From NCBI GenBank assembly GCA_014804615.1, contig JAAUZL010000008.1:190255-254254 (forward strand): DNA of 64,000 nucleotides, written 5' to 3'. How positions within the stretch are numbered: position 1 is the first letter of the stretch; each line of letters starts with the position of its first letter. This document shows positions 1-64,000 of this stretch, in pieces. A program made the translations under genes and the position numbers. The stretch comes from Lachnospiraceae bacterium. GTDB taxonomy: Bacteria; Bacillota; Clostridia; Lachnospirales; Lachnospiraceae. The notes beneath the pieces were generated by a model. The model worked only from the letters and a program-made list of their open reading frames with translations, had not been told where the DNA came from and did no database searches.

Positions 1-410
1 TCCAAATAATGCTCTATTACATATTTAGCTGTATAGGGCATTTCTAACGTCTGTAACTCTGAAATATCAAACCATTTCAATACACCTTCATTGGAAACAA
101 ACTCAGAATTTATACATTCGCATAATTCGGCAAAGAAATAATAGTTTTGCCTGATTTCACCATTTGTTCTTCTTAATGTTACATAACGCATTTCCACATT
201 TTTTAATTCTTTTTCTGTAATTCCGATTTCTTCTTCTAATTCTCGCAGCACACAGGCTTTTGCATTATCTAGCTCATTTTCTTCAAAATGGCCGCCTGCT
301 GAAGCTGTCCATACATTATTTACAACACGACCGCCTTGTCGATAAAGTAATAGTATTTTATTTTCATACCAAATATAAATGGAAGTCATATTTCTTAATT
401 TACCATTCAT
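1..410 (-). CDS. NUDIX hydrolase (3' end outside window)
   Basis: My minus-strand translation from ATG at 410: MNGKLRNMTSIYIWYENKILLLYRQGGRVVNNVWTASAGGHFEENELDNAKACVLRELEEEIGI, containing a Nudix box (GGHFEENE..ACVRELEEEIGI). Not in the ORF track because it runs off the window. Confidence 0.85.
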   Translation of the reverse strand, partial: MNGKLRNMTSIYIWYENKILLLYRQGGRVVNNVWTASAGGHFEENELDNAKACVLRELEEEIGITEKELKNVEMRYVTLRRTNGEIRQNYYFFAELCECINSEFVSNEGVLKWFDISELQTLEMPYTAKYVIEHYL

Positions 411-561
411 AAGAACACCCTTTCAAATTTCGTTCCTCCGGTCGGACTGAAAGTAATCTGTGAAACGTCCATATATAAGCCTCCTGTGATTTTTAACTTT
501 ACAACATTATAACAGACCGGAATTGTAATATCTATCAAATTTGGTACTTATGGTGCAACGC

Positions 562-1926
562 TCAACTGTCCAAAAGAGAAGAATAAAGCTTCCACGCCAT
601 AAATACAGTCACCACAGCCGCCAGCATATCTGCCACCGGCTGTGCGTAGAGAACACCACGCAGTCCTAAAATCCTCGGAAGGAACAAAATAGCAGGCAGA
701 AAACAGATGCCCTGTCTGCAAGCTCCCAGAACACATCCCTCCTTCGCTTTTCCCATCACAAGAAATAAAAAACAATATACCGTGTGAAAACCAAATACCA
801 TGAAAGAAATCCCGTTTGCCCGCAGCGCCATCTGACCGATTCGCACCATCTCCCGGTCATTTTGGGTAAACTGCGATATCAGCGCCTCAGAGAATACGGA
901 CACCGTCAGGCCAAAACCCACGCAGAATATAGTGGACCAGATAACCGCCGTTCGGATTGCTTCCCGCAACCGCTTAAAATTACCAGATCCATAACTGAAT
1001 CCGGCAATCGGCTGGAACCCTTTCAGAAATCCAAACACCGCTAGACTTCCCATTGACATCATTTTTGTGACCGGTCCCATTGCAGCAAGCGCAGAGCCCC
1101 CATATTTTGTCGCCGCCTCGTTGGTCATCGCTATAGAAAAGCTTGTCAAAAGCTGAAACAGTAAGGTGGGAATTCCTATCTTTAAAATCTCGGTCAAAAT
1201 TTCTTTTGTGAACCGGCAATCCTTCCTCCGAAAATGAAATACGCTTTTCCCCTGGAAGATATACCAAAGATACACCAACGTGGAAACTGCCTGTGAAATT
1301 ACCGTGGCGATTGCCGCTCCGGCAACACCCAGATCAAGATAATAAATACAAATCGGATCTAACAGGACATTCAACCCGGCACCTGCCAGCAGTGCACACA
1401 TAGCTATTTTGGCGCCTCCTTCACTGGATACAATATTGTTCATGGTGACATTGAAAACGTTAAACAGGGAACCCACGATATAAATACCTGTATAAGTCAG
1501 CGCGTAGGGCATCACACTGTCAATCGCCCCCAGCCGACTCAAAATCGGCTTTAAAAAAAGAAGCATACAGAGTATGACAGCCGCTCCGCCAGAAACGCTA
1601 CCATACAAGGCAGTGCTGGCTACCTGCTCTGCCGTTTCCTTGTCTCCCCGCCCCAAAAGTCTGGAAAGATACGCTGCCGCCCCATTGCCAAACATCAGTC
1701 CTAAACCCACAACAACTTGTCCCAGCGGATAAGCCACCGTGACCGCGCCCATTTGTTCCGTTCCAAGTCCTCCCACAAAATAGGTGTCCACCAGATTATA
1801 AAGGGCATTGATCAACATACCGATCATCGTCGGAAGCCCCAAGGTCAGAAGCGCTTTCGGTATCGGGGCATTGCCAAGCAGCTCTATTTTGTTATTCTTT
1901 TCCTTCATCTCATTTTCTCCTTTCAA
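562..1926 (-). CDS. MATE family efflux transporter
   Basis: Polytopic 454-aa protein; MATE-like N-terminus (ALLTLGLPTMIGMLINALYNLVDTYFVGGLGTEQMGAV). Start may be the internal Met (MKEKNNK). Confidence 0.9.
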   Translation of the reverse strand: MKGENEMKEKNNKIELLGNAPIPKALLTLGLPTMIGMLINALYNLVDTYFVGGLGTEQMGAVTVAYPLGQVVVGLGLMFGNGAAAYLSRLLGRGDKETAEQVASTALYGSVSGGAAVILCMLLFLKPILSRLGAIDSVMPYALTYTGIYIVGSLFNVFNVTMNNIVSSEGGAKIAMCALLAGAGLNVLLDPICIYYLDLGVAGAAIATVISQAVSTLVYLWYIFQGKSVFHFRRKDCRFTKEILTEILKIGIPTLLFQLLTSFSIAMTNEAATKYGGSALAAMGPVTKMMSMGSLAVFGFLKGFQPIAGFSYGSGNFKRLREAIRTAVIWSTIFCVGFGLTVSVFSEALISQFTQNDREMVRIGQMALRANGISFMVFGFHTVYCFLFLVMGKAKEGCVLGACRQGICFLPAILFLPRILGLRGVLYAQPVADMLAAVVTVFMAWKLYSSLLDS

Positions 1927-1946
1927 GCAAATAATATCTTTTATAT

Positions 1947-2001
1947 TACTATAATTTATAGTAGTTGCGACGCAAAAAATATAGTACTATAATTTATAGT
2001 A
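1947..2001. promoter_or_regulatory. Twin operator in the MATE/padR divergent region
   Basis: Identical 17-bp near-palindrome TACTATAATTTATAGTA at 1947-1963 and 1985-2001, between divergent genes. Confidence 0.7.
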
Positions 2002-2031
2002 TCTGTCAAGAAAGGATTAAAGGAGATTCGT

Positions 2032-2550
2032 ATGGCTACCATTGATTTAATCGTACTGGGAATGTTGAAGCAGAAATCATTAAGCGCTTATGATATGCAG
2101 AAGCTTGTAGAATACCGCAATATATCAAAGTGGGTCAAGATCAGCACCCCCTCTATCTACAAAAAAGTCATTCAGCTGGAAGAAAAGGGCCTCATCAAGA
2201 GCCACACAGAAAAGGAAGGGAACATGCCGGAAAAAGCGGTCTATTCTTTGACCCATCAGGGCGAGCAGGAATTTGAAAAGCTGATGTTTGAAATCTCTGC
2301 AAAATCAGTCAACATATTTCTGGACTTTAATGCCGTCATTGTCAATCTGGACAGCCTGTCCCCCGACAAGCAGAAGAAATGTCTGACAGAAATTGAAAAG
2401 AATGTGAAACAGCTCAAAGCATATCAGGAAAAAAATTGGCTGGAGAAGGAAAACAGGACTGATATTCCCGAAACCGGGAAAGCCGTTTTGCGGCAACAGC
2501 TTATGCTTACCCAGGCTATTGAAGATTGGATTGAGACAATAAAACGTTGA
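2032..2550 (+). CDS. PadR family transcriptional regulator
   Basis: MATIDLIVLGMLKQKSLSAYDMQKLVE...STPSIYKKVIQLEEKGLI: PadR winged-helix pattern with helical C-terminus. Confidence 0.9.
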   Translation: MATIDLIVLGMLKQKSLSAYDMQKLVEYRNISKWVKISTPSIYKKVIQLEEKGLIKSHTEKEGNMPEKAVYSLTHQGEQEFEKLMFEISAKSVNIFLDFNAVIVNLDSLSPDKQKKCLTEIEKNVKQLKAYQEKNWLEKENRTDIPETGKAVLRQQLMLTQAIEDWIETIKR

Positions 2551-2651
2551 AAAAATTAATGGTTTTCCATTAATTTGACAAATACCAATGCCGCACCCGA
2601 CCATGATTTAATCATCAAAATCTATCTCCTTTGATTCATGTTTCATAAAAT

Positions 2652-3449
2652 TTAGAAAAAAGAACGAACATATTCTATTACATTTTCATACTCCCTATCT
2701 ATATCTATCTCTCTCAAATCTTCTAAATAGTTCAAAATGTAACTCTTTTTATCTTCTATAATATTGCGCTGTAGAGATTCCAGTTGTCTCCATGTATCTA
2801 TATCGTCCATATAATTTACTCTTAATATCTTTATTTTTCTACCAATATACACATTGTTCATATATTGATAATAAACACCCTCATCCACCGGTTCAAGAAT
2901 AACTATCTTATTTCCATAAAAAGTTCTACTATGCTCTAAGCACATTTCAAAATGATCCAAATCGCTAAAATGTAATCCATTGTATGTTCCAAAATCCTCA
3001 TAAATCTCTCCCTCTATATACTCTTTCTTTAAATTTACATGCCTCGAAAATAAATCTTGATCTTTTAGGTCATAAGATAGTTTACAATATACTTGGTTAT
3101 TAAGTTCATATCCGTATCGAGCTTTAGATTGTGTTTTCATGACCCTGTCCGCTAAATCATTTATATCAAAAGGATCCGATTCCAAGTCTATTTTAACCAA
3201 TCTACCGCCTATTCCTTTTCCAATAAGCCATTTTTTATATATGCCAATATATCCGTTTATTGCTTGTCTATATAAATAATCCCATATTTCATTCTCATCA
3301 TTCGTCTTTCTTGCAGATTTCATTTCTTTTGCTGAGTATAGAGGTATTACATGAAAGTCCTCATTTTGTTCAGCTTTTTTATTATCAAATCTTTCTTTTT
3401 TTGATTTCCCTCTATTGAAAAGTATCAAACATATAATCTTTTGTAACAT
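2652..3449 (-). CDS. Hypothetical protein, downstream partner of the P-loop NTPase
   Basis: 265-aa intact ORF, same strand and downstream of 3605-7165; no family recognised. Confidence 0.6.
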   Translation of the reverse strand: MLQKIICLILFNRGKSKKERFDNKKAEQNEDFHVIPLYSAKEMKSARKTNDENEIWDYLYRQAINGYIGIYKKWLIGKGIGGRLVKIDLESDPFDINDLADRVMKTQSKARYGYELNNQVYCKLSYDLKDQDLFSRHVNLKKEYIEGEIYEDFGTYNGLHFSDLDHFEMCLEHSRTFYGNKIVILEPVDEGVYYQYMNNVYIGRKIKILRVNYMDDIDTWRQLESLQRNIIEDKKSYILNYLEDLREIDIDREYENVIEYVRSFF

Positions 3450-3604
3450 TTTTCCCTAACCAACGACCCCACATAACTTTAAATTATAATTTATCAAACC
3501 TGATATGCCCTTTGTTTCTGTTAAGTGTACTTGCTTATGTTTTTTCGGTTCAATCTAGGACTAAATACGCAGGAATGAAATAAGTAACACGTCAAAATAA
3601 TTCA

Positions 3605-6600
3605 TCATTCTATAGACTGTGATTTGTTTCTTGCTCTCGTATATTTAGCCTTCAATCCCGGGTTAATTAATTTATCGTGTGTATTATTATATATCTTATC
3701 ATCATCCAACAGCTCGCCATTATCAATAATCCTTTTCACAAAATAGTCTGCCGCTTCAAATGAATCAAATCCCTCAATATGCGCAAAATATTTCCCTGCC
3801 TCATCCTCCGATAATGTATCAAATACATACCGTAACAAATCCATGCTCTGCATTACATATATATATTCAGTTATCTGATCACCCGCTTTTTCATATGCAT
3901 GATCATCGACAAGCTCTTTCAAAAATTCTTTATTCTCTAACATGTACTTTCTCGTGCCATTGAACGTCCCATTAAACATCCTTTTATATGTCTCCCATAA
4001 GATAGATTTTTTATCCTCCTCCATTTCAAATTTGCGCATTCCTCTCGTCCTTGAAGAAACATAACTAGCATACTCACCCATTTCATATAATTTTTTGTTG
4101 ATAGTTGAACTGTAAATTTGAATATTCGCTAAGTTTACAATATTCTTTATTGTGAAATCCTCAACCGTCTCCAAAGAGTTGATATACTGCAAATATTTTC
4201 CCAAAATCTCATCATCTTTATTTAAGTCAATATACAAATCCTTTTCCAATTCATCAATAGAAACTCCAATATGTTTCATAAATTTAATCTTTTCAGTAGC
4301 AGTCTTGATTTGCAAGAGTGTAATTAATTTCGTACTGATTTCATTTTTTCTTGCTTTAGACATTCTCCGATACTGAACTCCTCTATTTATGTTCAGCGCA
4401 TAAAAAAGACGCTCAGCAACCTCTTCTTTCAGCCCTAAAATATATTGGAATATATTATAACTTTCTGTTGAATTTCGGGATTTCTGATTAAAATATTGAG
4501 CTATATAATCCACTTCGCTTTCTGTAACTACACTTTCTTTTAAAATCATTATTGCATTCTCCACATTTGCAATCATCATAATTTCGCGCTGTGTTATTAT
4601 AGGAAAATCTCCGTTAAACAACATCATATACCCTGGTATAAATTCATCTTGTTTTAGTACCTCGGTTCTTAAATTGAGCCATACTGTATTATCATATTCG
4701 TAGAGCCACATTGTATTTTTCTCAATAGCTTGAATAACATTATTATCCCGTAAATCTATTTCATTTACTCGATCTACTGCCATATTACAAACATAATAAA
4801 TCCACTTTCCCATTTCTGCCAGTCTGTTGCACACCTTCGCAGAAAGCCCTCCTATCCATACTATTGAGGCAAGGGATTCTACTGCATTATTACTTAAATT
4901 CTCTACATCTTCTAACAAATCCACATATTTTTCTTTTGACAATACCTTCTTATTCACTTCTGCTACTAACACTTCTATAAATGGATCCGGCACTTCTTTA
5001 ATAGATATGCAATACTCATATATTAAATCATAACACTCTTCGATTCCAAAGTATTCTATCAGTGACAAATAAAATTTAATATAATCATCATTCTTTTTAA
5101 TATCTTCAATTATCTTTTTATGTATCAAAATACATTCATCAAAGCAGTTACCCATCTTAGAATAATTAATTATTTGCATAATTATTTTTATGTTTCCTAT
5201 ATAATCAATTTCTTCCTTAGAAATAAATACGTTCTCTCCCGTAAACATTTCCATAAAGTGTGTTGCCTCTTCTGGATGTGTCTTAATAATTTTCTCTCTA
5301 ATTTGTCTAATAACCTCTTTATCTTCGCTAGCTTCATTAAATATCTCCGCCATTTCCTTCCATACATCATTTTTATTATCAATATTAGTATATCGGACTA
5401 TGGTTTCAATATAATTTAGCGTACTAGAAAGATTAGCTTGATCATACTGAAATCCACGCAATATGTCTAATGCTTTTTGTCTAAATGTGTTAACTGCAAG
5501 ACAATATATTTTCTCAAATTCAATAATAAATCTGGGGAATGCCATATTTAACTGATTCACCTTATTTAATCCGTCAATGATCACACTACTATCTGTATTT
5601 CCCAAATGTTTCTTATAATCTTCGATATTTTTCGGTCTTTCATTGTATACTATACTATTAAATACAATCATTTCGCTAATATCATAGAGTTTACTCTCCT
5701 TAGGATAATTATAAAAATAAGTCCGGTAATTCGCATCTATAAGTTTTAGCTCAACAAGTTCTAGTAATGTCTTCTTAAATCCTTCTGATAAATTACCCAT
5801 TTCTACGTTCCAATTATTTATATCAGAATCCAATGTCCCCTCTATATAAGCCTCAATTATTTTTTCAAAATCCCTGTCCGCGACTTGGTAAAAATCCTCC
5901 TCATACTCCGTTATCAGATAAGTTGCCACGGCACACTTTTCAAATGTAATACCCCTTCCTCTAAATTTTTCATCAAGACTTTGATACAAAACTATTGACA
6001 TATTTAATCTGTTTTTAATCTCTCTGATTCCAAGTTTTTCTCCTCTAATAAGCCATTGCATCCCTACAATCTTATCTATTGAAGCTTCATCCAAGGATTG
6101 TATTAATCCCAAATCAAATAACTCTTCTCGTAATTCAAAAAGTAATCCCTCTAAAATTGCATCATAATTATCAATATTAATTTTTCTCAAATTAATAATA
6201 TAATCAAAAAATTTATCATAGAGTTTTTCTACATAATATGCTTCATCTAAACTATGCTCTTTCAGTTGAGACTCAGGTTTTATATTTACTACAAAAGTAA
6301 CTCTATTATTGTGAAATCTACTCCTAATATTTTGGTCTGTTAAATAATATTTTCTAATCTCTTTCAAAAAATTTTTCACTGCTATACTATTGCTTGTCCT
6401 ATCTAAATCCTCAATTACAAATATATAATGTCTGAAAAATTTTTTATATAAAACTTCCTGATTATAATAGTCTATCAAAACATTTTCATCAATCTCCCGT
6501 TTTCCCTCTGACCTTGCCGATGAAAAAATAAAATCAGCTCTAAACACAACAATAACAACACATACAATGCCCACAGCATATGAAAGATACATAATTATTT

Positions 6601-7165
6601 GAAGATCATTTGAGCTCATTTGCATAATTTGTTCAATTGTATTACCTAATCGTCTAATCCCTTCACCCAAGAATATTGCAACAATAGCTATTGCCAATAT
6701 AATATTTTTAATCCAACTATCACTCTGTATAGAGAACAATCCATAATTTTTGCTTAATCGTTTACTAATATAACTTCCTTTTAAAGGACTTAATTGGTTA
6801 ATTACATGAAAAAGGAATGTCTTATGCAGCTCACATACTGCATTTCCTCCTTCATTCAGTTTTTCCAATACTTCCCACATATTGATAACATATACGGACT
6901 TAGGTCTAAAATGAAATATCCCTTTCTGTATGCGCCTTTTATACATTGCTAACAAGCTAGACTTCCCCGAACCAAAATCCGAAGTTACAGCAATCATTTT
7001 AGCGCCATCATTAATAGCCGCCTCTAGTTTATCGACATAAACTTTTACTCCAACCCAGTCATTTGATTCGTCTTCAAGCGGTTGATTTAAAATTACTTGC
7101 CTATGATTTTGACAATTCATGTCAATAATTTTCTTTTGTATTCTTAATAATTTTTTCCTCAACAT
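3605..7165 (-). CDS. Large membrane-associated P-loop NTPase (YobI/KAP-like)
   Basis: 1186 aa; Walker A TSDFGSGKSS; Walker B-like FVIEDLDR; two hydrophobic segments between them; long helical C-terminus. Confidence 0.75.
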   Translation of the reverse strand: MLRKKLLRIQKKIIDMNCQNHRQVILNQPLEDESNDWVGVKVYVDKLEAAINDGAKMIAVTSDFGSGKSSLLAMYKRRIQKGIFHFRPKSVYVINMWEVLEKLNEGGNAVCELHKTFLFHVINQLSPLKGSYISKRLSKNYGLFSIQSDSWIKNIILAIAIVAIFLGEGIRRLGNTIEQIMQMSSNDLQIIMYLSYAVGIVCVVIVVFRADFIFSSARSEGKREIDENVLIDYYNQEVLYKKFFRHYIFVIEDLDRTSNSIAVKNFLKEIRKYYLTDQNIRSRFHNNRVTFVVNIKPESQLKEHSLDEAYYVEKLYDKFFDYIINLRKINIDNYDAILEGLLFELREELFDLGLIQSLDEASIDKIVGMQWLIRGEKLGIREIKNRLNMSIVLYQSLDEKFRGRGITFEKCAVATYLITEYEEDFYQVADRDFEKIIEAYIEGTLDSDINNWNVEMGNLSEGFKKTLLELVELKLIDANYRTYFYNYPKESKLYDISEMIVFNSIVYNERPKNIEDYKKHLGNTDSSVIIDGLNKVNQLNMAFPRFIIEFEKIYCLAVNTFRQKALDILRGFQYDQANLSSTLNYIETIVRYTNIDNKNDVWKEMAEIFNEASEDKEVIRQIREKIIKTHPEEATHFMEMFTGENVFISKEEIDYIGNIKIIMQIINYSKMGNCFDECILIHKKIIEDIKKNDDYIKFYLSLIEYFGIEECYDLIYEYCISIKEVPDPFIEVLVAEVNKKVLSKEKYVDLLEDVENLSNNAVESLASIVWIGGLSAKVCNRLAEMGKWIYYVCNMAVDRVNEIDLRDNNVIQAIEKNTMWLYEYDNTVWLNLRTEVLKQDEFIPGYMMLFNGDFPIITQREIMMIANVENAIMILKESVVTESEVDYIAQYFNQKSRNSTESYNIFQYILGLKEEVAERLFYALNINRGVQYRRMSKARKNEISTKLITLLQIKTATEKIKFMKHIGVSIDELEKDLYIDLNKDDEILGKYLQYINSLETVEDFTIKNIVNLANIQIYSSTINKKLYEMGEYASYVSSRTRGMRKFEMEEDKKSILWETYKRMFNGTFNGTRKYMLENKEFLKELVDDHAYEKAGDQITEYIYVMQSMDLLRYVFDTLSEDEAGKYFAHIEGFDSFEAADYFVKRIIDNGELLDDDKIYNNTHDKLINPGLKAKYTRARNKSQSIE

Positions 7166-7795
7166 AATTTAATCCTCAAAATACTAATCAAGCTTATATA
7201 TATTGTAATTTTGTATATATTCTTCTAATTATTTAATCGTGACAAATAATATTGTATTTCAAAAATAACATTTTAATTTACTTTTAAAGAGATTCTCGAA
7301 AAAAATGTAGGGCAACACTTGCTTCTCTATTTATGCAGATTAAATCAATCCCTATATTCTAGAAACCTAAATAATACTCCCTTGGTTGTTGTAATAGAAC
7401 AGTTGTCTCAATCTATTTCTTGGTAAACTTTAAGTTAATTCAAAAAAGCAATAAACATAAGCCATGATATTTGTCTCCCAATTCAGCATTCATCACATAA
7501 TTCGAGATAATTTATGATCAACCCGATATGAAAGAACCTCAAAAACACCTACGCACATGCATTTTCGAGGTTCTTTCTGTTATTCAAACTCAAAATTTTA
7601 CTGTTAATAACAATATTGGCATAAATTTCGTACAAATAGACACCCTTTTTTCAAGTATATCATTTATTTGAATATGCCGATTTTGCCATCACACGCACTC
7701 TTTTCCTAGTATTAATCTATTTCTAACTCTCTATTTTCTCTTTATCAAATACTCAAACTTTGTCATTTACATGTAAGCATCTACAAATATATAAG

Positions 7796-8734
7796 CTAGC
7801 TAGCTCTAATTTCCAACCCCTTTTTTATAATTAATCCCAAATAAGAGGTATTTCTAAGTATTCGACCTTCATCCCACTTACTTAATTCTTTAATAGCACA
7901 AAATGCAGTTCTTATCTGAGCTCTAATTATATTTCCCGGCAATACGTTCTCTAACCAGTCTGCATTTTCTTTATCCGCATAGATTGATATCTGATGATCT
8001 ATTAATATTTCACCATCCTTTCCCAATATATATACATCAACAGAAAGTGTATCCCCTAATTCTAAACCCAATGTTTTAACAATATCATTTTTCAAGGAAT
8101 TTCCACTAAGTCCTGAAACCACTTTCATTTCAAGTTCAATTTCTATGCCCTGATATTTTACCGGGCGTAATAAAAACTTTCGAATTGTATCTTCATAATC
8201 TTCGCTGTTATCCGGCAACATCTTTGTGGTATCAATAGATATTTTTTCTAATCTTGAAAGTGCATCCATCACATCTTTAACAATTTTTTTACCCAAATCA
8301 TCTGGAGATGTAAAAAAACTGACCGTGTGCTGCTTTTTTAGATTCTTTTTAAATTCTGCTAGTTTCTCAGCTTTTTCTCCTATATCCACAAATTTAACTG
8401 GTATTAGATGTTCTTCGCTCATTATATATATCAATGTTGGAATTTTATTTTTTATGGCCTCATTATATTCCATTTGTGAAAATGACAGGCCACTCTCATC
8501 GTCTATTGAACCGTAACGCATTCCAATAATGCCTATGAAAAGCTTACTCTCTCTTACCTGAGACAAACATACTGTAAGAGAATCTTGAGGATTGGAACCA
8601 AAATATTCCATTCCTTTTATTATCTGTTCAAGCCGTATTAAATTTCTTTGTACCTCTTCACGGTAAGGAATTAAATCTTCATATGTAGAAGAAATAAAGA
8701 TTGGTATATGTTGCTTAATTTCTGTACTCGCCAT
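7796..8734 (-). CDS. DUF4062 domain protein
   Basis: IPIFISSTYEDLIPYREEVQRNLIRLEQIIKGMEYFGS..PQDSLTVCLSQVRESKLFIGIIGMRYGSID is the DUF4062 signature. Confidence 0.85.
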   Translation of the reverse strand: MASTEIKQHIPIFISSTYEDLIPYREEVQRNLIRLEQIIKGMEYFGSNPQDSLTVCLSQVRESKLFIGIIGMRYGSIDDESGLSFSQMEYNEAIKNKIPTLIYIMSEEHLIPVKFVDIGEKAEKLAEFKKNLKKQHTVSFFTSPDDLGKKIVKDVMDALSRLEKISIDTTKMLPDNSEDYEDTIRKFLLRPVKYQGIEIELEMKVVSGLSGNSLKNDIVKTLGLELGDTLSVDVYILGKDGEILIDHQISIYADKENADWLENVLPGNIIRAQIRTAFCAIKELSKWDEGRILRNTSYLGLIIKKGLEIRAS

Positions 8735-9361
8735 AATATTTTCCTTTCATATATTACATTTTTATCCTTACAAATTAACACTATTTCTATACTTTCCTGC
8801 CGTATCTATATTAAATACAAACATTCAATTAATTTATAACGCCGATGCCTATATATCATACAACAATGCAATTAACTTATCACAATTTTCATTCAAAAAA
8901 TAACATCCAATATTCTTGAAACACTAATGCAACCCTTATTCACTTTCGCAATACCACTTGTCTCCAAAAGCATCACTACTCTCTTTTCCTTAGAATCAAA
9001 TTGTCCAAAGCGATTTGTTGTTTTCAACAGAAACTACATATCTTGCTCTAATCATCGACTTACTTTTGAGCCACCTATTCTTGTAATGTCAGCATAAAAT
9101 CTCTATTTTCGACATCACACTTTCAATCAATCGTCATCTATTGACAAAATATTATCACAACCACACTATGTAGTCAACAAGGGTTGATACCAAAATCTAT
9201 CCCATACCACTTTTAAATTATGTCTTATAACTCATTCCCCTAAAAGCCACACGGTTTTATCATAGTTTAGATGGCCTTGTGAATATAGAAAAAACATTGC
9301 ATATAAATACGGCAAATAAAAAAATGCAAACAAGCAACTATTTCAACAAAAATAAAAAAGT

Positions 9362-9425
9362 CAACCCAACAGATCTCTCTGTTGGGCTTGTAACCATGAT
9401 AATATATATTTACAGATCAAGGATC
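9362..9425 (-). terminator. Hairpin terminator of the 9463-11829 operon with extended conserved flank
   Basis: CCCAACAGATCTCTCTGTTGGG hairpin followed by CATGATAATATATATTTA; a related copy lies at 52014-52070. Confidence 0.6.
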
Positions 9426-9462
9426 GGAATTATACCATTAGTATCTGTATTATAAAGGCGAT

Positions 9463-9678
9463 TTATTTCTTGAGCATTCGATACACTATAAATATAATGA
9501 TTGGAATCGCTATAAACCAGAAGTTCATAATAAGATATGCAATCACAGCTCCTCCAAACAAACTAATTATAAACTCTTTTATCAATCCTCTTCCCAAATC
9601 AAAATAAAACACACTAAAGAGTTTATGATATGCAATCCATACAAAAATTGCACATATAATGGTAAGTATTTCAAACAT
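9463..9678 (-). CDS. Small membrane protein
   Basis: 71-aa hydrophobic ORF directly downstream of the 707-aa gene. Confidence 0.6.
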   Translation of the reverse strand: MFEILTIICAIFVWIAYHKLFSVFYFDLGRGLIKEFIISLFGGAVIAYLIMNFWFIAIPIIIFIVYRMLKK

Positions 9679-9705
9679 ATTATTTTCTCCTATAGTATTT
9701 GCTTT

Positions 9706-11829
9706 TTACTCGCTATCTGCATATCCCCACACCTCTAATTCAGACAAGCAGATGTCGTCATATTTTTCTCCAGATGACGCTTCAAGAATAGTAATTTTTA
9801 AATATTCTGTATATATTGGACTGTCATATTTAAGCCAATCACTGTATGACTGCTCTACTATATCTTGATATGTATATTCATCTAATTGCATTTCAAAACT
9901 ATACCCATCAGAAAAGGCAAATTCCACTCTATCTATCTTCCCATTATTATTAAATACATCCTCATTTTTCATATAGCCATTCAGCAAAAAGATATCAGTA
10001 AGGTATATTGGAGTTGAAAAATATATCTCTATATATTGACCTTCCCCATCTCCGTCAACGCCTTCCGCCCAGCATGTGTCTCTATCCCCATCAAATAATG
10101 CTTCTGCCGTATATGTACCTGCACTATCCATTAGCTCAGATGATGCAAAAACCGTATTGATATATAAATCATTAAGCAGTATGCTTTCCTTCTCCTCCTT
10201 TGCATTCTTGGCAGATTCATACACCACCTGAATATTATCGGTCCACTCGTAGTTGCCTGTAAATATATCCTCTGTTGACGCAGAATCAAATTGTGCAACG
10301 TAAATTCCTTCCCTCGCGGCATTATTGCTGTAATATATTACTAAACCCTCAACTGAGTACAAATAACTATGAAATTCTATCCTATCATCGTACAACTCGC
10401 AGTTCCAACTACTAAAATTAGAATCTCTATCAAAATCAAAGCCATTTCCGTAATCAATATGATGCTTCGCAGATATTGCCAATCCACCATTATTGTACTC
10501 ACTCCTGTACAACTGTATTTCATCAATAACATTATCACCGTCCTTCTTATATTGACGATAATATGTACCCAACATTGCATCTACCGCGCTAGTATCTCTT
10601 AACAGAAACGTTACGTCTCCACATTCAATCTCCAGTTTTCTTACCTGTTCCATAGTAATACGTGGATACAGTTGACCACTCACCTTTCTTCCCACAGAGA
10701 TTGTTTCTTCATACACTGTATTTGCACCATAATCCAGATCAGCTATATAATCATTTGCATAGACGCTAAACATAGACTCTCCCACCATTACAGGAATACT
10801 CCCTATATTTTGTATCACATAGCTAATATATGCCGTATCATTTCTTGAACCGCACTCTGTAAAGATAACACTTATTTGACCACCATCCTCTAATTCAAAT
10901 ATAACAGATTCATTCAGACCGTATGACAGAACCTCATCCATATCTTCTATTGAATAATCTTCTTCATCATAATCCTCATTTGTAAAGACAGTTTCCTTTA
11001 CTATTTCCTCATCATATCCATCTTCAGTACAATTCTTTTCCACAACTTTTTCATTATCCGATATATTCCCCAGCCAGGATAAGCTTCCTAAAATTATAAG
11101 CAACAGCATGACAATCCCAGCACCTATACCTAAACACTTCTTTCTGTTCTGGATATTTATCGTCTGTTTTCCTCTACTTAAGTATTGATTCACATTGTTG
11201 CTATTCACCTGATCGGTACTTATTTCAGAATTGGTCGGCATTGTCGATGTTGAGCATGCTTCCGAGCCATACATTGCATTTTTCTGCATGTTATTAGCCA
11301 TATTCTCACAACAAATTTGCTGCACTGTATAACCAATGATACCCATATCTACCACAGTATTTCTATAATGATAAATTGATGTTCTAAAATCAAAGAATGC
11401 ACCAACAATTGATTTTCTCCACCAAATGGTAAAGGAGTCATCTTCTCCATAAGTAACATCGTATATCATTTTCTTATGCGTTATGACCGGGTTCTCCTCA
11501 CTTCCCTTTTCAACCCGAAAATTCAGTGGTGTCAATTGCCCAATCAAATGATGAATTAATGCATCATAGGGCACTTTATTATCAAGATAAAATTTTTGCA
11601 ATCTAAGCCCTTTCCACTTCAAATCAAGGATACAATGTTTTATCGTCAATGCCATCAATAAAGTCAGAAAATTTACTCCCAATATACCTTCTATCCCATT
11701 ATGCAAGCAAATACCTATTATAACTCCCAGCGCAACTGCAACAATATATATAATGTTATATTTCCTACCTCCATCATCTAACGGAGCCATTGATGACAAT
11801 TTCAATCTTTCCTGCTTTTTGGTATCCAT
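9706..11829 (-). CDS. Membrane-anchored protein with C-terminal discoidin / NADase-type glycan-binding-like domain
   Basis: TM segment near residues 235-255 (GIGAGIVMLLLIILGSLSW); C-terminus LYINTVFASSELMDSAGTYTAEALFDGDRDTCWAEGVDGDGEGQYIEIYF matches the discoidin-like glycan-binding pattern. Confidence 0.65.
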   Translation of the reverse strand: MDTKKQERLKLSSMAPLDDGGRKYNIIYIVAVALGVIIGICLHNGIEGILGVNFLTLLMALTIKHCILDLKWKGLRLQKFYLDNKVPYDALIHHLIGQLTPLNFRVEKGSEENPVITHKKMIYDVTYGEDDSFTIWWRKSIVGAFFDFRTSIYHYRNTVVDMGIIGYTVQQICCENMANNMQKNAMYGSEACSTSTMPTNSEISTDQVNSNNVNQYLSRGKQTINIQNRKKCLGIGAGIVMLLLIILGSLSWLGNISDNEKVVEKNCTEDGYDEEIVKETVFTNEDYDEEDYSIEDMDEVLSYGLNESVIFELEDGGQISVIFTECGSRNDTAYISYVIQNIGSIPVMVGESMFSVYANDYIADLDYGANTVYEETISVGRKVSGQLYPRITMEQVRKLEIECGDVTFLLRDTSAVDAMLGTYYRQYKKDGDNVIDEIQLYRSEYNNGGLAISAKHHIDYGNGFDFDRDSNFSSWNCELYDDRIEFHSYLYSVEGLVIYYSNNAAREGIYVAQFDSASTEDIFTGNYEWTDNIQVVYESAKNAKEEKESILLNDLYINTVFASSELMDSAGTYTAEALFDGDRDTCWAEGVDGDGEGQYIEIYFSTPIYLTDIFLLNGYMKNEDVFNNNGKIDRVEFAFSDGYSFEMQLDEYTYQDIVEQSYSDWLKYDSPIYTEYLKITILEASSGEKYDDICLSELEVWGYADSE

Positions 11830-11868
11830 ATTTTCCCTCCATATCCTTAAATCTTTTCATTGAAAAGC

Positions 11869-11888
11869 ATGTATGAATATTCATACAT
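11869..11888. promoter_or_regulatory. Perfect 20-bp palindromic operator
   Basis: ATGTATGAATATTCATACAT; the half-site ATATTCATACAT recurs at 11910-11921. Confidence 0.75.
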
Positions 11889-11898
11889 ACTTTGACAT

Positions 11899-11927
11899 AT
11901 TATACTCGGATATTCATACATAGTCAA
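11899..11927 (-). promoter_or_regulatory. Promoter of the 9706-11829 gene
   Basis: On the minus strand TTGACT-N17-TATAAT, with the operator half-site inside the spacer. Confidence 0.7.
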
Positions 11928-11980
11928 GTTAACTATATAACAATACAATTATAAATAATTTAACAAAGGAGTTTTCGACA

Positions 11981-12184
11981 TTGATCAGCTATGATCCCTT
12001 ATTTAAGACAATGAAAGACAAAAAAATAACTTCATATAGACTTGAGAAACTAGGTTTCTCACGCGCTACCTATTATTCTATTCAAAAAGGTAACAGTGTT
12101 TCTACCAACACTATCAATCAGTTATGCAAATTATTAAACTGCAATGTGTCAGACATTATTCGATTTATAAATGAAGATGAATGA
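11981..12184 (+). CDS. XRE-family HTH regulator (67 aa)
   Basis: ITSYRLEKLGFSRATYYSIQKGNSVSTNTINQLCKLLNCNVSDIIRF: Cro/CI-type HTH. Confidence 0.85.
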   Translation: MISYDPLFKTMKDKKITSYRLEKLGFSRATYYSIQKGNSVSTNTINQLCKLLNCNVSDIIRFINEDE

Positions 12185-12308
12185 CACTTCATTCAATACA
12201 CACTCACCAGATTACCCAATGAAATTCTTTAATAAAGTCGGAACAGAAATTTTATCCAAGTGCTAACACATTAGAAAATATAATCAACTATATCACACAA
12301 ACAAAAAA

Positions 12309-12343
12309 CGCCAGAAGTCCTGTATAAACACGGACTCCCAGCG
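12309..12343 (-). terminator. Terminator hairpin of the MoxR/DUF58 operon
   Basis: CGCCAGAAGTCCTGTATAAACACGGACTCCCAGCG inverted repeat just after the stop at 12365. Confidence 0.7.
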
Positions 12344-12364
12344 CTCTTATTTTCTGCTCGGACT

Positions 12365-13588
12365 TTATTCTAAATCCTCCCCATACCTCACCTCCTCATA
12401 CGCCCTATGCAGTTCCCGCATCTCCTCATCATCCTGTAACCCTGCCCTCTCCTCAATCTCTGCGGGCGATTCATAAGGTGCCGGTCTGTCTTTCCTATGC
12501 TTTCGTATCATCTTCCGGTATCTGCGCTTTATCTTATCTGCTGTACCATCTGTGCGGCGGTATCCCTTCTCCAACATTTCTTCCCTGTCAGTTCTTCCTT
12601 TGTCTTTGATCTCCTCGATGATATCTCCATTCTCGTCGCGGCTGTTTCGGAAATCCTGAAACACCCTCCTGACCGCCCTAAGAATCCCATAAACAAGCGC
12701 CAGAATACAGACGCCGCCAAACACCTGAAACAAAACATTCACAAATGCCGGCAGCTCCTTCACCGGTTTCCCGTCTTGCAGCATCTCCCATATTTCCATA
12801 TTGCCTGCATCGCTAAATCCCATTTCATTCAGATCCTCCATCGGTGTCAGCTCCAGGCCATCCAGCCATCCCATGATATCCATATAACGTCTGTGTGCTG
12901 ACAGAAACACCGAGGGAAGTATCCCGATCAAAAGCAGGACCATAAACAATAAAAGCATGGAAAAACTCACTCCGTACAATCGCCTTGTCGGAATGCCCTT
13001 GATCCGCTTATTGGTTTCCAGATACCCCTTTGTCTGCCGAAAATAGGTAGCGATCAATGCCAGAAAGAGATAGACGATCGCGCTGCCAAATGCCATATCA
13101 CACAAGGCCTTTCCATTCAGGCACACACCCAATCCATAGATTACCACAAAATACCACAGAAACGGCAGCATCGGGGTGTCAAGAAATGCCTCCTCCTTCG
13201 CCGCAAGCGGATCCTCGTCTTTCCTTCGGGGTGACTCCTTTACCCTGCTCTGCATTCTCTTCAGGGCAATAAAAAATATCTCCGCTGACATTCCGATACA
13301 ATAGCAGACCGCATAAGCATCGAATCCATGAAACGACACGACAATTCCCCATACAGCCATAAGCGGCGCCACGCAGATCCCTATGTAGACCACAAGGTAT
13401 TTGACCCGTTTTGCCGCCCAATCGGTAAGAATCACCGGAATCAAAATCAAGAGACATTTGCAATATAATACACCTGCCCCTGCCGGGTCCGACAGCCCGG
13501 TCATCGTATAAAAAAGTGGAATCAACAGCACAAAAAAAAGTGTGGCATGCGCATATCCTATGATTTTCAAGCTTCGGCTTACAATCAT
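12365..13588 (-). CDS. Membrane protein of MoxR-DUF58 operon (DUF4129-like C-terminus)
   Basis: Polytopic 407-aa protein overlapping the DUF58 gene; C-terminal IKRRYRKMIRKHRKD..PYESPAEIEERAG..REL resembles DUF4129. Confidence 0.65.
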   Translation of the reverse strand: MIVSRSLKIIGYAHATLFFVLLIPLFYTMTGLSDPAGAGVLYCKCLLILIPVILTDWAAKRVKYLVVYIGICVAPLMAVWGIVVSFHGFDAYAVCYCIGMSAEIFFIALKRMQSRVKESPRRKDEDPLAAKEEAFLDTPMLPFLWYFVVIYGLGVCLNGKALCDMAFGSAIVYLFLALIATYFRQTKGYLETNKRIKGIPTRRLYGVSFSMLLLFMVLLLIGILPSVFLSAHRRYMDIMGWLDGLELTPMEDLNEMGFSDAGNMEIWEMLQDGKPVKELPAFVNVLFQVFGGVCILALVYGILRAVRRVFQDFRNSRDENGDIIEEIKDKGRTDREEMLEKGYRRTDGTADKIKRRYRKMIRKHRKDRPAPYESPAEIEERAGLQDDEEMRELHRAYEEVRYGEDLE

Positions 13589-14724
13589 CCTCCCGCCACC
13601 TCCTTGACTAGCACCTGTACATTATCCTTCCTTTTTATGGCATTTATGCAGTCTTTCTGAACCGCCTTTTCACTCCTGTACACCGGCACCACAACCAGAG
13701 TCTGATATGCTCCGCCGCAATCTCCGATACAGTTCATAAGCTGTTGATTCAGATTTTTTGTAATAAAGATGAGAAGGGTATCCTGAGAAAGCGGCTTTTT
13801 AGAGAGCGCACCGGTAAACAGCTCTCTCACCAGCTGCTCAAAATCCTGATTCCCCGCTTCAGGATCGTACTCCGCAAGCATCCGCTCCAGTTCGGTCAAC
13901 GCACTTTTGCGATTCGTCGGCATCATAATCTGCCCGGCTCCATTGTAAGCAAATCCAACCTCAATGTTCTGCCGCAGAAGCTTTCTGACCAGAGTCGCCG
14001 CCATGGCTATGCTCTCTTCCACCAGTTCCTCCCTCTTTATGATACCGACATCCTCCACATCGAGAAAGAGCATCGCTTTCTGGGACTGTACGGAGTCGTA
14101 GGTATTGACCATCAGGGAGCCGGTCTTGGCGCTTGCCTTCCAGTTGATCGCCTTCATAGGATCATCGGTCGTGTAGCTTCTTATCGTGCGAAAGGCAAAG
14201 GGATCTTCGTAAAGCCGCTTCGCACATTGCAGTGTTCCCAACAGCTGCTCGCACACCGTTTTAATTTCTGACACATCTGTCATTCTTGGATACACATAGA
14301 TTTCTGCATCGGTCTCTATCCCTTTGCTGTAGCGCTTTCCATAAAGCAGGCTATGCGTTGAAATTTCCGCATCGCTTATCGTATATCTGCCGCGTTTCGT
14401 GCATTTCACGGGAATCTCCCGTGTGATCTTCTGTCTGCCCAGAATGGCAAAAATATCCCTTTTATAGATATAATCGCTGACAATGGTGTTGTCCGCATTG
14501 GAAAAATCAAGTTCTTTCTTGGTTCGAAATCGCACTTCCATCACAGGGACGGGAACAGCCTTTCTGTTCTCAATGACCTCGTAAAATTTCGTCTCCTGTC
14601 CGGCATAAACGTAAGCGGACGCAAACCACAGCTTCACCACAATCTCTTTATCCCACTGCCATCTATAATAGAGCATCCATAATACGCCTACGATCAGAAC
14701 CCCAAGCAAAAAAAATAGTATCAT
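13585..14724 (-). CDS. DUF58 domain protein
   Basis: YTTDDPMKAINWKASAKTGSLMVNTYDSVQSQKAMLFLDV is the DUF58 core; adjacent to moxR-type gene. Confidence 0.9.
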   Translation of the reverse strand: MILFFLLGVLIVGVLWMLYYRWQWDKEIVVKLWFASAYVYAGQETKFYEVIENRKAVPVPVMEVRFRTKKELDFSNADNTIVSDYIYKRDIFAILGRQKITREIPVKCTKRGRYTISDAEISTHSLLYGKRYSKGIETDAEIYVYPRMTDVSEIKTVCEQLLGTLQCAKRLYEDPFAFRTIRSYTTDDPMKAINWKASAKTGSLMVNTYDSVQSQKAMLFLDVEDVGIIKREELVEESIAMAATLVRKLLRQNIEVGFAYNGAGQIMMPTNRKSALTELERMLAEYDPEAGNQDFEQLVRELFTGALSKKPLSQDTLLIFITKNLNQQLMNCIGDCGGAYQTLVVVPVYRSEKAVQKDCINAIKRKDNVQVLVKEVAGG

Positions 14725-15650
14725 CTCTTTGACCAGTCCTCTGTCGGTAGTTCCACACTGTTTAATAGATTCGTTACATGGGCTGCCTTTTGCGCCTCAT
14801 CAAATTCACCGATCAGTCTGTGGCACAATACGCAGTGCGCAACCCCCTTGATATCCTCAGGCACCACATACTCCCGCTCCTGCACAAGCGCATAGCCCTG
14901 TGCCATACGCAGAAACGCAAGAGTTCCTCGCGGACTCACGCCCACATTATTTTTTCTGGTTTCCTGTACCAGGGCAACCATATAGTCCCGCAGATCCGCA
15001 TGTACATATACCTGACGGCAGGCATCCTGCAATGCCCTGATATCCTCCGCACTGCACACCGGCTCAATCTCGGCAAGCGGCTCCGCGTTGATAAAGCGGT
15101 CTATCATCTGACGTTCTTCACTCGTGGTCAGGCTTCCCATATGTATCTTCGCAATAAAGCGGTCAAGCTGCGCTTCGGGAAGGGGAAAGCAGCCGATCGT
15201 CTCCACGGGATTCTGCGTGGCGATCACGAAGAAAGGAGCCTCCAGCATCCGCGTCTCTCCGTCCACGGTCACCTGCCCTTCCGCCATACATTCCAGAAGG
15301 CTTGACTGCGTTCTCGGGGTAGCTCTGTTGATCTCATCCGCCAGCAAAATGTTGGTAAACACAGGACCTTGCTTAAAGGTAAACACCGCCTTCTCCTGAT
15401 TAAAAAATGACAATCCTGTCACATCACTCGGAAGAAGATCCGGCGTAAACTGTACCCTATCAAACTTGCAGCCCATAGACTTTGCCAGCGCCTTGGCCAA
15501 TACTGTCTTTCCCGTTCCCGGCACGTCCTCCAGGAGCACATGACCTCCCGCTGCTACAGCAGCAAGCAACAGCCTTGTCACTTCCTTTTTCCCGATCATT
15601 ACCTTCGCTACATTCTCTTCAATTCTTGACAATATTTTTTCTGATACCAT
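14721..15650 (-). CDS. MoxR family AAA+ ATPase
   Basis: GHVLLEDVPGTGKTVLAKALAKSMGCKFDRVQFTPDLLPSDVTG; LLADEINRATPRTQSSLLECM. Confidence 0.95.
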   Translation of the reverse strand: MVSEKILSRIEENVAKVMIGKKEVTRLLLAAVAAGGHVLLEDVPGTGKTVLAKALAKSMGCKFDRVQFTPDLLPSDVTGLSFFNQEKAVFTFKQGPVFTNILLADEINRATPRTQSSLLECMAEGQVTVDGETRMLEAPFFVIATQNPVETIGCFPLPEAQLDRFIAKIHMGSLTTSEERQMIDRFINAEPLAEIEPVCSAEDIRALQDACRQVYVHADLRDYMVALVQETRKNNVGVSPRGTLAFLRMAQGYALVQEREYVVPEDIKGVAHCVLCHRLIGEFDEAQKAAHVTNLLNSVELPTEDWSKR

Positions 15651-15791
15651 GCTGTTCGTCTCCCTCGTCTTTCTTTAATAGATAGTATAGCATAAAACAG
15701 GATGATTTCCCCAACGAGTTATGATATACTCTTTTTAACTGATATTTTTTCTGTATCCAAAAATGAAAATGAGAATGGAGGACATGAGATT

Positions 15792-16355
15792 ATGGCACAT
15801 CAGAACTTACCTGCATCGGAAGCATTGGCAAAGCTGAAAGAAGGGAATGCGCGCTATCTGGATGCGACCAGCAACCCGGGAGACATATCTGCCGCATTGC
15901 GGAAAAAGACATGCGAAGAAGGCCAGACACCTTACGCAATCGTTATCACCTGTTCAGACTCCAGAGTTATCCCGGAGAGCATTTTTACGGCGGGCATCGG
16001 CGAGCTGTTCACCATCCGCGTAGCAGGCAACGTCATGGATCATCATCAGCTGGGAAGCGTGGAATATGCCGCAGATCATCTCGGCACGAATCTGGTGGTT
16101 GTACTGGGACATACACACTGCGGCGCGGTAGGTGCTACTATCACCAGCGATCCTTCCGGTTTCGTAAAATACATAACCGATGAGATCCGCCTGGCGATCG
16201 GCGATGAGAAAGACGAGTTAAAGGCTTGCCGCTTAAATGTGGAGAGAAGCGTTTCCATTATCAAAGAGCAGCTGCACTTAACCGACGACAGCGACTTAAA
16301 AGTATGCGGTGCGATTTATCATATCGACAGCGGCCGCGTGGAGTTTATGGATTAA
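15792..16355 (+). CDS. Beta-class carbonic anhydrase
   Basis: MAHQNLPASEALAKLKEGNARYL...ITCSDSRVIPE...HTHCGAVGA (zinc-ligand motifs CxDxR and HxxC). Start at 15792 preferred over 15702 because of the upstream GGAGGA. Confidence 0.92.
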   Translation: MAHQNLPASEALAKLKEGNARYLDATSNPGDISAALRKKTCEEGQTPYAIVITCSDSRVIPESIFTAGIGELFTIRVAGNVMDHHQLGSVEYAADHLGTNLVVVLGHTHCGAVGATITSDPSGFVKYITDEIRLAIGDEKDELKACRLNVERSVSIIKEQLHLTDDSDLKVCGAIYHIDSGRVEFMD

Positions 16356-16450
16356 TAGTAAGAAACTTTGGTGAGCGAAGGGCCCCGGAAAACCGTAGGT
16401 TTTTCGGGGTTCTGCCTTGTAATTTGCGAACACAGGAGGTCATTTTTATA

Positions 16451-17014
16451 ATGTCAAAAATAGCTGTTTTCTTTCCAGGCATAGGATACCATTGTGATAA
16501 GCCCCTTCTGTATTACAGCAGGAATATCGCCCGTGAACTGGGGTATCAAAATTGTCAAAATGTGAGTTATACCTATCAGGCCGGAAATATCCGTGGCAAT
16601 GAAGAAAAAATGAAAGAAGCATATGAGGCGCTGTTTTTACAAGCCGAAGCTGCGCTTACAGATATTGTCTGGTCGGAATATGATGATGTACTTTTTATTT
16701 CAAAAAGCATCGGTACGATCATTGCCACATCCTATGCAGAAAAATATGGTTTAAAAGATGCAACGCATATCTTATATACGCCGCTGGCACAGACTTATCT
16801 TTTTCCACCGAAACATGCCATTGCTTTTATCGGGACAGCAGATCCATGGAGCGATACGGACGAGATCATCCGGCTCTCAAATACAAACCATATTCCGCTG
16901 ACTGTATATGATGCATGCAATCATTCCCTCGAATGCAACGATACACTTAAAAATCTTGAGATCTTAACAAATGTCATGCAAAAAACAAACGATTTCTGCA
17001 AGGAAACTCGTTGA
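16451..17014 (+). CDS. Alpha/beta hydrolase-like protein
   Basis: MSKIAVFFPGIGYHCDKPLLYYSRN...DDVLFISKSIGTIIATSYA (nucleophile-elbow-like SKSIGT). Upstream AGGAGG supports 16451 rather than 16226. Confidence 0.75.
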   Translation: MSKIAVFFPGIGYHCDKPLLYYSRNIARELGYQNCQNVSYTYQAGNIRGNEEKMKEAYEALFLQAEAALTDIVWSEYDDVLFISKSIGTIIATSYAEKYGLKDATHILYTPLAQTYLFPPKHAIAFIGTADPWSDTDEIIRLSNTNHIPLTVYDACNHSLECNDTLKNLEILTNVMQKTNDFCKETR

Positions 17015-17106
17015 AAATCGGAAGCTTGCGTCCGGACAAAAGAAACCTAATAATGTCGGGACGATATCAATGATTAAGACTATACTGTAATCACAGCGGG
17101 AGGATA

Positions 17107-17970
17107 ATGATCATGGAATGGGCCGAGGCAATCAGTGCAGCAATCAACTACATCGAGAGTCATATCACAGATAATATTACCCTATCTGATGTGGCAAACC
17201 ATGTAAATATTTCACCATTTTATTTTCAAAAGGGTTTTAGTATTTTATGCGGATATTCCATCGCGGAATATATCAGAAACCGTAGAATGGCGCTTGCCGG
17301 GAAAGAACTGATCACCAGTGACATCACCGTTATAGAGCTTGCAATGAAATATGGTTATGATTCGCCCGACAGTTTTACCAAAGCCTTTTCCCGTTTTCAT
17401 GGATATACACCTCAAACAGTGCGCAAGCATAAAACCATGATCAGGACTTTCGCACCGCTGAAAATAACAATTTCATTGAAAGGTGGTTACATTATGGATT
17501 ACAAAATCGTCAAAAAGGAAGCTTTTACAGTTTTAGGTGCATCAAAGGAATTCAGCTACGAAAATCCCAAACAGGAAATACCCCTGTTCTGGCAGGAGCA
17601 TTACGCCTCAGGGAAAGGCGAATATGTCTGCGGCATGTTCGGCATCAACATCGATCCGCAGTGGGGGACAGAAAAGTTTGAATATCTGATCGCTGATATC
17701 TATAATCCCGCTGTAGATATCCCGGAGGGATTAACGGTAAAAACTATCCCCGCGTTTACCTGGGCTGTCTTTCCGTGCAAAGGCGCGCTCCCGGATGCAT
17801 TACAGGATGTCAATACAAAAATATTCTCTGAATGGCTTCCTGCATTGCAGGATTACGAATTTGCAGCAGGCTACTGCGTAGAGATGTATGACATGCCCAA
17901 CAAGTATCCGAACGGGACAAGTGACGAAAACTATTATACCGAGATTTGGATCCCTGTGAAAAAGAAATAA
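17107..17970 (+). CDS. AraC family regulator with GyrI-like effector domain
   Basis: N-terminal AraC HTH (YGYDSPDSFTKAFSRFHGYTPQTVRKH), C-terminal SOUL/GyrI-like domain. Confidence 0.9.
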   Translation: MIMEWAEAISAAINYIESHITDNITLSDVANHVNISPFYFQKGFSILCGYSIAEYIRNRRMALAGKELITSDITVIELAMKYGYDSPDSFTKAFSRFHGYTPQTVRKHKTMIRTFAPLKITISLKGGYIMDYKIVKKEAFTVLGASKEFSYENPKQEIPLFWQEHYASGKGEYVCGMFGINIDPQWGTEKFEYLIADIYNPAVDIPEGLTVKTIPAFTWAVFPCKGALPDALQDVNTKIFSEWLPALQDYEFAAGYCVEMYDMPNKYPNGTSDENYYTEIWIPVKKK

Positions 17971-18098
17971 GCTTTACCATGCCTGCAATGGCCAACTCTT
18001 TCTAAATTGAGTTGGCCATTCAGCAATTATAATTATTTTCTCAAATTGTTTTCTTATGCAATATTTCTCCTCGCCATCACACAATACTCAATATGCCT

Positions 18099-19046
18099 TT
18101 ATACCTTATCTTTATCTGCCTTCTTTTTAATATGATTTCCAATGATCTCTGACACATCACTAATCGTAATAAAGGCACTCGCATCTACCTCTTTGATCAG
18201 ATGCTTCAGTTGATAAATCTCAAGCCGGTTCAGTACGCAGTAGAGAATTACCTTTTTCCCGCTAATCAGGCCCTCACCCTCCAAGATTGTCACGGTACGT
18301 CCCATCTTCTTATATATCTCATCCGCGATCCTGCGTCCCTCATTCGTGATTATCATGGCGGATTTTGCCTGCTCCACGCCTGTCTCTACAAAATCAATCA
18401 CCTTCGACGTGATAAAATACGTCAGCAGGCTGTACATAGCCCGGTCAAATCCAAACAAAAAGCCTGCGGTCGTATAGATCACGATATTGATGAAAAGTAC
18501 CGTCTGTCCCACCGGAAGATTAAAACGCCGATTCAGAAAGATTGCCACCGTCTCCGTTCCATCGAGGCATCCGCCGGAGCGAATAACAAGCCCTACGCCT
18601 ATTCCCAGAAACACACCTCCGAAACAAACGGCCAGAAGGTAATCCTCCGTCATAACCGTAAGCGACGCAAATATTTCCAAAAAACTCGAAAATGTCACCA
18701 TAGCAACCGCAGATTTGGCAATAAATATTTTCCCCAGCTTCCGCATACCGGCGATCAGGAACGGAAGATTGAGTACCAGAGTCAGTACTCCCAGCGGAAA
18801 CCTGGTAAGATTATTGATCATAATCGAGATTCCCACAATTCCGCCATCTAGGATCGTACACGGAACCAGAAATTCTTCAATGGAAAAAGCTGCGATCATC
18901 GCACCTACCATCAGCATCACATAACTAAAAATCTCTTTCATATAATCTTTCGACTTTGCAACATTATCTGACATAGACATTACCTCCGATATCATCATAG
19001 CAATGAAAACCATACCCGTCAAACCGAAAATCATATTCCTATCCAC
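18099..19046 (-). CDS. YitT family membrane protein (DUF2179 C-terminus)
   Basis: Polytopic N-terminus; IEEFLVPCTILDGGIVGISIMINNLT; C-terminal GRTVTILEGEGLISGKKVILYCVLNRLEIYQLKHLIKEVDASAFITI. Confidence 0.9.
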   Translation of the reverse strand: MDRNMIFGLTGMVFIAMMISEVMSMSDNVAKSKDYMKEIFSYVMLMVGAMIAAFSIEEFLVPCTILDGGIVGISIMINNLTRFPLGVLTLVLNLPFLIAGMRKLGKIFIAKSAVAMVTFSSFLEIFASLTVMTEDYLLAVCFGGVFLGIGVGLVIRSGGCLDGTETVAIFLNRRFNLPVGQTVLFINIVIYTTAGFLFGFDRAMYSLLTYFITSKVIDFVETGVEQAKSAMIITNEGRRIADEIYKKMGRTVTILEGEGLISGKKVILYCVLNRLEIYQLKHLIKEVDASAFITISDVSEIIGNHIKKKADKDKV

Positions 19047-19157
19047 TTAACTATAGGACACACTTTCAGGCATTACCAATATGTCTTATGGCTACATTAT
19101 CTAAATTATGCTAGAATATAGGTAAATTATAAAAACGCACAATTTGAGAGATTATCT

Positions 19158-19631
19158 ATGGATTATACAATACGGGAAATACTGGAACATGAATATCCGC
19201 TGCTTAATAACTTTCTATATGAAGCGATTTTTATTCCGGAGGGTATTGAAACTCCGCCCAAAACCATTATCACATCTCCAGAATTACAAGTTTATGTTGA
19301 ACGTTTCGGAGAATCAAAGGATGATCGGGGATTAGTGGCAGAGGTCGACGGCAAAATCATCGGTGCTGTTTGGGTACGCATTATGAATGATTACGGGCAC
19401 ATAGATGACGAAACACCCTCTTTGGCGATTTCGCTTTATAAAGAGTACCGCGGATTTGAAATCGGAACGGCTTTAATGAAAGAAATTCTTGTCCTGCTAA
19501 GAGAACATGGATATAAACGTGTCTCTCTTTCTGTTCAAAAAGCAAATTATGCAGTAAAACTGTATCAAAAGGTTGGTTTTGAAGTTGTAAAGGAAAATGA
19601 GGAAGAATACATCATGGTGAATTATCTATAA
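19158..19631 (+). CDS. GNAT acetyltransferase
   Basis: GNAT core (YRGFEIGTALMKEILVLLREHGYKRVSLSVQKANYAVKLYQKVGFE). Confidence 0.88.
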   Translation: MDYTIREILEHEYPLLNNFLYEAIFIPEGIETPPKTIITSPELQVYVERFGESKDDRGLVAEVDGKIIGAVWVRIMNDYGHIDDETPSLAISLYKEYRGFEIGTALMKEILVLLREHGYKRVSLSVQKANYAVKLYQKVGFEVVKENEEEYIMVNYL

Positions 19632-19654
19632 ATTAAAGAAAGGACATTCCATTT

Positions 19655-20152
19655 ATGAGAATTAGACCATATATACCAAGCAAGGATTACAAACACATAT
19701 CAAAGTGGATTGACAACGAAAGAACACATGCCTTTTGGAGCGCAAATCGTTTCCCATACCCCATCACCCCTGAATCATTCCATGATTTTTTAGAGAAAAT
19801 ATCAACAGAGTGGACAGACAGTGCCTATGTTGCAACCGAGAATAACGGACAGGTAGTAGGCTTTTTCTGCTATTCTGTCAATACAGAGAACAATATCGGC
19901 TTTCTTAAATTTGTAATCGTTGATAAAGAAAAACGGGGAAATGGTTACGGAAAAGAAATGCTGAATTTGGCTTTACAGTATGCCTTTCAAATAACCGGCG
20001 CAACGGCAGTTCAACTGAATGTATTCGACGAAAATATTGCAGCAAAACATTGTTATGAAAAAGTTAGTTTTGTCGAAAGAAATATTGACAAAGATGTATT
20101 TTCATATAAAGACGAGTTATGGAGTCGGTGTAATATGATAATCACCAAATAA
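19655..20152 (+). CDS. GNAT acetyltransferase
   Basis: KEKRGNGYGKEMLNLALQYAFQ...NVFDENIAAKHCYEKVSF. Confidence 0.88.
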   Translation: MRIRPYIPSKDYKHISKWIDNERTHAFWSANRFPYPITPESFHDFLEKISTEWTDSAYVATENNGQVVGFFCYSVNTENNIGFLKFVIVDKEKRGNGYGKEMLNLALQYAFQITGATAVQLNVFDENIAAKHCYEKVSFVERNIDKDVFSYKDELWSRCNMIITK

Positions 20153-20183
20153 TATTTCAGGCGGAGGACCCTTTGCGAATTTC

Positions 20184-20726
20184 TTAAATATAACGTCTTA
20201 CATTTTTCATATATTCCTCATAGATTACACCAAATTTATCAATACACCATCTTTCCTCCGCAAGAATTATCCAATGCGCAGAGATTTGAAATATCACTAC
20301 CACAACTAACAATATCAGAGACTGCGTCAACAGAGCCATTCCTAAAAAGCAAATAAAGTACGCCACATACATGGGATTCCGGGAATATTTATAAATTCCA
20401 TTTATATTTAGCCCGCTGTCATCAGGCGCGGAAAAGCTTACGATCGTTATTGCGCATAACCATAACCCCGCAATATAACAAACTAACCCCAAATAGAATT
20501 GCCACGAAAAATCTATTTTCCATTTTAGGAAAATCAGATATATAAATATCCCTATGTTGGATATTTGATAAATATAATAGGCGACTCTCTCATTCCCCTG
20601 TACCGGCGCAAAATAAGCGGCACGCTGTATAGATTGGGGATTTAAAATAGATAATAATACAAATCTTATCATCAAAAACGGTATCAATAATAGGATTCCA
20701 TTCACTATGTTTATCTCCTCAATCAC
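20184..20726 (-). CDS. Isoprenylcysteine methyltransferase-like membrane protein
   Basis: NGIYKYSRNPMYVAYFICFLGMALL...EERWCIDKFGVIYEEYMKNVRRYI (ICMT/PEMT motif). Confidence 0.85.
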   Translation of the reverse strand: MIEEINIVNGILLLIPFLMIRFVLLSILNPQSIQRAAYFAPVQGNERVAYYIYQISNIGIFIYLIFLKWKIDFSWQFYLGLVCYIAGLWLCAITIVSFSAPDDSGLNINGIYKYSRNPMYVAYFICFLGMALLTQSLILLVVVVIFQISAHWIILAEERWCIDKFGVIYEEYMKNVRRYI

Positions 20727-20753
20727 CCTTATTTCATGGTGCTGGCGCCATGT

Positions 20754-21266
20754 CTATATTTCGCATTTCAATAAAGAATACATCTTCATATCAATCACCT
20801 TACCGTTTTTAACAGCATTGCTTCTCAGTGTACCCTCGTACTGAAATCCTGCTTTTTCAAGCACTCTGCAAGACGCCACATTGTGCGCAAACGGCTCTGC
20901 ATAGATACGGACAATATCACTCTTTTCAAAAACATATTCGCAAATTTGGTTTACGGCTTCGGTCATAATTCCCTTGCCCCAGTATTCCTCCGCAACATAA
21001 TATCCCAACTCTGCCGTCTGTCTATGGATATTTCCCTGACGAAACACGCCAATACTACCTACTACTTTGTAATCTACTGTAATAGCAAAAGCGAAAGTTT
21101 CATTTTCATCTGCGGAAAGCATAGCTGAAATATAGTTCGCCCCATCTTGCTCGGTATAAGGATATGGTAATCCGTCTCGAAGATTATCCTGTATTTTTCT
21201 GTTAGAAAGAGCCATTGACAACTCTTTTGCATCTGACAATTCCCATTTTCTTATTCTGCAAATCAT
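20754..21266 (-). CDS. GNAT acetyltransferase (RimJ/RimL-like)
   Basis: LGYYVAEEYWGKGIMTEAVNQICEYVFEKSDIVRIYAEPFAHNVASCRVLEKAGFQYEG. Confidence 0.9.
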   Translation of the reverse strand: MICRIRKWELSDAKELSMALSNRKIQDNLRDGLPYPYTEQDGANYISAMLSADENETFAFAITVDYKVVGSIGVFRQGNIHRQTAELGYYVAEEYWGKGIMTEAVNQICEYVFEKSDIVRIYAEPFAHNVASCRVLEKAGFQYEGTLRSNAVKNGKVIDMKMYSLLKCEI

Positions 21267-21267
21267 T

Positions 21268-21723
21268 TTACGGTTTCTCCATGATCTCTTTCAACTTACA
21301 TCTTTGTATCAATAGCTTTATGCCTAATACGAACGCAAAACCTCCGAGCAATATAAAAAATAGCCATACAACATTCCAGTATGTTGAGTTCACATCAAAC
21401 ATTCGCAGCAAAAGTCTATTCCAAAATTTTAATCCGACCGCAATCGCAAATAAATCGAACAACACATAAACACCGCCAAATAAATAGATCCATCTCCACC
21501 AGTAGCCGCTATGACGATTTCGCACAAAGGTTATAATGCCCAAAATGCAGAGTATTGCTATTATACCCATCAATACAAAATAAAATAATCCCTTATTTTC
21601 CAGCACACCAATCCAAAATCCGGCATAAGAATTTCTATCTATTAATCCCCATATTCTATGTAAATGGAATAACCCAAAAGCTATAAAAAACCATGGTTCC
21701 CATATTAATATTTTCTTTTCCAC
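21268..21723 (-). CDS. Hypothetical membrane protein
   Basis: 151 aa, four hydrophobic segments. Confidence 0.7.
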   Translation of the reverse strand: MEKKILIWEPWFFIAFGLFHLHRIWGLIDRNSYAGFWIGVLENKGLFYFVLMGIIAILCILGIITFVRNRHSGYWWRWIYLFGGVYVLFDLFAIAVGLKFWNRLLLRMFDVNSTYWNVVWLFFILLGGFAFVLGIKLLIQRCKLKEIMEKP

Positions 21724-21753
21724 TCTATTCTCCTATAAATATGAGTTTCCTTG

Positions 21754-22002
21754 CTATAATTGTTTAAAATAGGCTTTCAATTCTGCTCTGCTTGTATCAT
21801 CAAGCTGCTTTATTTCAAGACCACGAATAGCAGCTTCTAAATGATATAGAATAACAACACAAGTATTCGGATAGAGTTCTTTCAGCCGAAAAGTTGCCTG
21901 TTTACTGCCAATTTCAATTAATTCTTCGGCAGAATGAATACCAACCGAATGAAGCTTCTTCTCCATTGTTTTACCTAATCCTAAAGATGTAACTGCTGCC
22001 AT
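21754..22002 (-). CDS. TfoX/Sxy C-terminal domain protein
   Basis: TSLGLGKTMEKKLHSVGIHSAEELIEIGSKQATFRLKELYPNTCVVILYHLEAAIRG; internal Met start chosen. Confidence 0.85.
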   Translation of the reverse strand: MAAVTSLGLGKTMEKKLHSVGIHSAEELIEIGSKQATFRLKELYPNTCVVILYHLEAAIRGLEIKQLDDTSRAELKAYFKQL

Positions 22003-22063
22003 ATTTTTATCCCTCCAGCGATTTCTCAATCTTCTCTTTCTGTCCGTTAAATCATTCTACTTT

Positions 22064-22567
22064 TCATGCAATAACAAACTCCATTTCAATACACTCCCAT
22101 TCGCCAATGGACATTTTATATATTTCAGTTTTTCCAACAGGCTGAAATCCCACTGATTGATAACAATATCTTGCACTATCATTGTTTGCAAATACTCCCA
22201 ATGTAATTTTAGAAGCATGTAAAATATTTTTTGCATAGTCTATTGCCAACTGCAGCATTTTCTTTCCATTTCCACATCCTCTCGCAATGGGATCAACAAT
22301 AACAAATCCAAACCGCACAATGCTATCATCCTTCTCATTTGGGTACCTGATATACAAATGTCCCACGAGATTCCCGTCAACATCAAGTGCACATAGCGGA
22401 ATGAATCTGTTACCGTTTATCATAGGTACATAACATTCATTCAGATCATCATCTGCAAGCGGAAACTTCCCTATCCTATCAGCAGACCATTGATATAAAC
22501 TCTTTTCATCTTTAATCCAGCTACCAATAATTGCTGAATCTTCTTTTTGATATTTTCTTAATTCCAT
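22064..22567 (-). CDS. GNAT acetyltransferase
   Basis: DPIARGCGNGKKMLQLAIDYAKN...VFANNDSARYCYQSVGFQPVG. Confidence 0.88.
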   Translation of the reverse strand: MELRKYQKEDSAIIGSWIKDEKSLYQWSADRIGKFPLADDDLNECYVPMINGNRFIPLCALDVDGNLVGHLYIRYPNEKDDSIVRFGFVIVDPIARGCGNGKKMLQLAIDYAKNILHASKITLGVFANNDSARYCYQSVGFQPVGKTEIYKMSIGEWECIEMEFVIA

Positions 22568-22630
22568 GTTTTCTCCCCGGCTTCCTTGTTTGCAGCCTGC
22601 ATAAATACTAGCTTTATCAAACCCATTTCA

Positions 22631-23065
22631 TCACTCGATCTCTATCATCTTTTTCATTCCATTTGAGATAATCTCAAATCCCATTTTCTCATAAAAGGGT
22701 TCCTTTCCTTTAGCGGAAACACCTCCGATTGTTGTAAATTTTCCAGTAGTGGAATTTGCTTTTGCATAATCAACTAAATGATTTACAATCATAGTTCCAA
22801 TACCTTTTCGTTGAAATTGGGGCAAAATTACTATTTCTTGAAGATACCAATACATAGCACCATCTCCAACAAGTCTGCCCATCCCTACAAGTTCATCATG
22901 ATATATGGCAGAAACATTCAGCAACCCGTTTTGCAAAGCCTTTCGAGCATGCTCCACTGGTATCTCAACAAGTCCCGCTTCCATTCGTAATTTTATAAAA
23001 TCTTCAGCTTGCAAAATATTGTCAACAAGTCTGATTTGTTCACAAATGCTTTCGCCCATATTCAT
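22631..23065 (-). CDS. GNAT acetyltransferase
   Basis: YLQEIVILPQFQRKGIGTMIVNHLVDYAKANS...PFYEKMGFE. Confidence 0.9.
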   Translation of the reverse strand: MNMGESICEQIRLVDNILQAEDFIKLRMEAGLVEIPVEHARKALQNGLLNVSAIYHDELVGMGRLVGDGAMYWYLQEIVILPQFQRKGIGTMIVNHLVDYAKANSTTGKFTTIGGVSAKGKEPFYEKMGFEIISNGMKKMIEIE

Positions 23066-23164
23066 CCTCCATTATGGCTTATAATAAATGCCCAATTTGT
23101 CTATATTACTCCCGCACATAACCTAAAATATTTCTTATTGTTCCAATGATTTCTCAAAGGTCAA

Positions 23165-23490
23165 TTTCCAGATTCTTCATCTTTCTTATCTAATTCTGCA
23201 ATTCTATCATATCCATTTTGGATAATGCTCTCTATCCGCTCAAACAGGTTTGTCGGAACATTTCAAATAAGCAAATATCCCCGATGCAACTGTTGAAGCT
23301 GACGTAACACAAGCAATCAAGACTTTATTTACGTCGCATGCCGTGAAGATCGTAGCCAACGCAGGCAATACGATTCCCATAATTGATAATATCATTCCTA
23401 TATATTTATAAAAATTCGCATTTGTGATATAATACTCAAAACCATTTTTTACCCTTTTGAAAGTCCTTTTACGTACTTTTGGGGTAACAG
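23165..23490 (-). pseudogene. SLATT/DUF4231-like membrane protein remnant
   Basis: Minus-strand reading frames give VKNGFEYYITNANFYKYIGMILSIMGIVLPALATIFTACDVNKVLIACVTSASTVASGIFAYLKCSDKPV* then, after a frame change, LFERIESIIQNGYDRIAELDKKDEES; no intact ORF. Confidence 0.45.
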
Positions 23491-23496
23491 TGCTCC

Positions 23497-23721
23497 CTAT
23501 AAGATATTGGCATAATATTGTTTCAAATGGTCTCTAATATCCTGTGGTGCAATAGGAATTTCCGTATCAAAAAAAGGATACTCCAAATGTACCTTTTTAT
23601 CATCTGATATAATATGTACTCTATGACCATGCTCATCGACTTTCACATACCAATAATAATTTGTTCCTTCATATGCTATTTTACGTTTGTTTTTCTTGGA
23701 TACCATATTTTTCTCAACCAT
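23497..23721 (-). CDS. Hypothetical protein
   Basis: 74-aa intact ORF; no family recognised. Confidence 0.5.
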   Translation of the reverse strand: MVEKNMVSKKNKRKIAYEGTNYYWYVKVDEHGHRVHIISDDKKVHLEYPFFDTEIPIAPQDIRDHLKQYYANIL

Positions 23722-23758
23722 ATATGATTTTCTGCGATGTTAAAATAATTAGAAGTCA

Positions 23759-24298
23759 TTATTTTGTATCAAAACGGCGGTTTTCATTTATAAATATCTG
23801 AAGTTGTGTTTTCAGTTTTGAAATTAACTCAGCCATATCATCTACACTTATATATGCCTCCGCTACTTCTATATTATCCAGTCCATGCAGGCCTTCTTCC
23901 TGCCTATATTCTAAAACAGAGGCAAGAAACCGCACCCGCTGTCCGTCACTGACTGCAAAAACATAGCAATCGTTATCTACAAAACAAAACGGCGTCATAT
24001 CATACCTATAATCGTTATCAATATCAATATCTTCTTGATATATGTTATGGTATATTTCAAGAAAAGCTTCCTCTTTTTTCATATCGAACAGCTTTTTATT
24101 AACAGGAACTTGTGAGAACTGATCTACTAAATTAGAGACTTCACATCCAAGTGTTGCATTAACCATTTCATGCGGAAAAGCTATTCCTCCAATATAAAAG
24201 GTAAGAATCCCGTTATAAAAAGAGTAGGAATCCTTTTGATTCCATTTATCCACTACATCCAAAATAACAGAAAAATCATATGAATCGCCTAATACCAT
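23759..24298 (-). CDS. Immunity-protein-like (Imm42-like) hypothetical protein
   Basis: MVLGDSYDFSVILDVVDKWNQKDSYSFYNGILTFYIGGIAFP resembles the N-terminus of Imm42-type polymorphic-toxin immunity proteins (by recall). Confidence 0.45.
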   Translation of the reverse strand: MVLGDSYDFSVILDVVDKWNQKDSYSFYNGILTFYIGGIAFPHEMVNATLGCEVSNLVDQFSQVPVNKKLFDMKKEEAFLEIYHNIYQEDIDIDNDYRYDMTPFCFVDNDCYVFAVSDGQRVRFLASVLEYRQEEGLHGLDNIEVAEAYISVDDMAELISKLKTQLQIFINENRRFDTK

Positions 24299-24434
24299 AT
24301 TTACCCTTCTTTCCTATTTGTTGCCTACAGCTTTCCTGCTCATTTTTTTGATTATACCACTTCCACTCTCCCCTTACTACAAAAATATAGGGAATATGCC
24401 GATTCTTTTTTATAACATTTCTTCAATAAAAAAG

Positions 24435-24568
24435 TGGATGGGGCAGGACTCGAACCTGCGTTGTTTCTGTGTGACGGATTTACAGTCCGCTGGTCTACGC
24501 TCCGCTTCGGTCGTTGCTGAACATGGTCCACCGGACCATAGCAACCTCGCCGCTAGGCATACCCATCC
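24435..24568 (-). tRNA. tRNA-Tyr (GTA) interrupted by a 52-nt insert in the D-arm
   Basis: Exons: GGATGGG.TA.TGCC.TAGCGGCGA.GG / CA.GCGGA.CTGTAAA.TCCGT...GCAGG.TTCGAGT.CCTGC.CCCATCC.A. Acceptor 7/7 paired; D-stem TGCC/GGCA forms only when 24493-24544 is removed. Confidence 0.8.
24493..24544 (-). repeat. 52-nt structured insertion element, copy A
   Basis: Minus strand TTGCTATGGTCCGGTGGACCATGTTCAGCAACGACCGAAGCGGAGCGTAGAC; aligns without gaps over 54 nt (including flanking bases) with copy B, 46/54 identical. Confidence 0.85.
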
Positions 24569-24609
24569 GTGGAGTGACCAGGGGGAATCGGTCTTCGCTA
24601 TGGTCACAA

Positions 24610-24682
24610 TAGCTCCTGCGGGACTTGAACCCAATACCCCCGGCTTGAAAGGCCGGTGTCCTGACCTTTAGACCAGGGGACC
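24610..24682 (-). tRNA. tRNA-Glu (TTC), possibly degenerate
   Basis: Anticodon arm CCGGC.CTTTCAA.GCCGG and D-arm GGTCTAAAGGTCAGGAC are good, but acceptor GGTCCCC vs AGGAGCT and T-stem TTGGG/CCCGC contain mismatches. Confidence 0.5.
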
Positions 24683-24740
24683 TCACAGCAGACATTTTCA
24701 GCCTGCTGTCTTATTGTTACTTTCCTTTCCTATCTTCCGT

Positions 24741-25004
24741 TCATGCACTGATCTGTACTCGCGCTGCCATATCAATGACCAAAATATCATCCAGACATAC
24801 CTGCAGAACCGCTGCAAGCACCACAAGATTGTCTATGGTCGGCAGGGCAGCTCCTTGCTGCCACTTGTATATTGCCTGCGGCGTAGCAAACCCAAAAATA
24901 TCCTGCAGATCCCTTACCGACAATCCTGCCTGCTTCCGCAGCCTTGCTATGTTCTGTCCTGTCTTTACCATATCTATAACCGGCAGATTCACCATGATCC
25001 TCAC
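24741..25004 (-). CDS. XRE-family HTH regulator
   Basis: GQNIARLRKQAGLSVRDLQDIFGFATPQAIYKWQQGAALPTIDNLVVLAAVLQVCLDDILV. Confidence 0.85.
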   Translation of the reverse strand: MRIMVNLPVIDMVKTGQNIARLRKQAGLSVRDLQDIFGFATPQAIYKWQQGAALPTIDNLVVLAAVLQVCLDDILVIDMAARVQISA

Positions 25005-25038
25005 CTCCTGTTATTTGAAATAAATATCCAGGCGGCAA

Positions 25039-25162
25039 TGCTCCATATGGGGTGCTGTGGTCCAGTGGACCACGCCCAGCACCGACCGGAGCGGAGCGTA
25101 GACCTTGAACCCATGACCCCTCGATTAAAAGTCGAGTGCTCTCCCAACTGAGCTAATGGAAC
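25039..25162 (-). tRNA. tRNA-Lys (TTT) interrupted by a 51-nt insert in the T-loop
   Basis: GTTCCAT.TA.GCTC.AGTTGGGA.GAGC.A.CTCGA.CTTTTAA.TCGAG.GGGTC.ATGGG.TTCAAG / C.CCCAT.ATGGAGC.A. Acceptor fully paired (one G:T); T-stem ATGGG/CCCAT and 7-nt loop restored only when 25053-25103 is removed. Confidence 0.85.
25053..25103 (+). repeat. 51-nt structured insertion element, copy B
   Basis: Plus strand TGCTGTGGTCCAGTGGACCACGCCCAGCACCGACCGGAGCGGAGCGTAGAC; homologous to copy A but antisense to its host tRNA. Confidence 0.85.
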
Positions 25163-25245
25163 ATAAAAATACCGCCTACCTCATTTAAGATAAGCGGTAC
25201 AAGAAATCCATGTTTTATATTGGCAGTCTCTTAAAAGACCCGCCT

Positions 25246-25410
25246 TCAGACATCACACAGTTTTCGCCTTTTTCTTATCTTGCATGAGCGCATGTTGACC
25301 AGACTCTGTTCTTTTTCTTTACCGAACAGTGCCTCATAATATTCGCTATGCAGATAATAAGCAAATGAATTTGCTACAAATCCATTCGCAGCGAAATTAA
25401 CTGCTGTCAT
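25246..25410 (-). CDS. Small hypothetical protein (54 aa)
   Basis: MTAVNFAANGFVANSFAYYLHSEYYEALFGKEKEQSLVNMRSCKIRKRRKLCDV, preceded by AGGAAGAG; followed by hairpin ACCGC..GCGGT. Confidence 0.5.
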   Translation of the reverse strand: MTAVNFAANGFVANSFAYYLHSEYYEALFGKEKEQSLVNMRSCKIRKRRKLCDV

Positions 25411-25643
25411 GATCTCTTCCTTTCTGGACTCATCCGGTCCGCTTTATTTTCTAACTATAATCACTATAACACTAATCAAGCGACTTGTCATTATACCTGT
25501 AATATAATTTTTAGCTAAAATAATCTATGTAAAAAAACTTGACCTCGGCGTATTCTTTATTGTTCTTAACTATTTTTGAAATGTTACTCGCCAAAAGCTT
25601 ATTTTATAGATATGACATAGCATTATATGAATATAACCTACTT

Positions 25644-26375
25644 CTAAAATTTCCTGATTCTTGACCATTCTACTTTTATGGCTGCTAATACAATTCCATA
25701 AACCATCAATATGAAAAAAGCTCCAATTATCTTTCCCATCTGAAAATATTCTTCTTTCATAAACCATCCCACCACATCAGATACTGGTGGCACAATCCAC
25801 AGTATATATTTTGATATCGGAACTTCTGCCACAATTCCAATTCTTACTAAAGAAATCAACGCACAAGCAATCGACACCGTAAATCTTATTTTACTCTCCC
25901 GTATAGTTCTTGGAGAAAATATTGCTCCCAACATACATCCCAAAAAGGAACTTGCAAACATCAACAAGAGGCCCCCTATGATATCTGATACGTGTATATT
26001 TCGTGTAAACAACATTTTTCCGTACCAACAATAATGACCTATAACCGGATAACAGAGACAAATCACGGCAACTATGCCACTAAGAGTCCCCAAAAACAAC
26101 ACCTGTCCGATATAATATTTTCTCTCACTTTGCATACGCAAAATGATAATCTGTTCTGACACCTCAGGTTCTATTCCCTGGCAAGTCATTCCAATCCCGA
26201 CCATGATCAGAAACAACACAAGACTCATAATCGAAAAATTGCTGACAACGTCAATCGGCAATATACTATACATAACTCTAAATACCGCCAATAGTACAAT
26301 GAAAGGTATTACCCATTTCGAAGATAGCAGATACTGCTTATATTGATACCTCACAAATTCATTTATCATTTTCAT
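25644..26375 (-). CDS. ABC transporter permease
   Basis: Polytopic protein overlapping the start region of the downstream order of 26359-27177 ATPase. Confidence 0.75.
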   Translation of the reverse strand: MKMINEFVRYQYKQYLLSSKWVIPFIVLLAVFRVMYSILPIDVVSNFSIMSLVLFLIMVGIGMTCQGIEPEVSEQIIILRMQSERKYYIGQVLFLGTLSGIVAVICLCYPVIGHYCWYGKMLFTRNIHVSDIIGGLLLMFASSFLGCMLGAIFSPRTIRESKIRFTVSIACALISLVRIGIVAEVPISKYILWIVPPVSDVVGWFMKEEYFQMGKIIGAFFILMVYGIVLAAIKVEWSRIRKF

Positions 26376-27177
26376 TACGCATACCTCTCAAATTCCATCC
26401 TGCCTCCAGCATCTCATCCATGGCACGATCGCACTCACTCTCTTCAGCTCTTAATATACACCCTTGTTCTGTAAATTGCAGACACCTTTTCCAATTTTCC
26501 GGGATATTTGCCTTCTCTGTTCTTACAAACAACATCATATACCTTTGGACTTTACCCGCCAATTTGGGATTAGCTAAAGCAATTTTTCCATCAGCAATTT
26601 GATACACTTCATCTGCGACAGCATCTATAAGATAAGGCTCATGACAGGACATTAAAATTGTCACATTATGCTTTTGCAATTCCTGAATCTTTTGAATAAA
26701 TACCTGTTGAGACATCACATCTTGTCCGGACAACGGCTCGTCCAACAACAAAATATCCGGTTCTTTTAATAGGGCTTGTATCACTCCGATTTTTTGCAGA
26801 CTTCCCTTTGACAAATATTTCATGGGAATATCTAACATATTTGATACAAAAAATTCTTCTGCCAAATTGTGTATATGCGTTCTTAATATCATACTCTCTA
26901 TATCTTCCATCTTACCCATGTAAAGCAAATACTGCATTGCAGTAAGACTCATTTGAGGAAAATGTTCAGGCACATAGTGGATCGATTTCCCTTTTTCAAG
27001 GCAAACCGTTCCCTCAGTAGGTCTTACCAGTCCCGCAATTACTTTCAGTAACGTGCTTTTTCCACATCCATTGTGTCCTATAAATGCAACAGATTGCCCT
27101 TTTCCTATAGTTAAATTAATATCATCCAAAACAACTTTTTTGTTGTATTCTTTTATAATGTGCTTTAATTCAATCAT
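26359..27177 (-). CDS. ABC transporter ATP-binding protein
   Basis: Walker A GHNGCGKST; signature LSKGSLQKIGVIQALL; Walker B ILLLDEPLSGQD. Confidence 0.95.
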   Translation of the reverse strand: MIELKHIIKEYNKKVVLDDINLTIGKGQSVAFIGHNGCGKSTLLKVIAGLVRPTEGTVCLEKGKSIHYVPEHFPQMSLTAMQYLLYMGKMEDIESMILRTHIHNLAEEFFVSNMLDIPMKYLSKGSLQKIGVIQALLKEPDILLLDEPLSGQDVMSQQVFIQKIQELQKHNVTILMSCHEPYLIDAVADEVYQIADGKIALANPKLAGKVQRYMMLFVRTEKANIPENWKRCLQFTEQGCILRAEESECDRAMDEMLEAGWNLRGMRNENDK

Positions 27178-27191
27178 TATATTTCCTTTAA

Positions 27192-27458
27192 TTACTTATT
27201 ACATGTTGCTAGCATCACGTATTTTTTATCGATAAAGAAATGCTGAACGTTTTTATTATCTGTATTAATAACATAATCGCCTGCATATGGTTTTAAATGC
27301 AGCCAGAAAAAGGAACATTCATTTGTATCTCCGCGTTTTTTATGACGTTCACGCAAGGTTTCCTCTGAACAGGTCAGGGTAATGCCAATAACAGAATAAT
27401 CTTTTGCAATTATATCTTTTAATATCGCCTCACGAATTGTTTTATCCACCACAACCAC
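27192..27458 (-). pseudogene. N-terminally truncated P-loop nucleotide-kinase-like gene
   Basis: VIGITLTCSEETLRERHKKRGDTNE is the kinase lid-type region, but there is no Walker A upstream in the ORF. Confidence 0.55.
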
Positions 27459-27500
27459 CGATGAGAAAAGACATAACTATAAACTTTGTAAGGATTGACC

Positions 27501-27860
27501 TTATCGCTCGGACTTAATTATTAAATCTCTTAATTCATCAAAATTGTAGTCTTTATATATTTTTGAAGGACTCAATAATGAAGTAGTTGTTGCAGGAATA
27601 TTCGCTAACACTTTATTTATATCAATATCTTTAGGAAAAGGAACTATATTTCCATCATCATCTTCAGCTTCATGGGCAATAAAAATAAATGTTCCATTTT
27701 CCCAATCAATCGCAAAACTGTTTATACAATCAACTGGTGAAATATCAAGCATATCATCATGATGGGCAATAAATTCTTCATATATAAATTCAAATAATGC
27801 TTCCTTGTCAACCTTAACAATTCTACAAACATTATCTTCCATACAACAACGCCTCCCCAA
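27501..27860 (-). CDS. Hypothetical acidic protein
   Basis: Intact ORF, acidic, no family recognised; Met at residue 7 is an alternative start. Confidence 0.5.
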   Translation of the reverse strand: MGRRCCMEDNVCRIVKVDKEALFEFIYEEFIAHHDDMLDISPVDCINSFAIDWENGTFIFIAHEAEDDDGNIVPFPKDIDINKVLANIPATTTSLLSPSKIYKDYNFDELRDLIIKSER

Positions 27861-28068
27861 ATTCCCATTTTGTTTATATCTTTCTTCTTTTCAGTATATT
27901 TTTATCATACCACGTGCATTTCTCATTTACCACAAAACAATTTCCTTTGCCAAAAGTGAAATATCGATATAACAATACACGGTTGCTACAGGAAAAGCAA
28001 TGTGATAGAATACTCTTTGCCAAACTCGAAAACAAAGTTAAATTTTCTGATAAAGAAGCATTATCACA

Positions 28069-29421
28069 ATGAAAACAAGAATAAAATCTTACGAAATGGA
28101 TTTCTGTGAGGGTTCTCTCTGGAAAAAGATATTACTGTTCAGTATGCCACTGATGTTTTCCAACGTACTGCAGGTTGTGTTCAACATGTCCGATGTGGCT
28201 GTTGTAGGTAAGTTTGCAGGCCCCATCGCCCTTGGTGCCGTAGGTTCCACCAGCATCCTTGTAACTTTGTTTACGGGAATCCTGCTGGGATTGTCCAGCG
28301 GTGTCAATGCACTCACAGCGCTATACATCGGTTCCAAAAACGAAAAGGATGTAAGAGAAACCGTACATACTGCCGCTATCCTCTGCTTTTGTACCGGCGT
28401 ATCCATTACCCTGCTTGGAATCGCCTTTTCCCGGTCTATCCTGACTGCTATGCATACAAAGGAGGAACTAATCGAGGATGCCCTCATCTATCTGAGAATC
28501 TACTTGCTGGGAATGCCTGCGCTGGGGATATTTAACTTTGGTAACTCTGTCCTGAGCGCTGCCGGTGACACAAAAAGGCCCCTGTATTTTTTAAGTTTGG
28601 CTGGTGTCTTGAATGTACTGATGAACCTGTTTTTTGTCATCGTATGCCGCATGAATGTGGCAGGTGTTGCGATCGCCAGTATTCTGGCACAGTATTTTTC
28701 TGCAGCGATGGTCCTTGTCCTTCTTCTGCGAACAAAGGAATGCTTCGGCCTTAAGCCGAGCGCCCTGAAAATTTCCCCGAATAAACTGAAGCGAATCATA
28801 CGCATTGGAATTCCATCCGCTTTTCAATACGCTATTTTCGCTCTTGCAAACCTGTTCGTGCAAACGGGCGTAAATTCTTTTGATCATGTGATGGTAGAGG
28901 GAAATTCAGCCGCCAGCAATGCCGACCCGCTGGTATATGATATGATGGCCGCCTTTTATACTGCATGCACCAGTTTTATCGCCCGGAACTATGGAGCACA
29001 GAAAAAAGACCGCATCCGAAAAAGTTTCCTCATTTGTATGTTTTACTCTTTTCTGGTAGGTCTGATTCTGGGTGTGGGAATTTATTTGCTGCGTTATCCC
29101 TTTTTAGGACTGTTTACCAACGACAGCTCTGTAATCAATGCCGGTATCAAACGTTTATCCGTTATGGCGCTTTCCTATTCCGTGTCTGCGTTTATGGATA
29201 ATTCCATTGCCGCATCCAGAGGACTGGGAAGGACCATACTTCCCACTGTTATGGTTATCCTTGGTTCCTGCGTTTTCCGCATTTTCTGGATCTATACGGT
29301 GTTTGCTTACTTCAAAACGATTGAATCATTGTATCTGCTATATGTATTTTCCTGGCTTATCACCGCGATAGCAGAGATTCTGTATTTTATTAAAATATTT
29401 CGCAAAATCCAGGTATCGTAA
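28069..29421 (+). CDS. MATE family efflux transporter
   Basis: LFSMPLMFSNVLQVVFNMSDVAVVGKFAGPIALGAVGST... typical MATE N-terminus. Confidence 0.92.
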   Translation: MKTRIKSYEMDFCEGSLWKKILLFSMPLMFSNVLQVVFNMSDVAVVGKFAGPIALGAVGSTSILVTLFTGILLGLSSGVNALTALYIGSKNEKDVRETVHTAAILCFCTGVSITLLGIAFSRSILTAMHTKEELIEDALIYLRIYLLGMPALGIFNFGNSVLSAAGDTKRPLYFLSLAGVLNVLMNLFFVIVCRMNVAGVAIASILAQYFSAAMVLVLLLRTKECFGLKPSALKISPNKLKRIIRIGIPSAFQYAIFALANLFVQTGVNSFDHVMVEGNSAASNADPLVYDMMAAFYTACTSFIARNYGAQKKDRIRKSFLICMFYSFLVGLILGVGIYLLRYPFLGLFTNDSSVINAGIKRLSVMALSYSVSAFMDNSIAASRGLGRTILPTVMVILGSCVFRIFWIYTVFAYFKTIESLYLLYVFSWLITAIAEILYFIKIFRKIQVS

Positions 29422-29443
29422 TTACATTAGTTTTTTGAACTAA

Positions 29444-30022
29444 TTAATACCCCATTACTCTTTTGACTTCACTGGCTTTTTCCTTCGATGTAAGCATTTC
29501 TAATAAATGAAATGCGACTTCAGGAGCAGTTTTAGGACATGATGATGTTATGATATTATCATCAACTACTATCCATTCATCTCCGAGTACAGCTCCAAAT
29601 TTTTTCAATTCTTCTCTCTTATATCCACCTCGCAAATGATATGTTGTTGCTTTTCTGTTTTTTAATATACCACTTTTAGCTAATGGAAAAGCTGCAACGC
29701 AGACTGACGCAATGGGCTTATGTTGTGAATGAAAAGAGCGAATTAGGTTTAGTGTTTTTTCATGATACGCTTCCTTATAAAATCCATATTCTTCAAATCC
29801 TCCAGGTATAGCCAACGCATCATATTGATCTACGTCAACATCATCTATTAGAATATCTGCTGTTATGGACACTCCAAATGTACTTACGATAGTACGATTG
29901 AATCCACATATATCAATCACTATATCACAATTAAAATCATCATGTGCCCATCCAATAACGTCCACAAAGGGACTGAATTCCATTGTCTCAAAAGCATTTA
30001 AACACAATAGTAATATTTTCAT
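29444..30022 (-). CDS. DJ-1/PfpI family protein
   Basis: YDALAIPGGFEEYGFYKEAY...KPIASVCVAAFPLAKSG (nucleophile-elbow Cys). Confidence 0.9.
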   Translation of the reverse strand: MKILLLCLNAFETMEFSPFVDVIGWAHDDFNCDIVIDICGFNRTIVSTFGVSITADILIDDVDVDQYDALAIPGGFEEYGFYKEAYHEKTLNLIRSFHSQHKPIASVCVAAFPLAKSGILKNRKATTYHLRGGYKREELKKFGAVLGDEWIVVDDNIITSSCPKTAPEVAFHLLEMLTSKEKASEVKRVMGY

Positions 30023-30200
30023 TTGCTTATCTCTCCATAAATTCTAATTTATCATTAAAAACAAGGGCATGGCAACCGCCATGCCCTACATTTTTATCGT
30101 TCTAACGATTCATCAATTCTCTGTTTCTGTTCTTTCAAATCGTTCTGCTTCCCATACAGATTATTGCACTCTTTACAGATTTCCTTCATGAGTTCGCATC

Positions 30201-30210
30201 ACTCGAACTC
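30201..30210. repeat. guaA-type att core (relic or left junction of RT unit)
   Basis: ACTCGAACTC, identical to the core at the 3' end of guaA (58705-58714 neighbourhood). Confidence 0.6.
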
Positions 30211-30312
30211 GGCGTGTCCTTCGATACTCTTAACTATATTTGTTTAAGCCTTGTGCAAATTCACGCCTGCTTTTGCTTCAATTACATCATTTATTTTGAC
30301 TTGCTGATTTTC

Positions 30313-30331
30313 TGTTGCCAAAGTGTTGCCA
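30313..30331. repeat. Arm-type repeat pair of RT unit
   Basis: TGTTGCCA x2, start-to-start 11 nt; inverted copy TGGCAACA at about 31971. Confidence 0.5.
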
Positions 30332-30347
30332 CTATACTCTGAAACTT

Positions 30348-31889
30348 TTACTTATCTTTTACAATTTTTGCAATTATTTCCGAAGACAAACCACTTGTAT
30401 TTTGTGTTACGTTTTGTAAAAAAAACCTTCTTTCATCTTTTGGAAGTAGTTCTGAAGCAATTAGTAATGCTCTTTGTCCCCATGCTCCAAGTCCATTATA
30501 GTCTTGCTTCAACTCGCGTATCCATGACTTCTGCTTTGCTGAATATGCTGCTAAAATTATTTCTCTCTTTATATAATCTGATGAATTGTTATACATTTCT
30601 ACCAAACGTGCAATATGATTAAATTTATCTGTTTTAGCAAATAAATTAAGAATAGTTATTTGTAAAAATTCATTTGATCTGATTATAGGATTCTTCAACA
30701 TTCCCAGCAACTTTTCACCTATATTTTCAAGAACTATATTGCTTTCCTGCGCAATAGAAGAAAAATATAATGCAATATCACTAATTGCAGGCATCAAATT
30801 ATCAATTTCCCTAATGGTAACATTAATTGCTGTATCAACACCAACATTGCTCAGTCTTCTAAACAACCATCTAATCCTTTGATAATCCTTATTTTCAGTT
30901 AGATAGCTCATTAATATGTTTTCTATACGTTCTTCACTAAATACTTCTTTATCAACCTCATTAATATTGTCTATACCAATTATTGCATATGGATCTGAGG
31001 AATATGTATTGATTATCTTGATCATTTCCTCTTCTAATTCACTAATTGGATTATCTTTAAGCATATCATTACATTTTTGTAAGAAATCTTCTTTAGTATA
31101 TATTTTAGTTTTATGCCTCTGCATATTCAATTTTAAAGAATCTAGTACCTTTGCCAATTCATATATTACAATCTGCCCTTCGCTTTCTGAATTGACAAAA
31201 ACAATTATATCGTCAGAATATCGGCAATAATCATATCCTTTCATTAACAAATTTTCATCAAGTGGTATAAGACACATTTCAGCAAACAAATGCATTGCAT
31301 GTGGCCCTATCGGGATACCTTGCGATACAGTCTGTGTAGTATTTTGCAACATTCTTCTAATTGATTTAATAATTTGATTCTCAAATCCACAATCAATTAG
31401 TTGATTTTCTAATGTATGATGATAAATTCTATTATAAAAATCAGCAATATCTATGTAAACGGCAAAAGTATACTGGTTCATTTTTTCTTTTGACGTGATC
31501 CAAAAATTTTTCCATGCTTCTTTCCTATCATACATATTACCCTCAGAGGTTGGTTTAAATCTATAATTAAATACCTTTTTTTCCTCTATTGGTACACGCT
31601 TTTCTTCTATTTTATTTCCATATTGGTATATTAGTGCTACAATTAAAATATTATCAATAGGATCTAATTGTATTGCTACTCGATATGAATATTCATCCTT
31701 AGGTATAATAAACCTTCGATATTGTTGCCAATTGTATTCTTCAATTTCAATTTCCTTTAACCTATTAACCAAATATTCTTCATTTTCAAGCAAAATTTCA
31801 TACTCTTTCAATGTTGGAAACAAATCCGTATCCTTTTCTTTCTTGATATGAATTAGAGCCCATCTTATTGATGTTTCTTGTAATTTCAT
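30348..31889 (-). CDS. Reverse transcriptase of the Abi/DRT-like defence type
   Basis: Motif A YIDIADFYNRIYHH; motif B SQGIPIGPHAMHLF; motif C YCRYSDDIIVF; long helical C-terminus. Start MKLQETS at 31889 proposed. Confidence 0.8.
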   Translation of the reverse strand: MKLQETSIRWALIHIKKEKDTDLFPTLKEYEILLENEEYLVNRLKEIEIEEYNWQQYRRFIIPKDEYSYRVAIQLDPIDNILIVALIYQYGNKIEEKRVPIEEKKVFNYRFKPTSEGNMYDRKEAWKNFWITSKEKMNQYTFAVYIDIADFYNRIYHHTLENQLIDCGFENQIIKSIRRMLQNTTQTVSQGIPIGPHAMHLFAEMCLIPLDENLLMKGYDYCRYSDDIIVFVNSESEGQIVIYELAKVLDSLKLNMQRHKTKIYTKEDFLQKCNDMLKDNPISELEEEMIKIINTYSSDPYAIIGIDNINEVDKEVFSEERIENILMSYLTENKDYQRIRWLFRRLSNVGVDTAINVTIREIDNLMPAISDIALYFSSIAQESNIVLENIGEKLLGMLKNPIIRSNEFLQITILNLFAKTDKFNHIARLVEMYNNSSDYIKREIILAAYSAKQKSWIRELKQDYNGLGAWGQRALLIASELLPKDERRFFLQNVTQNTSGLSSEIIAKIVKDK

Positions 31890-32064
31890 TTTCTTATCCT
31901 CTATATCTTTAAATTTTATATGTATCAGCGAATAAATCAAATTACATAATACTAATTTGATTGGCAACATACCATTTCAAAAAAATTAGTAATAAATATA
32001 ATGCTTACACCACAGACAATCCCCTAGACTACCTACCATATATAATAAATAATATACTCTTGTA

Positions 32065-32076
32065 CTACTCGAACTC
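32065..32076. repeat. guaA-type att core between RT unit and TOTE unit
   Basis: CTACTCGAACTC identical to the guaA 3' end. Confidence 0.7.
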
Positions 32077-32179
32077 TTTTTTCTGTTGTTGGCAGGGTGT
32101 ATTTTTTATTGCTTCCCCTCGCAAAACCGTATCATTTTGATCCGGTTTTATTACTTGTTTATGTGGTTTCAAAGCTGGG

Positions 32180-32197
32180 GTACCCAAATTGTACCCA
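32180..32197. repeat. Arm-type repeat pair of TOTE unit
   Basis: GTACCCA at 32180 and 32191 (11-nt spacing); inverted TGGGTAC at 36161. Confidence 0.5.
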
Positions 32198-32253
32198 GAC
32201 GATTTGAGTATTATTTCAAATACCTTCTCTGCAATCTCATCGGTGCTATTTTT

Positions 32254-35220
32254 CTACATTGTCTCACCCTGATATTTTTCATTTCCAAATGTCATCTCAA
32301 GTAGTTCGTTCGCAATCTTACCATCCACAATACGCATCAGATTATCTTCTGCATCTTCTTTTCCCAAGAAATTCATACTTCCATACCAGACCACTTCGTG
32401 GTCTATAATGCAATAATGCTCACAATAATCTTGTACAAGATTCATCTCGAAGCCAGCCCTTCGCATCTGTTCCTGCAATTCCTGCCAGTATGCACTGTCT
32501 CCATAGCCATAGCAGTCTGGTTTCCATGTGACAATGCCTATGCTAATTCCTGCCTCCTGCTTTTCCCTGAGTATATGAATCATATCATATACTTTTTTGG
32601 TACTAATAGCAGGACTGGAAATTATAATCTCTTTCTCTGCGGAGAGTAAATCTTTCTGGTAGATATCCGCGTAATTATCTATGCCAAAAATTGCATTAGT
32701 CGTTTGTTTATGTGCGTCAATCCCAGAAAAAATATCGTATCCAATCTGTTTGTACGCCTTAAGTCTTTTATGATACATCCTGTCAAACATAGATATATGA
32801 CTATCAACATAATCATATATAATCACGCTTTTCTTGCCCTCATAATCCCTATTCAAACGTCCGGCATACTGCTCCACAACGCCCTTCCATGCCACAGGGG
32901 TTGCCATGATAAGAGTATCCAGCCTCGGATAATCGAATCCTTCTCCTATCAGTTTACCTGTCGCAACAAGGATCATGCTTTCCTCAGACTTGACCTGATC
33001 CATCTGTTTTAAAATCTCTTTATGCTCTTTATTTGAATTTCTGCCGGACAGTAAAAAGACTTTGTCTGCATAATTTATCAGCTGTTGATACAATCGCTGT
33101 GAATGCTCCACATATTTGGAAAGAACCACTGGTGTCCTTCCATCATTCACGCATTGTTTCACATCCCTTATGATTAATTCGTCTCTGTCTTCATTATCAC
33201 GGATTATTTCATATGCCTCGTTTGGATGCATTTTATCCTGTGAAAATCTCGGCGCCACCACTCTTGTAAAGCGCGGATAAACAAGATGCTCTATCCCCTG
33301 CTCCTTTGCCCTGTCCTTTGAAGTATATTGATAACGAATTGGTCCAAGAAGCATATAATTTATTTTTTCCAAACCGTCACCTCTAAATGGTGTAGCCGTT
33401 ACTCCATACACATATTTTGCATTTGCTTCCTGCAAAATATCGACTATTGTATCCGATGCGGCATGATGACATTCATCTATCAAAATGAGTCCATAGTCCC
33501 TTAACCGCCTATGATATTCACCATTCTTACAGATTGAACCAACCATCGCGATATCAATGATGCCTGTAGTGGAATCGTGAGGTCCCTGCAATTTCCCAAT
33601 TATACTTTTTCGTCTCTTCTTACGACCTGTGGGTGTCTCATACTCTGGAAGTTCTTCATTAATATATAAGAACTTTTCCAGTGCCTCTTTCCATTGTTCC
33701 ATCAATGCTGATGACTGAAGAAGAATAAGTGTGTTTACCTGCTTTTTCGCTATAACATTACAGCACACCACCGTCTTTCCAAATGCTGTGGCAGCATTAA
33801 GAATTCCGTTGTCATGTTGAAGAAGCTTTTCTACAGCGGATATCTGTGATTCTTTCAATTCACCAATGAATTCCACATGAATCGGCTGTCCTTTGCTCCG
33901 CTTATCATCTATTTCATACTCCATATTGGCTTTTTCACACTCTTCGATTATATTCTCCAAAATACCTCTTGGAACTATGATGAATCCACCTTCATCACGC
34001 CCCAGATAAATATATCTGTAATTCTCAAAATTAGACAATCCCATAGCTTGATTTTTATAAAACACAGGATTGTCAAACGCCGCCATTCTTCTGATTTGAT
34101 TTTGCATTCTGGGTTGTAAATTCACTGCATTCACATACACACCGTTTGACAATGTAATATGCAGAATCCCATCAACATCTTCCTTTTGAAAGTGCTTTGC
34201 TTTCTCCCATGGCTTTTCATTGTTGCTTTCAAAAATATCTTTGTAATCCGCAACAGTATATGTACTTCCTTCTGTCCATTCCTTTATCTTATCCTCAATA
34301 AACTCTTTCGAAAGTTTTTTCTTGTTAAGCAACACTTCCCACTGATTCGGATATGCATTCCAGTGTTCATCTATGAAGGCACTGTTTCCTTCTTTTATTG
34401 CCTGTCCCTGTAATGGCAGCGCAATCAGATTACCCACTCCGCCTTCCGGAAGATGATCCTGCATGGGCAACATGCGGTCATAAAAGCGAAATGACTTTAA
34501 ATTTACAGACTCTGCTCCTTTATTTAACAGAGCAAAACCAAATTTTCTTGCAAAATCAGCTTCTATGGGTTTTTGGAAGAATATCCAAAGATGTGCGCCC
34601 TTCCCCGAGCGTGAACGCTCTACCAACGCATCAATTCCGTTAATATCACAAATTTTTCTCAGGCTGTCTACTTCTTCTCTCCACAAATCGTCATCATTCG
34701 CAAAATCGCTTTTTCCTGCACCTTTTTCATGATTATCAAAATCGAAAACAATAAATCGGCAGGTATCATCTGCTAAAAGAGGAAAAACACCTATGACATC
34801 TGTGGCATCCTCTGAATTTCCTTTCAAATGGTCAATAATCTGTTCCTTTTTTAACTCCTTATATGCCCGTCTCTGACAATCCTGACATCTCACCTTACTT
34901 CCGGTAATTCTCGGGCAGCCATTTTTCCAAAAGTTATAGCATTGTGTATAATAATTTACTTCCCCAGTAGATTTCTTTATGGTACGCTTGCTATATACAT
35001 CTGTACGTCCCCAAAACATACTAAAGAACGCTTTTGCTTCTGTTTCCGTAATTTCTCTTGGTATAATTCTTGCTCCTTGATTTGGATCATATTCATTGCC
35101 GATGTCATCTATATCTTTTATCGAATAGAAAATCCCTGCATCCGCCAGCAGATTCTTCAAATATTGGTTTTCCTTTTCCAGACATTGTAATCTTTTTTCC
35201 AATTCTGAAATGCTTCTCAT
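32254..35220 (-). CDS. TOTE-conflict-system-like protein: AEP primase + SF2 helicase + PLD nuclease
   Basis: N-terminal primase-like (FIVFDFDNHEKG..VERSRSGKGAHLWIFF); helicase AATAFGKTVV, LILIDECHH, GVTATPFRGDG; C-terminal HYCIIDHEVVWYGSMNFLG. Confidence 0.85.
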   Translation of the reverse strand: MRSISELEKRLQCLEKENQYLKNLLADAGIFYSIKDIDDIGNEYDPNQGARIIPREITETEAKAFFSMFWGRTDVYSKRTIKKSTGEVNYYTQCYNFWKNGCPRITGSKVRCQDCQRRAYKELKKEQIIDHLKGNSEDATDVIGVFPLLADDTCRFIVFDFDNHEKGAGKSDFANDDDLWREEVDSLRKICDINGIDALVERSRSGKGAHLWIFFQKPIEADFARKFGFALLNKGAESVNLKSFRFYDRMLPMQDHLPEGGVGNLIALPLQGQAIKEGNSAFIDEHWNAYPNQWEVLLNKKKLSKEFIEDKIKEWTEGSTYTVADYKDIFESNNEKPWEKAKHFQKEDVDGILHITLSNGVYVNAVNLQPRMQNQIRRMAAFDNPVFYKNQAMGLSNFENYRYIYLGRDEGGFIIVPRGILENIIEECEKANMEYEIDDKRSKGQPIHVEFIGELKESQISAVEKLLQHDNGILNAATAFGKTVVCCNVIAKKQVNTLILLQSSALMEQWKEALEKFLYINEELPEYETPTGRKKRRKSIIGKLQGPHDSTTGIIDIAMVGSICKNGEYHRRLRDYGLILIDECHHAASDTIVDILQEANAKYVYGVTATPFRGDGLEKINYMLLGPIRYQYTSKDRAKEQGIEHLVYPRFTRVVAPRFSQDKMHPNEAYEIIRDNEDRDELIIRDVKQCVNDGRTPVVLSKYVEHSQRLYQQLINYADKVFLLSGRNSNKEHKEILKQMDQVKSEESMILVATGKLIGEGFDYPRLDTLIMATPVAWKGVVEQYAGRLNRDYEGKKSVIIYDYVDSHISMFDRMYHKRLKAYKQIGYDIFSGIDAHKQTTNAIFGIDNYADIYQKDLLSAEKEIIISSPAISTKKVYDMIHILREKQEAGISIGIVTWKPDCYGYGDSAYWQELQEQMRRAGFEMNLVQDYCEHYCIIDHEVVWYGSMNFLGKEDAEDNLMRIVDGKIANELLEMTFGNEKYQGETM

Positions 35221-35361
35221 CAGGAACTCCTTCCTGCTCCTCAAAACAAGATATACTTTTTATCCTTTACCACCCTTTTCATCTCACTAATCCACTACAT
35301 CATACAGTTTTTATATTGTTCAAAGCATTTTTTAGAAGCAGCGGCTATAAATAGAATAGAA

Positions 35362-35766
35362 CTACACTGCAATGATACAGCTTTCCTCATAAAGCGGAAT
35401 TTTAGAATCATGAGTAATAAATTTCAGTCCATCTGCTTTTGCCTGCGCGATCATAATACGATCAAACGGGTCATTATGTACTTGACCCTGATCATGATAT
35501 ACCAAAGTTTCCAACATTTTTATGTGATTATCAGCAATAGGCAGCATTCGATACCCCATCTCTCTGCATAAATCTGATAACCGTGAGCCACTAATATGAA
35601 TTTTATCCGGCTTCGCCATATATTTAATCGTTGTCTCCCAAATAGACGCAGAACTGTAAAAAATATCATTTCCTGCATCTACGATCAGTTTTCTGGCTTG
35701 ACTGGATAACTTAGGATTATCGTCCAGCGCCCAGAGGATAATATGCGTATCCAATAGCAGCTTCAT
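35362..35766 (-). CDS. PIN-domain toxin (VapC-like)
   Basis: MKLLLDTHIILWALDD...SSASIWETTIK...DPFDRIMIAQA. Confidence 0.93.
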   Translation of the reverse strand: MKLLLDTHIILWALDDNPKLSSQARKLIVDAGNDIFYSSASIWETTIKYMAKPDKIHISGSRLSDLCREMGYRMLPIADNHIKMLETLVYHDQGQVHNDPFDRIMIAQAKADGLKFITHDSKIPLYEESCIIAV

Positions 35767-35996
35767 TACATACCTCCAAATAATTTCGCAATTTCAGGAT
35801 TCATTTCGTCAAAGTCATAATCATCCTCATATAAGTCCTGTCCTTTCGCAATGCCAATTCTCTTAGAAACCAGCGTTGCTCGCTTTTCTGTAGAATCCGA
35901 TTGCATGAAGCGGTTAATCATTTCCAATATGAACTGTAGATTATCTTCTGACAATCCATTTACCTTTTGAACTACCTGTTCTTTTAATGTCAACAT
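35766..35996 (-). CDS. Cognate antitoxin of PIN toxin
   Basis: Small ORF overlapping the toxin start; KRIGIAKGQDLYEDDYDFDEMNPEIAKLFGG C-terminal tail. Confidence 0.85.
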   Translation of the reverse strand: MLTLKEQVVQKVNGLSEDNLQFILEMINRFMQSDSTEKRATLVSKRIGIAKGQDLYEDDYDFDEMNPEIAKLFGGM

Positions 35997-36209
35997 GAAA
36001 GCTCCGCCTTTCTCCAAAACAAATCTATTTGCTGTTTATATTATACCGTCAATACGAGTTCCATATTTATTATATACTCAAAAGGCTTTTTTCTCAATCC
36101 GATTCTCTGTTTTGATTTAATAAACTGTTCCAATTATCCGCTCATTGTCCCACTTCCAGTTGGGTACAAAATTTCCAATGGTTTCTACAACATACAAATA
36201 ATACGGATA

Positions 36210-36240
36210 ATGGCAGATAATCATATAGACTATCTGCCAT
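36210..36240. terminator. Hairpin at right end of TOTE unit
   Basis: ATGGCAGATA-N11-TATCTGCCAT, 27 bp from the next att core. Confidence 0.55.
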
Positions 36241-36267
36241 TTAAAATAATCTATGCAAAAAAGTAAT

Positions 36268-36280
36268 TACTCGAACTCAA
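36268..36280. repeat. att core, left end of 22-kb integrated element
   Basis: TACTCGAACTCAA, 13-bp identity with 58703-58715. Confidence 0.8.
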
Positions 36281-36380
36281 CTCGTAAAACAATTGCACCC
36301 TATATTTTCGGTCTTTTTGCCCCTTTTTCATCTCTCAAATCTTGAAATTTCTAGGGTGTCTATTCCGTTGCAAGCATTAT

Positions 36381-36424
36381 TAGAACCAGAGTAGAACCAA
36401 TGGGTATATAATAGAACCAGAGTT
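36381..36424. repeat. Integrase arm-type sites, left end
   Basis: TAGAACCAGAGTAGAACCAATGGGTATATAATAGAACCAGAGTT, three AGAACCA copies. Confidence 0.65.
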
Positions 36425-36649
36425 ATTGTCCTGCATTTGTGCTCAGGCTTCTCCAACAAACTCTTTATTTCATATAAACAGCATCATTACGGGAGAGCAA
36501 ATATACGCAGTACCGGTTCATGCTGATGCCTTTCCACAACCATCCCTTCTATCGTAATCTCTTCAAAGCCACATATATCATATGAGATGCTTTCGATTGA
36601 CTTAGCGATTTGTCTGAGTTCTGAATAATCTCATACTAAATATCATTTT

Positions 36650-39600
36650 CTATTTGAAATAACCCATTTCATCGAGAAATCGAGATTTGGTCACACGAAT
36701 TTGTTTTTCTTGTGCTTTATTTTCGTTAATCCAAGATTTAAACTCATCAGCTGACCACTGATTCCTTAAAACAGTTAGATGAATTGCAGCGCATTGATCG
36801 AATTCATTTTTAGGATCGCTTATATTTGTTGCAATGGCCTCTGATAGGCCATCAACTTCCTGGATATGTAAGGAGGGTGAACAGATACTATAGAGGGCCC
36901 AAGAGAATGCACGTTTTAAACCAAGAGGCGTATCTGTATCTGTATTTACCCACAGCTTAATGAGTCTATTTAAAATATCTTCATCTAAACCTAATGGAAT
37001 AATATTTGTTTCCCCATAACCCGACCAAGCAATACACCAAGCAGCACAAAAACAAGATAGAACGTCATCGCTTTTAAGGAGCCGAAGAAGGGATGAGAAG
37101 ATATTGTGAAGATTGATTTCATTATTATATTCTAACCGAGCAAAACTATTCCACATCATCATTAAAGCACCAGTAATCTGATCTTCAAAGCAACTGCATT
37201 CATTCAATAGATGTTCAATTGTTGAAAGATTAAAATCACCCCGTTCCTCATGACATATCTCAATCCACGACTCACAAAATTCAAAAATATATATAGGGTT
37301 AAGCGTTTTAAAAAGATTAACTTCGATAAATTCTCGATAAGTGGATCCATATTTACTTTTTATTATAGTACTAAAAATATACAAATTTTCTATCAGAAGA
37401 TAATCTTTCTTTTCAATTCGGACTTGATGTTCTTCAAATACTCTCTTTCTCCATATCATTTGAGTAAAAGACTTTTCTAATTGCTCCTTGCTCATAGGCA
37501 CTTCACTCGCAATACAGTTTCCTAAATGCAGAATGGCAATATCTGCCAGTGTATCCTTTTTAGTCGGAGGGTTTGACTCGCAAGTGTTAATAAGATATTC
37601 GATAACCGGCTTTGTCCATCGACCAGAAAGAACAGCGGTCAGAGGAATGACCTCGAACCAATGATCATCTGACATGTGTCCTTTAATTATTGAAAGAAAA
37701 GAAGAGTTTTCTGGGTCGGAAACCCACGCTTCAGCAATGGCCTTTGCAGTAAGATACTCTTGAAAACTTAAGTGTGAAAACTCATAAGAAGGTTCAAGAT
37801 TACCACTTTCATTTTCTTCAAGCCCTAATTGAATTAGTAAGCTACTGCGCTCTTCTACTTGGTCAATAAATTTGTATGGGGATACCTGGGTATAACCTAA
37901 TATCTCAGGTAATGCTTTTCTAGCTTGGATAATATATTGTTGTAATTGGCTCCGAGTGACTTTCTGTTGACCTTGTACTGTCATTGAATAGGCTACAAAA
38001 GCCAGTTGAGGTTCTGTCTCGTCTAAGTCCAATCGTTCGTGGGCGGCGGCGTTCCAGGTAACCAGAAGAAGCTTAATCATCTCCTCATATAAACGGCACT
38101 TTTTGGTGGGGAGGTAACCCACCCAGCGTTTTACAAAAAGTAATGTAGTCAATAGCAGCGGATTTTCTGCCAAAGCAACAATTCGAGGATCACCGATAAT
38201 AATGTCGCAGACTTTTTTTGATTCTTCCGTTGTCTGACTAGACTTCCCCATAATTGCTTCATGCCATTTTAAGCTAAGATATCGTATTTGTGTTTCATCT
38301 AAACCTGCAATAGAGTACTGCTTACAGTAACTGGTTAATGTTCCAGCCACGGTACGGAAACCAGTCTCGCGGGAAGTAATAATCAAATGGACATTAGGAT
38401 AAGTTGCTACAAAGGTTCTTAATTGATTAACAAAACAAATTCGATATTTTTCAACTAATATCTCATCTAGGCCATCAATCAAAAGCAACATATGACCACC
38501 TTGCAATCGTTCTTCAATCAAAGAATTGAACGCTGGTGCATGAAATACAATTTCAGCTCGGTGAACAATAGTTCCAATTATATCTAAAATGCTTTTGGTT
38601 GCGTTATCACCTAAATCACGGCAACGGATATACACTGGGAACCAGTCATATGCAGGTAGTTTATCATTTACTTTTTTACGCCGTTTAGGATCAGCATATG
38701 CTAAAGCTATTCGACGGATCAATGTCGATTTACCACCGCCAGGCTTAGCTAGAATTGCTACTCGGGATGTCTTGGTCAAAACTTCTCGTATAGAAGCTGA
38801 CTGTATTGTAGATTCTTTATTTGACGCACCTGTATCATTATCCTGCTGCTTTAAAACTTCGTAATTGAATGACAATGGCACAAATATACTCTCCAGACTA
38901 ACTTTAATTGCACCAGCTTCCTTATCAGTTGGCATACCTTCAAACTGAATCTCTCCCAATTCAGTTTCTAAATACTTGAAGTATGCTTCTTTTGCTCCTT
39001 GCTTGTCTAAGCTAGCATCATGAATAGTAGATAAATAGGTAAGACCCGAAAAAGGATAGACTCTTTTATCTGCTTTTGCCAAAAGGGATTCAGCAATGCT
39101 ATTAAGTAGTTGATTCCCGTCGGCATGAACGAAAGTAAAATGAGTTGCACTTTGTTGTGGGCAAAGGGAGTAATATAAAACCCATATCCACCCATATTCA
39201 CATGCAATTAAATCTGCTTCTTCGCATAAAGATAGTGTCTCATCTTTTGGAAGTGTAACCGCACTAACGGCTCTACTCAATGAACAGAGCATATTGCCTT
39301 TGATTAGTTCACGTACAACATCTGTAGGTCCCAGTAAAACCAATTCATTACGCTCGTTCCTTTTTTTTCGTACAAGAGAGCGTTCGCGTTCCTGTTCCAG
39401 GGCAGTTGCCGTGAAGCCAGATTGAGATATAAAATATCCAGTAACACTACATCCTTCTTGCTCAAAATTACCACGTTCAACATCAAGAGTACCAACAAAT
39501 TTATTGATATCAGCACCCCCTACTTTTTCTTTTTGAGCTTTACTTTCTACAAGGGCGTAGCGGTTTTCTATGCGATGTTTCAACACCATATCTACTTCTC

Positions 39601-40264
39601 GTCCCGCTCGTTGAACATCAAAGACTGCTTCCCCAAAGCCAAGGGAATGAAGTACATTATGCACTAAATAATTAAATAAGTCCCCCTTCTTATTTCGATT
39701 TGTCTCTAAAAGAAGAATACTTCGAATAATTTCATCCTTTTCAACAGAAATGCTATCAATGCTTCCAGGAAAAGATGGGCGATTCTCATGTTTTCCATCA
39801 ACACTCTGTTTTGTACTATTGATTGCGTTGTTAGGAAAAGTTCCTTTCTTACGTGGATTTTTTGTATGTTCAATTGCGTTGAGTAGATCTTTTTCTGCAA
39901 TTTTTTCCTCACCAACGGAAAATAGGTCGATGTAGACTGTTGTATCATATAATGGGTCGGGGGATACATCTTCTATGCGAATAGGTAAAAATTTCTTAAT
40001 ATTACCTTTCAAATGAGCGTTAAAAGCTGTTTGGAACTCTTTCTTGCAATATTCAGATTCCCAAAATGCAGATGATAAAACTGCAATGTAGTTTTCTGAG
40101 CATTGGAGGAATTCGCTCATTCGTGAAATGAAATCGTCCCCCGGCGAGATATCCCAAGCTTGAAGATAGACGGTATATTTATTTTCTTCCAATGTTCCAG
40201 CAATCCATTTAGCCCAATCTTTGTCATTTTTATTGTAACTTACGAAAAAATCTTTTTTATCCAT
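36650..40264 (-). CDS. TIR + PD-(D/E)XK nuclease-like + NACHT NTPase protein
   Basis: N-term DFFVSYNKNDKDWAKWIAGTLEE..YTVYLQAWDISPGDDF..SSAFWESEYCKKEF (TIR); REVDMVLKHRIENRYALVESKAQK (D-xn-ExK); NACHT AILAKPGGGKSTLIRRIA and MLLLIDGLDEI. Confidence 0.88.
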   Translation of the reverse strand: MDKKDFFVSYNKNDKDWAKWIAGTLEENKYTVYLQAWDISPGDDFISRMSEFLQCSENYIAVLSSAFWESEYCKKEFQTAFNAHLKGNIKKFLPIRIEDVSPDPLYDTTVYIDLFSVGEEKIAEKDLLNAIEHTKNPRKKGTFPNNAINSTKQSVDGKHENRPSFPGSIDSISVEKDEIIRSILLLETNRNKKGDLFNYLVHNVLHSLGFGEAVFDVQRAGREVDMVLKHRIENRYALVESKAQKEKVGGADINKFVGTLDVERGNFEQEGCSVTGYFISQSGFTATALEQERERSLVRKKRNERNELVLLGPTDVVRELIKGNMLCSLSRAVSAVTLPKDETLSLCEEADLIACEYGWIWVLYYSLCPQQSATHFTFVHADGNQLLNSIAESLLAKADKRVYPFSGLTYLSTIHDASLDKQGAKEAYFKYLETELGEIQFEGMPTDKEAGAIKVSLESIFVPLSFNYEVLKQQDNDTGASNKESTIQSASIREVLTKTSRVAILAKPGGGKSTLIRRIALAYADPKRRKKVNDKLPAYDWFPVYIRCRDLGDNATKSILDIIGTIVHRAEIVFHAPAFNSLIEERLQGGHMLLLIDGLDEILVEKYRICFVNQLRTFVATYPNVHLIITSRETGFRTVAGTLTSYCKQYSIAGLDETQIRYLSLKWHEAIMGKSSQTTEESKKVCDIIIGDPRIVALAENPLLLTTLLFVKRWVGYLPTKKCRLYEEMIKLLLVTWNAAAHERLDLDETEPQLAFVAYSMTVQGQQKVTRSQLQQYIIQARKALPEILGYTQVSPYKFIDQVEERSSLLIQLGLEENESGNLEPSYEFSHLSFQEYLTAKAIAEAWVSDPENSSFLSIIKGHMSDDHWFEVIPLTAVLSGRWTKPVIEYLINTCESNPPTKKDTLADIAILHLGNCIASEVPMSKEQLEKSFTQMIWRKRVFEEHQVRIEKKDYLLIENLYIFSTIIKSKYGSTYREFIEVNLFKTLNPIYIFEFCESWIEICHEERGDFNLSTIEHLLNECSCFEDQITGALMMMWNSFARLEYNNEINLHNIFSSLLRLLKSDDVLSCFCAAWCIAWSGYGETNIIPLGLDEDILNRLIKLWVNTDTDTPLGLKRAFSWALYSICSPSLHIQEVDGLSEAIATNISDPKNEFDQCAAIHLTVLRNQWSADEFKSWINENKAQEKQIRVTKSRFLDEMGYFK

Positions 40265-40545
40265 AGAGTATTACACCTTTTTTAATTTGAAGATTTGTAA
40301 CCACATTATACGTTCAATTTCTATGTTTATCAACAATTTTTTCCATAATATAAAAAAAATGGTTTTTTCACTGAATAGATTTTTGATTTGATAATAGATA
40401 TGGTTATAAGAATAGCTCTAATTCTTTTTCAGTAAGTTCGTGAAATGGTGTAGAGGTTCTTAAGAAATAATTTATCGATTTCCATACCAATCCTTCATAG
40501 AATTTAAGACAATTAATACAATTTCAAACTACAAGTTTTCCACAC

Positions 40546-40842
40546 TCATTTGTGCTCATTAACATACCCGCATTGTTCATCCCTTGCTACAGCTAATTCC
40601 TTATTATAATCCACCACCTGAGATATCGGAATCACCATATTTCCCAATTCCAAGAATGCTCTCATTTTAGGAGTTACTACCTCTTCGTCATCAAAAAACT
40701 TATTATCCTCCTCCATAAATATCTTTTCAATTTCCGGATTCATTTCATCAAAATCGTAATCATCATTATACAAATCCTGTCCTTTTGCAATCCCAATCCT
40801 ACTTGCCACATTTCCTGATATATCAATTATATAAGACACCAT
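40546..40842 (-). pseudogene. Antitoxin-gene remnant
   Basis: SRIGIAKGQDLYNDDYDFDEMNPEIEKIF matches the antitoxin at 35766-35996 but has an unrelated N-terminus and no adjacent toxin. Confidence 0.6.
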
Positions 40843-41030
40843 TCTTCGACAAAAAAGAAAACTCTTGTATCAAATTAAGGAAATGCCTGCATCTTACTCT
40901 ACTTCGACGCTGAATAAAGTAGATGCAAACATTTCACTGCATTTTAGAGATAGATATGCTTACTGATCCTGCTATAATATAATCACCTACAACTTCGGTA
41001 TTAGCAGTTCTTTATCAGTTTCCGAAATTT

Positions 41031-41237
41031 TCATTGCTTCCATTGCCTGCTCTGCTGTCCATCCCATGATTTCCATAAGATTTTAATAGAATCAAACAAG
41101 GTCTTGATTCTTGTCTCTTCGGCTCTCTCATTAGCTCTTTTCTCTGCCAGCTTTTCAAACACTGTACTCATGTTTCCCGGTCTCTCTGTCTCTCTAAATA
41201 CTGACATCATTCGCAATTCATCATAACAATCCCACAT
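41031..41237 (-). pseudogene. Fragment of Rpn/PD-(D/E)XK transposase-like gene
   Basis: Short ORF ELRMMSVFRETERPGNMSTVFEKLAEKRANERAEETRI resembling the C-terminal region of such proteins; truncated. Confidence 0.35.
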
Positions 41238-41718
41238 GTGTCAACACTATATTATAAAGTTTCTTATCAAGCCTTATACCATTAGCCAGCATCATATCCA
41301 GACACATCTTTACATCTGATGACTGAATTAACCCTTTGTCATACGCAAGCATAAGAATACCTACAGTCCCAATATACCTGACATTCAACTGCTTCGCAAC
41401 ACTGCGACCCTTGTGCTCATCCATAAGCAACAAGTCTGCCTTCTGCTCATCATACATGATAAGTGCTTCGCTTTCTCCGGCATCTAACCCTGTAACTAAA
41501 CGCAACACATTCACAGATTTTACATTCTCCACAGAAATCATTTTCAGGAAATCCAACATTTTAACTGTCTTAGCTTCCTTTGAATATACCGGATTTTCCG
41601 TCAGTTCTCTGTAAACTGCTTTCGGGATCAGCACATTACCATATAATTTCTGCAGCAATTCCAGATGATTTGCTTTCAGCAGCGAGATAATAGGTGTTGT
41701 ATCAGATATTACAATCAT
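41221..41718 (-). CDS. DUF3368 PIN-like toxin
   Basis: MIVISDTTPIISLLKANHLELLQKLYGNVLIPKAVYREL...GLDAGESEALIMYDEQKADLLLMDEHKGR. Confidence 0.88.
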   Translation of the reverse strand: MIVISDTTPIISLLKANHLELLQKLYGNVLIPKAVYRELTENPVYSKEAKTVKMLDFLKMISVENVKSVNVLRLVTGLDAGESEALIMYDEQKADLLLMDEHKGRSVAKQLNVRYIGTVGILMLAYDKGLIQSSDVKMCLDMMLANGIRLDKKLYNIVLTHVGLL

Positions 41719-41990
41719 GGCATCACTTCCTTTAAATGACGAACTATTTCCAATTCTTCATCCAATTCCTCGTCCGTCATCTCAATATAGGAAAGCCCAA
41801 GCTTTCCGTATAACGTAATCAAATCCATTTTAAAGATACCCAATATCTCAGCCGCTCTTCCGTGGGAAATGATCCCCCTCCGAATATACGGATATAATAT
41901 CATAGCATTTCTTTCAAGCTGATCTTCCTCACTACTTGGTTTTGCAAATGTTATCAGTTTTTCCGGCATCTCCAAGCTTACTATTGCCAT
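41715..41990 (-). CDS. UPF0175 family antitoxin-like protein
   Basis: Overlaps DUF3368 gene by 4 nt; ILYPYIRRGIISHGRAAEILGIFKMDLITLYGKLGLSYIEMTDEELDEEL. Confidence 0.88.
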   Translation of the reverse strand: MAIVSLEMPEKLITFAKPSSEEDQLERNAMILYPYIRRGIISHGRAAEILGIFKMDLITLYGKLGLSYIEMTDEELDEELEIVRHLKEVMP

Positions 41991-42069
41991 AATATAATAA
42001 CACCTCCTATCGTCTTTTAAGTTAACTCAATCTTATCATTATTATTCTCTTTCTTCAACTGTTACTATA

Positions 42070-42507
42070 TCAATACACACTTTTCTCTTCCCGTTCCAGA
42101 ACATGCCTAAACTGCTCCAACTCCAATTCCGCTTTCCAGTTCCTCCTTTCTGCTGACCTCTCTTTATCAAATAGATAAGCCGCACCATCCAATATATCTA
42201 CAATCGTTACCACAAGTGCCAGAAAATCCCGTTTCAATTCCTGATAACCTTCTTCCGACAATGAGAAATCGCCCGACTGTATTTGTCCGGCGATTTCTTT
42301 CATAACTTCCTGCATTTCCTGTAAGGCATCCACTATTCGTTGTATATTTTCCCTCTTACCGACTACGGTAATATAGGAGTACACACAGCTTCTTGTAATA
42401 AAATCTTTCTTATAAATACCGCTTAATGCGGCTCTCTGTTCTATAATTGCCCTCGCCCATGCACTAGGACGAAAGGCTATCGTTGATTCCTTATGCTTTC
42501 CTGGCAT
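42070..42507 (-). CDS. MobC-like / relaxosome-type protein
   Basis: STIAFRPSAWARAIIEQRAALSGIYKKDFITRSC..., ribbon-helix-helix-like N-terminus followed by helices. Confidence 0.45.
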   Translation of the reverse strand: MPGKHKESTIAFRPSAWARAIIEQRAALSGIYKKDFITRSCVYSYITVVGKRENIQRIVDALQEMQEVMKEIAGQIQSGDFSLSEEGYQELKRDFLALVVTIVDILDGAAYLFDKERSAERRNWKAELELEQFRHVLEREEKSVY

Positions 42508-43594
42508 TGCTATCTTCCTCCTCTTCAACTACTCCTTCTACAAGACAATTTAACTGCTCCGCAAGATTCCTCGATTGATCTGGGTATAGGTGAGAATATG
42601 TATCGAGTGTTGTCTGAATTTTTTCATGTCCAAGTCTCTCCGAGACAAGTTTAGGCTGCACCCCTAATTTTGAAATTAAAAGTGATGCATGGCTGTGCCT
42701 CAGATCATGCAATCTGATTTTTTTCACGCCAGATAATCCTGTTCCTCTAATCATTTCTTTCTCTAAATATGATTTTGTTATCATGAACAATCTGTCATTT
42801 GCCATCATGCCATACAGTTTGCTGACATACTCTTCTAATTCTGCCACCAGAAAATCTGGAAGAGTAATAATCCTTTTTCCCTTTACGGTTTTTGGTTCTG
42901 TAACCACATCCCTGCCATTGATTCTCTGACAGGATTTCGTGATTGATAAAGTCATTTTGTCCGCATCAAAATCAGCCAGCGTAAGAGCAAGCAGTTCTCC
43001 AAGGCGAATGCCCGTCCAATAAAGTGTCAGAAACGCATAATAAGAGACAGGCTTATCCTTTACAAACTCAATAAAAGTTTCAAATTCTTCCTGTGTCCAA
43101 AACCTCATTTCTTCTGCCTTTCCCTTTCCCATAGATCCCGCCTGTGTACATGGGTTTCTAGGCAAGTCATAATACCTTACAGCATAATTGAATATTGCGC
43201 TAAGCTGATTATTGATAGTTTTTAGGTAGGTTTGAGAATATCCCTGTTTCATAATGCTATTCTGCCACCGCCGTATATCTGCCGCTGTTATATCGGCAAT
43301 CTTTTTATTTCCAAAATATGGCAATACTTTAAGTTCTACAATATAATCCTTAGTTCGCACTGTATTTTCCCGCAAACGTTCTTTCATATCGTCCCTGTAA
43401 AGCTGCCAGAATGAAGCAAAATCCATATCCAAATTATGTGATTGCTGATTAATAAATTTATTTGCCCATTCAGTTGCCTCTTTCCTAGTTTTGAAATTAC
43501 GTTTATGCTTTTTAATATTCTTTCCCCTATAATCCTTATAATAGAATTGAATATCCCAAAGTCCTTTTTCATTTTTTGTAACAGTCATATTCAT
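42491..43594 (-). CDS. Tyrosine recombinase / integrase
   Basis: Arm-binding AP2-like N-terminus; catalytic TGIRLGELLAL, HDLRHSHASLLI, LGHEKIQTTLDTYSHL. Confidence 0.95.
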   Translation of the reverse strand: MNMTVTKNEKGLWDIQFYYKDYRGKNIKKHKRNFKTRKEATEWANKFINQQSHNLDMDFASFWQLYRDDMKERLRENTVRTKDYIVELKVLPYFGNKKIADITAADIRRWQNSIMKQGYSQTYLKTINNQLSAIFNYAVRYYDLPRNPCTQAGSMGKGKAEEMRFWTQEEFETFIEFVKDKPVSYYAFLTLYWTGIRLGELLALTLADFDADKMTLSITKSCQRINGRDVVTEPKTVKGKRIITLPDFLVAELEEYVSKLYGMMANDRLFMITKSYLEKEMIRGTGLSGVKKIRLHDLRHSHASLLISKLGVQPKLVSERLGHEKIQTTLDTYSHLYPDQSRNLAEQLNCLVEGVVEEEEDSNARKA

Positions 43595-43649
43595 ACATCC
43601 CTTCTAAAATTTTCCCCAAGAGTTTTTTCTCTTGGGGAGTAAAAATGAT

Positions 43650-43835
43650 TTATACCGTCATACCGTACAGTCGCTCTGCAAGAAATTTTTTAGGGACTTT
43701 GCCCGCTGTAACTATGTAACCCTGCATTGCCAATTCCTCATTCAATTGCTTGACAACTTTGTAGGCTTTTGCTCTGGACACGCCTAGAATCTCCATAACC
43801 TCCTGCGCTGTGTAATACAAACATGCCTGTGCCAT
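43650..43835 (-). CDS. Excisionase-like HTH protein
   Basis: YYTAQEVMEILGVSRAKAYKVVKQLNEEL, directly upstream of integrase. Confidence 0.75.
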   Translation of the reverse strand: MAQACLYYTAQEVMEILGVSRAKAYKVVKQLNEELAMQGYIVTAGKVPKKFLAERLYGMTV

Positions 43836-43849
43836 ATTTTATCCTCCTT

Positions 43850-45868
43850 CTACTCTTTGTGAAGTACCTTGCCACTGATAAAGGCTCTACGCACTTGATA
43901 AAGGTCATCCTCATCTATTTCCTTTTTGTCCAACCCGCATATCTTATCTATATCCGGAAGAATCTGTTCCACCATCAGATCATCTATCCGTTCCATCAAG
44001 ATTTCCATATACGGGTGCCCAATATTTATCTGAATCACTGGTTTGTACTCTACGATACAGCGCTTTTCCATCATCGGTTCTCCGTAATTGAATTTACCAT
44101 TCTTCTCATCACGAACTATGCACACAGGGTATTTAACGGCCGTTCTTCCCCAATAGCCATCTGATCGCCGTTGTTTGTAAATAATCTGCATTTTCTTCAG
44201 CAGCATTGGTAAATGATCTATCATCTCATCCGCTGAAACACATGAAACCGGGTACTCATTTAACACATCGCTTACAGCTATATACAATAGCCTCATCAGT
44301 CTCTCCTCCCTAACGATCACATATGGTTTCCCAACACTCAGATCATGCTGCACCTGCGAATTTCTTAAGAGAGATTTTTCATAATCCTCTATAAATAGGA
44401 TATCATCATCCTCTTGAAGCATAAAATAATCTTGCCGATATTTATACCCACTCTCTGCATATTTCATATTGTTTTGATAACGTGCGGTTCGTACCTTGCA
44501 GTCTCTCACCACATTGTACAAGGCTTTTTGAACAACCATCTGCTCGCCGCCTAATAGCGCGAATGTATTATCGCACAGAGATTCTATCGCTAACTCTGCT
44601 GCCTCATTGCATCTAACAATAAATTCATGCGTCAAATCGCTCTCACTAAAATACTTTTCTAGTAAGACATATGCCATTTCAACCATATATCTGTTTTCAT
44701 TGAGTCTTGTAGCATTTCCGATATCCCCGTATATCCTGTTTCCATTTCTCATTTCGCTAAGCTTGTCCATGATAAGCGTTTTGAAATCATTATCTTCCAT
44801 TTTAGTAATGAGCCATTTAATGTAACCAGCGCACACGGTTGTGACCCATAACGGGTTCTTCTGCAAAGTGCGCAATATCTCAGAATTTCTAGGCTCCTTT
44901 AAGAATCCATCAACGTTTAGATATAGGAGTCTCGCGTTTTGAGACTCTTGTGTCTGCATATACTCGCCTGTAATCAGTGCGCATGTATCAATTAGTTGCG
45001 CTTTTGGCTGTCCTCTCATCACGTCCGTTAGCCTCCCATTAAAAACACTCCTCAAGATATCGTCAATTTTGATCTGAGCACTGTTTTTTCGTTCTCGTAC
45101 AGACTCCTTTTTGACATCATCGAACAGGAATACGCTTCCAGAAGAATCACACAAACTTTTCAAGACATAATTTCTATTTGCGGTTGCACTTACAAAATTG
45201 CTGTTCAGCTCTTCATCCTCAAATAGATACGCGCTAACTACTTTCGCGAGGCTGGTCTTACCTGAGCCGCTATCACCTGCTAACCAAAGCGTAATTTTCA
45301 TAAATGCCGATTCACCAATCTTTTTAAAATATCCGTTTGTGATTGCCATGATATTTAATAAAAATAACGGATAAAACACCTTTGGATTGTGATTATATTC
45401 TCTAAACATTTCTTTAATCACCTCCTTAACTTCTTTTTGGCCCATAATCGTTTCCGGCGGAAGGAAATACCCCTCAACCCCTGAATAAATTTGAGGATCA
45501 AACCCTTTTTTGCAAATACTTCCGTTGGAAAATACAAAAACCCACTTATTATTTACCTGCTGCAGACCATTTCGATCAGTTTGGTACCGAATATCTTTCT
45601 CATCAAACTGCTTTCGCAGTATCTTCTCACGAAGCTGCGTGTACAGTTCATCCTCATCAATATCACCGAGAGCAATATTTCGTAAAAATCTCGTCCGTCG
45701 GATATTGTTTTCAGAAACCTGAAAGCTGAAGCATTCACCGGGCGCTTGCACGCTAATACCATATGCAACCGAATGCTTGTTTACCAGCACAATCTTGTTA
45801 ATTGACAAGAATATTCCATCCACCACTTTAATGCTATTTGCATTTTGTTTTTCTACTTGATTATTCAT
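43850..45868 (-). CDS. DUF927-like helicase/ATPase
   Basis: Walker A LWLAGDSGSGKTSLAKV; VFLFDDVKKES; size and context of plasmid/IME replication-type proteins. Confidence 0.65.
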   Translation of the reverse strand: MNNQVEKQNANSIKVVDGIFLSINKIVLVNKHSVAYGISVQAPGECFSFQVSENNIRRTRFLRNIALGDIDEDELYTQLREKILRKQFDEKDIRYQTDRNGLQQVNNKWVFVFSNGSICKKGFDPQIYSGVEGYFLPPETIMGQKEVKEVIKEMFREYNHNPKVFYPLFLLNIMAITNGYFKKIGESAFMKITLWLAGDSGSGKTSLAKVVSAYLFEDEELNSNFVSATANRNYVLKSLCDSSGSVFLFDDVKKESVRERKNSAQIKIDDILRSVFNGRLTDVMRGQPKAQLIDTCALITGEYMQTQESQNARLLYLNVDGFLKEPRNSEILRTLQKNPLWVTTVCAGYIKWLITKMEDNDFKTLIMDKLSEMRNGNRIYGDIGNATRLNENRYMVEMAYVLLEKYFSESDLTHEFIVRCNEAAELAIESLCDNTFALLGGEQMVVQKALYNVVRDCKVRTARYQNNMKYAESGYKYRQDYFMLQEDDDILFIEDYEKSLLRNSQVQHDLSVGKPYVIVREERLMRLLYIAVSDVLNEYPVSCVSADEMIDHLPMLLKKMQIIYKQRRSDGYWGRTAVKYPVCIVRDEKNGKFNYGEPMMEKRCIVEYKPVIQINIGHPYMEILMERIDDLMVEQILPDIDKICGLDKKEIDEDDLYQVRRAFISGKVLHKE

Positions 45869-46057
45869 AGAAATTTCCTCCTCGCATAATATTTGGGGGA
45901 CATGTCCTGGTTATAATCCTACCAATTTCAAAAACAAACTTATATACTAAATCCTTCCGCGAATCAAAGAATTATTAACATAAAATGCCACATTTTTTGC
46001 TTTTTGCGTAAAAAATAGGGGAAGCGTTGTGCGCCTCCCCTTCCATTTAGAAATACA

Positions 46058-47485
46058 CTATTTACTCGGATATAAAAGTTCTCTATACGGCATATAATCC
46101 AGTACTGTTTTTTTTCGGATATGCTTTAAGTAAAAAATACAATCAAGATATTCTTTCCTTATTTTTTTATGATAGCGTTTAGAATAATAATCTCTAAGTT
46201 TCTCCTTATCCTCTCTATAAGCTGCATCTGTTAAATCTCCTTCCCAGCTTTCACCAGCCGAAATACTAATATCACCCTGGATTGATTTTGTGATCATATT
46301 CAGTTCGTATAATGCTTCCACTTTCATGTCTACAACATCATCGTCTTTATTCCTCTTATGCTTAAAGAGTCCTATATTTTCTACAATCATATTACAAGCA
46401 TATATATAATCCTCTTTTCTCCACCTATCGTTTTCTATTACCTCTAACAGTTCTTTGGTAGAAGCTTTCCTAATCATTGCTCGTAAACATTTATCATCAA
46501 AATTATTCTCATAATACTTAGAAAAGAATTGTATTGGCAATTTCGGGAAGCAATCATAAGCCTCCTTCACTTCCCCTTTAAACGCTGTGCCCCTTCGAAA
46601 AAATTTTTCCACGTATTCTTGGTCTTTCTCATACCTCTCCAGAAATTCCCATGTATTAAAAATATCCTCCACCTTACGCAACTCATCTATAGTATCGAAA
46701 AGACTCAGCCACTTTATATACCATTTACTAAGCTTTTCATATAAATTAATATAAACAGCTTTGCGAGTATCTTTACTAAATAATCTTTTAACATACTGCC
46801 CGTTCATTCTATCCAAGAAACAATCAATTACTATTCTCTCTATGGTTTTTTTGTGTTCTTGATACGTATTCCACGCCTTGTTATCAATACTTTCTTCATC
46901 GCTTTTATTGCCAACCTCTTTTTCATTTCCCCCTGACTTTTGTCCACTATACAATTCAAATCTGGATTCATCTATCTTCCCAATATATCTCCAAACCTTG
47001 TCCAGTTCATTCCTTGATCTGGGCTTGCCCTTACATGAATCAAACATTTTCAATTCCTTGATTTGATCTATCAAACAAAAAAGTTTCCTAACCTCTTTTA
47101 TCTGATCCTCTGACTGTGCTTTCATTAAATATTCGTCCTTTGTCCATGGTAATAGATTTTGAAGAATATCAATAATCCTAATCATGTTTTCATATGAGCT
47201 TTCCTTCTCCATCTCTTTATCCAGCCCAAACAAATTCTCCAGATTTATTCTTACTTCGCTTACATCTTCTCCTGCAAAAATGAAGTACCCTTTGCTCTTA
47301 CCAGACGAAATACGTACTTGGCTACTTCTATACCAATTTATCATTTCTTCTTGAAATCCAAGCTTTTCGAGTATCTCTCTAAATTTTCTTACTAATTCAT
47401 CTCTTTCACGCTTTACCTCGTCCTTATTCCTTCCATCCTCTTCTAGCAGATCAACCACTGTCCAATAGCCTCTTTTTAAACTCAC
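46058..47485 (-). CDS. Hypothetical protein (475 aa)
   Basis: Intact charged ORF, no family recognised. Confidence 0.6.
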   Translation of the reverse strand: MSLKRGYWTVVDLLEEDGRNKDEVKRERDELVRKFREILEKLGFQEEMINWYRSSQVRISSGKSKGYFIFAGEDVSEVRINLENLFGLDKEMEKESSYENMIRIIDILQNLLPWTKDEYLMKAQSEDQIKEVRKLFCLIDQIKELKMFDSCKGKPRSRNELDKVWRYIGKIDESRFELYSGQKSGGNEKEVGNKSDEESIDNKAWNTYQEHKKTIERIVIDCFLDRMNGQYVKRLFSKDTRKAVYINLYEKLSKWYIKWLSLFDTIDELRKVEDIFNTWEFLERYEKDQEYVEKFFRRGTAFKGEVKEAYDCFPKLPIQFFSKYYENNFDDKCLRAMIRKASTKELLEVIENDRWRKEDYIYACNMIVENIGLFKHKRNKDDDVVDMKVEALYELNMITKSIQGDISISAGESWEGDLTDAAYREDKEKLRDYYSKRYHKKIRKEYLDCIFYLKHIRKKTVLDYMPYRELLYPSK

Positions 47486-47808
47486 AACAACACCTCAATA
47501 GATTTTTCCATATACGTCTCCATCATATAAAAATCGGACAAACTATAAAAAAGCATATTTATTTCAATCTTTCATTCACCACTTGCCTCATCCCTGCTAC
47601 CCATAATATGGCAATCATGTGACTTTGTCCAGTACGATCATTGCCCCGTCTTCTTGATTCTTACAGCATATAACAATGAATTTGCCAAAAATGTGACATG
47701 GCCAAAGTTTATCATCCAGTCATGTCACATTTTTAAGCAAGTACAATATTTACCCTTTTCATGGTTTCTCGCAAACCATAAAAACCACATTAGTGTATTC
47801 TTTTTATT

Positions 47809-47895
47809 CTATCCATCACTCTCACCAGCCTTATTTATCGCCGCCAGAATGGTTGTTAAAATGCCGATTACTATTACCTTTAATACTTCATTCAT
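47809..47895 (-). CDS. Small hydrophobic peptide (28 aa)
   Basis: MNEVLKVIVIGILTTILAAINKAGESDG with upstream AAAGGGTGATACAT; absent from ORF track because of length. Confidence 0.4.
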   Translation of the reverse strand: MNEVLKVIVIGILTTILAAINKAGESDG

Positions 47896-47947
47896 ATGTA
47901 TCACCCTTTTCTATAACACAACTATTTCGATGGCTGCCAGTATCTCA

Positions 47948-48853
47948 TCAAGCACACATTTTGATTTCATCTGCTCCGGCATCATAGAAATAAACATGAT
48001 CTGAAAGCTTGTCTTCAATATCAAGTTCTTCTTCATTTACTAATTTTACAATGCTTCTGTAATAGTCTACGCTCTTTTTCCCATCAGCCGAAACGAAGAT
48101 CGTTTGATGTATAGATGCTGGCAGAATATAGAAGTCCCGACCATCAGCGAATCTACGCACCTGCTTCCTGTTCAGGATTCCTGCTGCTCCGTAATACATC
48201 GAGTCATTTGTATAGATGTAGAAATCTTCTGTCTGCTCATCCCCCTGTTGATCAGCCTCATAGGAGCCTCCATATACCTGTTCTACAACAAAACTCCGTA
48301 TATCACGGAAACAGTAACCGTCATCCGCAAGATTCTCCAATGCCTGTCTGTGAAGTTCCTCCGCACTAATCCCATAAGCTTCCAGCATTTGGTAATTGAT
48401 TTTTACACTAGCATAGCGCCCATCTATTTCTTTTCGATAAATATACGCCACAGACAGGTCTAGCATAGGAATAGAAACCACTTTTTCAAACATTTCCTGA
48501 TTATCCTCTGTAGAGAGCAGAATCGGATATATGCTTTTCTTTACCTGTTCCCACTCCATAATCTTCTGCAACATTTCTGAAATGCCTCCCATCTCCCTGT
48601 ATTCTTCGTTCATTTCATAGATCGCTCTGGCACATCCGGCGATACTCATATCTCCCTCACAGTACGCACCGTAAAACTTCTGCAGCGAAATTGCCGGGCA
48701 TACTCTTCCATCTGACTCATCCACGAAGATTCGGATACCATCATAATGCTTCCCGTTATTTTTCAATATCTCAACCAGCCCAAGCTGTACGTCATCGCCG
48801 CAGATTTCTCGAAGCCTTTCCAGTACCTCTTCCCTAAATACTTCATATTTCAT
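47948..48853 (-). CDS. DUF5688 family protein
   Basis: MKYEVFREEVLERLREICGDDVQLGLVEILKNNGKHYDGIRIF pattern. Confidence 0.75.
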   Translation of the reverse strand: MKYEVFREEVLERLREICGDDVQLGLVEILKNNGKHYDGIRIFVDESDGRVCPAISLQKFYGAYCEGDMSIAGCARAIYEMNEEYREMGGISEMLQKIMEWEQVKKSIYPILLSTEDNQEMFEKVVSIPMLDLSVAYIYRKEIDGRYASVKINYQMLEAYGISAEELHRQALENLADDGYCFRDIRSFVVEQVYGGSYEADQQGDEQTEDFYIYTNDSMYYGAAGILNRKQVRRFADGRDFYILPASIHQTIFVSADGKKSVDYYRSIVKLVNEEELDIEDKLSDHVYFYDAGADEIKMCA

Positions 48854-48866
48854 CCTGCTTCCTCCT

Positions 48867-49595
48867 TTACGCCACTTCCATAGATTTGGTTTTTGCAAGA
48901 GCAGCCATCACCTTTTTATATGAGTCCTCCGACATTTTCTCTGGCTCACTAATCCGATATCTTGCCTGTACCGCCTGTAGTTCCACTCCTGTGCGCTGCA
49001 GTTCTTTTTGTAACAGTTCCATTTGTGCCTCGGTAATGCTGTCTCCTCCGCCTGTTTCCAGCCCCTGTCGTTTTGCTTTCTCCTGCTTCATTTCATACAC
49101 AGTCTTTCCCCTCTCATTGACGATCACCAAGCAGTTTATTTCCCTTTCGCTGTTATACCCGATACGGTCTACTGAAAAATGCTCATTGCAGTAGAACTTA
49201 TCGTTCTTTTTCTGGATGGGAGCTTTCCCTGCTGGTATCCAGATAAAAGGCGCTGTATAGAGTTCCCTGCCGATCCCCCAGTTGAAACACGCGCGCTTGA
49301 AGCTGTCGGAAGCCTGTCCTTTCTCTTTCTCCGAATAGCTCATAGTACCTACATCCTGCTTGGCTATCCATTCCCCTGTTTCCTTATCATAGATCTCTAC
49401 CGTGCAGTAAAGATTCCCCTCTATGCTCTGGTGGCTCCGCTTCCATCCAAAGGGCCCGAAGCTCTCATCAAGGATACGCTGGTCTACCCTCGCATCCTTA
49501 TAGAGCAACAGGCTCAAGCCATTTTCTTTGATCACGGACACCCTGCACTCGATCTCATCCGTTTTAAGCAGCCTGATCAGACTCTGTTCCATCTT
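48867..49595 (-). CDS. Rad52-like single-strand annealing protein
   Basis: RILDESFGPFGWKRSHQSIEGNLYCTVEIYDKETGEWIAKQDVGT...GQASDSFKRACFNWGIGRELY. Confidence 0.85.
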   Translation of the reverse strand, partial: KMEQSLIRLLKTDEIECRVSVIKENGLSLLLYKDARVDQRILDESFGPFGWKRSHQSIEGNLYCTVEIYDKETGEWIAKQDVGTMSYSEKEKGQASDSFKRACFNWGIGRELYTAPFIWIPAGKAPIQKKNDKFYCNEHFSVDRIGYNSEREINCLVIVNERGKTVYEMKQEKAKRQGLETGGGDSITEAQMELLQKELQRTGVELQAVQARYRISEPEKMSEDSYKKVMAALAKTKSMEVA

Positions 49596-49694
49596 TTTTC
49601 TCCTTTTCCGCATACGAATCTATTTTTTTCAGGAACGCTTCCAGTTCATAACGCGCATATTCCCTCAGTTTCTTTTCTCTCATAGCCAGCCCTC

Positions 49695-50624
49695 CTATGC
49701 TGCTTTCACTTCAAACCGTCTGGAGTGGGAAACCTTCCCATAATCGGCATAAAGCTCCGGTTTCTCTTCCCTGATGCGCTTTGTATCAAGCTTCGTGGAG
49801 TCGATGTTTTTCCATGAGACACGGAAACACTCACTGCTCGCAAGCTCATTGTCCTGCATGAACAGCTTCACTTCCTGCTCAATCTGCTTCTGTTCCTCCT
49901 GCAACTCCGCAATAAATCCAAGGATTTCCTCACGCCTCCTTAATTTTTCATCAAACCCAACAAGTTCAATGGCGCTCGCTTTCCTTGCGGTATGGAAATA
50001 CTGTTCCAGCACTTCATCACAGGCCTTACTGCCATCCGGCGGTGGGATAACACCCGGCACTACATGGTTATTCCAGAAATCCTCTTCTATTTCAATGAGA
50101 CGGTTTATCAGTTCATCGTCCCACTCTAACTTCCGGTAGGTAAACTCTCTGCCTAAGATGACTGCCGCGATATACCATGTTCTTTTTCCTGTGACTGCCA
50201 TGTAATGGTAACACTGCATGATATAATGGAGCGGGATATTGCCGTCCGCCCATTTGTCAGCATTATAGGCGCTCGCGGTCTTGCATTCCAGTCCGGCATC
50301 CTCGCCTACAATCAGCCTGTCCACATCCGCAATCATAAAGGGATGCCCCGCACTCCGGTACATGAAATTAGATTTGCGCACCTTTAATCCCGTCGCCTCC
50401 ATAAACCGCTGCGCCACATAATCTTCCAGATCGTGGCCGATACGGATTGCCTCGCTGTCCTGTTCCTTCAATGTTTCGCTCGTCTTATCTTGAAATACTT
50501 TCATGGCACTGCTGTATGGATTCACGCCGCAGATCGCCCCTGCATCAGAACCTCCGATTCCTGATTTCCTTAAACGGAGCCATTCTGTGTTATCGACCCC
50601 TGCCAATGATATTTTTTCAAACAT
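49695..50624 (-). CDS. YqaJ-like recombinase / lambda-type exonuclease
   Basis: RLRKSGIGGSDAGAICGVNPYSS...VGEDAGLECKTASAYNADKW...YYIMQCYHYM. Confidence 0.9.
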   Translation of the reverse strand: MFEKISLAGVDNTEWLRLRKSGIGGSDAGAICGVNPYSSAMKVFQDKTSETLKEQDSEAIRIGHDLEDYVAQRFMEATGLKVRKSNFMYRSAGHPFMIADVDRLIVGEDAGLECKTASAYNADKWADGNIPLHYIMQCYHYMAVTGKRTWYIAAVILGREFTYRKLEWDDELINRLIEIEEDFWNNHVVPGVIPPPDGSKACDEVLEQYFHTARKASAIELVGFDEKLRRREEILGFIAELQEEQKQIEQEVKLFMQDNELASSECFRVSWKNIDSTKLDTKRIREEKPELYADYGKVSHSRRFEVKAA

Positions 50625-51035
50625 GGTAAATCTCCTTTTCTTTTCAATGCGTTTCCACTATATTTATAAACTACCGTCAGTCAATCTGACTTTTCGCTAA
50701 ATATAAAAAGCCAAAACAATGGGGACAGTTAAGATCATAAAATGGTCCCCGCTGTTCCCCAATCTCTGTTTTCATGCTCTTTTCACTATTTCCTGTCCTT
50801 CCGCTTTTCACTCCAGAAGTTTCTGCCCCGTGGCATACGCCATACACATGTATTTAGGGATTCTGTTCCGTGATATACTATTTCCCTGCATACAGCCATA
50901 TGACCAAAAGAATACTGTTAAATCCCAAAATACACATATCACACACCCACTGAAACCCCTGTATGAAAAGCTTTATCACGCATTCTCTCCGCCTCCTTCC
51001 CGCTATATATTCTGTTTCTTCCACAATGCGGTGAC

Positions 51036-51968
51036 TTATGCAGCCTTTACAAGCTGATATGCCTTGTCGATCAAAGGATTCCCGTCAATGGTACGCCCAA
51101 ACAGGTTCTCATTATAGTTTGCCGTCCTGCGAAGCGGTTCACTGTGCGTTGCAAAGTCGGATACCGCATTGATGAACCGGTACGCATTGTTCCCTACCTT
51201 CTGCAGATCAGGGGCATCATAATACCGCCGCTCCATATCTTTACGGAGTTTGATGATGTTCTTGCTCTGGATCGATGTAGCATCCTCCTCCTTCGGCAGG
51301 AGCAATTCGATGTACTCTTTCACCTGCGCATCCGTTATTTTCTGCCTGCGCAGCTGTTCAAACTCAATACCGAGGCTGTCCATGTATTTCTCAGCCATAA
51401 AGAGCGTATCCTTCGCCTCCTGTATCTTGTCATGGATGTTGCCTGTGTGGATCATGCTGAAACTACGCTTTGCTGAATCCAGCGCAAGGTTGAGCGTATT
51501 GTTGCATACCACCCTGACCGGAGTGATTGCGACTTTCACCGAACCAGAACCGTCATGAGTATTGGAGAACACCAGATAAGGGCTGATCCTTTCTCCTGCA
51601 ATGATATACTCCCTCGGAAGCCTCGCAAGGAGCCAGATTTTCTTCCCTTCCTGCAGTGATCCGGCAGTCTCATAGCAGACACCCTTTCCGAGCAGTTCAT
51701 CAGTAAAACTGAACGCATCCACATTTTGTACTACCTTATAGCGGTCGGATACCACGCCTAGCACTTTTCTGTCGGAACTGCGCACATTTGCCCTATACCC
51801 TTTCACCATTTCGTTATACCCTGTATACACAGGCTCCTGCACCACCTTCCAGTCAAGCCCCGCAAGACGGAGCGCGTCTGCTGATGTGGGTGCATCCATG
51901 ACGATCGTGCCTAACCCGTGCCACGGTTTCTCCCTTACAGAGAACATTGTTTCTACATTTGCTGCCAT
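51036..51968 (-). CDS. DUF932 phage/plasmid-like protein
   Basis: MAANVETMFSVREKPWHGLGTIVMDAPTSADALRLAGLDWKV; internal Met start chosen. Confidence 0.9.
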   Translation of the reverse strand: MAANVETMFSVREKPWHGLGTIVMDAPTSADALRLAGLDWKVVQEPVYTGYNEMVKGYRANVRSSDRKVLGVVSDRYKVVQNVDAFSFTDELLGKGVCYETAGSLQEGKKIWLLARLPREYIIAGERISPYLVFSNTHDGSGSVKVAITPVRVVCNNTLNLALDSAKRSFSMIHTGNIHDKIQEAKDTLFMAEKYMDSLGIEFEQLRRQKITDAQVKEYIELLLPKEEDATSIQSKNIIKLRKDMERRYYDAPDLQKVGNNAYRFINAVSDFATHSEPLRRTANYNENLFGRTIDGNPLIDKAYQLVKAA

Positions 51969-52013
51969 ACTCTTTTCCTCCATTCTCCTTTTTTGAATTT
52001 GGCAAAAATATAG

Positions 52014-52070
52014 ACCAACAGATTGCTCCGTTGGTCTGTGTATCATGATAATAATATATATTTAAGATAA
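52014..52070 (-). terminator. Terminator of 52107-53330 gene, related to that at 9362
   Basis: AGACCAACAGATTGCTCCGTTGGTCT hairpin followed by CATGATAATAATATATATTTAAGAT. Confidence 0.6.
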
Positions 52071-52106
52071 GGAATCTTCTAATAGATACATAAATCCTAG
52101 ATGTTT

Positions 52107-53330
52107 TCATGTAAAATCATATTCGCTTCCACGAATCTGTGCAAAAAACTCCTGCTCTATGAACTCTTGTTTTACTTTTCTGATAAATTTCGCATCAGTG
52201 GCAATCCTATAGACTGTGACAAGCAAACCACCGACATCCAGACTCCTCAAAGCATCTTCATTCCCAAGTGAGGCATTTGCTCCTACATAAATCAGATTGC
52301 TTGCGCTTGCGATAAAATTGGAATAACTCAATATTTTTCTAGTTCTCACTTCATAAACATTCCTGTTATATTCCACACCTTCATCATAAAACAGCCCGTG
52401 TAGCATAGAAATCATCGTGTTAATAAAAATAGAAAAAGTCGCCTGCTTACCCACTGTAACAATATTCGCCATATCCAGTCCATTCGAAGCCAGATCTGCC
52501 GCCAGCCCAGCATCTATTACTGATATAAAAGGCAAGGGAAGGCTATTCTTTGTGCTTATATCCGAATTTAGGTGTATAATTTCCTTAATGAGTGAAGCTC
52601 CTACTTTTGTTTTTCCCTCAATCCCTTCATGCAGCAATTTGTCCTTTGTTTTTGAAAGTACAAGTCCTGTATTCGCTTTATTCTTAAAATAATCCATTCC
52701 CACATCATTCGTGTAAATATGATAAGATTGTAAATCCTTATTTGTTAGTGTGGAAGTTGCAATGTTGGCAGTTCCAAAAACCAATCCCAGGATCGGATCA
52801 TGACCAATTGCTGTTACACGATGCCCCATCTGTTTTCCACCACTCAGGGCTCCATTGGCACCGATATTGGCATCAAAAGGAACAGGACACGGTGGTTTTC
52901 CCTTGGAACCACATATCTCTTCCAAAGACGGATTATAATATCTGTGCATACGATCCGATTTTTCTTTAATATGCCCTTTTGTGTTATTCGCCGCTGTCTT
53001 GTCATCTAATCTTTCAGGGAATTTTGTAAGTGCATACTGCCGTACTACCTGTAATGCCACCGCAAGAAACAAAAACGAGATATCAAATTTATTTAATCCA
53101 GTACACTTTTCAAATTTCTCATCAATCTCTGCCAAAATCTGTTCTGCGTTAGCTGCTACTTCTGCCACGCGGGCTGACTCGTCTGCTATCATCCGCATAT
53201 GCCCTGTTATGGTTTCTGCATCTTTCAGCGTGTCATCCATATCATTTAGAAGTGCCTGCCTTTCCCTTGAAGAGGCCGCTGACCGCTCCCGCATTTCCAC
53301 ACTTCGTTTTAAAAAATCTTCGTATCCCAT
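52107..53330 (-). CDS. Hypothetical protein (407 aa), coiled N-terminus
   Basis: Intact ORF starting MGYEDFLKRSVEMRERSAASSRERQALLNDMDDTLKDAET. Confidence 0.65.
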   Translation of the reverse strand: MGYEDFLKRSVEMRERSAASSRERQALLNDMDDTLKDAETITGHMRMIADESARVAEVAANAEQILAEIDEKFEKCTGLNKFDISFLFLAVALQVVRQYALTKFPERLDDKTAANNTKGHIKEKSDRMHRYYNPSLEEICGSKGKPPCPVPFDANIGANGALSGGKQMGHRVTAIGHDPILGLVFGTANIATSTLTNKDLQSYHIYTNDVGMDYFKNKANTGLVLSKTKDKLLHEGIEGKTKVGASLIKEIIHLNSDISTKNSLPLPFISVIDAGLAADLASNGLDMANIVTVGKQATFSIFINTMISMLHGLFYDEGVEYNRNVYEVRTRKILSYSNFIASASNLIYVGANASLGNEDALRSLDVGGLLVTVYRIATDAKFIRKVKQEFIEQEFFAQIRGSEYDFT

Positions 53331-53351
53331 AATCTCGTATAGTCTCCAATT

Positions 53352-53918
53352 CTAACCCAGTGTCGAAATTAGATTCCTGGCATCACTTATGTACTCTGAC
53401 ACCAAAGCGGTCGTATTACTATCTTCTCCGTTAAGTTCTTCTTCCAATTTTTTAATATATTCAAGCATCTCCGCTTCAATTCGATCTCTTTCCTGTAGTT
53501 CTTCCCGTGTCAGCTTCTCTTTCTCTTTATACTTAGATAATTCCTCTTTCGATTCATCTATTTTATCCATACATTCTTTAATCTTCTTTTTAATATCCTG
53601 CTCCTGCCTCTGATACTTATTCTCATACACTTTCGAAGCATCAACATACCCTTCCCTTTTCCCCTGATCGTATGCCTTCTCCTGCTTCTTTTCCTGCGCT
53701 GCTCCTGCCGCAACCCCAACCGCTCCTGCCGCAGCCGCAGTAGCCGCAACAGTTCCTGTTGATGCTGCCATCATCCCAAGTCCAGCCGACAGCCCAACGC
53801 TAGTCGCTCCAATGGCACTAGATGCCACAGCAAAACCCGCTGCTGGAAGCACCACCGGCGCAGCTACAACTGCTCCTACTGCACACACACCACCTAAAAC
53901 CCATTTCCCGAATCCCAT
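53352..53918 (-). CDS. Hypothetical protein: Gly/Ala-rich hydrophobic N-terminus + coiled coil
   Basis: MGFGKWVLGGVCAVGAVVAAPVVLPAAGFAVASSAIGATSVGLSAGLGMMAAS... then charged helices. Confidence 0.65.
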   Translation of the reverse strand: MGFGKWVLGGVCAVGAVVAAPVVLPAAGFAVASSAIGATSVGLSAGLGMMAASTGTVAATAAAAGAVGVAAGAAQEKKQEKAYDQGKREGYVDASKVYENKYQRQEQDIKKKIKECMDKIDESKEELSKYKEKEKLTREELQERDRIEAEMLEYIKKLEEELNGEDSNTTALVSEYISDARNLISTLG

Positions 53919-53939
53919 ATTTATCTCCTTCCTACTATC

Positions 53940-54028
53940 TTAGTGAAGTTCCAACAATGCTTCCCCACGCTTATTCCACTCCATGCCTTCACTAACCCAC
54001 TGTCCAACTCTTCCAATGCCTCCACAGA
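53940..54028 (-). pseudogene. Duplicated 3' end of the TerB-like gene
   Basis: Minus-strand RVGQWVSEGMEWNKRGEALLELH* equals the C-terminus of 54645-55061 (EQWVSEGMEWNKRGEALLELH*), with a 1-nt indel upstream. Confidence 0.8.
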
Positions 54029-54108
54029 GTTTCAAAATTGACTGTATCTTCACTTGTCCTTTTTGCATCTATTATTTTCAAAATGTCCTGCCAGAAATTC
54101 TGGCTTTT

Positions 54109-54540
54109 TCACCGCCATCCCTCTTGACAGGATAGAAGCTCTATCGTCCTCTGATCCTTCTTCCCTGCAAAAAACTTATCAAGCACTCTTTGAAATACAT
54201 TTTCTTCCGGTGCAGCTTCTGCAAATAAAGTCATAGAAGATCTGAGCTTCAGGTTGTCGGGATATCCCATCACATCATTCGCATCCGAAGACTGCAAGCT
54301 TAAGAGCGCATTGCTTATCTCTATCAATCGGGACTTAAGAATTGTATTCGCCATATACTCCTTCGCTTCAGCTAAACCATCAATGCCATAAAATTCCGAG
54401 GTCGAACTGAACCCCAACCCCTTTACTTGCGGAAAAATATACCATATCCAATGGCTCCGCTTATGTCCTAACCGTATTTCTGACAAAGCCACCCCATAGT
54501 AACGTTCCTGTGCCTTCAAAAATCTGTCCAAATCATACAT
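54109..54540 (-). CDS. DUF1810 family protein
   Basis: YDLDRFLKAQERYYGVALSEIRLGHKRSHWIWYIFPQVKGLGFSSTSEFYGI is the DUF1810 signature. Confidence 0.92.
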   Translation of the reverse strand: MYDLDRFLKAQERYYGVALSEIRLGHKRSHWIWYIFPQVKGLGFSSTSEFYGIDGLAEAKEYMANTILKSRLIEISNALLSLQSSDANDVMGYPDNLKLRSSMTLFAEAAPEENVFQRVLDKFFAGKKDQRTIELLSCQEGWR

Positions 54541-54644
54541 ATTCTATCCCCCTTTCTATAACTTCATATATTTTGCGCCGATCTCAAGATTACTCCTGCA
54601 ACAGCCCATTTTCAGAATCTTATACTCATGTCCTCCCTCTTTAC

Positions 54645-55061
54645 TTAATGCAGTTCCAACAATGCTTCACCACGCTTATTCCATTCCATACCTTCACTAA
54701 CCCACTGTTCAACTTTTTCTAATGCTTCCACAGATATACCCATTTCCTGACACATATCCCGAATTTCATTCCGTTCTGTATCCGAATAGTCGTTATCTAC
54801 CCAGCACAACTGAACAGCTTGTACCAAGAAGAACATCTTTTCCCGATCAGTTTCAAAATGGAATGTAATCTCATTGGTTTCATCTTTCAACTTCTCCAAG
54901 CATTCAACTTCCGCTTCTCCCAATTCCAAAACAACAGCCACTTGACGATAGAAAACAAACTCATTCTCATCCACAATGCCGTCTGCCTGAGCCAGTCTGA
55001 TCAATCCTTTCAAAAAATTAACCCTTGCTTCTCTTGTCTGTAACACTTCTTTGATCTCCAT
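54645..55061 (-). CDS. TerB-like protein
   Basis: FLKGLIRLAQADGIVDENEFVFYRQVAVVLELGEAEVECL...WVDNDYSDTERNEIRDMCQEMGIS. Confidence 0.75.
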   Translation of the reverse strand: MEIKEVLQTREARVNFLKGLIRLAQADGIVDENEFVFYRQVAVVLELGEAEVECLEKLKDETNEITFHFETDREKMFFLVQAVQLCWVDNDYSDTERNEIRDMCQEMGISVEALEKVEQWVSEGMEWNKRGEALLELH

Positions 55062-55114
55062 ACTCGTCCTCCTTTGTAATTCTTACTTTTTAAACAATTC
55101 TTTGGTCTGGTATT

Positions 55115-56485
55115 TCATTGTGAATCGTATGTTCCTGTAAATGTCGCCCCGCTAGACGCCCTAAAATCTTCTATGTATATGCTTTCATCTTCTTGCATAT
55201 ACACGATGAGACGCCCTCCATTTTCATCCTCAAATATGATTGAGCCATCATCATTGTCACCTATGCACAGTCCAAGATATTCATCCTCCTGTGCTCCATG
55301 CCAGCAGTTTCCTGTCAACATCATTACATCCATATCCTCCTCAATTAGGATAGTTACATCTGCTCCATCGGAATCTTCATTTTCCCCCTCATCCCACTGA
55401 AAGGCTCTCCCATACGATGCCCTGCTTGCCATCACTTCATCCAATAAGTTCTCTAGATAACCATAACTTTCGTTATCTAGAGATTGCTCGTCATCGTACC
55501 AGTCACCACTTACTATATCCTCATCTACTATATTCTCATAATCGTACGCCGGTATGCTTTCCATTTCCGACTCAACTTCGGTTTCGACTGTCTCTACTTC
55601 CTCCAACGCTGAGACAGTCTGTCTGGTGCTATCTCCACTTTCCATATTGCGTGTTTCAAGAAGTTCAACCTCTTGACCACGAGTATCATCACTCGGCGCA
55701 TTTTCATAGATCATTTCCAAAAATAATCCTTGCATCAATGTGACATCGTCATCCCCTACAGTAATCGATTTAATAGAACAAGAATTTCCATCCTTTTGAA
55801 AAAGAATTGTTAGTAAACTTCCATTCGCTCCATAACCACTGAAAGTAACGTGATACAAATTGTCTCTAATCTTATTACTACTCCACTTACCTTGGGTACA
55901 TGTTGCCTTTAATGCTTCGCCAATTGTTATTTCATCGCTGTAATCAGTAAAACACATTTGGCTTACGCCCTTAGATTTCCAAGCATTTGCTATATCAGTA
56001 ATCCCTATCCCCTTTTCACCCAGAGCAAGCAAAACAAGAAAAACGATACAAAGCCATCCCGATATCTTCTTTAAGATGCGAAGTTTAATATATCTCTGAA
56101 AATGAGCAAACGCTTTAGGCGGATTGATTTCTGCTTCTGGCAGAAGTATTTTTACCAAATATGCTTCCAGACAATCCTTTTCTTCTACAAGATTGCTCTC
56201 TTTTGAAAAAGGACGGAACTTATCTTTTATAACCAACTTTCTATCTTCAATTTTTACACTGTATGTAGCATATTTACATTTCAGATCAAGATTTCCCTCT
56301 TCATTTGTCAGAATACTCTTACAATATGGATATTCCAGCTTGTCCTTTAGTAACTGTCGGATTGTCTCAATATCCATTTCCCCAAAATCAGCATTATCAT
56401 CTCGTTTATAAGGAGAAGATACGAAAACAGTATAAAGAGTTGATGCCAGCCATAATAAAGCCAAAATAACTGTTAATGTTTCCAT
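55115..56485 (-). CDS. Hypothetical membrane protein with acidic C-terminal region
   Basis: N-terminal TM and a second TM (ISGWLCIVFLVLLALG); long Asp/Glu-rich region. Confidence 0.65.
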   Translation of the reverse strand: METLTVILALLWLASTLYTVFVSSPYKRDDNADFGEMDIETIRQLLKDKLEYPYCKSILTNEEGNLDLKCKYATYSVKIEDRKLVIKDKFRPFSKESNLVEEKDCLEAYLVKILLPEAEINPPKAFAHFQRYIKLRILKKISGWLCIVFLVLLALGEKGIGITDIANAWKSKGVSQMCFTDYSDEITIGEALKATCTQGKWSSNKIRDNLYHVTFSGYGANGSLLTILFQKDGNSCSIKSITVGDDDVTLMQGLFLEMIYENAPSDDTRGQEVELLETRNMESGDSTRQTVSALEEVETVETEVESEMESIPAYDYENIVDEDIVSGDWYDDEQSLDNESYGYLENLLDEVMASRASYGRAFQWDEGENEDSDGADVTILIEEDMDVMMLTGNCWHGAQEDEYLGLCIGDNDDGSIIFEDENGGRLIVYMQEDESIYIEDFRASSGATFTGTYDSQ

Positions 56486-56544
56486 ATTTCTTTATCCGTC
56501 CTTTCTCAGATTCATTCTCTTCAAGCTAATATAATATCTTTAAT

Positions 56545-56607
56545 CGTATAAATTATACGTCTTTAATCATTATTTTTCAAGTAATTATCGCACTATAATA
56601 ACGATAA
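56545..56607. promoter_or_regulatory. Operator-like inverted repeats upstream of XRE gene
   Basis: CGTATAA-A-TTATACG (56545-56559) and TTATCG-N11-CGATAA (56585-56607, encloses TATAAT). Confidence 0.55.
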
Positions 56608-56631
56608 ATTGAAGTATCGGGAGGAATTATG

Positions 56632-56973
56632 ATGATTGATATCCTTGGACGCATAACTCAGCAGCGCTTATCACGCGATTGGACAGAATATCAGTTGGCA
56701 CAGAGGTCTGGCATTCCACAGTCTACGATTTCCTCCTGGTATCGTAAAAAAATGCTGCCAACACTCCCGTCATTAGAAAAAATATGCCTTGCTTTCGATA
56801 TGACTATGGCACAATTTTTATCTGAGAATAATTGCTTGACGGAAATCACACCCGACCAGCAAGAGCTTCTTAACAAGTGGGAATTACTTACCTCTGCTCA
56901 GAAGAAGGCGTTTCTTGCTTTGATAAACTCTGTCACTCCGCAGAAAGATAATTCAGAATCTCTTAACATTTAG
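56632..56973 (+). CDS. XRE-family HTH regulator
   Basis: WTEYQLAQRSGIPQSTISSWYRKKMLPTLPSLEKICLAFDMTMAQFL. Confidence 0.9.
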   Translation: MIDILGRITQQRLSRDWTEYQLAQRSGIPQSTISSWYRKKMLPTLPSLEKICLAFDMTMAQFLSENNCLTEITPDQQELLNKWELLTSAQKKAFLALINSVTPQKDNSESLNI

Positions 56974-56995
56974 CAGATGTACTTCCAGCATCTAT

Positions 56996-57214
56996 CTAAA
57001 TTCTTCTTGTTGTGTTCGTAAGACCATAGTAATTGTTAGGATACATATTGAGATCTCCAAATACACTTCTTGGTATTTTCCAATACCTTCCAAACTTAAC
57101 TGCAGGAATTTCCCCGTTCTTGATTCTCCTATAAACCGTTGATGGACTGACTTGCAGTCTCTCACAAAACTCCTTGATCGCCATGTACGATTCTTCCATT
57201 TCAACTACCTCCAA
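56996..57214 (-). CDS. Excisionase-family (HTH_17) DNA-binding protein
   Basis: MAIKEFCERLQVSPSTVYRRIKNGEIPAVKFGRYWKIPRSVF. Confidence 0.85.
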   Translation of the reverse strand: MEVVEMEESYMAIKEFCERLQVSPSTVYRRIKNGEIPAVKFGRYWKIPRSVFGDLNMYPNNYYGLTNTTRRI

Positions 57215-57500
57215 AACAATTTTTCTATTTTTAACAATTTGTTAAAACACATCTAACAACTAAGCAAAAGAAAGCATAAATTGTCATGAACTCCATTTAA
57301 TAATATGTTAGAAAGCGAAATAAAAAATTAAACTTCGACAACAGATTGATAATGCATTGTGCACACAATTTTTTATAGGTAAACTCCAAATCCATACCGT
57401 CCTGCGTACACTCTATACAAAAAAACTAAAATTGCATTCTGCGTACCTGTTAATACATTACAAGATTAAGATAATTTTTTTCTAAATAAGGAGAAATAAT

Positions 57501-57788
57501 ATGTCCACTACTATTAAGAACAATGCCAAGAACGAAATAATCAAAATAAGAGTAAGCAAGGAAGAAAAAGAGACTTTAAAACAGTTTGCTGCTTCAACAA
57601 ATCAAACTCTTTCTGCCTATATGCTTCATAAAAGTATGTATACAGATTCAGATTTTCTAAAATCTCTACCGAATTTGTTTGAAGCATGGCGCCGTTTGAA
57701 CGATATCTGCCATGAAGTCGAGAAATGCACTGATATATCACTTAAAAACCGTATCAACACTATTTTGAAAAAGGAGAATTCAAAATGA
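57501..57788 (+). CDS. MobC-like mobilization accessory protein
   Basis: IKIRVSKEEKETLKQFAASTNQTLSAYMLHKSM; overlaps the relaxase-like gene by 4 nt. Confidence 0.65.
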   Translation: MSTTIKNNAKNEIIKIRVSKEEKETLKQFAASTNQTLSAYMLHKSMYTDSDFLKSLPNLFEAWRRLNDICHEVEKCTDISLKNRINTILKKENSK

Positions 57789-58324
57789 CCCCTACATCTT
57801 TTGGAAAACTCATCAACAAAGCTGGAAACGGAAACTACAAAATCTCAGATGCTCCAGAAAAATTAATCCGATACATTACCCGCACAAATGGACGCCCTGC
57901 CAATGACCTAATCTCATGGGGTGGAATCAGCATTCTGGAATACAGTGGCATCGACTCCATTATCGAACAAATTTATCTCGCCCAGAGACTACATACACGT
58001 AAAGGTTCTTTCGGACGTTATATGGATCATGAGATTTTTTCCTTCTCTTCTGAGGGCGAAGCTTTAATCACCGCAAATAAATTGGAACTTGACAGGCTTG
58101 CCCGAAAAATGGCCTATGATTTCTTTGACACAGACCACGGCCAGATTGTTTACGCTATTCATTCCCCATTCAAAGAGGGCAAACACCTTCATATCCACTT
58201 CGCCCTTAACACTGTAAAATATGATACTGGTAATAAGCGTCGGGAAAACAGGAGACAGACCGCAGAGCGGGAAGCACGCTTTCAGAGAATCATTGCCAAC
58301 GAAATTGAAACCGGATTTATTTAA
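57785..58324 (+). CDS. Relaxase-like mobilization protein (short)
   Basis: LIRYITRTNGRPANDLISWGGI...QIVYAIHSPFKEGKHLHIHFALNTVKYDTGNKRREN (HxHxH-like metal motif). Confidence 0.65.
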   Translation: MTPTSFGKLINKAGNGNYKISDAPEKLIRYITRTNGRPANDLISWGGISILEYSGIDSIIEQIYLAQRLHTRKGSFGRYMDHEIFSFSSEGEALITANKLELDRLARKMAYDFFDTDHGQIVYAIHSPFKEGKHLHIHFALNTVKYDTGNKRRENRRQTAEREARFQRIIANEIETGFI

Positions 58325-58343
58325 TAAGCACACGCTTGCTAGC

Positions 58344-58398
58344 CGCTGGAATGCCGATATATATATTGGCTTCCAGCGTTTTATTGCCTACTCACTCA
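58344..58398. repeat. Degenerate duplicate of guaA terminator plus att core
   Basis: CGCTGGAA..TTCCAGCG hairpin then CTACTCACTCA, same layout as 58657-58713. Confidence 0.55.
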
Positions 58399-58623
58399 TA
58401 ACAATCTATTCGTAAATGACAACTCGCAAATTAAATGATTATCATAGCCACATACCATTACCTTTGTAAATTCCTCCTGACCATAATACACATTATTACC
58501 CTTCCCTTCCATAGCCGCCATCAGCATCACCTTATGTCATAAAAATAATCCTATAAACAAAACGCTCCCTCTGTCACAACCGTCAAAAGAATCATTATCA
58601 TATCAGCTATAAACATCTGCTTT

Positions 58624-58642
58624 TAGAACCAGAATAGAACCA
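58624..58642. repeat. Integrase arm-type sites, right end
   Basis: TAGAACCAGAATAGAACCA, matching 36381-36399 except one base. Confidence 0.65.
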
Positions 58643-58656
58643 CAGACAATATTAAA

Positions 58657-58691
58657 CGCTGGAAACCCTGTATAAACACGGGATTCCAGCG
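58657..58691 (-). terminator. guaA terminator hairpin
   Basis: CGCTGGAAACCCTGTATAAACACGGGATTCCAGCG. Confidence 0.75.
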
Positions 58692-58701
58692 TTTTCATCG
58701 T

Positions 58702-59994
58702 CTACTCGAACTCAATCGTAGCCGGAGGTTTCGGGCTCATATCATAGCAAACCCGATTCACGTTCTCCACCTCAGCCAAAATCCGTTCCGTGATCTTCTC
58801 CAGCACATCCCAATCCACTTTCTCAATTGACGCCGTCATCGCATCGATGGTATTGATTGCCCGAATGATTACCATATACTCAAACACCCGTGCATTATTT
58901 TTCATACCCACCGACTTAAAATCCGGAACTACAGTAAAATACTGCCATACCTTTTTATCCAATCCGGCCTTTGCAAATTCCTCCCGCAAGATCGCATCCG
59001 CCTCACGCACTGCCTCCAGTCTGTCTCTGGTGATCGCGCCCAGACATCTCACGCCCAACCCCGGTCCCGGGAACGGCTGGCGATATACCATATCATGCGG
59101 AAGTCCTAATTCCACGCCGCAGGCACGCACCTCATCTTTAAAGAGCTGCTTCAACGGCTCTACCAATTCAAACCTCAGATCTTCCGGAAGGCCGCCCACA
59201 TTGTGATGGGATTTCACCATCTTCGCTGTCTTGGTACCGCTCTCAATGATATCCGGATAAATGGTTCCCTGGCCTAAAAAGTCGATTCCTTCCAGTTTTC
59301 TTGCTTCCTCTTCAAAAACGCGGATGAATTCACCGCCGATGATCTTGCGCTTCTGTTCCGGATCCGCCACGTTCTCCAGCTTACTCAGGAAACGCTCGGA
59401 AGCATCCACATAAATCAGGTTTGCATGAAGTTCATCCCGGAACACTTTTACAACACTTTCGGATTCATTCTTGCGCATCAAGCCGTGGTTTACATGTACA
59501 CACGTTAACTGCTGTCCAATGGCCTTGATCAGCATTGCCGCCACCACAGAAGAATCCACGCCGCCGGACAGGGCCAGAAGTACCTTCTTATCTCCCACCT
59601 GCTGCCGGATCAGCTCAACCTGATCTTCGATGAAATTCTTCATATTCCAGTTAGCCTCTGCGCCACAGTCTTCAAAAACAAACTTTTTAAGCGCCTCCTC
59701 ATCAGGCATAGCAGCAAGCTGCCTCTCGCATTTCGACTGGGGATAATCTATGGAAAGCATGGGAATACCCATATCGTAAAGCTCCGGCCTGACTTCCACA
59801 GCCTGTCCATCCACTATACGGTTTTCTCCGCCATTTAGCACAATACCTTTTACATTCTGTAAAGCTTTCAATTCGTCCGCGGTAATATCATGGGGATGGA
59901 TCTCACTGTACACCCCAAGATCACGAACTGCCCTGGCAATAACGGTGTTTTGGGTACTGCCCAAATCCAAAATTACGATCAAATCCTGCTTCAT
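58702..59994 (-). CDS. guaA: GMP synthase paralog with degenerate/truncated glutaminase domain
   Basis: Intact ATP-pyrophosphatase domain ([32 protein letters not shown]) but the N-terminus reads MGIPMLSIDYPQSKCERQLAAMPDEEA where a GICYGxQ nucleophile motif would be expected; 430 aa. Confidence 0.85.
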   Translation of the reverse strand: MKQDLIVILDLGSTQNTVIARAVRDLGVYSEIHPHDITADELKALQNVKGIVLNGGENRIVDGQAVEVRPELYDMGIPMLSIDYPQSKCERQLAAMPDEEALKKFVFEDCGAEANWNMKNFIEDQVELIRQQVGDKKVLLALSGGVDSSVVAAMLIKAIGQQLTCVHVNHGLMRKNESESVVKVFRDELHANLIYVDASERFLSKLENVADPEQKRKIIGGEFIRVFEEEARKLEGIDFLGQGTIYPDIIESGTKTAKMVKSHHNVGGLPEDLRFELVEPLKQLFKDEVRACGVELGLPHDMVYRQPFPGPGLGVRCLGAITRDRLEAVREADAILREEFAKAGLDKKVWQYFTVVPDFKSVGMKNNARVFEYMVIIRAINTIDAMTASIEKVDWDVLEKITERILAEVENVNRVCYDMSPKPPATIEFE

Positions 59995-60266
59995 AGGGAA
60001 AGGCCTCCTTATCCTTTATTTTGTGTTTCAGCTATTTATCATTTATTATATAGCAATACCCTCTTGAAAAGCAACGAGCTTCACCCCAAATATAATATTT
60101 AGTACTAAAAACTACTTTAAGCAGTTTTTGTTTCTCGATATTGTAATGTTTACATACAAAAGGATTGCATTTACTATATAAACATAGTATTCTATATATC
60201 AGTTAAAGCGATCTCTATTTGAAATAAACAAAGTACCAGTAAATCATATTTTAAAAGGATTTTAAC

Positions 60267-61172
60267 ATGAGTGAAGCATTTCATATTATCAGCGATGGCT
60301 CCTGCGATCTGCCGCCGGAGCTGACACAGGAAAAAAATATCACGGTAGTCCCCTTTTATGTGTCTTTTGACGATGAACATTATTTCAAGGAAAATGTAGA
60401 GATCGGCATTCGGGACTTCTATCAGCAGATGATAGACAAAAAAGGTGTATACCCCAAGTCATCCATGCCCTCCATTCAGGATTATGAAGAGGCGTTTCTG
60501 CCCTTTGTCGAGGCCGGAACGCCGGTGATCTGCATTTGTATCACCACGAAATTCAGCGGTTCCATGCAGTCTGCCCTCAATGCCAGAGAACTCCTTCTGG
60601 AAAAATATCCCCAGGCAGAAATCACTGTCATTGACTCCGCTATCGATACAGTTCTACAGGGTCTGTATGTGTTGGAAGCGGTAGATTTGCGGGACAACGG
60701 CGTTAGCTATCAGGACGCAGTGAAACGACTGGAAGAGATCAAGAGTACCGGAAGGATTTTCTTTACCGTCGGAAATATGGAATATCTGAAACATGGGGGA
60801 CGAATCGGTAAAGTAGCTGCTCTCGCAGGAAGCGTTCTGGACATCCGCCCCGTGATCACCCTGAAAGAAGGCGAAATTTTTCCTTCCGGTCTGGACAGAG
60901 GACGGAAACGGACCTTAAATAAAGTGATGGACCTCCTTTTAGAATATTTACAGGAAAGTGGTAAGGGAATCCATTGCTATAGTCTCACGGTCGGATATGG
61001 ATATGATCAGGAAGAGGGAATTGCCTTTCGTGATCAGGCCTTGTCCACCCTGCAGAAGAAGGGCTATGAGATTACGGAAATGCCCACGTATCAGATTGGA
61101 GCTACGATCGGTGTACACACCGGTCCCTATCCGCTGGGGTTTGGCATAATTGAAAAAGCAATTCACACCTAA
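60267..61172 (+). CDS. DegV family protein
   Basis: FHIISDGSCDLPPEL...SSMPSIQDYEEAF...CITTKFSGSMQSALNAREL...TVIDSAIDT. Confidence 0.95.
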   Translation: MSEAFHIISDGSCDLPPELTQEKNITVVPFYVSFDDEHYFKENVEIGIRDFYQQMIDKKGVYPKSSMPSIQDYEEAFLPFVEAGTPVICICITTKFSGSMQSALNARELLLEKYPQAEITVIDSAIDTVLQGLYVLEAVDLRDNGVSYQDAVKRLEEIKSTGRIFFTVGNMEYLKHGGRIGKVAALAGSVLDIRPVITLKEGEIFPSGLDRGRKRTLNKVMDLLLEYLQESGKGIHCYSLTVGYGYDQEEGIAFRDQALSTLQKKGYEITEMPTYQIGATIGVHTGPYPLGFGIIEKAIHT

Positions 61173-61179
61173 ACAAAAA

Positions 61180-61229
61180 AGACCTTGTAAACGAAGCGAC
61201 TAATGCCTCTTTGTTCACAAGGTCTTACT
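61180..61229 (+). terminator. degV terminator
   Basis: AAGACCTTGTAAACGAAGCGA...TTGTTCACAAGGTCTT hairpin. Confidence 0.7.
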
Positions 61230-61370
61230 ATCTTTACTGTAATAGCAGTATTCTTGCAGATACTTTTTTATGCCTTTGCAAATTTAAAAATATTTTCACC
61301 CTCTTTCATTCTATCACAACCACCAGCACAATTCCATACTAAAATTCGATGATTTCTCCATACCACAATC

Positions 61371-62393
61371 CCTCTTCCTTTCCTTCTCCTCACCCCATAT
61401 CTCCCTAATCCTGCATAACCCCTCTACTCTCCCATCAATGCCATTTCAGTGCCACCAATCGCCTCCCTACCCCTTACTCTCATCCTATCTCCCTGTGTTG
61501 CCAATCATCCCTCTAACCCCATAAACAGCGACAATCCTGCACACACGAACATCTCCCAATCCTTACTCCCTCATATTCTTTTGAAGTAAGCTCTATGCAC
61601 TGTATACCTAAATAACTGCTATATATATGAGATAATACTTTATACAACCACACACCCCTATATAACAGTATCCCTCACATACACACTCTATAAGGTATCC
61701 TATACCCTTACTACTGTATAAACTCATATTTAAGCCTATAAGCCCCTTATATAAGGATTCCTTAGTTATCCCCCTATATCACTTATACAGAGCCAATAAA
61801 GCATCTTCTAAGGCAGTATACACCCTCTTCTTTTCCTTCTCCTTCCCCCACTCTCCCCATATATGAAAAGATCTGCCAATTTCCCCTTTCTTTCACCAGA
61901 AAAACTATCGAAAGGGGAAAGAAAGGAAGAGGACACAGATATAGTAAAACCTTTTGTTTTCAAGGCTTTAAAGGTATCTGAACCCTCTTCCTCTCCTTCT
62001 CCCCTCATCACCCTTTCCAATGAAAAAGCCACCTTACAGGTAACGAATTATTATGGGAGATTTAAAGGCTCTCTGACTACTGAAAATCTAATGGAAGAAG
62101 AAGGAAAAGGAAGACATCTGATATACCTGAAATACCTGTATTTTCGCCAGTTTCAGAGCTTTGGAAGGGATTGGGGAAGGAAAAAGAAAGGAAGAGGTTT
62201 TTATCATAAAGATAGTTCCCGGCAGCAGGGCTTTCTTTTCGGATATGCTGAAAATGATAGGTTTTTCACTGTTTTCTAGGAATTGGAATGGATTAGGGAT
62301 ATAGAAGGAAAGGAAGAGGTTATGGTTTGCCATTGAACCAGTAAATCAGGGGATTTGATACTTTTGGGGGAGAGGAAAGAAAGGAAGAGGACC
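61371..62393. repeat. Dispersed inverted GGAAAGAAAGGAAGAGG-type motifs
   Basis: Pyrimidine form at 61371, 61823, 61982; purine form at 61912, 62091, 62173, 62303, 62366. Confidence 0.6.
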
Positions 62394-62440
62394 TTGCAAG
62401 AGTGAATCCTACAAGGTCCTGAATTTTACTTTTTTATTCG
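62390..62440 (+). terminator. Hairpin + T-rich tract, plus-strand orientation
   Basis: AGGACCTTGCAAGAGTGAATCCTACAAGGTCCTGAATTTTACTTTTTT. Confidence 0.55.
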
Positions 62441-62512
62441 GTTGTTTCTGATGCTTTCAGCCAAAAATAAAATCTGCATCCGGCAAAAAGATGTTCTGCA
62501 AAAATAAGCAGC

Positions 62513-63961
62513 CTACTCAAGCTCCACCGTCGCAGGCGGCTTTCCAGTACAATCATACAGCACCCGGTTGACTCCCTTCACCTCATTCACGATCCGATTC
62601 GCAACAATACCCAGCACTTCCCAGGGAAGCTGCGCAGCCTCCGCCGTCATAAAATCACTCGTCTCCACCGCCCGCAGTGCCACCGCATAATCGTAGGTCC
62701 TCTCATCTCCCATGACACCCACGGACCGCATATTCGTAAGCGCCGCAAAATACTGCCCCAGTCCTTTGTCCACGCCGGCCTTGGCAATCTCCTCCCGATA
62801 GATATAATCTGCATCCTGCACGATCCGCACCTTCTCGGCAGTCACTTCCCCGATAATGCGAATGCCAAGTCCCGGTCCCGGGAACGGCTGACGGAACACA
62901 AGATGCTCCGGAATCCCCAACTCCAATCCGGCCTTTCTCACTTCATCCTTGAAAAGCATACGAAGAGGTTCAATGATCTCCTTAAAATCCACATAATCCG
63001 GCAGACCACCCACATTGTGATGAGATTTGATCACGGCAGACTTGCCAAGGCCCGACTCGATCACGTCAGGATAGATCGTTCCCTGCACAAGAAAATCCAC
63101 CGTACCGATCTTTTTTGCCTCTTCCTCAAAGACGCGGATAAATTCTTCCCCGATAATCTTACGTTTTTGCTCCGGCTCGGTAACGCCGGCCAGTTTTTGA
63201 TAAAACCGCTCCTGTGCATTGACGCGGATAAAATTCAGATCATAAGACCCGTTCGGCCCGAAAACAGCCTCCACCTCGTCGCCCTCGTTTTTCCGAAGCA
63301 AACCGTGGTCCACAAACACGCAGGTCAGCTGCTTGCCCACTGCCTTAGCCAGAAGGACTGCTGCCACGGAAGAATCCACGCCACCGGAAAGGGCGCACAG
63401 CACTTTACCGTTTCCCACCTTACTGCGGATCGCCTCGATCGTCGTCTCCACAAAGGAGTCCATCTTCCAATCGCCTTTGCAGCCGCAAATATTCATCACA
63501 AAGTTTTTCAGCATGGTCATGCCCTCTACGGTATGCATGACCTCGGGATGAAACTGCACCGCATACAAGCCCTTTTCCGGACATTCCATCGCGGCTACGG
63601 GACAGACCGGCGTATGTGCTGTCACTTTGAAATCTGCAGGCGCTTTCTCAATATAGTCCGTATGGCTCATCCAACAGATCGTTTTCCCGGACACACCCGC
63701 AAATATCGCTGTACTCTGATCTACCTCTACCTCAGTTTTCCCATACTCGCTCACAGGCGCAGTTGTCACCTTGCCGCCCAACAGATGCGCCATCAGCTGA
63801 GAGCCGTAGCAGATACCCAGAATCGGAATACCAAGCTCAAAAATTTCTTTCTCACATAACACAGCGCCCTCCCCGTACACACTGTTGGGGCCCCCGGTAA
63901 AGATGATCCCCTTGGGGTTCATCTCTTTTATCTTTTCAAGGCTTAAACTGTAAGGATGCAC
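62513..63961 (-). CDS. guaA: GMP synthase (glutamine-hydrolysing); 5' end may extend past the window
   Basis: [20 protein letters not shown] nucleophile motif, [40 protein letters not shown]. The apparent Met may be internal. Confidence 0.95.
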
Positions 63962-64000
63962 CTCACAGTATACATTACATTCCCTGACTCTCCGCGCGAT

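Follow-up and report, generated by a model that had tools for sequence, protein, structure and literature searches.

The window, a stretch of 64,000 nucleotides of Lachnospiraceae DNA, contains an intact reverse transcriptase (RT) of the DRT8 family. As judged from the sequence, a CIME-like cassette of 1.87 kb without an integrase contains this RT as its only gene and forms part of a tandem array of the guaA type. The enzyme is a divergent member of a known family and the cassette is an unusually minimal variant of an already known mobile-element type. We consider it probable that the unit constitutes a single-gene Class 1 antiviral system of the DRT8 type, in which the intact RT would produce untemplated DNA and the guaA-core cassette would be moved in trans.

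The RT gene and its product

The RT gene and the elements next to it were located in the window as follows.

30053..30200 (+): A, 3'-terminal piece of an IME gene (truncated), adjoining the RT cassette on the left and joined directly to C in the related locus L126
30201..32076: integrase-free cassette of 1.87 kb with the RT only, bordered by two direct core copies
30201..30210 (+): core 1, ACTCGAACTC, which reads GAG TTC GAG T, the 3' end of guaA, on the opposite strand
30211..30334 (+): B arm, a dispersed repeat with GTTGCC-type direct repeats at its end; also terminates guaA-targeting IMEs
30348..31889 (-): DRT8-family RT, 513 aa, with the RT domain at about residues 1-280 and the helical C-terminus at about residues 284-512 (Drt8 profile, homolog alignments, AF2 model, Foldseek)
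31890..31970 (-): in-frame continuation of the ORF upstream of the start codon, probably not translated, with promoter-like -35/-10 elements (31940-31913) and an RBS
31963..32066 (+): D arm, starting with TTGGCAACA and containing a degenerate dyad; forms the right end of the RT cassette, outer limit approximate
32067..32076 (+): core 2, ACTCGAACTC
32077..32200 (+): C arm, with which the neighbouring (TOTE) cassette begins on the left

The open reading frame 30348-31970 (-) was uninterrupted over 540 codons, and all three RT motifs claimed in the preliminary description were found in it, i.e. motif A (YIDIADFY), motif B (SQGIPIGP) and motif C (YSDD). The match to Pfam RVT_1 was far beyond chance (1.5e-17), and the catalytic residues D147, D226 and D227 (513-aa numbering) were invariant in an alignment of 64 homologs. 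The reading frame as first described stands, its start probably does not. The true translation start is very likely M28 (31889), because the homologs begin there and an AGAGGA RBS and the promoter-like pair precede it. The 27 surplus codons upstream of M28 extend into the D arm. Flanks of 176 bp and 138 bp had been given for the gene, and these lengths were correct when counted from M28 and from the stop codon to the cores (about 31890-32065 and 30210-30347, respectively).

The PADLOC profile Drt8 matched the protein in full length with 494 bits (residues 29-539, profile positions 1-491 of 493). This surpassed every other RT family, the next-best profile being RT_UG21 with 168 bits. The AlphaFold model (mean pLDDT 93.4) showed an RT domain followed by an all-helical C-terminus (residues 284-512, high confidence), which bears out the long helical C-terminus proposed earlier. 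A fusion of an RT domain to an alpha-helical HEAT-like repeat domain is the hallmark of Class 1 of the UG/Abi enzymes. The best Foldseek matches in the PDB were DRT6, Abi-P2, DRT4, AbiK, UG15 and AbiA with modest whole-chain TM-scores of about 0.45-0.56; a profile search of PDB sequences likewise put Abi-P2, DRT6 and UG15/DRT4 on top. Because DRT6, Abi-P2, DRT4 and AbiK are the nearest solved structures, the predicted fold places the RT with the Class 1 UG/Abi enzymes and not with retrons or group II introns. Thus the initial assignment to the UG/Abi-type RTs was confirmed and narrowed, to Drt8 by the profile and to the Class 1 helical-repeat architecture by the structure.

The window RT shares with DRT8 the full-length profile match and the layout of a single RT with a long helical C-terminus. 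It differs in that it is at most 51% identical to any homolog found and is enclosed in a one-gene, att-bounded cassette. DRT4, DRT6 and UG15, i.e. single-gene Class 1 DRTs, have the same two-part fold, are its top structural neighbours and consist of one gene without an ncRNA, yet they are only about 14% identical to it. DRT4 has been described as a single-gene system (PMC13213688). AbiK and Abi-P2 are abortive-infection polymerases with a helical C-terminus and close structural matches, but have only 13-20% identity to the window RT. AbiK was solved as a Y44F variant, too. In contrast, the DRT8 alignment has no invariant tyrosine near the N-terminus, while Y375 in the helical domain is invariant in 64 of 64 aligned sequences. 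The Class 1 enzymes examined to date synthesize DNA without a nucleic-acid template, sometimes with protein priming (PMC13174585); the mechanism of DRT8 is given as not established (PMC13213688, PMC13314766).

Homologs and origin

Single-sequence scans of genome and viral contigs returned no homologs because of sequence divergence. An alignment query retrieved 80 homolog loci from Bacillota, Cyanobacteriota, Pseudomonadota, Bacteroidota and others. The nearest homologs were from Caldibacillus (50-51% identity) and Jeotgalibacillus, and in the tree the window RT joined these two weakly (92/93). Since the RT is without a close homolog (best 51%), the conservation tests rest on distant relatives. 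In a 299-genome sample of its family the RT gene was not detected in any other genome, and the G+C content of the cassette is 29% compared with 39% for the window. Both observations fit an acquisition from outside.

A cassette bounded by guaA-derived cores

The layout in the window is A / core / B-RT-D / core / C-TOTE with arms of about 100-130 bp. Around the RT, copies of the core ACTCGAACTC start at 30201 and 32067; two more were found at 36269 and, in the 3' end of a guaA-like gene, at 58704. These are four cores in a single orientation within 28.5 kb, where about 0.1 would be expected from the genome frequency of the inner nine bases of the core. As in CIMEs and guaA islands, the RT unit is bordered by attL/attR-like ends with matching arms, whose core equals the 3' end of the target gene, and it holds neither integrase nor transfer genes. 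Between the two cores no ORF of at least 80 aa was kept besides the RT. The idea that the RT is the only cargo within att/arm sequence is therefore upheld by the ORF content, and in addition by the cores, the arms, the A-core-C junction in L126 and the different cargo in L122 (see below). CIMEs have been defined as att-flanked elements without integration and transfer genes (PMC5704250), and because the RT unit has these properties we refer to it as CIME-like. In congeneric genomes all four arms (B, C, D and E) recur as dispersed repeats. We also considered a MITE insertion as the source of the flanking repeats; this was ruled out, since the junction of the arms lies at a fixed core of 10 bp, left- and right-hand types are combined in different ways and the core sequence equals the end of guaA. 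The guaA match also made us abandon the idea of an att core derived from a tRNA gene.

The 3' end of guaA is an established target: Tn5801 inserts there with an 11-bp core (PMC4844618), and several IMEs use the same site (PMC5704250). The RT cassette has in common with such insertions the core taken from the guaA end and the association with elements of the tyrosine integrase family. Yet Tn5801 is far larger than the RT cassette (25 kb), encodes its own integrase and has a core of 11 bp. CIMEs in tandem accretion arrays are also att-flanked, devoid of integrase and transfer genes and located beside IME-derived sequence; the RT unit differs by having one gene only, a size of about 1.9 kb and membership in a recurrent set of small units with common arms. 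Gene cassettes of integrons resemble it in being small, in having one predominant gene orientation and in relying on a trans-acting tyrosine recombinase, which we infer for the RT cassette. However, no attC site or IntI was found; the RT cassette has two long arms and a guaA-derived core, and the integrases examined were of the Arm-DNA-bind_4 type.

Arms and cargo in related genomes

In L126, which is from another species with 75-78% identity in A and C, these outer flanks met directly at the core. In L122, with flanking genes 94-95% identical, a different 6.7-kb cargo was located left of the same C arm. More generally, the genes between RT-type arms in related genomes were unrelated and often of the defence kind. 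Integrase-free units with B and D/E ends held an OLD/GajA-like nuclease (L130), a 316-aa gene (L157) or, in L124 and L137, further small genes. Of the 40 ORFs in 14 units, 35 ran in the guaA direction, with the reservation that ORFs within one unit are not independent.

In L161 guaA and a B arm with its core are separated by an IME that has an integrase, and L157 has a tandem array directly behind guaA; in both the core is at the 3' end of guaA. Because of these two loci we take B to be one end of guaA-targeting IMEs. Thus the RT unit looks like a non-autonomous relative of these elements.

Arrays of several core-bounded units were also seen in L124, L125, L127, L157 and L160, with DUF4297-HerA, a KAP NTPase (PDC-S20) and uncharacterized genes; near B arms, several assembly contigs of related genomes come to an end. 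The D/E arms (window 36159-36268; L122, L124, L130, L136, L157, L160) share a conserved dyad, ATGGCAGATA...TATCTGCCAT, in which some of the changes are compensatory; it may be either a recombinase site or a foldable hairpin. The papers searched on guaA or CIME defence cassettes contained no description of such arrays.

Noncoding RNA, partner genes and alternative explanations

The preliminary description held that any template ncRNA must be short or overlap the arms. The small flanks on which this was based are real, and the statement can be sharpened. Outside the shared arms only about 14 bp (end of B to stop codon) and about 72 bp (D to start codon) of RT-specific noncoding DNA are left, therefore a dedicated template ncRNA is unlikely. 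The flanks of the window RT had no match in Rfam, and their folding was no better than that of shuffles (z 0.29, -0.37, -0.82). The cyanobacterial RT of L058 shared 75-76% DNA identity with those of L018-L020, confined to the stretch from start codon to stop codon, and no conserved flank was found outside the RT gene in this comparison. Thus structure, Rfam and flank conservation were all negative for the conserved structured cis ncRNA of Class 2 UG/Abi enzymes. In seven homologs the noncoding DNA was at most 150 bp on both sides. Judging from these flanks, the likelier situation is that there is no RT-specific ncRNA. We searched for a recurrent partner around 84 homolog loci, and no neighbour family appeared in more than four. 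A scan of 120 neighbours yielded defence genes at scattered loci (HerA, ietAS, GajB, methyltransferases), without a recurring partner. A review table pairs a PNP-domain protein (Cap17) with DRT8, and because of this pairing some DRT8 systems may have a partner (PMC10952713). In four Nostocales loci (L018, L019, L020, L068), and in these only, a conserved gene for 880-907 aa is located directly upstream of the DRT8 RT; it is missing beside the RT of L058.

Against this background we weighed other readings of the enzyme. The RT might copy a short flank-encoded RNA in a Class 2-like manner, with the ncRNA in the 5' or 3' arm or in the transcript of the gene itself. Flanks of 138 and 176 bp exist and DRT2, DRT3 and DRT9 do use ncRNAs (PMC13213688), but the architecture and the structural neighbours are those of Class 1 and the flanks, which are not unusually structured, consist mostly of arms common to unrelated cargo, so we regard this as improbable. 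Still less credible is a joint system of the RT and the adjacent TOTE primase-polymerase/helicase gene. The two adjoin on the same strand, 364 bp from the RT start, and both encode nucleic-acid enzymes. Yet a core and two arms intervene, which puts them into different cassettes, TOTE-like genes are not recurrent beside DRT8 homologs and L122 has the TOTE cassette with other cargo in place of the RT. In view of the att core between them, the TOTE gene was rejected as a partner. There is next to no probability that we are dealing with the RT of a group II intron or a retron. The RVT_1 domain and a weak group II profile match are compatible with such an origin, but the scores were 68.9 bits for group II against a cut-off of 300 and 32.8 bits for the retron profile St85 against a cut-off of 235, far below the Drt8 match. 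Neither a maturase nor an endonuclease domain was detected with Pfam, and RNA families of introns or retrons were likewise not found.

The cassette, too, can be read in another way, as the eroded remnant of an ICE or IME, whose other parts were lost by chance and which is now immobile with fossil cores. CIMEs have indeed been described as decayed elements (PMC5704250), the integrase of the window differs from those of the B-arm elements and some cores within the genus are degenerate. On the other hand, the RT is intact and its two cores are identical, the close relative L122 has a different cargo at the same site, and in several units with the same arm types one gene or a small number of genes is preserved intact, mostly co-oriented (the 35 of 40 ORFs above). 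On balance we consider a mere remnant rather unlikely. A far-reaching alternative would be an integron-like, trans-mobilised system of small, mostly co-oriented cassettes with a guaA-3'-end core and paired arm types, which shuffles single anti-phage genes such as the DRT8 RT among Bacillota. We put this forward tentatively, as a possibility with about one chance in three. If it was true, the borders of a cassette would delimit the smallest functional unit of the respective defence system.

Proposed action and mobility

Our preferred reading remains the self-contained DRT8-type RT in a trans-mobilised cassette. By analogy, the enzyme is most likely a single-gene abortive-infection RT making untemplated DNA like DRT4, DRT6 and AbiK. 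The RT is probably a complete defence system because the cassette carries essentially the RT gene alone; it would work without a guide RNA or a partner gene. DNA synthesis would proceed without a nucleic-acid template, as with DRT4, DRT6 and AbiK, and would probably be protein-primed with Y375 as a candidate priming residue. Phage infection may trigger the RT or stabilise its DNA product, and the build-up of DNA would then halt the infected cell. The cassette itself would move by core x core recombination, catalysed by the tyrosine integrase of a guaA-IME acting in trans.

A natural unit of one gene argues that the RT alone suffices, so that a template-independent mechanism can be put to a direct test with a clone of 1.9 kb. 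The att-bounded arrays point to a way in which single genes may enter or leave defence islands, and the cassette borders could help to delimit minimal defence systems in related genomes.

Neighbouring elements of the window

To the right of the RT cassette the window contains the following elements.

32067..36278: second integrase-free cassette with a TOTE primase-helicase-PLD gene (32254-35244), a small ORF/PIN pair (35362-36017), the E arm (36159-36268) and core 3 (36269-36278)
42491..43594 (-): tyrosine integrase (Arm-DNA-bind_4, SAM, Phage_integrase) of the third, guaA-proximal element; candidate trans-acting recombinase
58702..59994 (-): guaA-like gene (GMP_synt_C), 430 aa, whose 3' end carries core 4 (58704-58713)

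The integrase of the window is only about 46% identical to the integrases of B-arm elements, hence the cognate recombinase may be absent here. The guaA-proximal element (36279-58703) comprises, besides this integrase, a NikA-like mobilisation protein (weak match) and phage-type genes (Rad52/YqaJ/DUF932). At 36650-40264 a 1204-aa TIR-Mrr-NACHT protein is encoded, apparently another defence gene. A second guaA-like gene is present at 62513-64000, close to the one at 58702-59994. In the region 24318-25151 there is a tRNA-Glu gene (24610-24683) with a 55-bp inverted repeat nearby (24492-24546 vs 25104-25050, 85%). Finally, a 130-bp direct repeat of 83% identity (53900-54028 and 54605-54734) surrounds an ORF of 143 aa and may represent a small cassette.

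Follow-up and report, generated by a model that had tools for sequence, protein, structure and literature searches.

Bacterial STAND receptors have been described as a combination of effector, switch and sensor with one effector per protein. The protein studied here, encoded in a stretch of DNA of 64,000 nucleotides (the window) from a gut bacterium of the Lachnospiraceae, is predicted to join two, which raises the question of whether both effectors are likely to work and how they came to share one switch.

Domain architecture of the TIR-Mrr-NACHT protein

The 1204-aa protein is encoded by a single open reading frame running from 40264 to 36650 on the minus strand (36650..40264); the plus strand over this interval is full of stops. 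Pfam profiles for TIR_2, Mrr_cat and NACHT each exceeded their gathering scores, confirming the claim of an earlier note that a TIR, a restriction-endonuclease-like region and a NACHT NTPase lie in this one frame, and all motifs quoted there (WESEYCKKEF, EVDMVLKHR..ALVESKAQK, GGGKST and LLLIDGLDEI) were located in it. The gene is present as a single copy in its own genome. A ribosome-binding-like AAAGGTG is found 9 nt 5′ of the ATG, and a promoter-like TTGATA-17-TATAAT was detected by pattern matching approximately 40 nt 5′ of the start codon (40305..40333, minus strand); this site provides weak support, because the total count of promoter-like patterns in a region-wide scan was not above chance. 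An assembly chimera as the origin of the fusion was ruled out, since two MAGs (L002 and L006) encode the same architecture with ~55% identity to the window protein.

The TIR domain comprises residues 1-140 (39845..40264, minus strand) and was clearly recognised by Pfam TIR_2 (residues 6-119, 102 bits, E 4e-29). Glu76 (codon 40039-40037, minus strand), which lies within WESEYCKKEF, the motif in which the earlier note placed a candidate catalytic Glu, is kept in all three TIR-bearing members (window, L002 and L006). In alignments it coincides with the corresponding Glu in PdTIR and in the CRISPR-associated TIR Cat1, and the aromatic-x-x-x-Glu position of TIR NADases is filled by Y72-CKK-E76. Nevertheless, Glu76 alone is no proof of an NADase, because the scaffold TIRs of animal Toll-like receptors also conserve the Glu at the catalytic position. 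The best sequence matches were the TIRs of these receptors and MyD88-type TIRs, both scaffolds; matches to Thoeris TIR models were weak. Structure prediction of residues 1-490 yielded a mean pLDDT of 46 and is usable only for the class of both domains. Foldseek searches with this model retrieved SPARTA TIR-APAZ (E 3.8e-5) as well as SARM1 and PdTIR, the NADase TIRs of SPARTA being the closest structural matches.

Residues 179-335 (39260..39730, minus strand) represent an Mrr-type PD-(D/E)XK nuclease domain according to Mrr_cat, the structural model and Foldseek. In the window protein, Mrr_cat covered residues 194-294 at a score of 27.9 bits, the cut-off being 21. This weak score is not due to chance, because all nine aligned family members match Mrr_cat (best E 2.5e-9) and NACHT; TIR_2 matches three of the nine. 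The D...E-x-K triad formed by D225, E240 and K242 is likewise invariant in all nine. One helix of Mrr nucleases often carries a further acidic residue; FN (N198) stands at this helix in the Mrr-NACHT family, a point against the two-effector reading. A model of residues 175-480 reached pLDDT values of 77-89 across the Mrr core and was poor in the remainder. The alpha-beta core of the PD-(D/E)XK fold was present by model and Foldseek, and the Foldseek targets of this segment, headed by MspJI (E 1.4e-4) and followed by BspD6I, NucS, AF1548, Cap4, Shedu and Avs3, were mostly PD-(D/E)XK enzymes. The Mrr profile run against PDB sequences matched LlaBIII alone (E 0.29), which was not taken as evidence by itself. 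The reading put forward in the earlier note had been made to depend on catalytic residues being conserved among homologs in both domains and on the middle region not folding as something else; it withstood both tests, with the residues conserved as given above and the middle region assigned to PD-(D/E)XK nucleases. As expected, the models place the two effector halves in the classes of SPARTA/SARM1-type TIRs and MspJI/NucS/Cap4-type nucleases.

Between both effectors lies a linker (residues 141-178, 39731..39844, minus strand) that varies in length and sequence. The nuclease is followed by a conserved region (residues 336-480, 38825..39259, minus strand), modelled with low confidence, in which the motifs GWIWVLYYS and ELGEIQFEGMP..IFVPL are invariant in 9/9 members. 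The NACHT STAND NTPase module (residues 481-845, 37730..38824, minus strand) was identified by Pfam NACHT (residues 502-669, 37.5 bits versus a cut-off of 26.7) and by the motifs Walker A, AKPGGGKST (38749-38723, minus strand), and Walker B, LLLIDGLDE (38488-38462, minus strand), which are conserved in all nine members, with PGAGKST as the variant in L006; the nSTAND3 profile stayed below its cut-off (18.1 versus 27.2 bits). Identity in NACHT is ~70% across the family, whereas the C-terminal region (residues 846-1204, 36653..37729, minus strand) is only 33-40% identical. Such fastest divergence within the protein is as expected of a sensor, and the region presumably serves as one. With its effector domains at the N-terminus and a variable C-terminal region, the protein has the tripartite effector-NACHT-sensor layout.

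In the L002/L006 pair, dN/dS, a rough figure here with synonymous sites near saturation, amounted to ~0.04 for the TIR, ~0.10 for the Mrr domain, 0.11 for residues 336-480, 0.07 for NACHT, 0.17 for the C-terminal region and 0.55 for the linker; values for the C-terminal region span 0.17-0.39 overall. The TIR and Mrr domains are under strong purifying selection, which is far weaker on the linker.

Relatives, loss of the TIR and genomic neighbourhood

A scan of GTDB genomes, which required exact 8-residue peptides and so undercounts, detected nine relatives, all belonging to Bacillota wherever the record is placed (L011 and L007 are one protein, and L019 and L009 one locus). Among the ten distinct relatives including the window protein, three carry a TIR, six have none and one retains a TIR stub. 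The three known TIR bearers are the window protein and the two MAG proteins from ruminant gut (L002 and L006; sheep and goat), which are close relatives of each other and both carry TIR and Mrr on NACHT. In the six TIR-less members (L003, L004, L005, L007, L008 and L010) the protein begins directly at the Mrr domain, which is their sole recognisable effector, and no separate TIR gene was found near them. Long intact frames are present in nine members. These sequences show Mrr-NACHT to be the constant core and the TIR to be an optional extra.

The protein at L009 starts MNKKDFFVSYNKKDK, corresponding to the first TIR residues, and continues in frame with the linker FPG, after which the Mrr domain is complete (L009:5956-6552). 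The stub comprises 12-15 residues and ~150 residues, the TIR plus part of the linker, are missing, demonstrating an in-frame loss of nearly the whole TIR in which the first residues and the linker end were kept. A frameshift after the Mrr domain of L009 may be an assembly error.

Between the window protein and L002/L006, identity is 65-68% in the TIR, 70% in NACHT and 55-57% in Mrr. The closeness of TIR and NACHT identity points to TIR, Mrr and NACHT having been inherited jointly as one unit rather than by separate or repeated fusions. In a tree built without the TIR columns, whose deep forks stayed open, a single clade of TIR bearers was not rejected (p-AU 0.51); the only supported change is the TIR loss in L009, and the root leaves both gain and loss of the TIR possible.

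The protein is rare. Of 397 genomes sampled within the same family, one other had a full-length relative; the other genomes sampled from the same order and class had none. With a TIR+Mrr profile, 399 genomes of the phylum yielded nothing beyond the window and L009, the locus with the stub, and surveys of ~400 and 180 Bacillota genomes revealed no other TIR+Mrr+NACHT protein. In the 180 genomes, the eight longest-frame Mrr_cat proteins beside the window protein (frames of about 670 aa or more were inspected) were restriction, helicase or other enzymes or single-effector STANDs, and the seven scanned TIR proteins of at least about 770 aa were TIR-STANDs or TIR-repeat proteins with no nuclease. 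Neither the IMG/VR viral contigs nor the phage records contained a match, and similarity on plasmids was restricted to the NACHT level. The window's own genome encodes another TIR protein on contig C18 (L066:1906-3495), in which an AbiTii domain is followed by TIR_2.

A site-specific recombinase gene is located near all three TIR bearers. In the window, a TOTE-type helicase gene lies at a distance of 1.4 kb from the TIR-Mrr-NACHT gene, and at 4.7 kb there is a DRT8-like reverse transcriptase gene (30348-31970, minus strand; PADLOC Drt8, E 1.5e-148), a defence-associated type. The adjoining 996-aa protein (32254-35244, minus strand), consisting of a TOTE-type archaeo-eukaryotic primase, an SF2 helicase and a PLD nuclease, is together with the reverse transcriptase gene part of a defence island. 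No flanking direct repeats of at least 25 nt were found as a mark of insertion.

Several smaller features surround these genes. Two small ORFs (35766-36017 and 40546-40842, both minus strand) flank the TIR-Mrr-NACHT gene and have the peptide RIGIAKGQDLY(E/N)DDYDFDEMNPEI in common; the former precedes a PIN toxin (35362-35766), and the latter resembles a fused or decayed antitoxin remnant. A second toxin-antitoxin-like pair (41221-41990, minus strand) consists of a DUF3368 PIN-like protein and a UPF0175 antitoxin-like protein. An integrated element (42491-50624, minus strand) encodes a tyrosine integrase, a 672-aa P-loop protein, a Rad52-like annealing protein and a YqaJ recombinase; the defence genes stand on the far side of its integrase.

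Proposed mechanism and competing explanations

We propose that the gene probably encodes a stand-alone, NLR-like anti-phage protein of the NACHT-type STAND class with two effectors, an Mrr core and an optional TIR. The variable C-terminal region would recognise an invader signal or component, upon which the NACHT module, in a model transferred from other STAND proteins, would exchange nucleotide and oligomerise. Clustering would turn on the Mrr-type PD-(D/E)XK nuclease, resulting in DNA cleavage, and in TIR-bearing members it would also activate the N-terminal TIR, resulting in consumption of NAD+. The outcome would be shutdown of the infected cell or destruction of the invading DNA. There is perhaps an even chance that one receptor assembly fires both the DNA cutter and the NAD+ consumer, such that a phage blocking one output meets the other, and that the TIR is a removable part gained or lost on a constant core.

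It might also be argued that only one effector works. If the Mrr domain were the sole enzyme, the TIR could be a non-catalytic assembly domain that aids clustering as in Toll-like receptors and MyD88, which would fit its best sequence matches, the majority of relatives lacking a TIR and the lineage that deleted it. This appears rather unlikely: Glu76 is kept in 3/3 members under very strong purifying selection, the nearest structures are the NADase TIRs of SPARTA, and the bacterial TIRs studied to date are mostly NAD+-processing enzymes. The converse, a TIR as sole effector next to a non-cutting, nucleic-acid-sensing domain with the NACHT-associated inactive restriction endonuclease fold, is unlikely as well. 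A Pfam family of this kind exists (PF22722, NACHT-associated inactive restriction endonuclease 1), and inactive restriction endonucleases paired with NTPases have been proposed as nucleotide sensors (PMC12839542). However, the window protein showed no match to PF22722 up to E 10 (HMMER filters apply), the residues D225, E240 and K242 are invariant throughout the aligned family, and in the six TIR-less members an inactive Mrr domain would leave no recognisable effector.

Other explanations concern the product of the TIR or the role of the protein as a whole. The TIR might turn NAD+ into a signalling nucleotide, which would act at another site or adjust the nuclease, with no depletion of NAD+. 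Thoeris TIRs signal by means of a nucleotide made from NAD+, and the TIR has its weak matches to Thoeris models; we nevertheless consider this quite improbable, as the adjoining genes in the window, L002 and L006 include no candidate receptor, and the locus resembles a one-gene system. That the protein is no defence system, or that the gene is functionless decaying cargo, seems very improbable. The distribution is patchy and L009 is both devoid of its TIR and frameshifted, but the long intact frames of nine members, the low dN/dS of all enzymatic domains and the neighbouring recombinase and defence genes argue against it.

The natural members with Mrr only, with TIR and Mrr, or with a deleted TIR represent a ready-made comparison set, in which one could ask whether a second effector confers extra protection, prevents phages from escaping or shifts the suicide threshold.

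Comparison with known systems

One experimental precedent for a nuclease-NACHT protein is bNACHT25, which confers nuclease-dependent phage protection with DNA degradation (PMC12169576). Like the window protein, bNACHT25 and bNACHT32 (clade 6) are encoded by a single gene and consist of an N-terminal PD-(D/E)XK DNase, a NACHT switch and a C-terminal sensor region (PMC12169576), and the NACHT score of the window protein (37.5 bits, above 26.7) together with PGGGKST and LLLIDGLDE assigns its NTPase to the kind found in bNACHT/NLR-related STAND proteins. The likeness seen is one of layout, and unlike both proteins the window protein has an extra TIR before the nuclease. The TIR-NACHT-TPR STANDs of Bacillota (for example L061, L062 and L063) likewise combine an N-terminal TIR_2 with a NACHT-type NTPase, but they possess no nuclease and end in C-terminal TPR repeats.

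The SIR2-NACHT protein WP_173993517.1 of Agrobacterium fabrum (L013) is 37% identical in its NACHT region to window residues 426-886 and carries SIR2 in place of TIR and Mrr. The same kind of NACHT with a different effector indicates that the switch accepts different effectors, a point of relevance to the gain and loss of outputs by immune receptors. This protein is encoded on a conjugative plasmid (L013:2548-5403), and no other plasmid match comes closer to the window protein in NACHT. Avs (AVAST) proteins share the effector-NTPase-sensor layout; in their described tripartite form, however, they have an nSTAND3 NTPase and one N-terminal effector, whereas the window protein has a NACHT. The effectors of Avs1-4 are nucleases, and Avs5 with its SIR2 offers a parallel to a STAND protein with an NADase arm (PMC12931631).

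A PADLOC bSEFIR model aligned over residues 2-307; bSEFIR was rejected as a TIR-plus-restriction-endonuclease precedent, the inspected clostridial bSEFIR-like proteins being without the endonuclease motif by eye. TIR and Mrr on one NACHT protein appear undescribed in the open-access literature searched, an earlier description in the main bNACHT or Avs papers being possible. The earlier note had called a tandem effector design unusual, and unusual it is. It is not unprecedented, because a computational survey had already noted STAND-GT4 proteins that bear a TIR or caspase at the N-terminus (Kaur et al. 2021, PMC8195603). In what that survey says of STAND-GT4, a glycosyltransferase, frequently at the C-terminus, serves as the second effector, and a pairing of TIR with nuclease is not mentioned; nevertheless, as in the window protein, two predicted effector domains are placed on one STAND protein.
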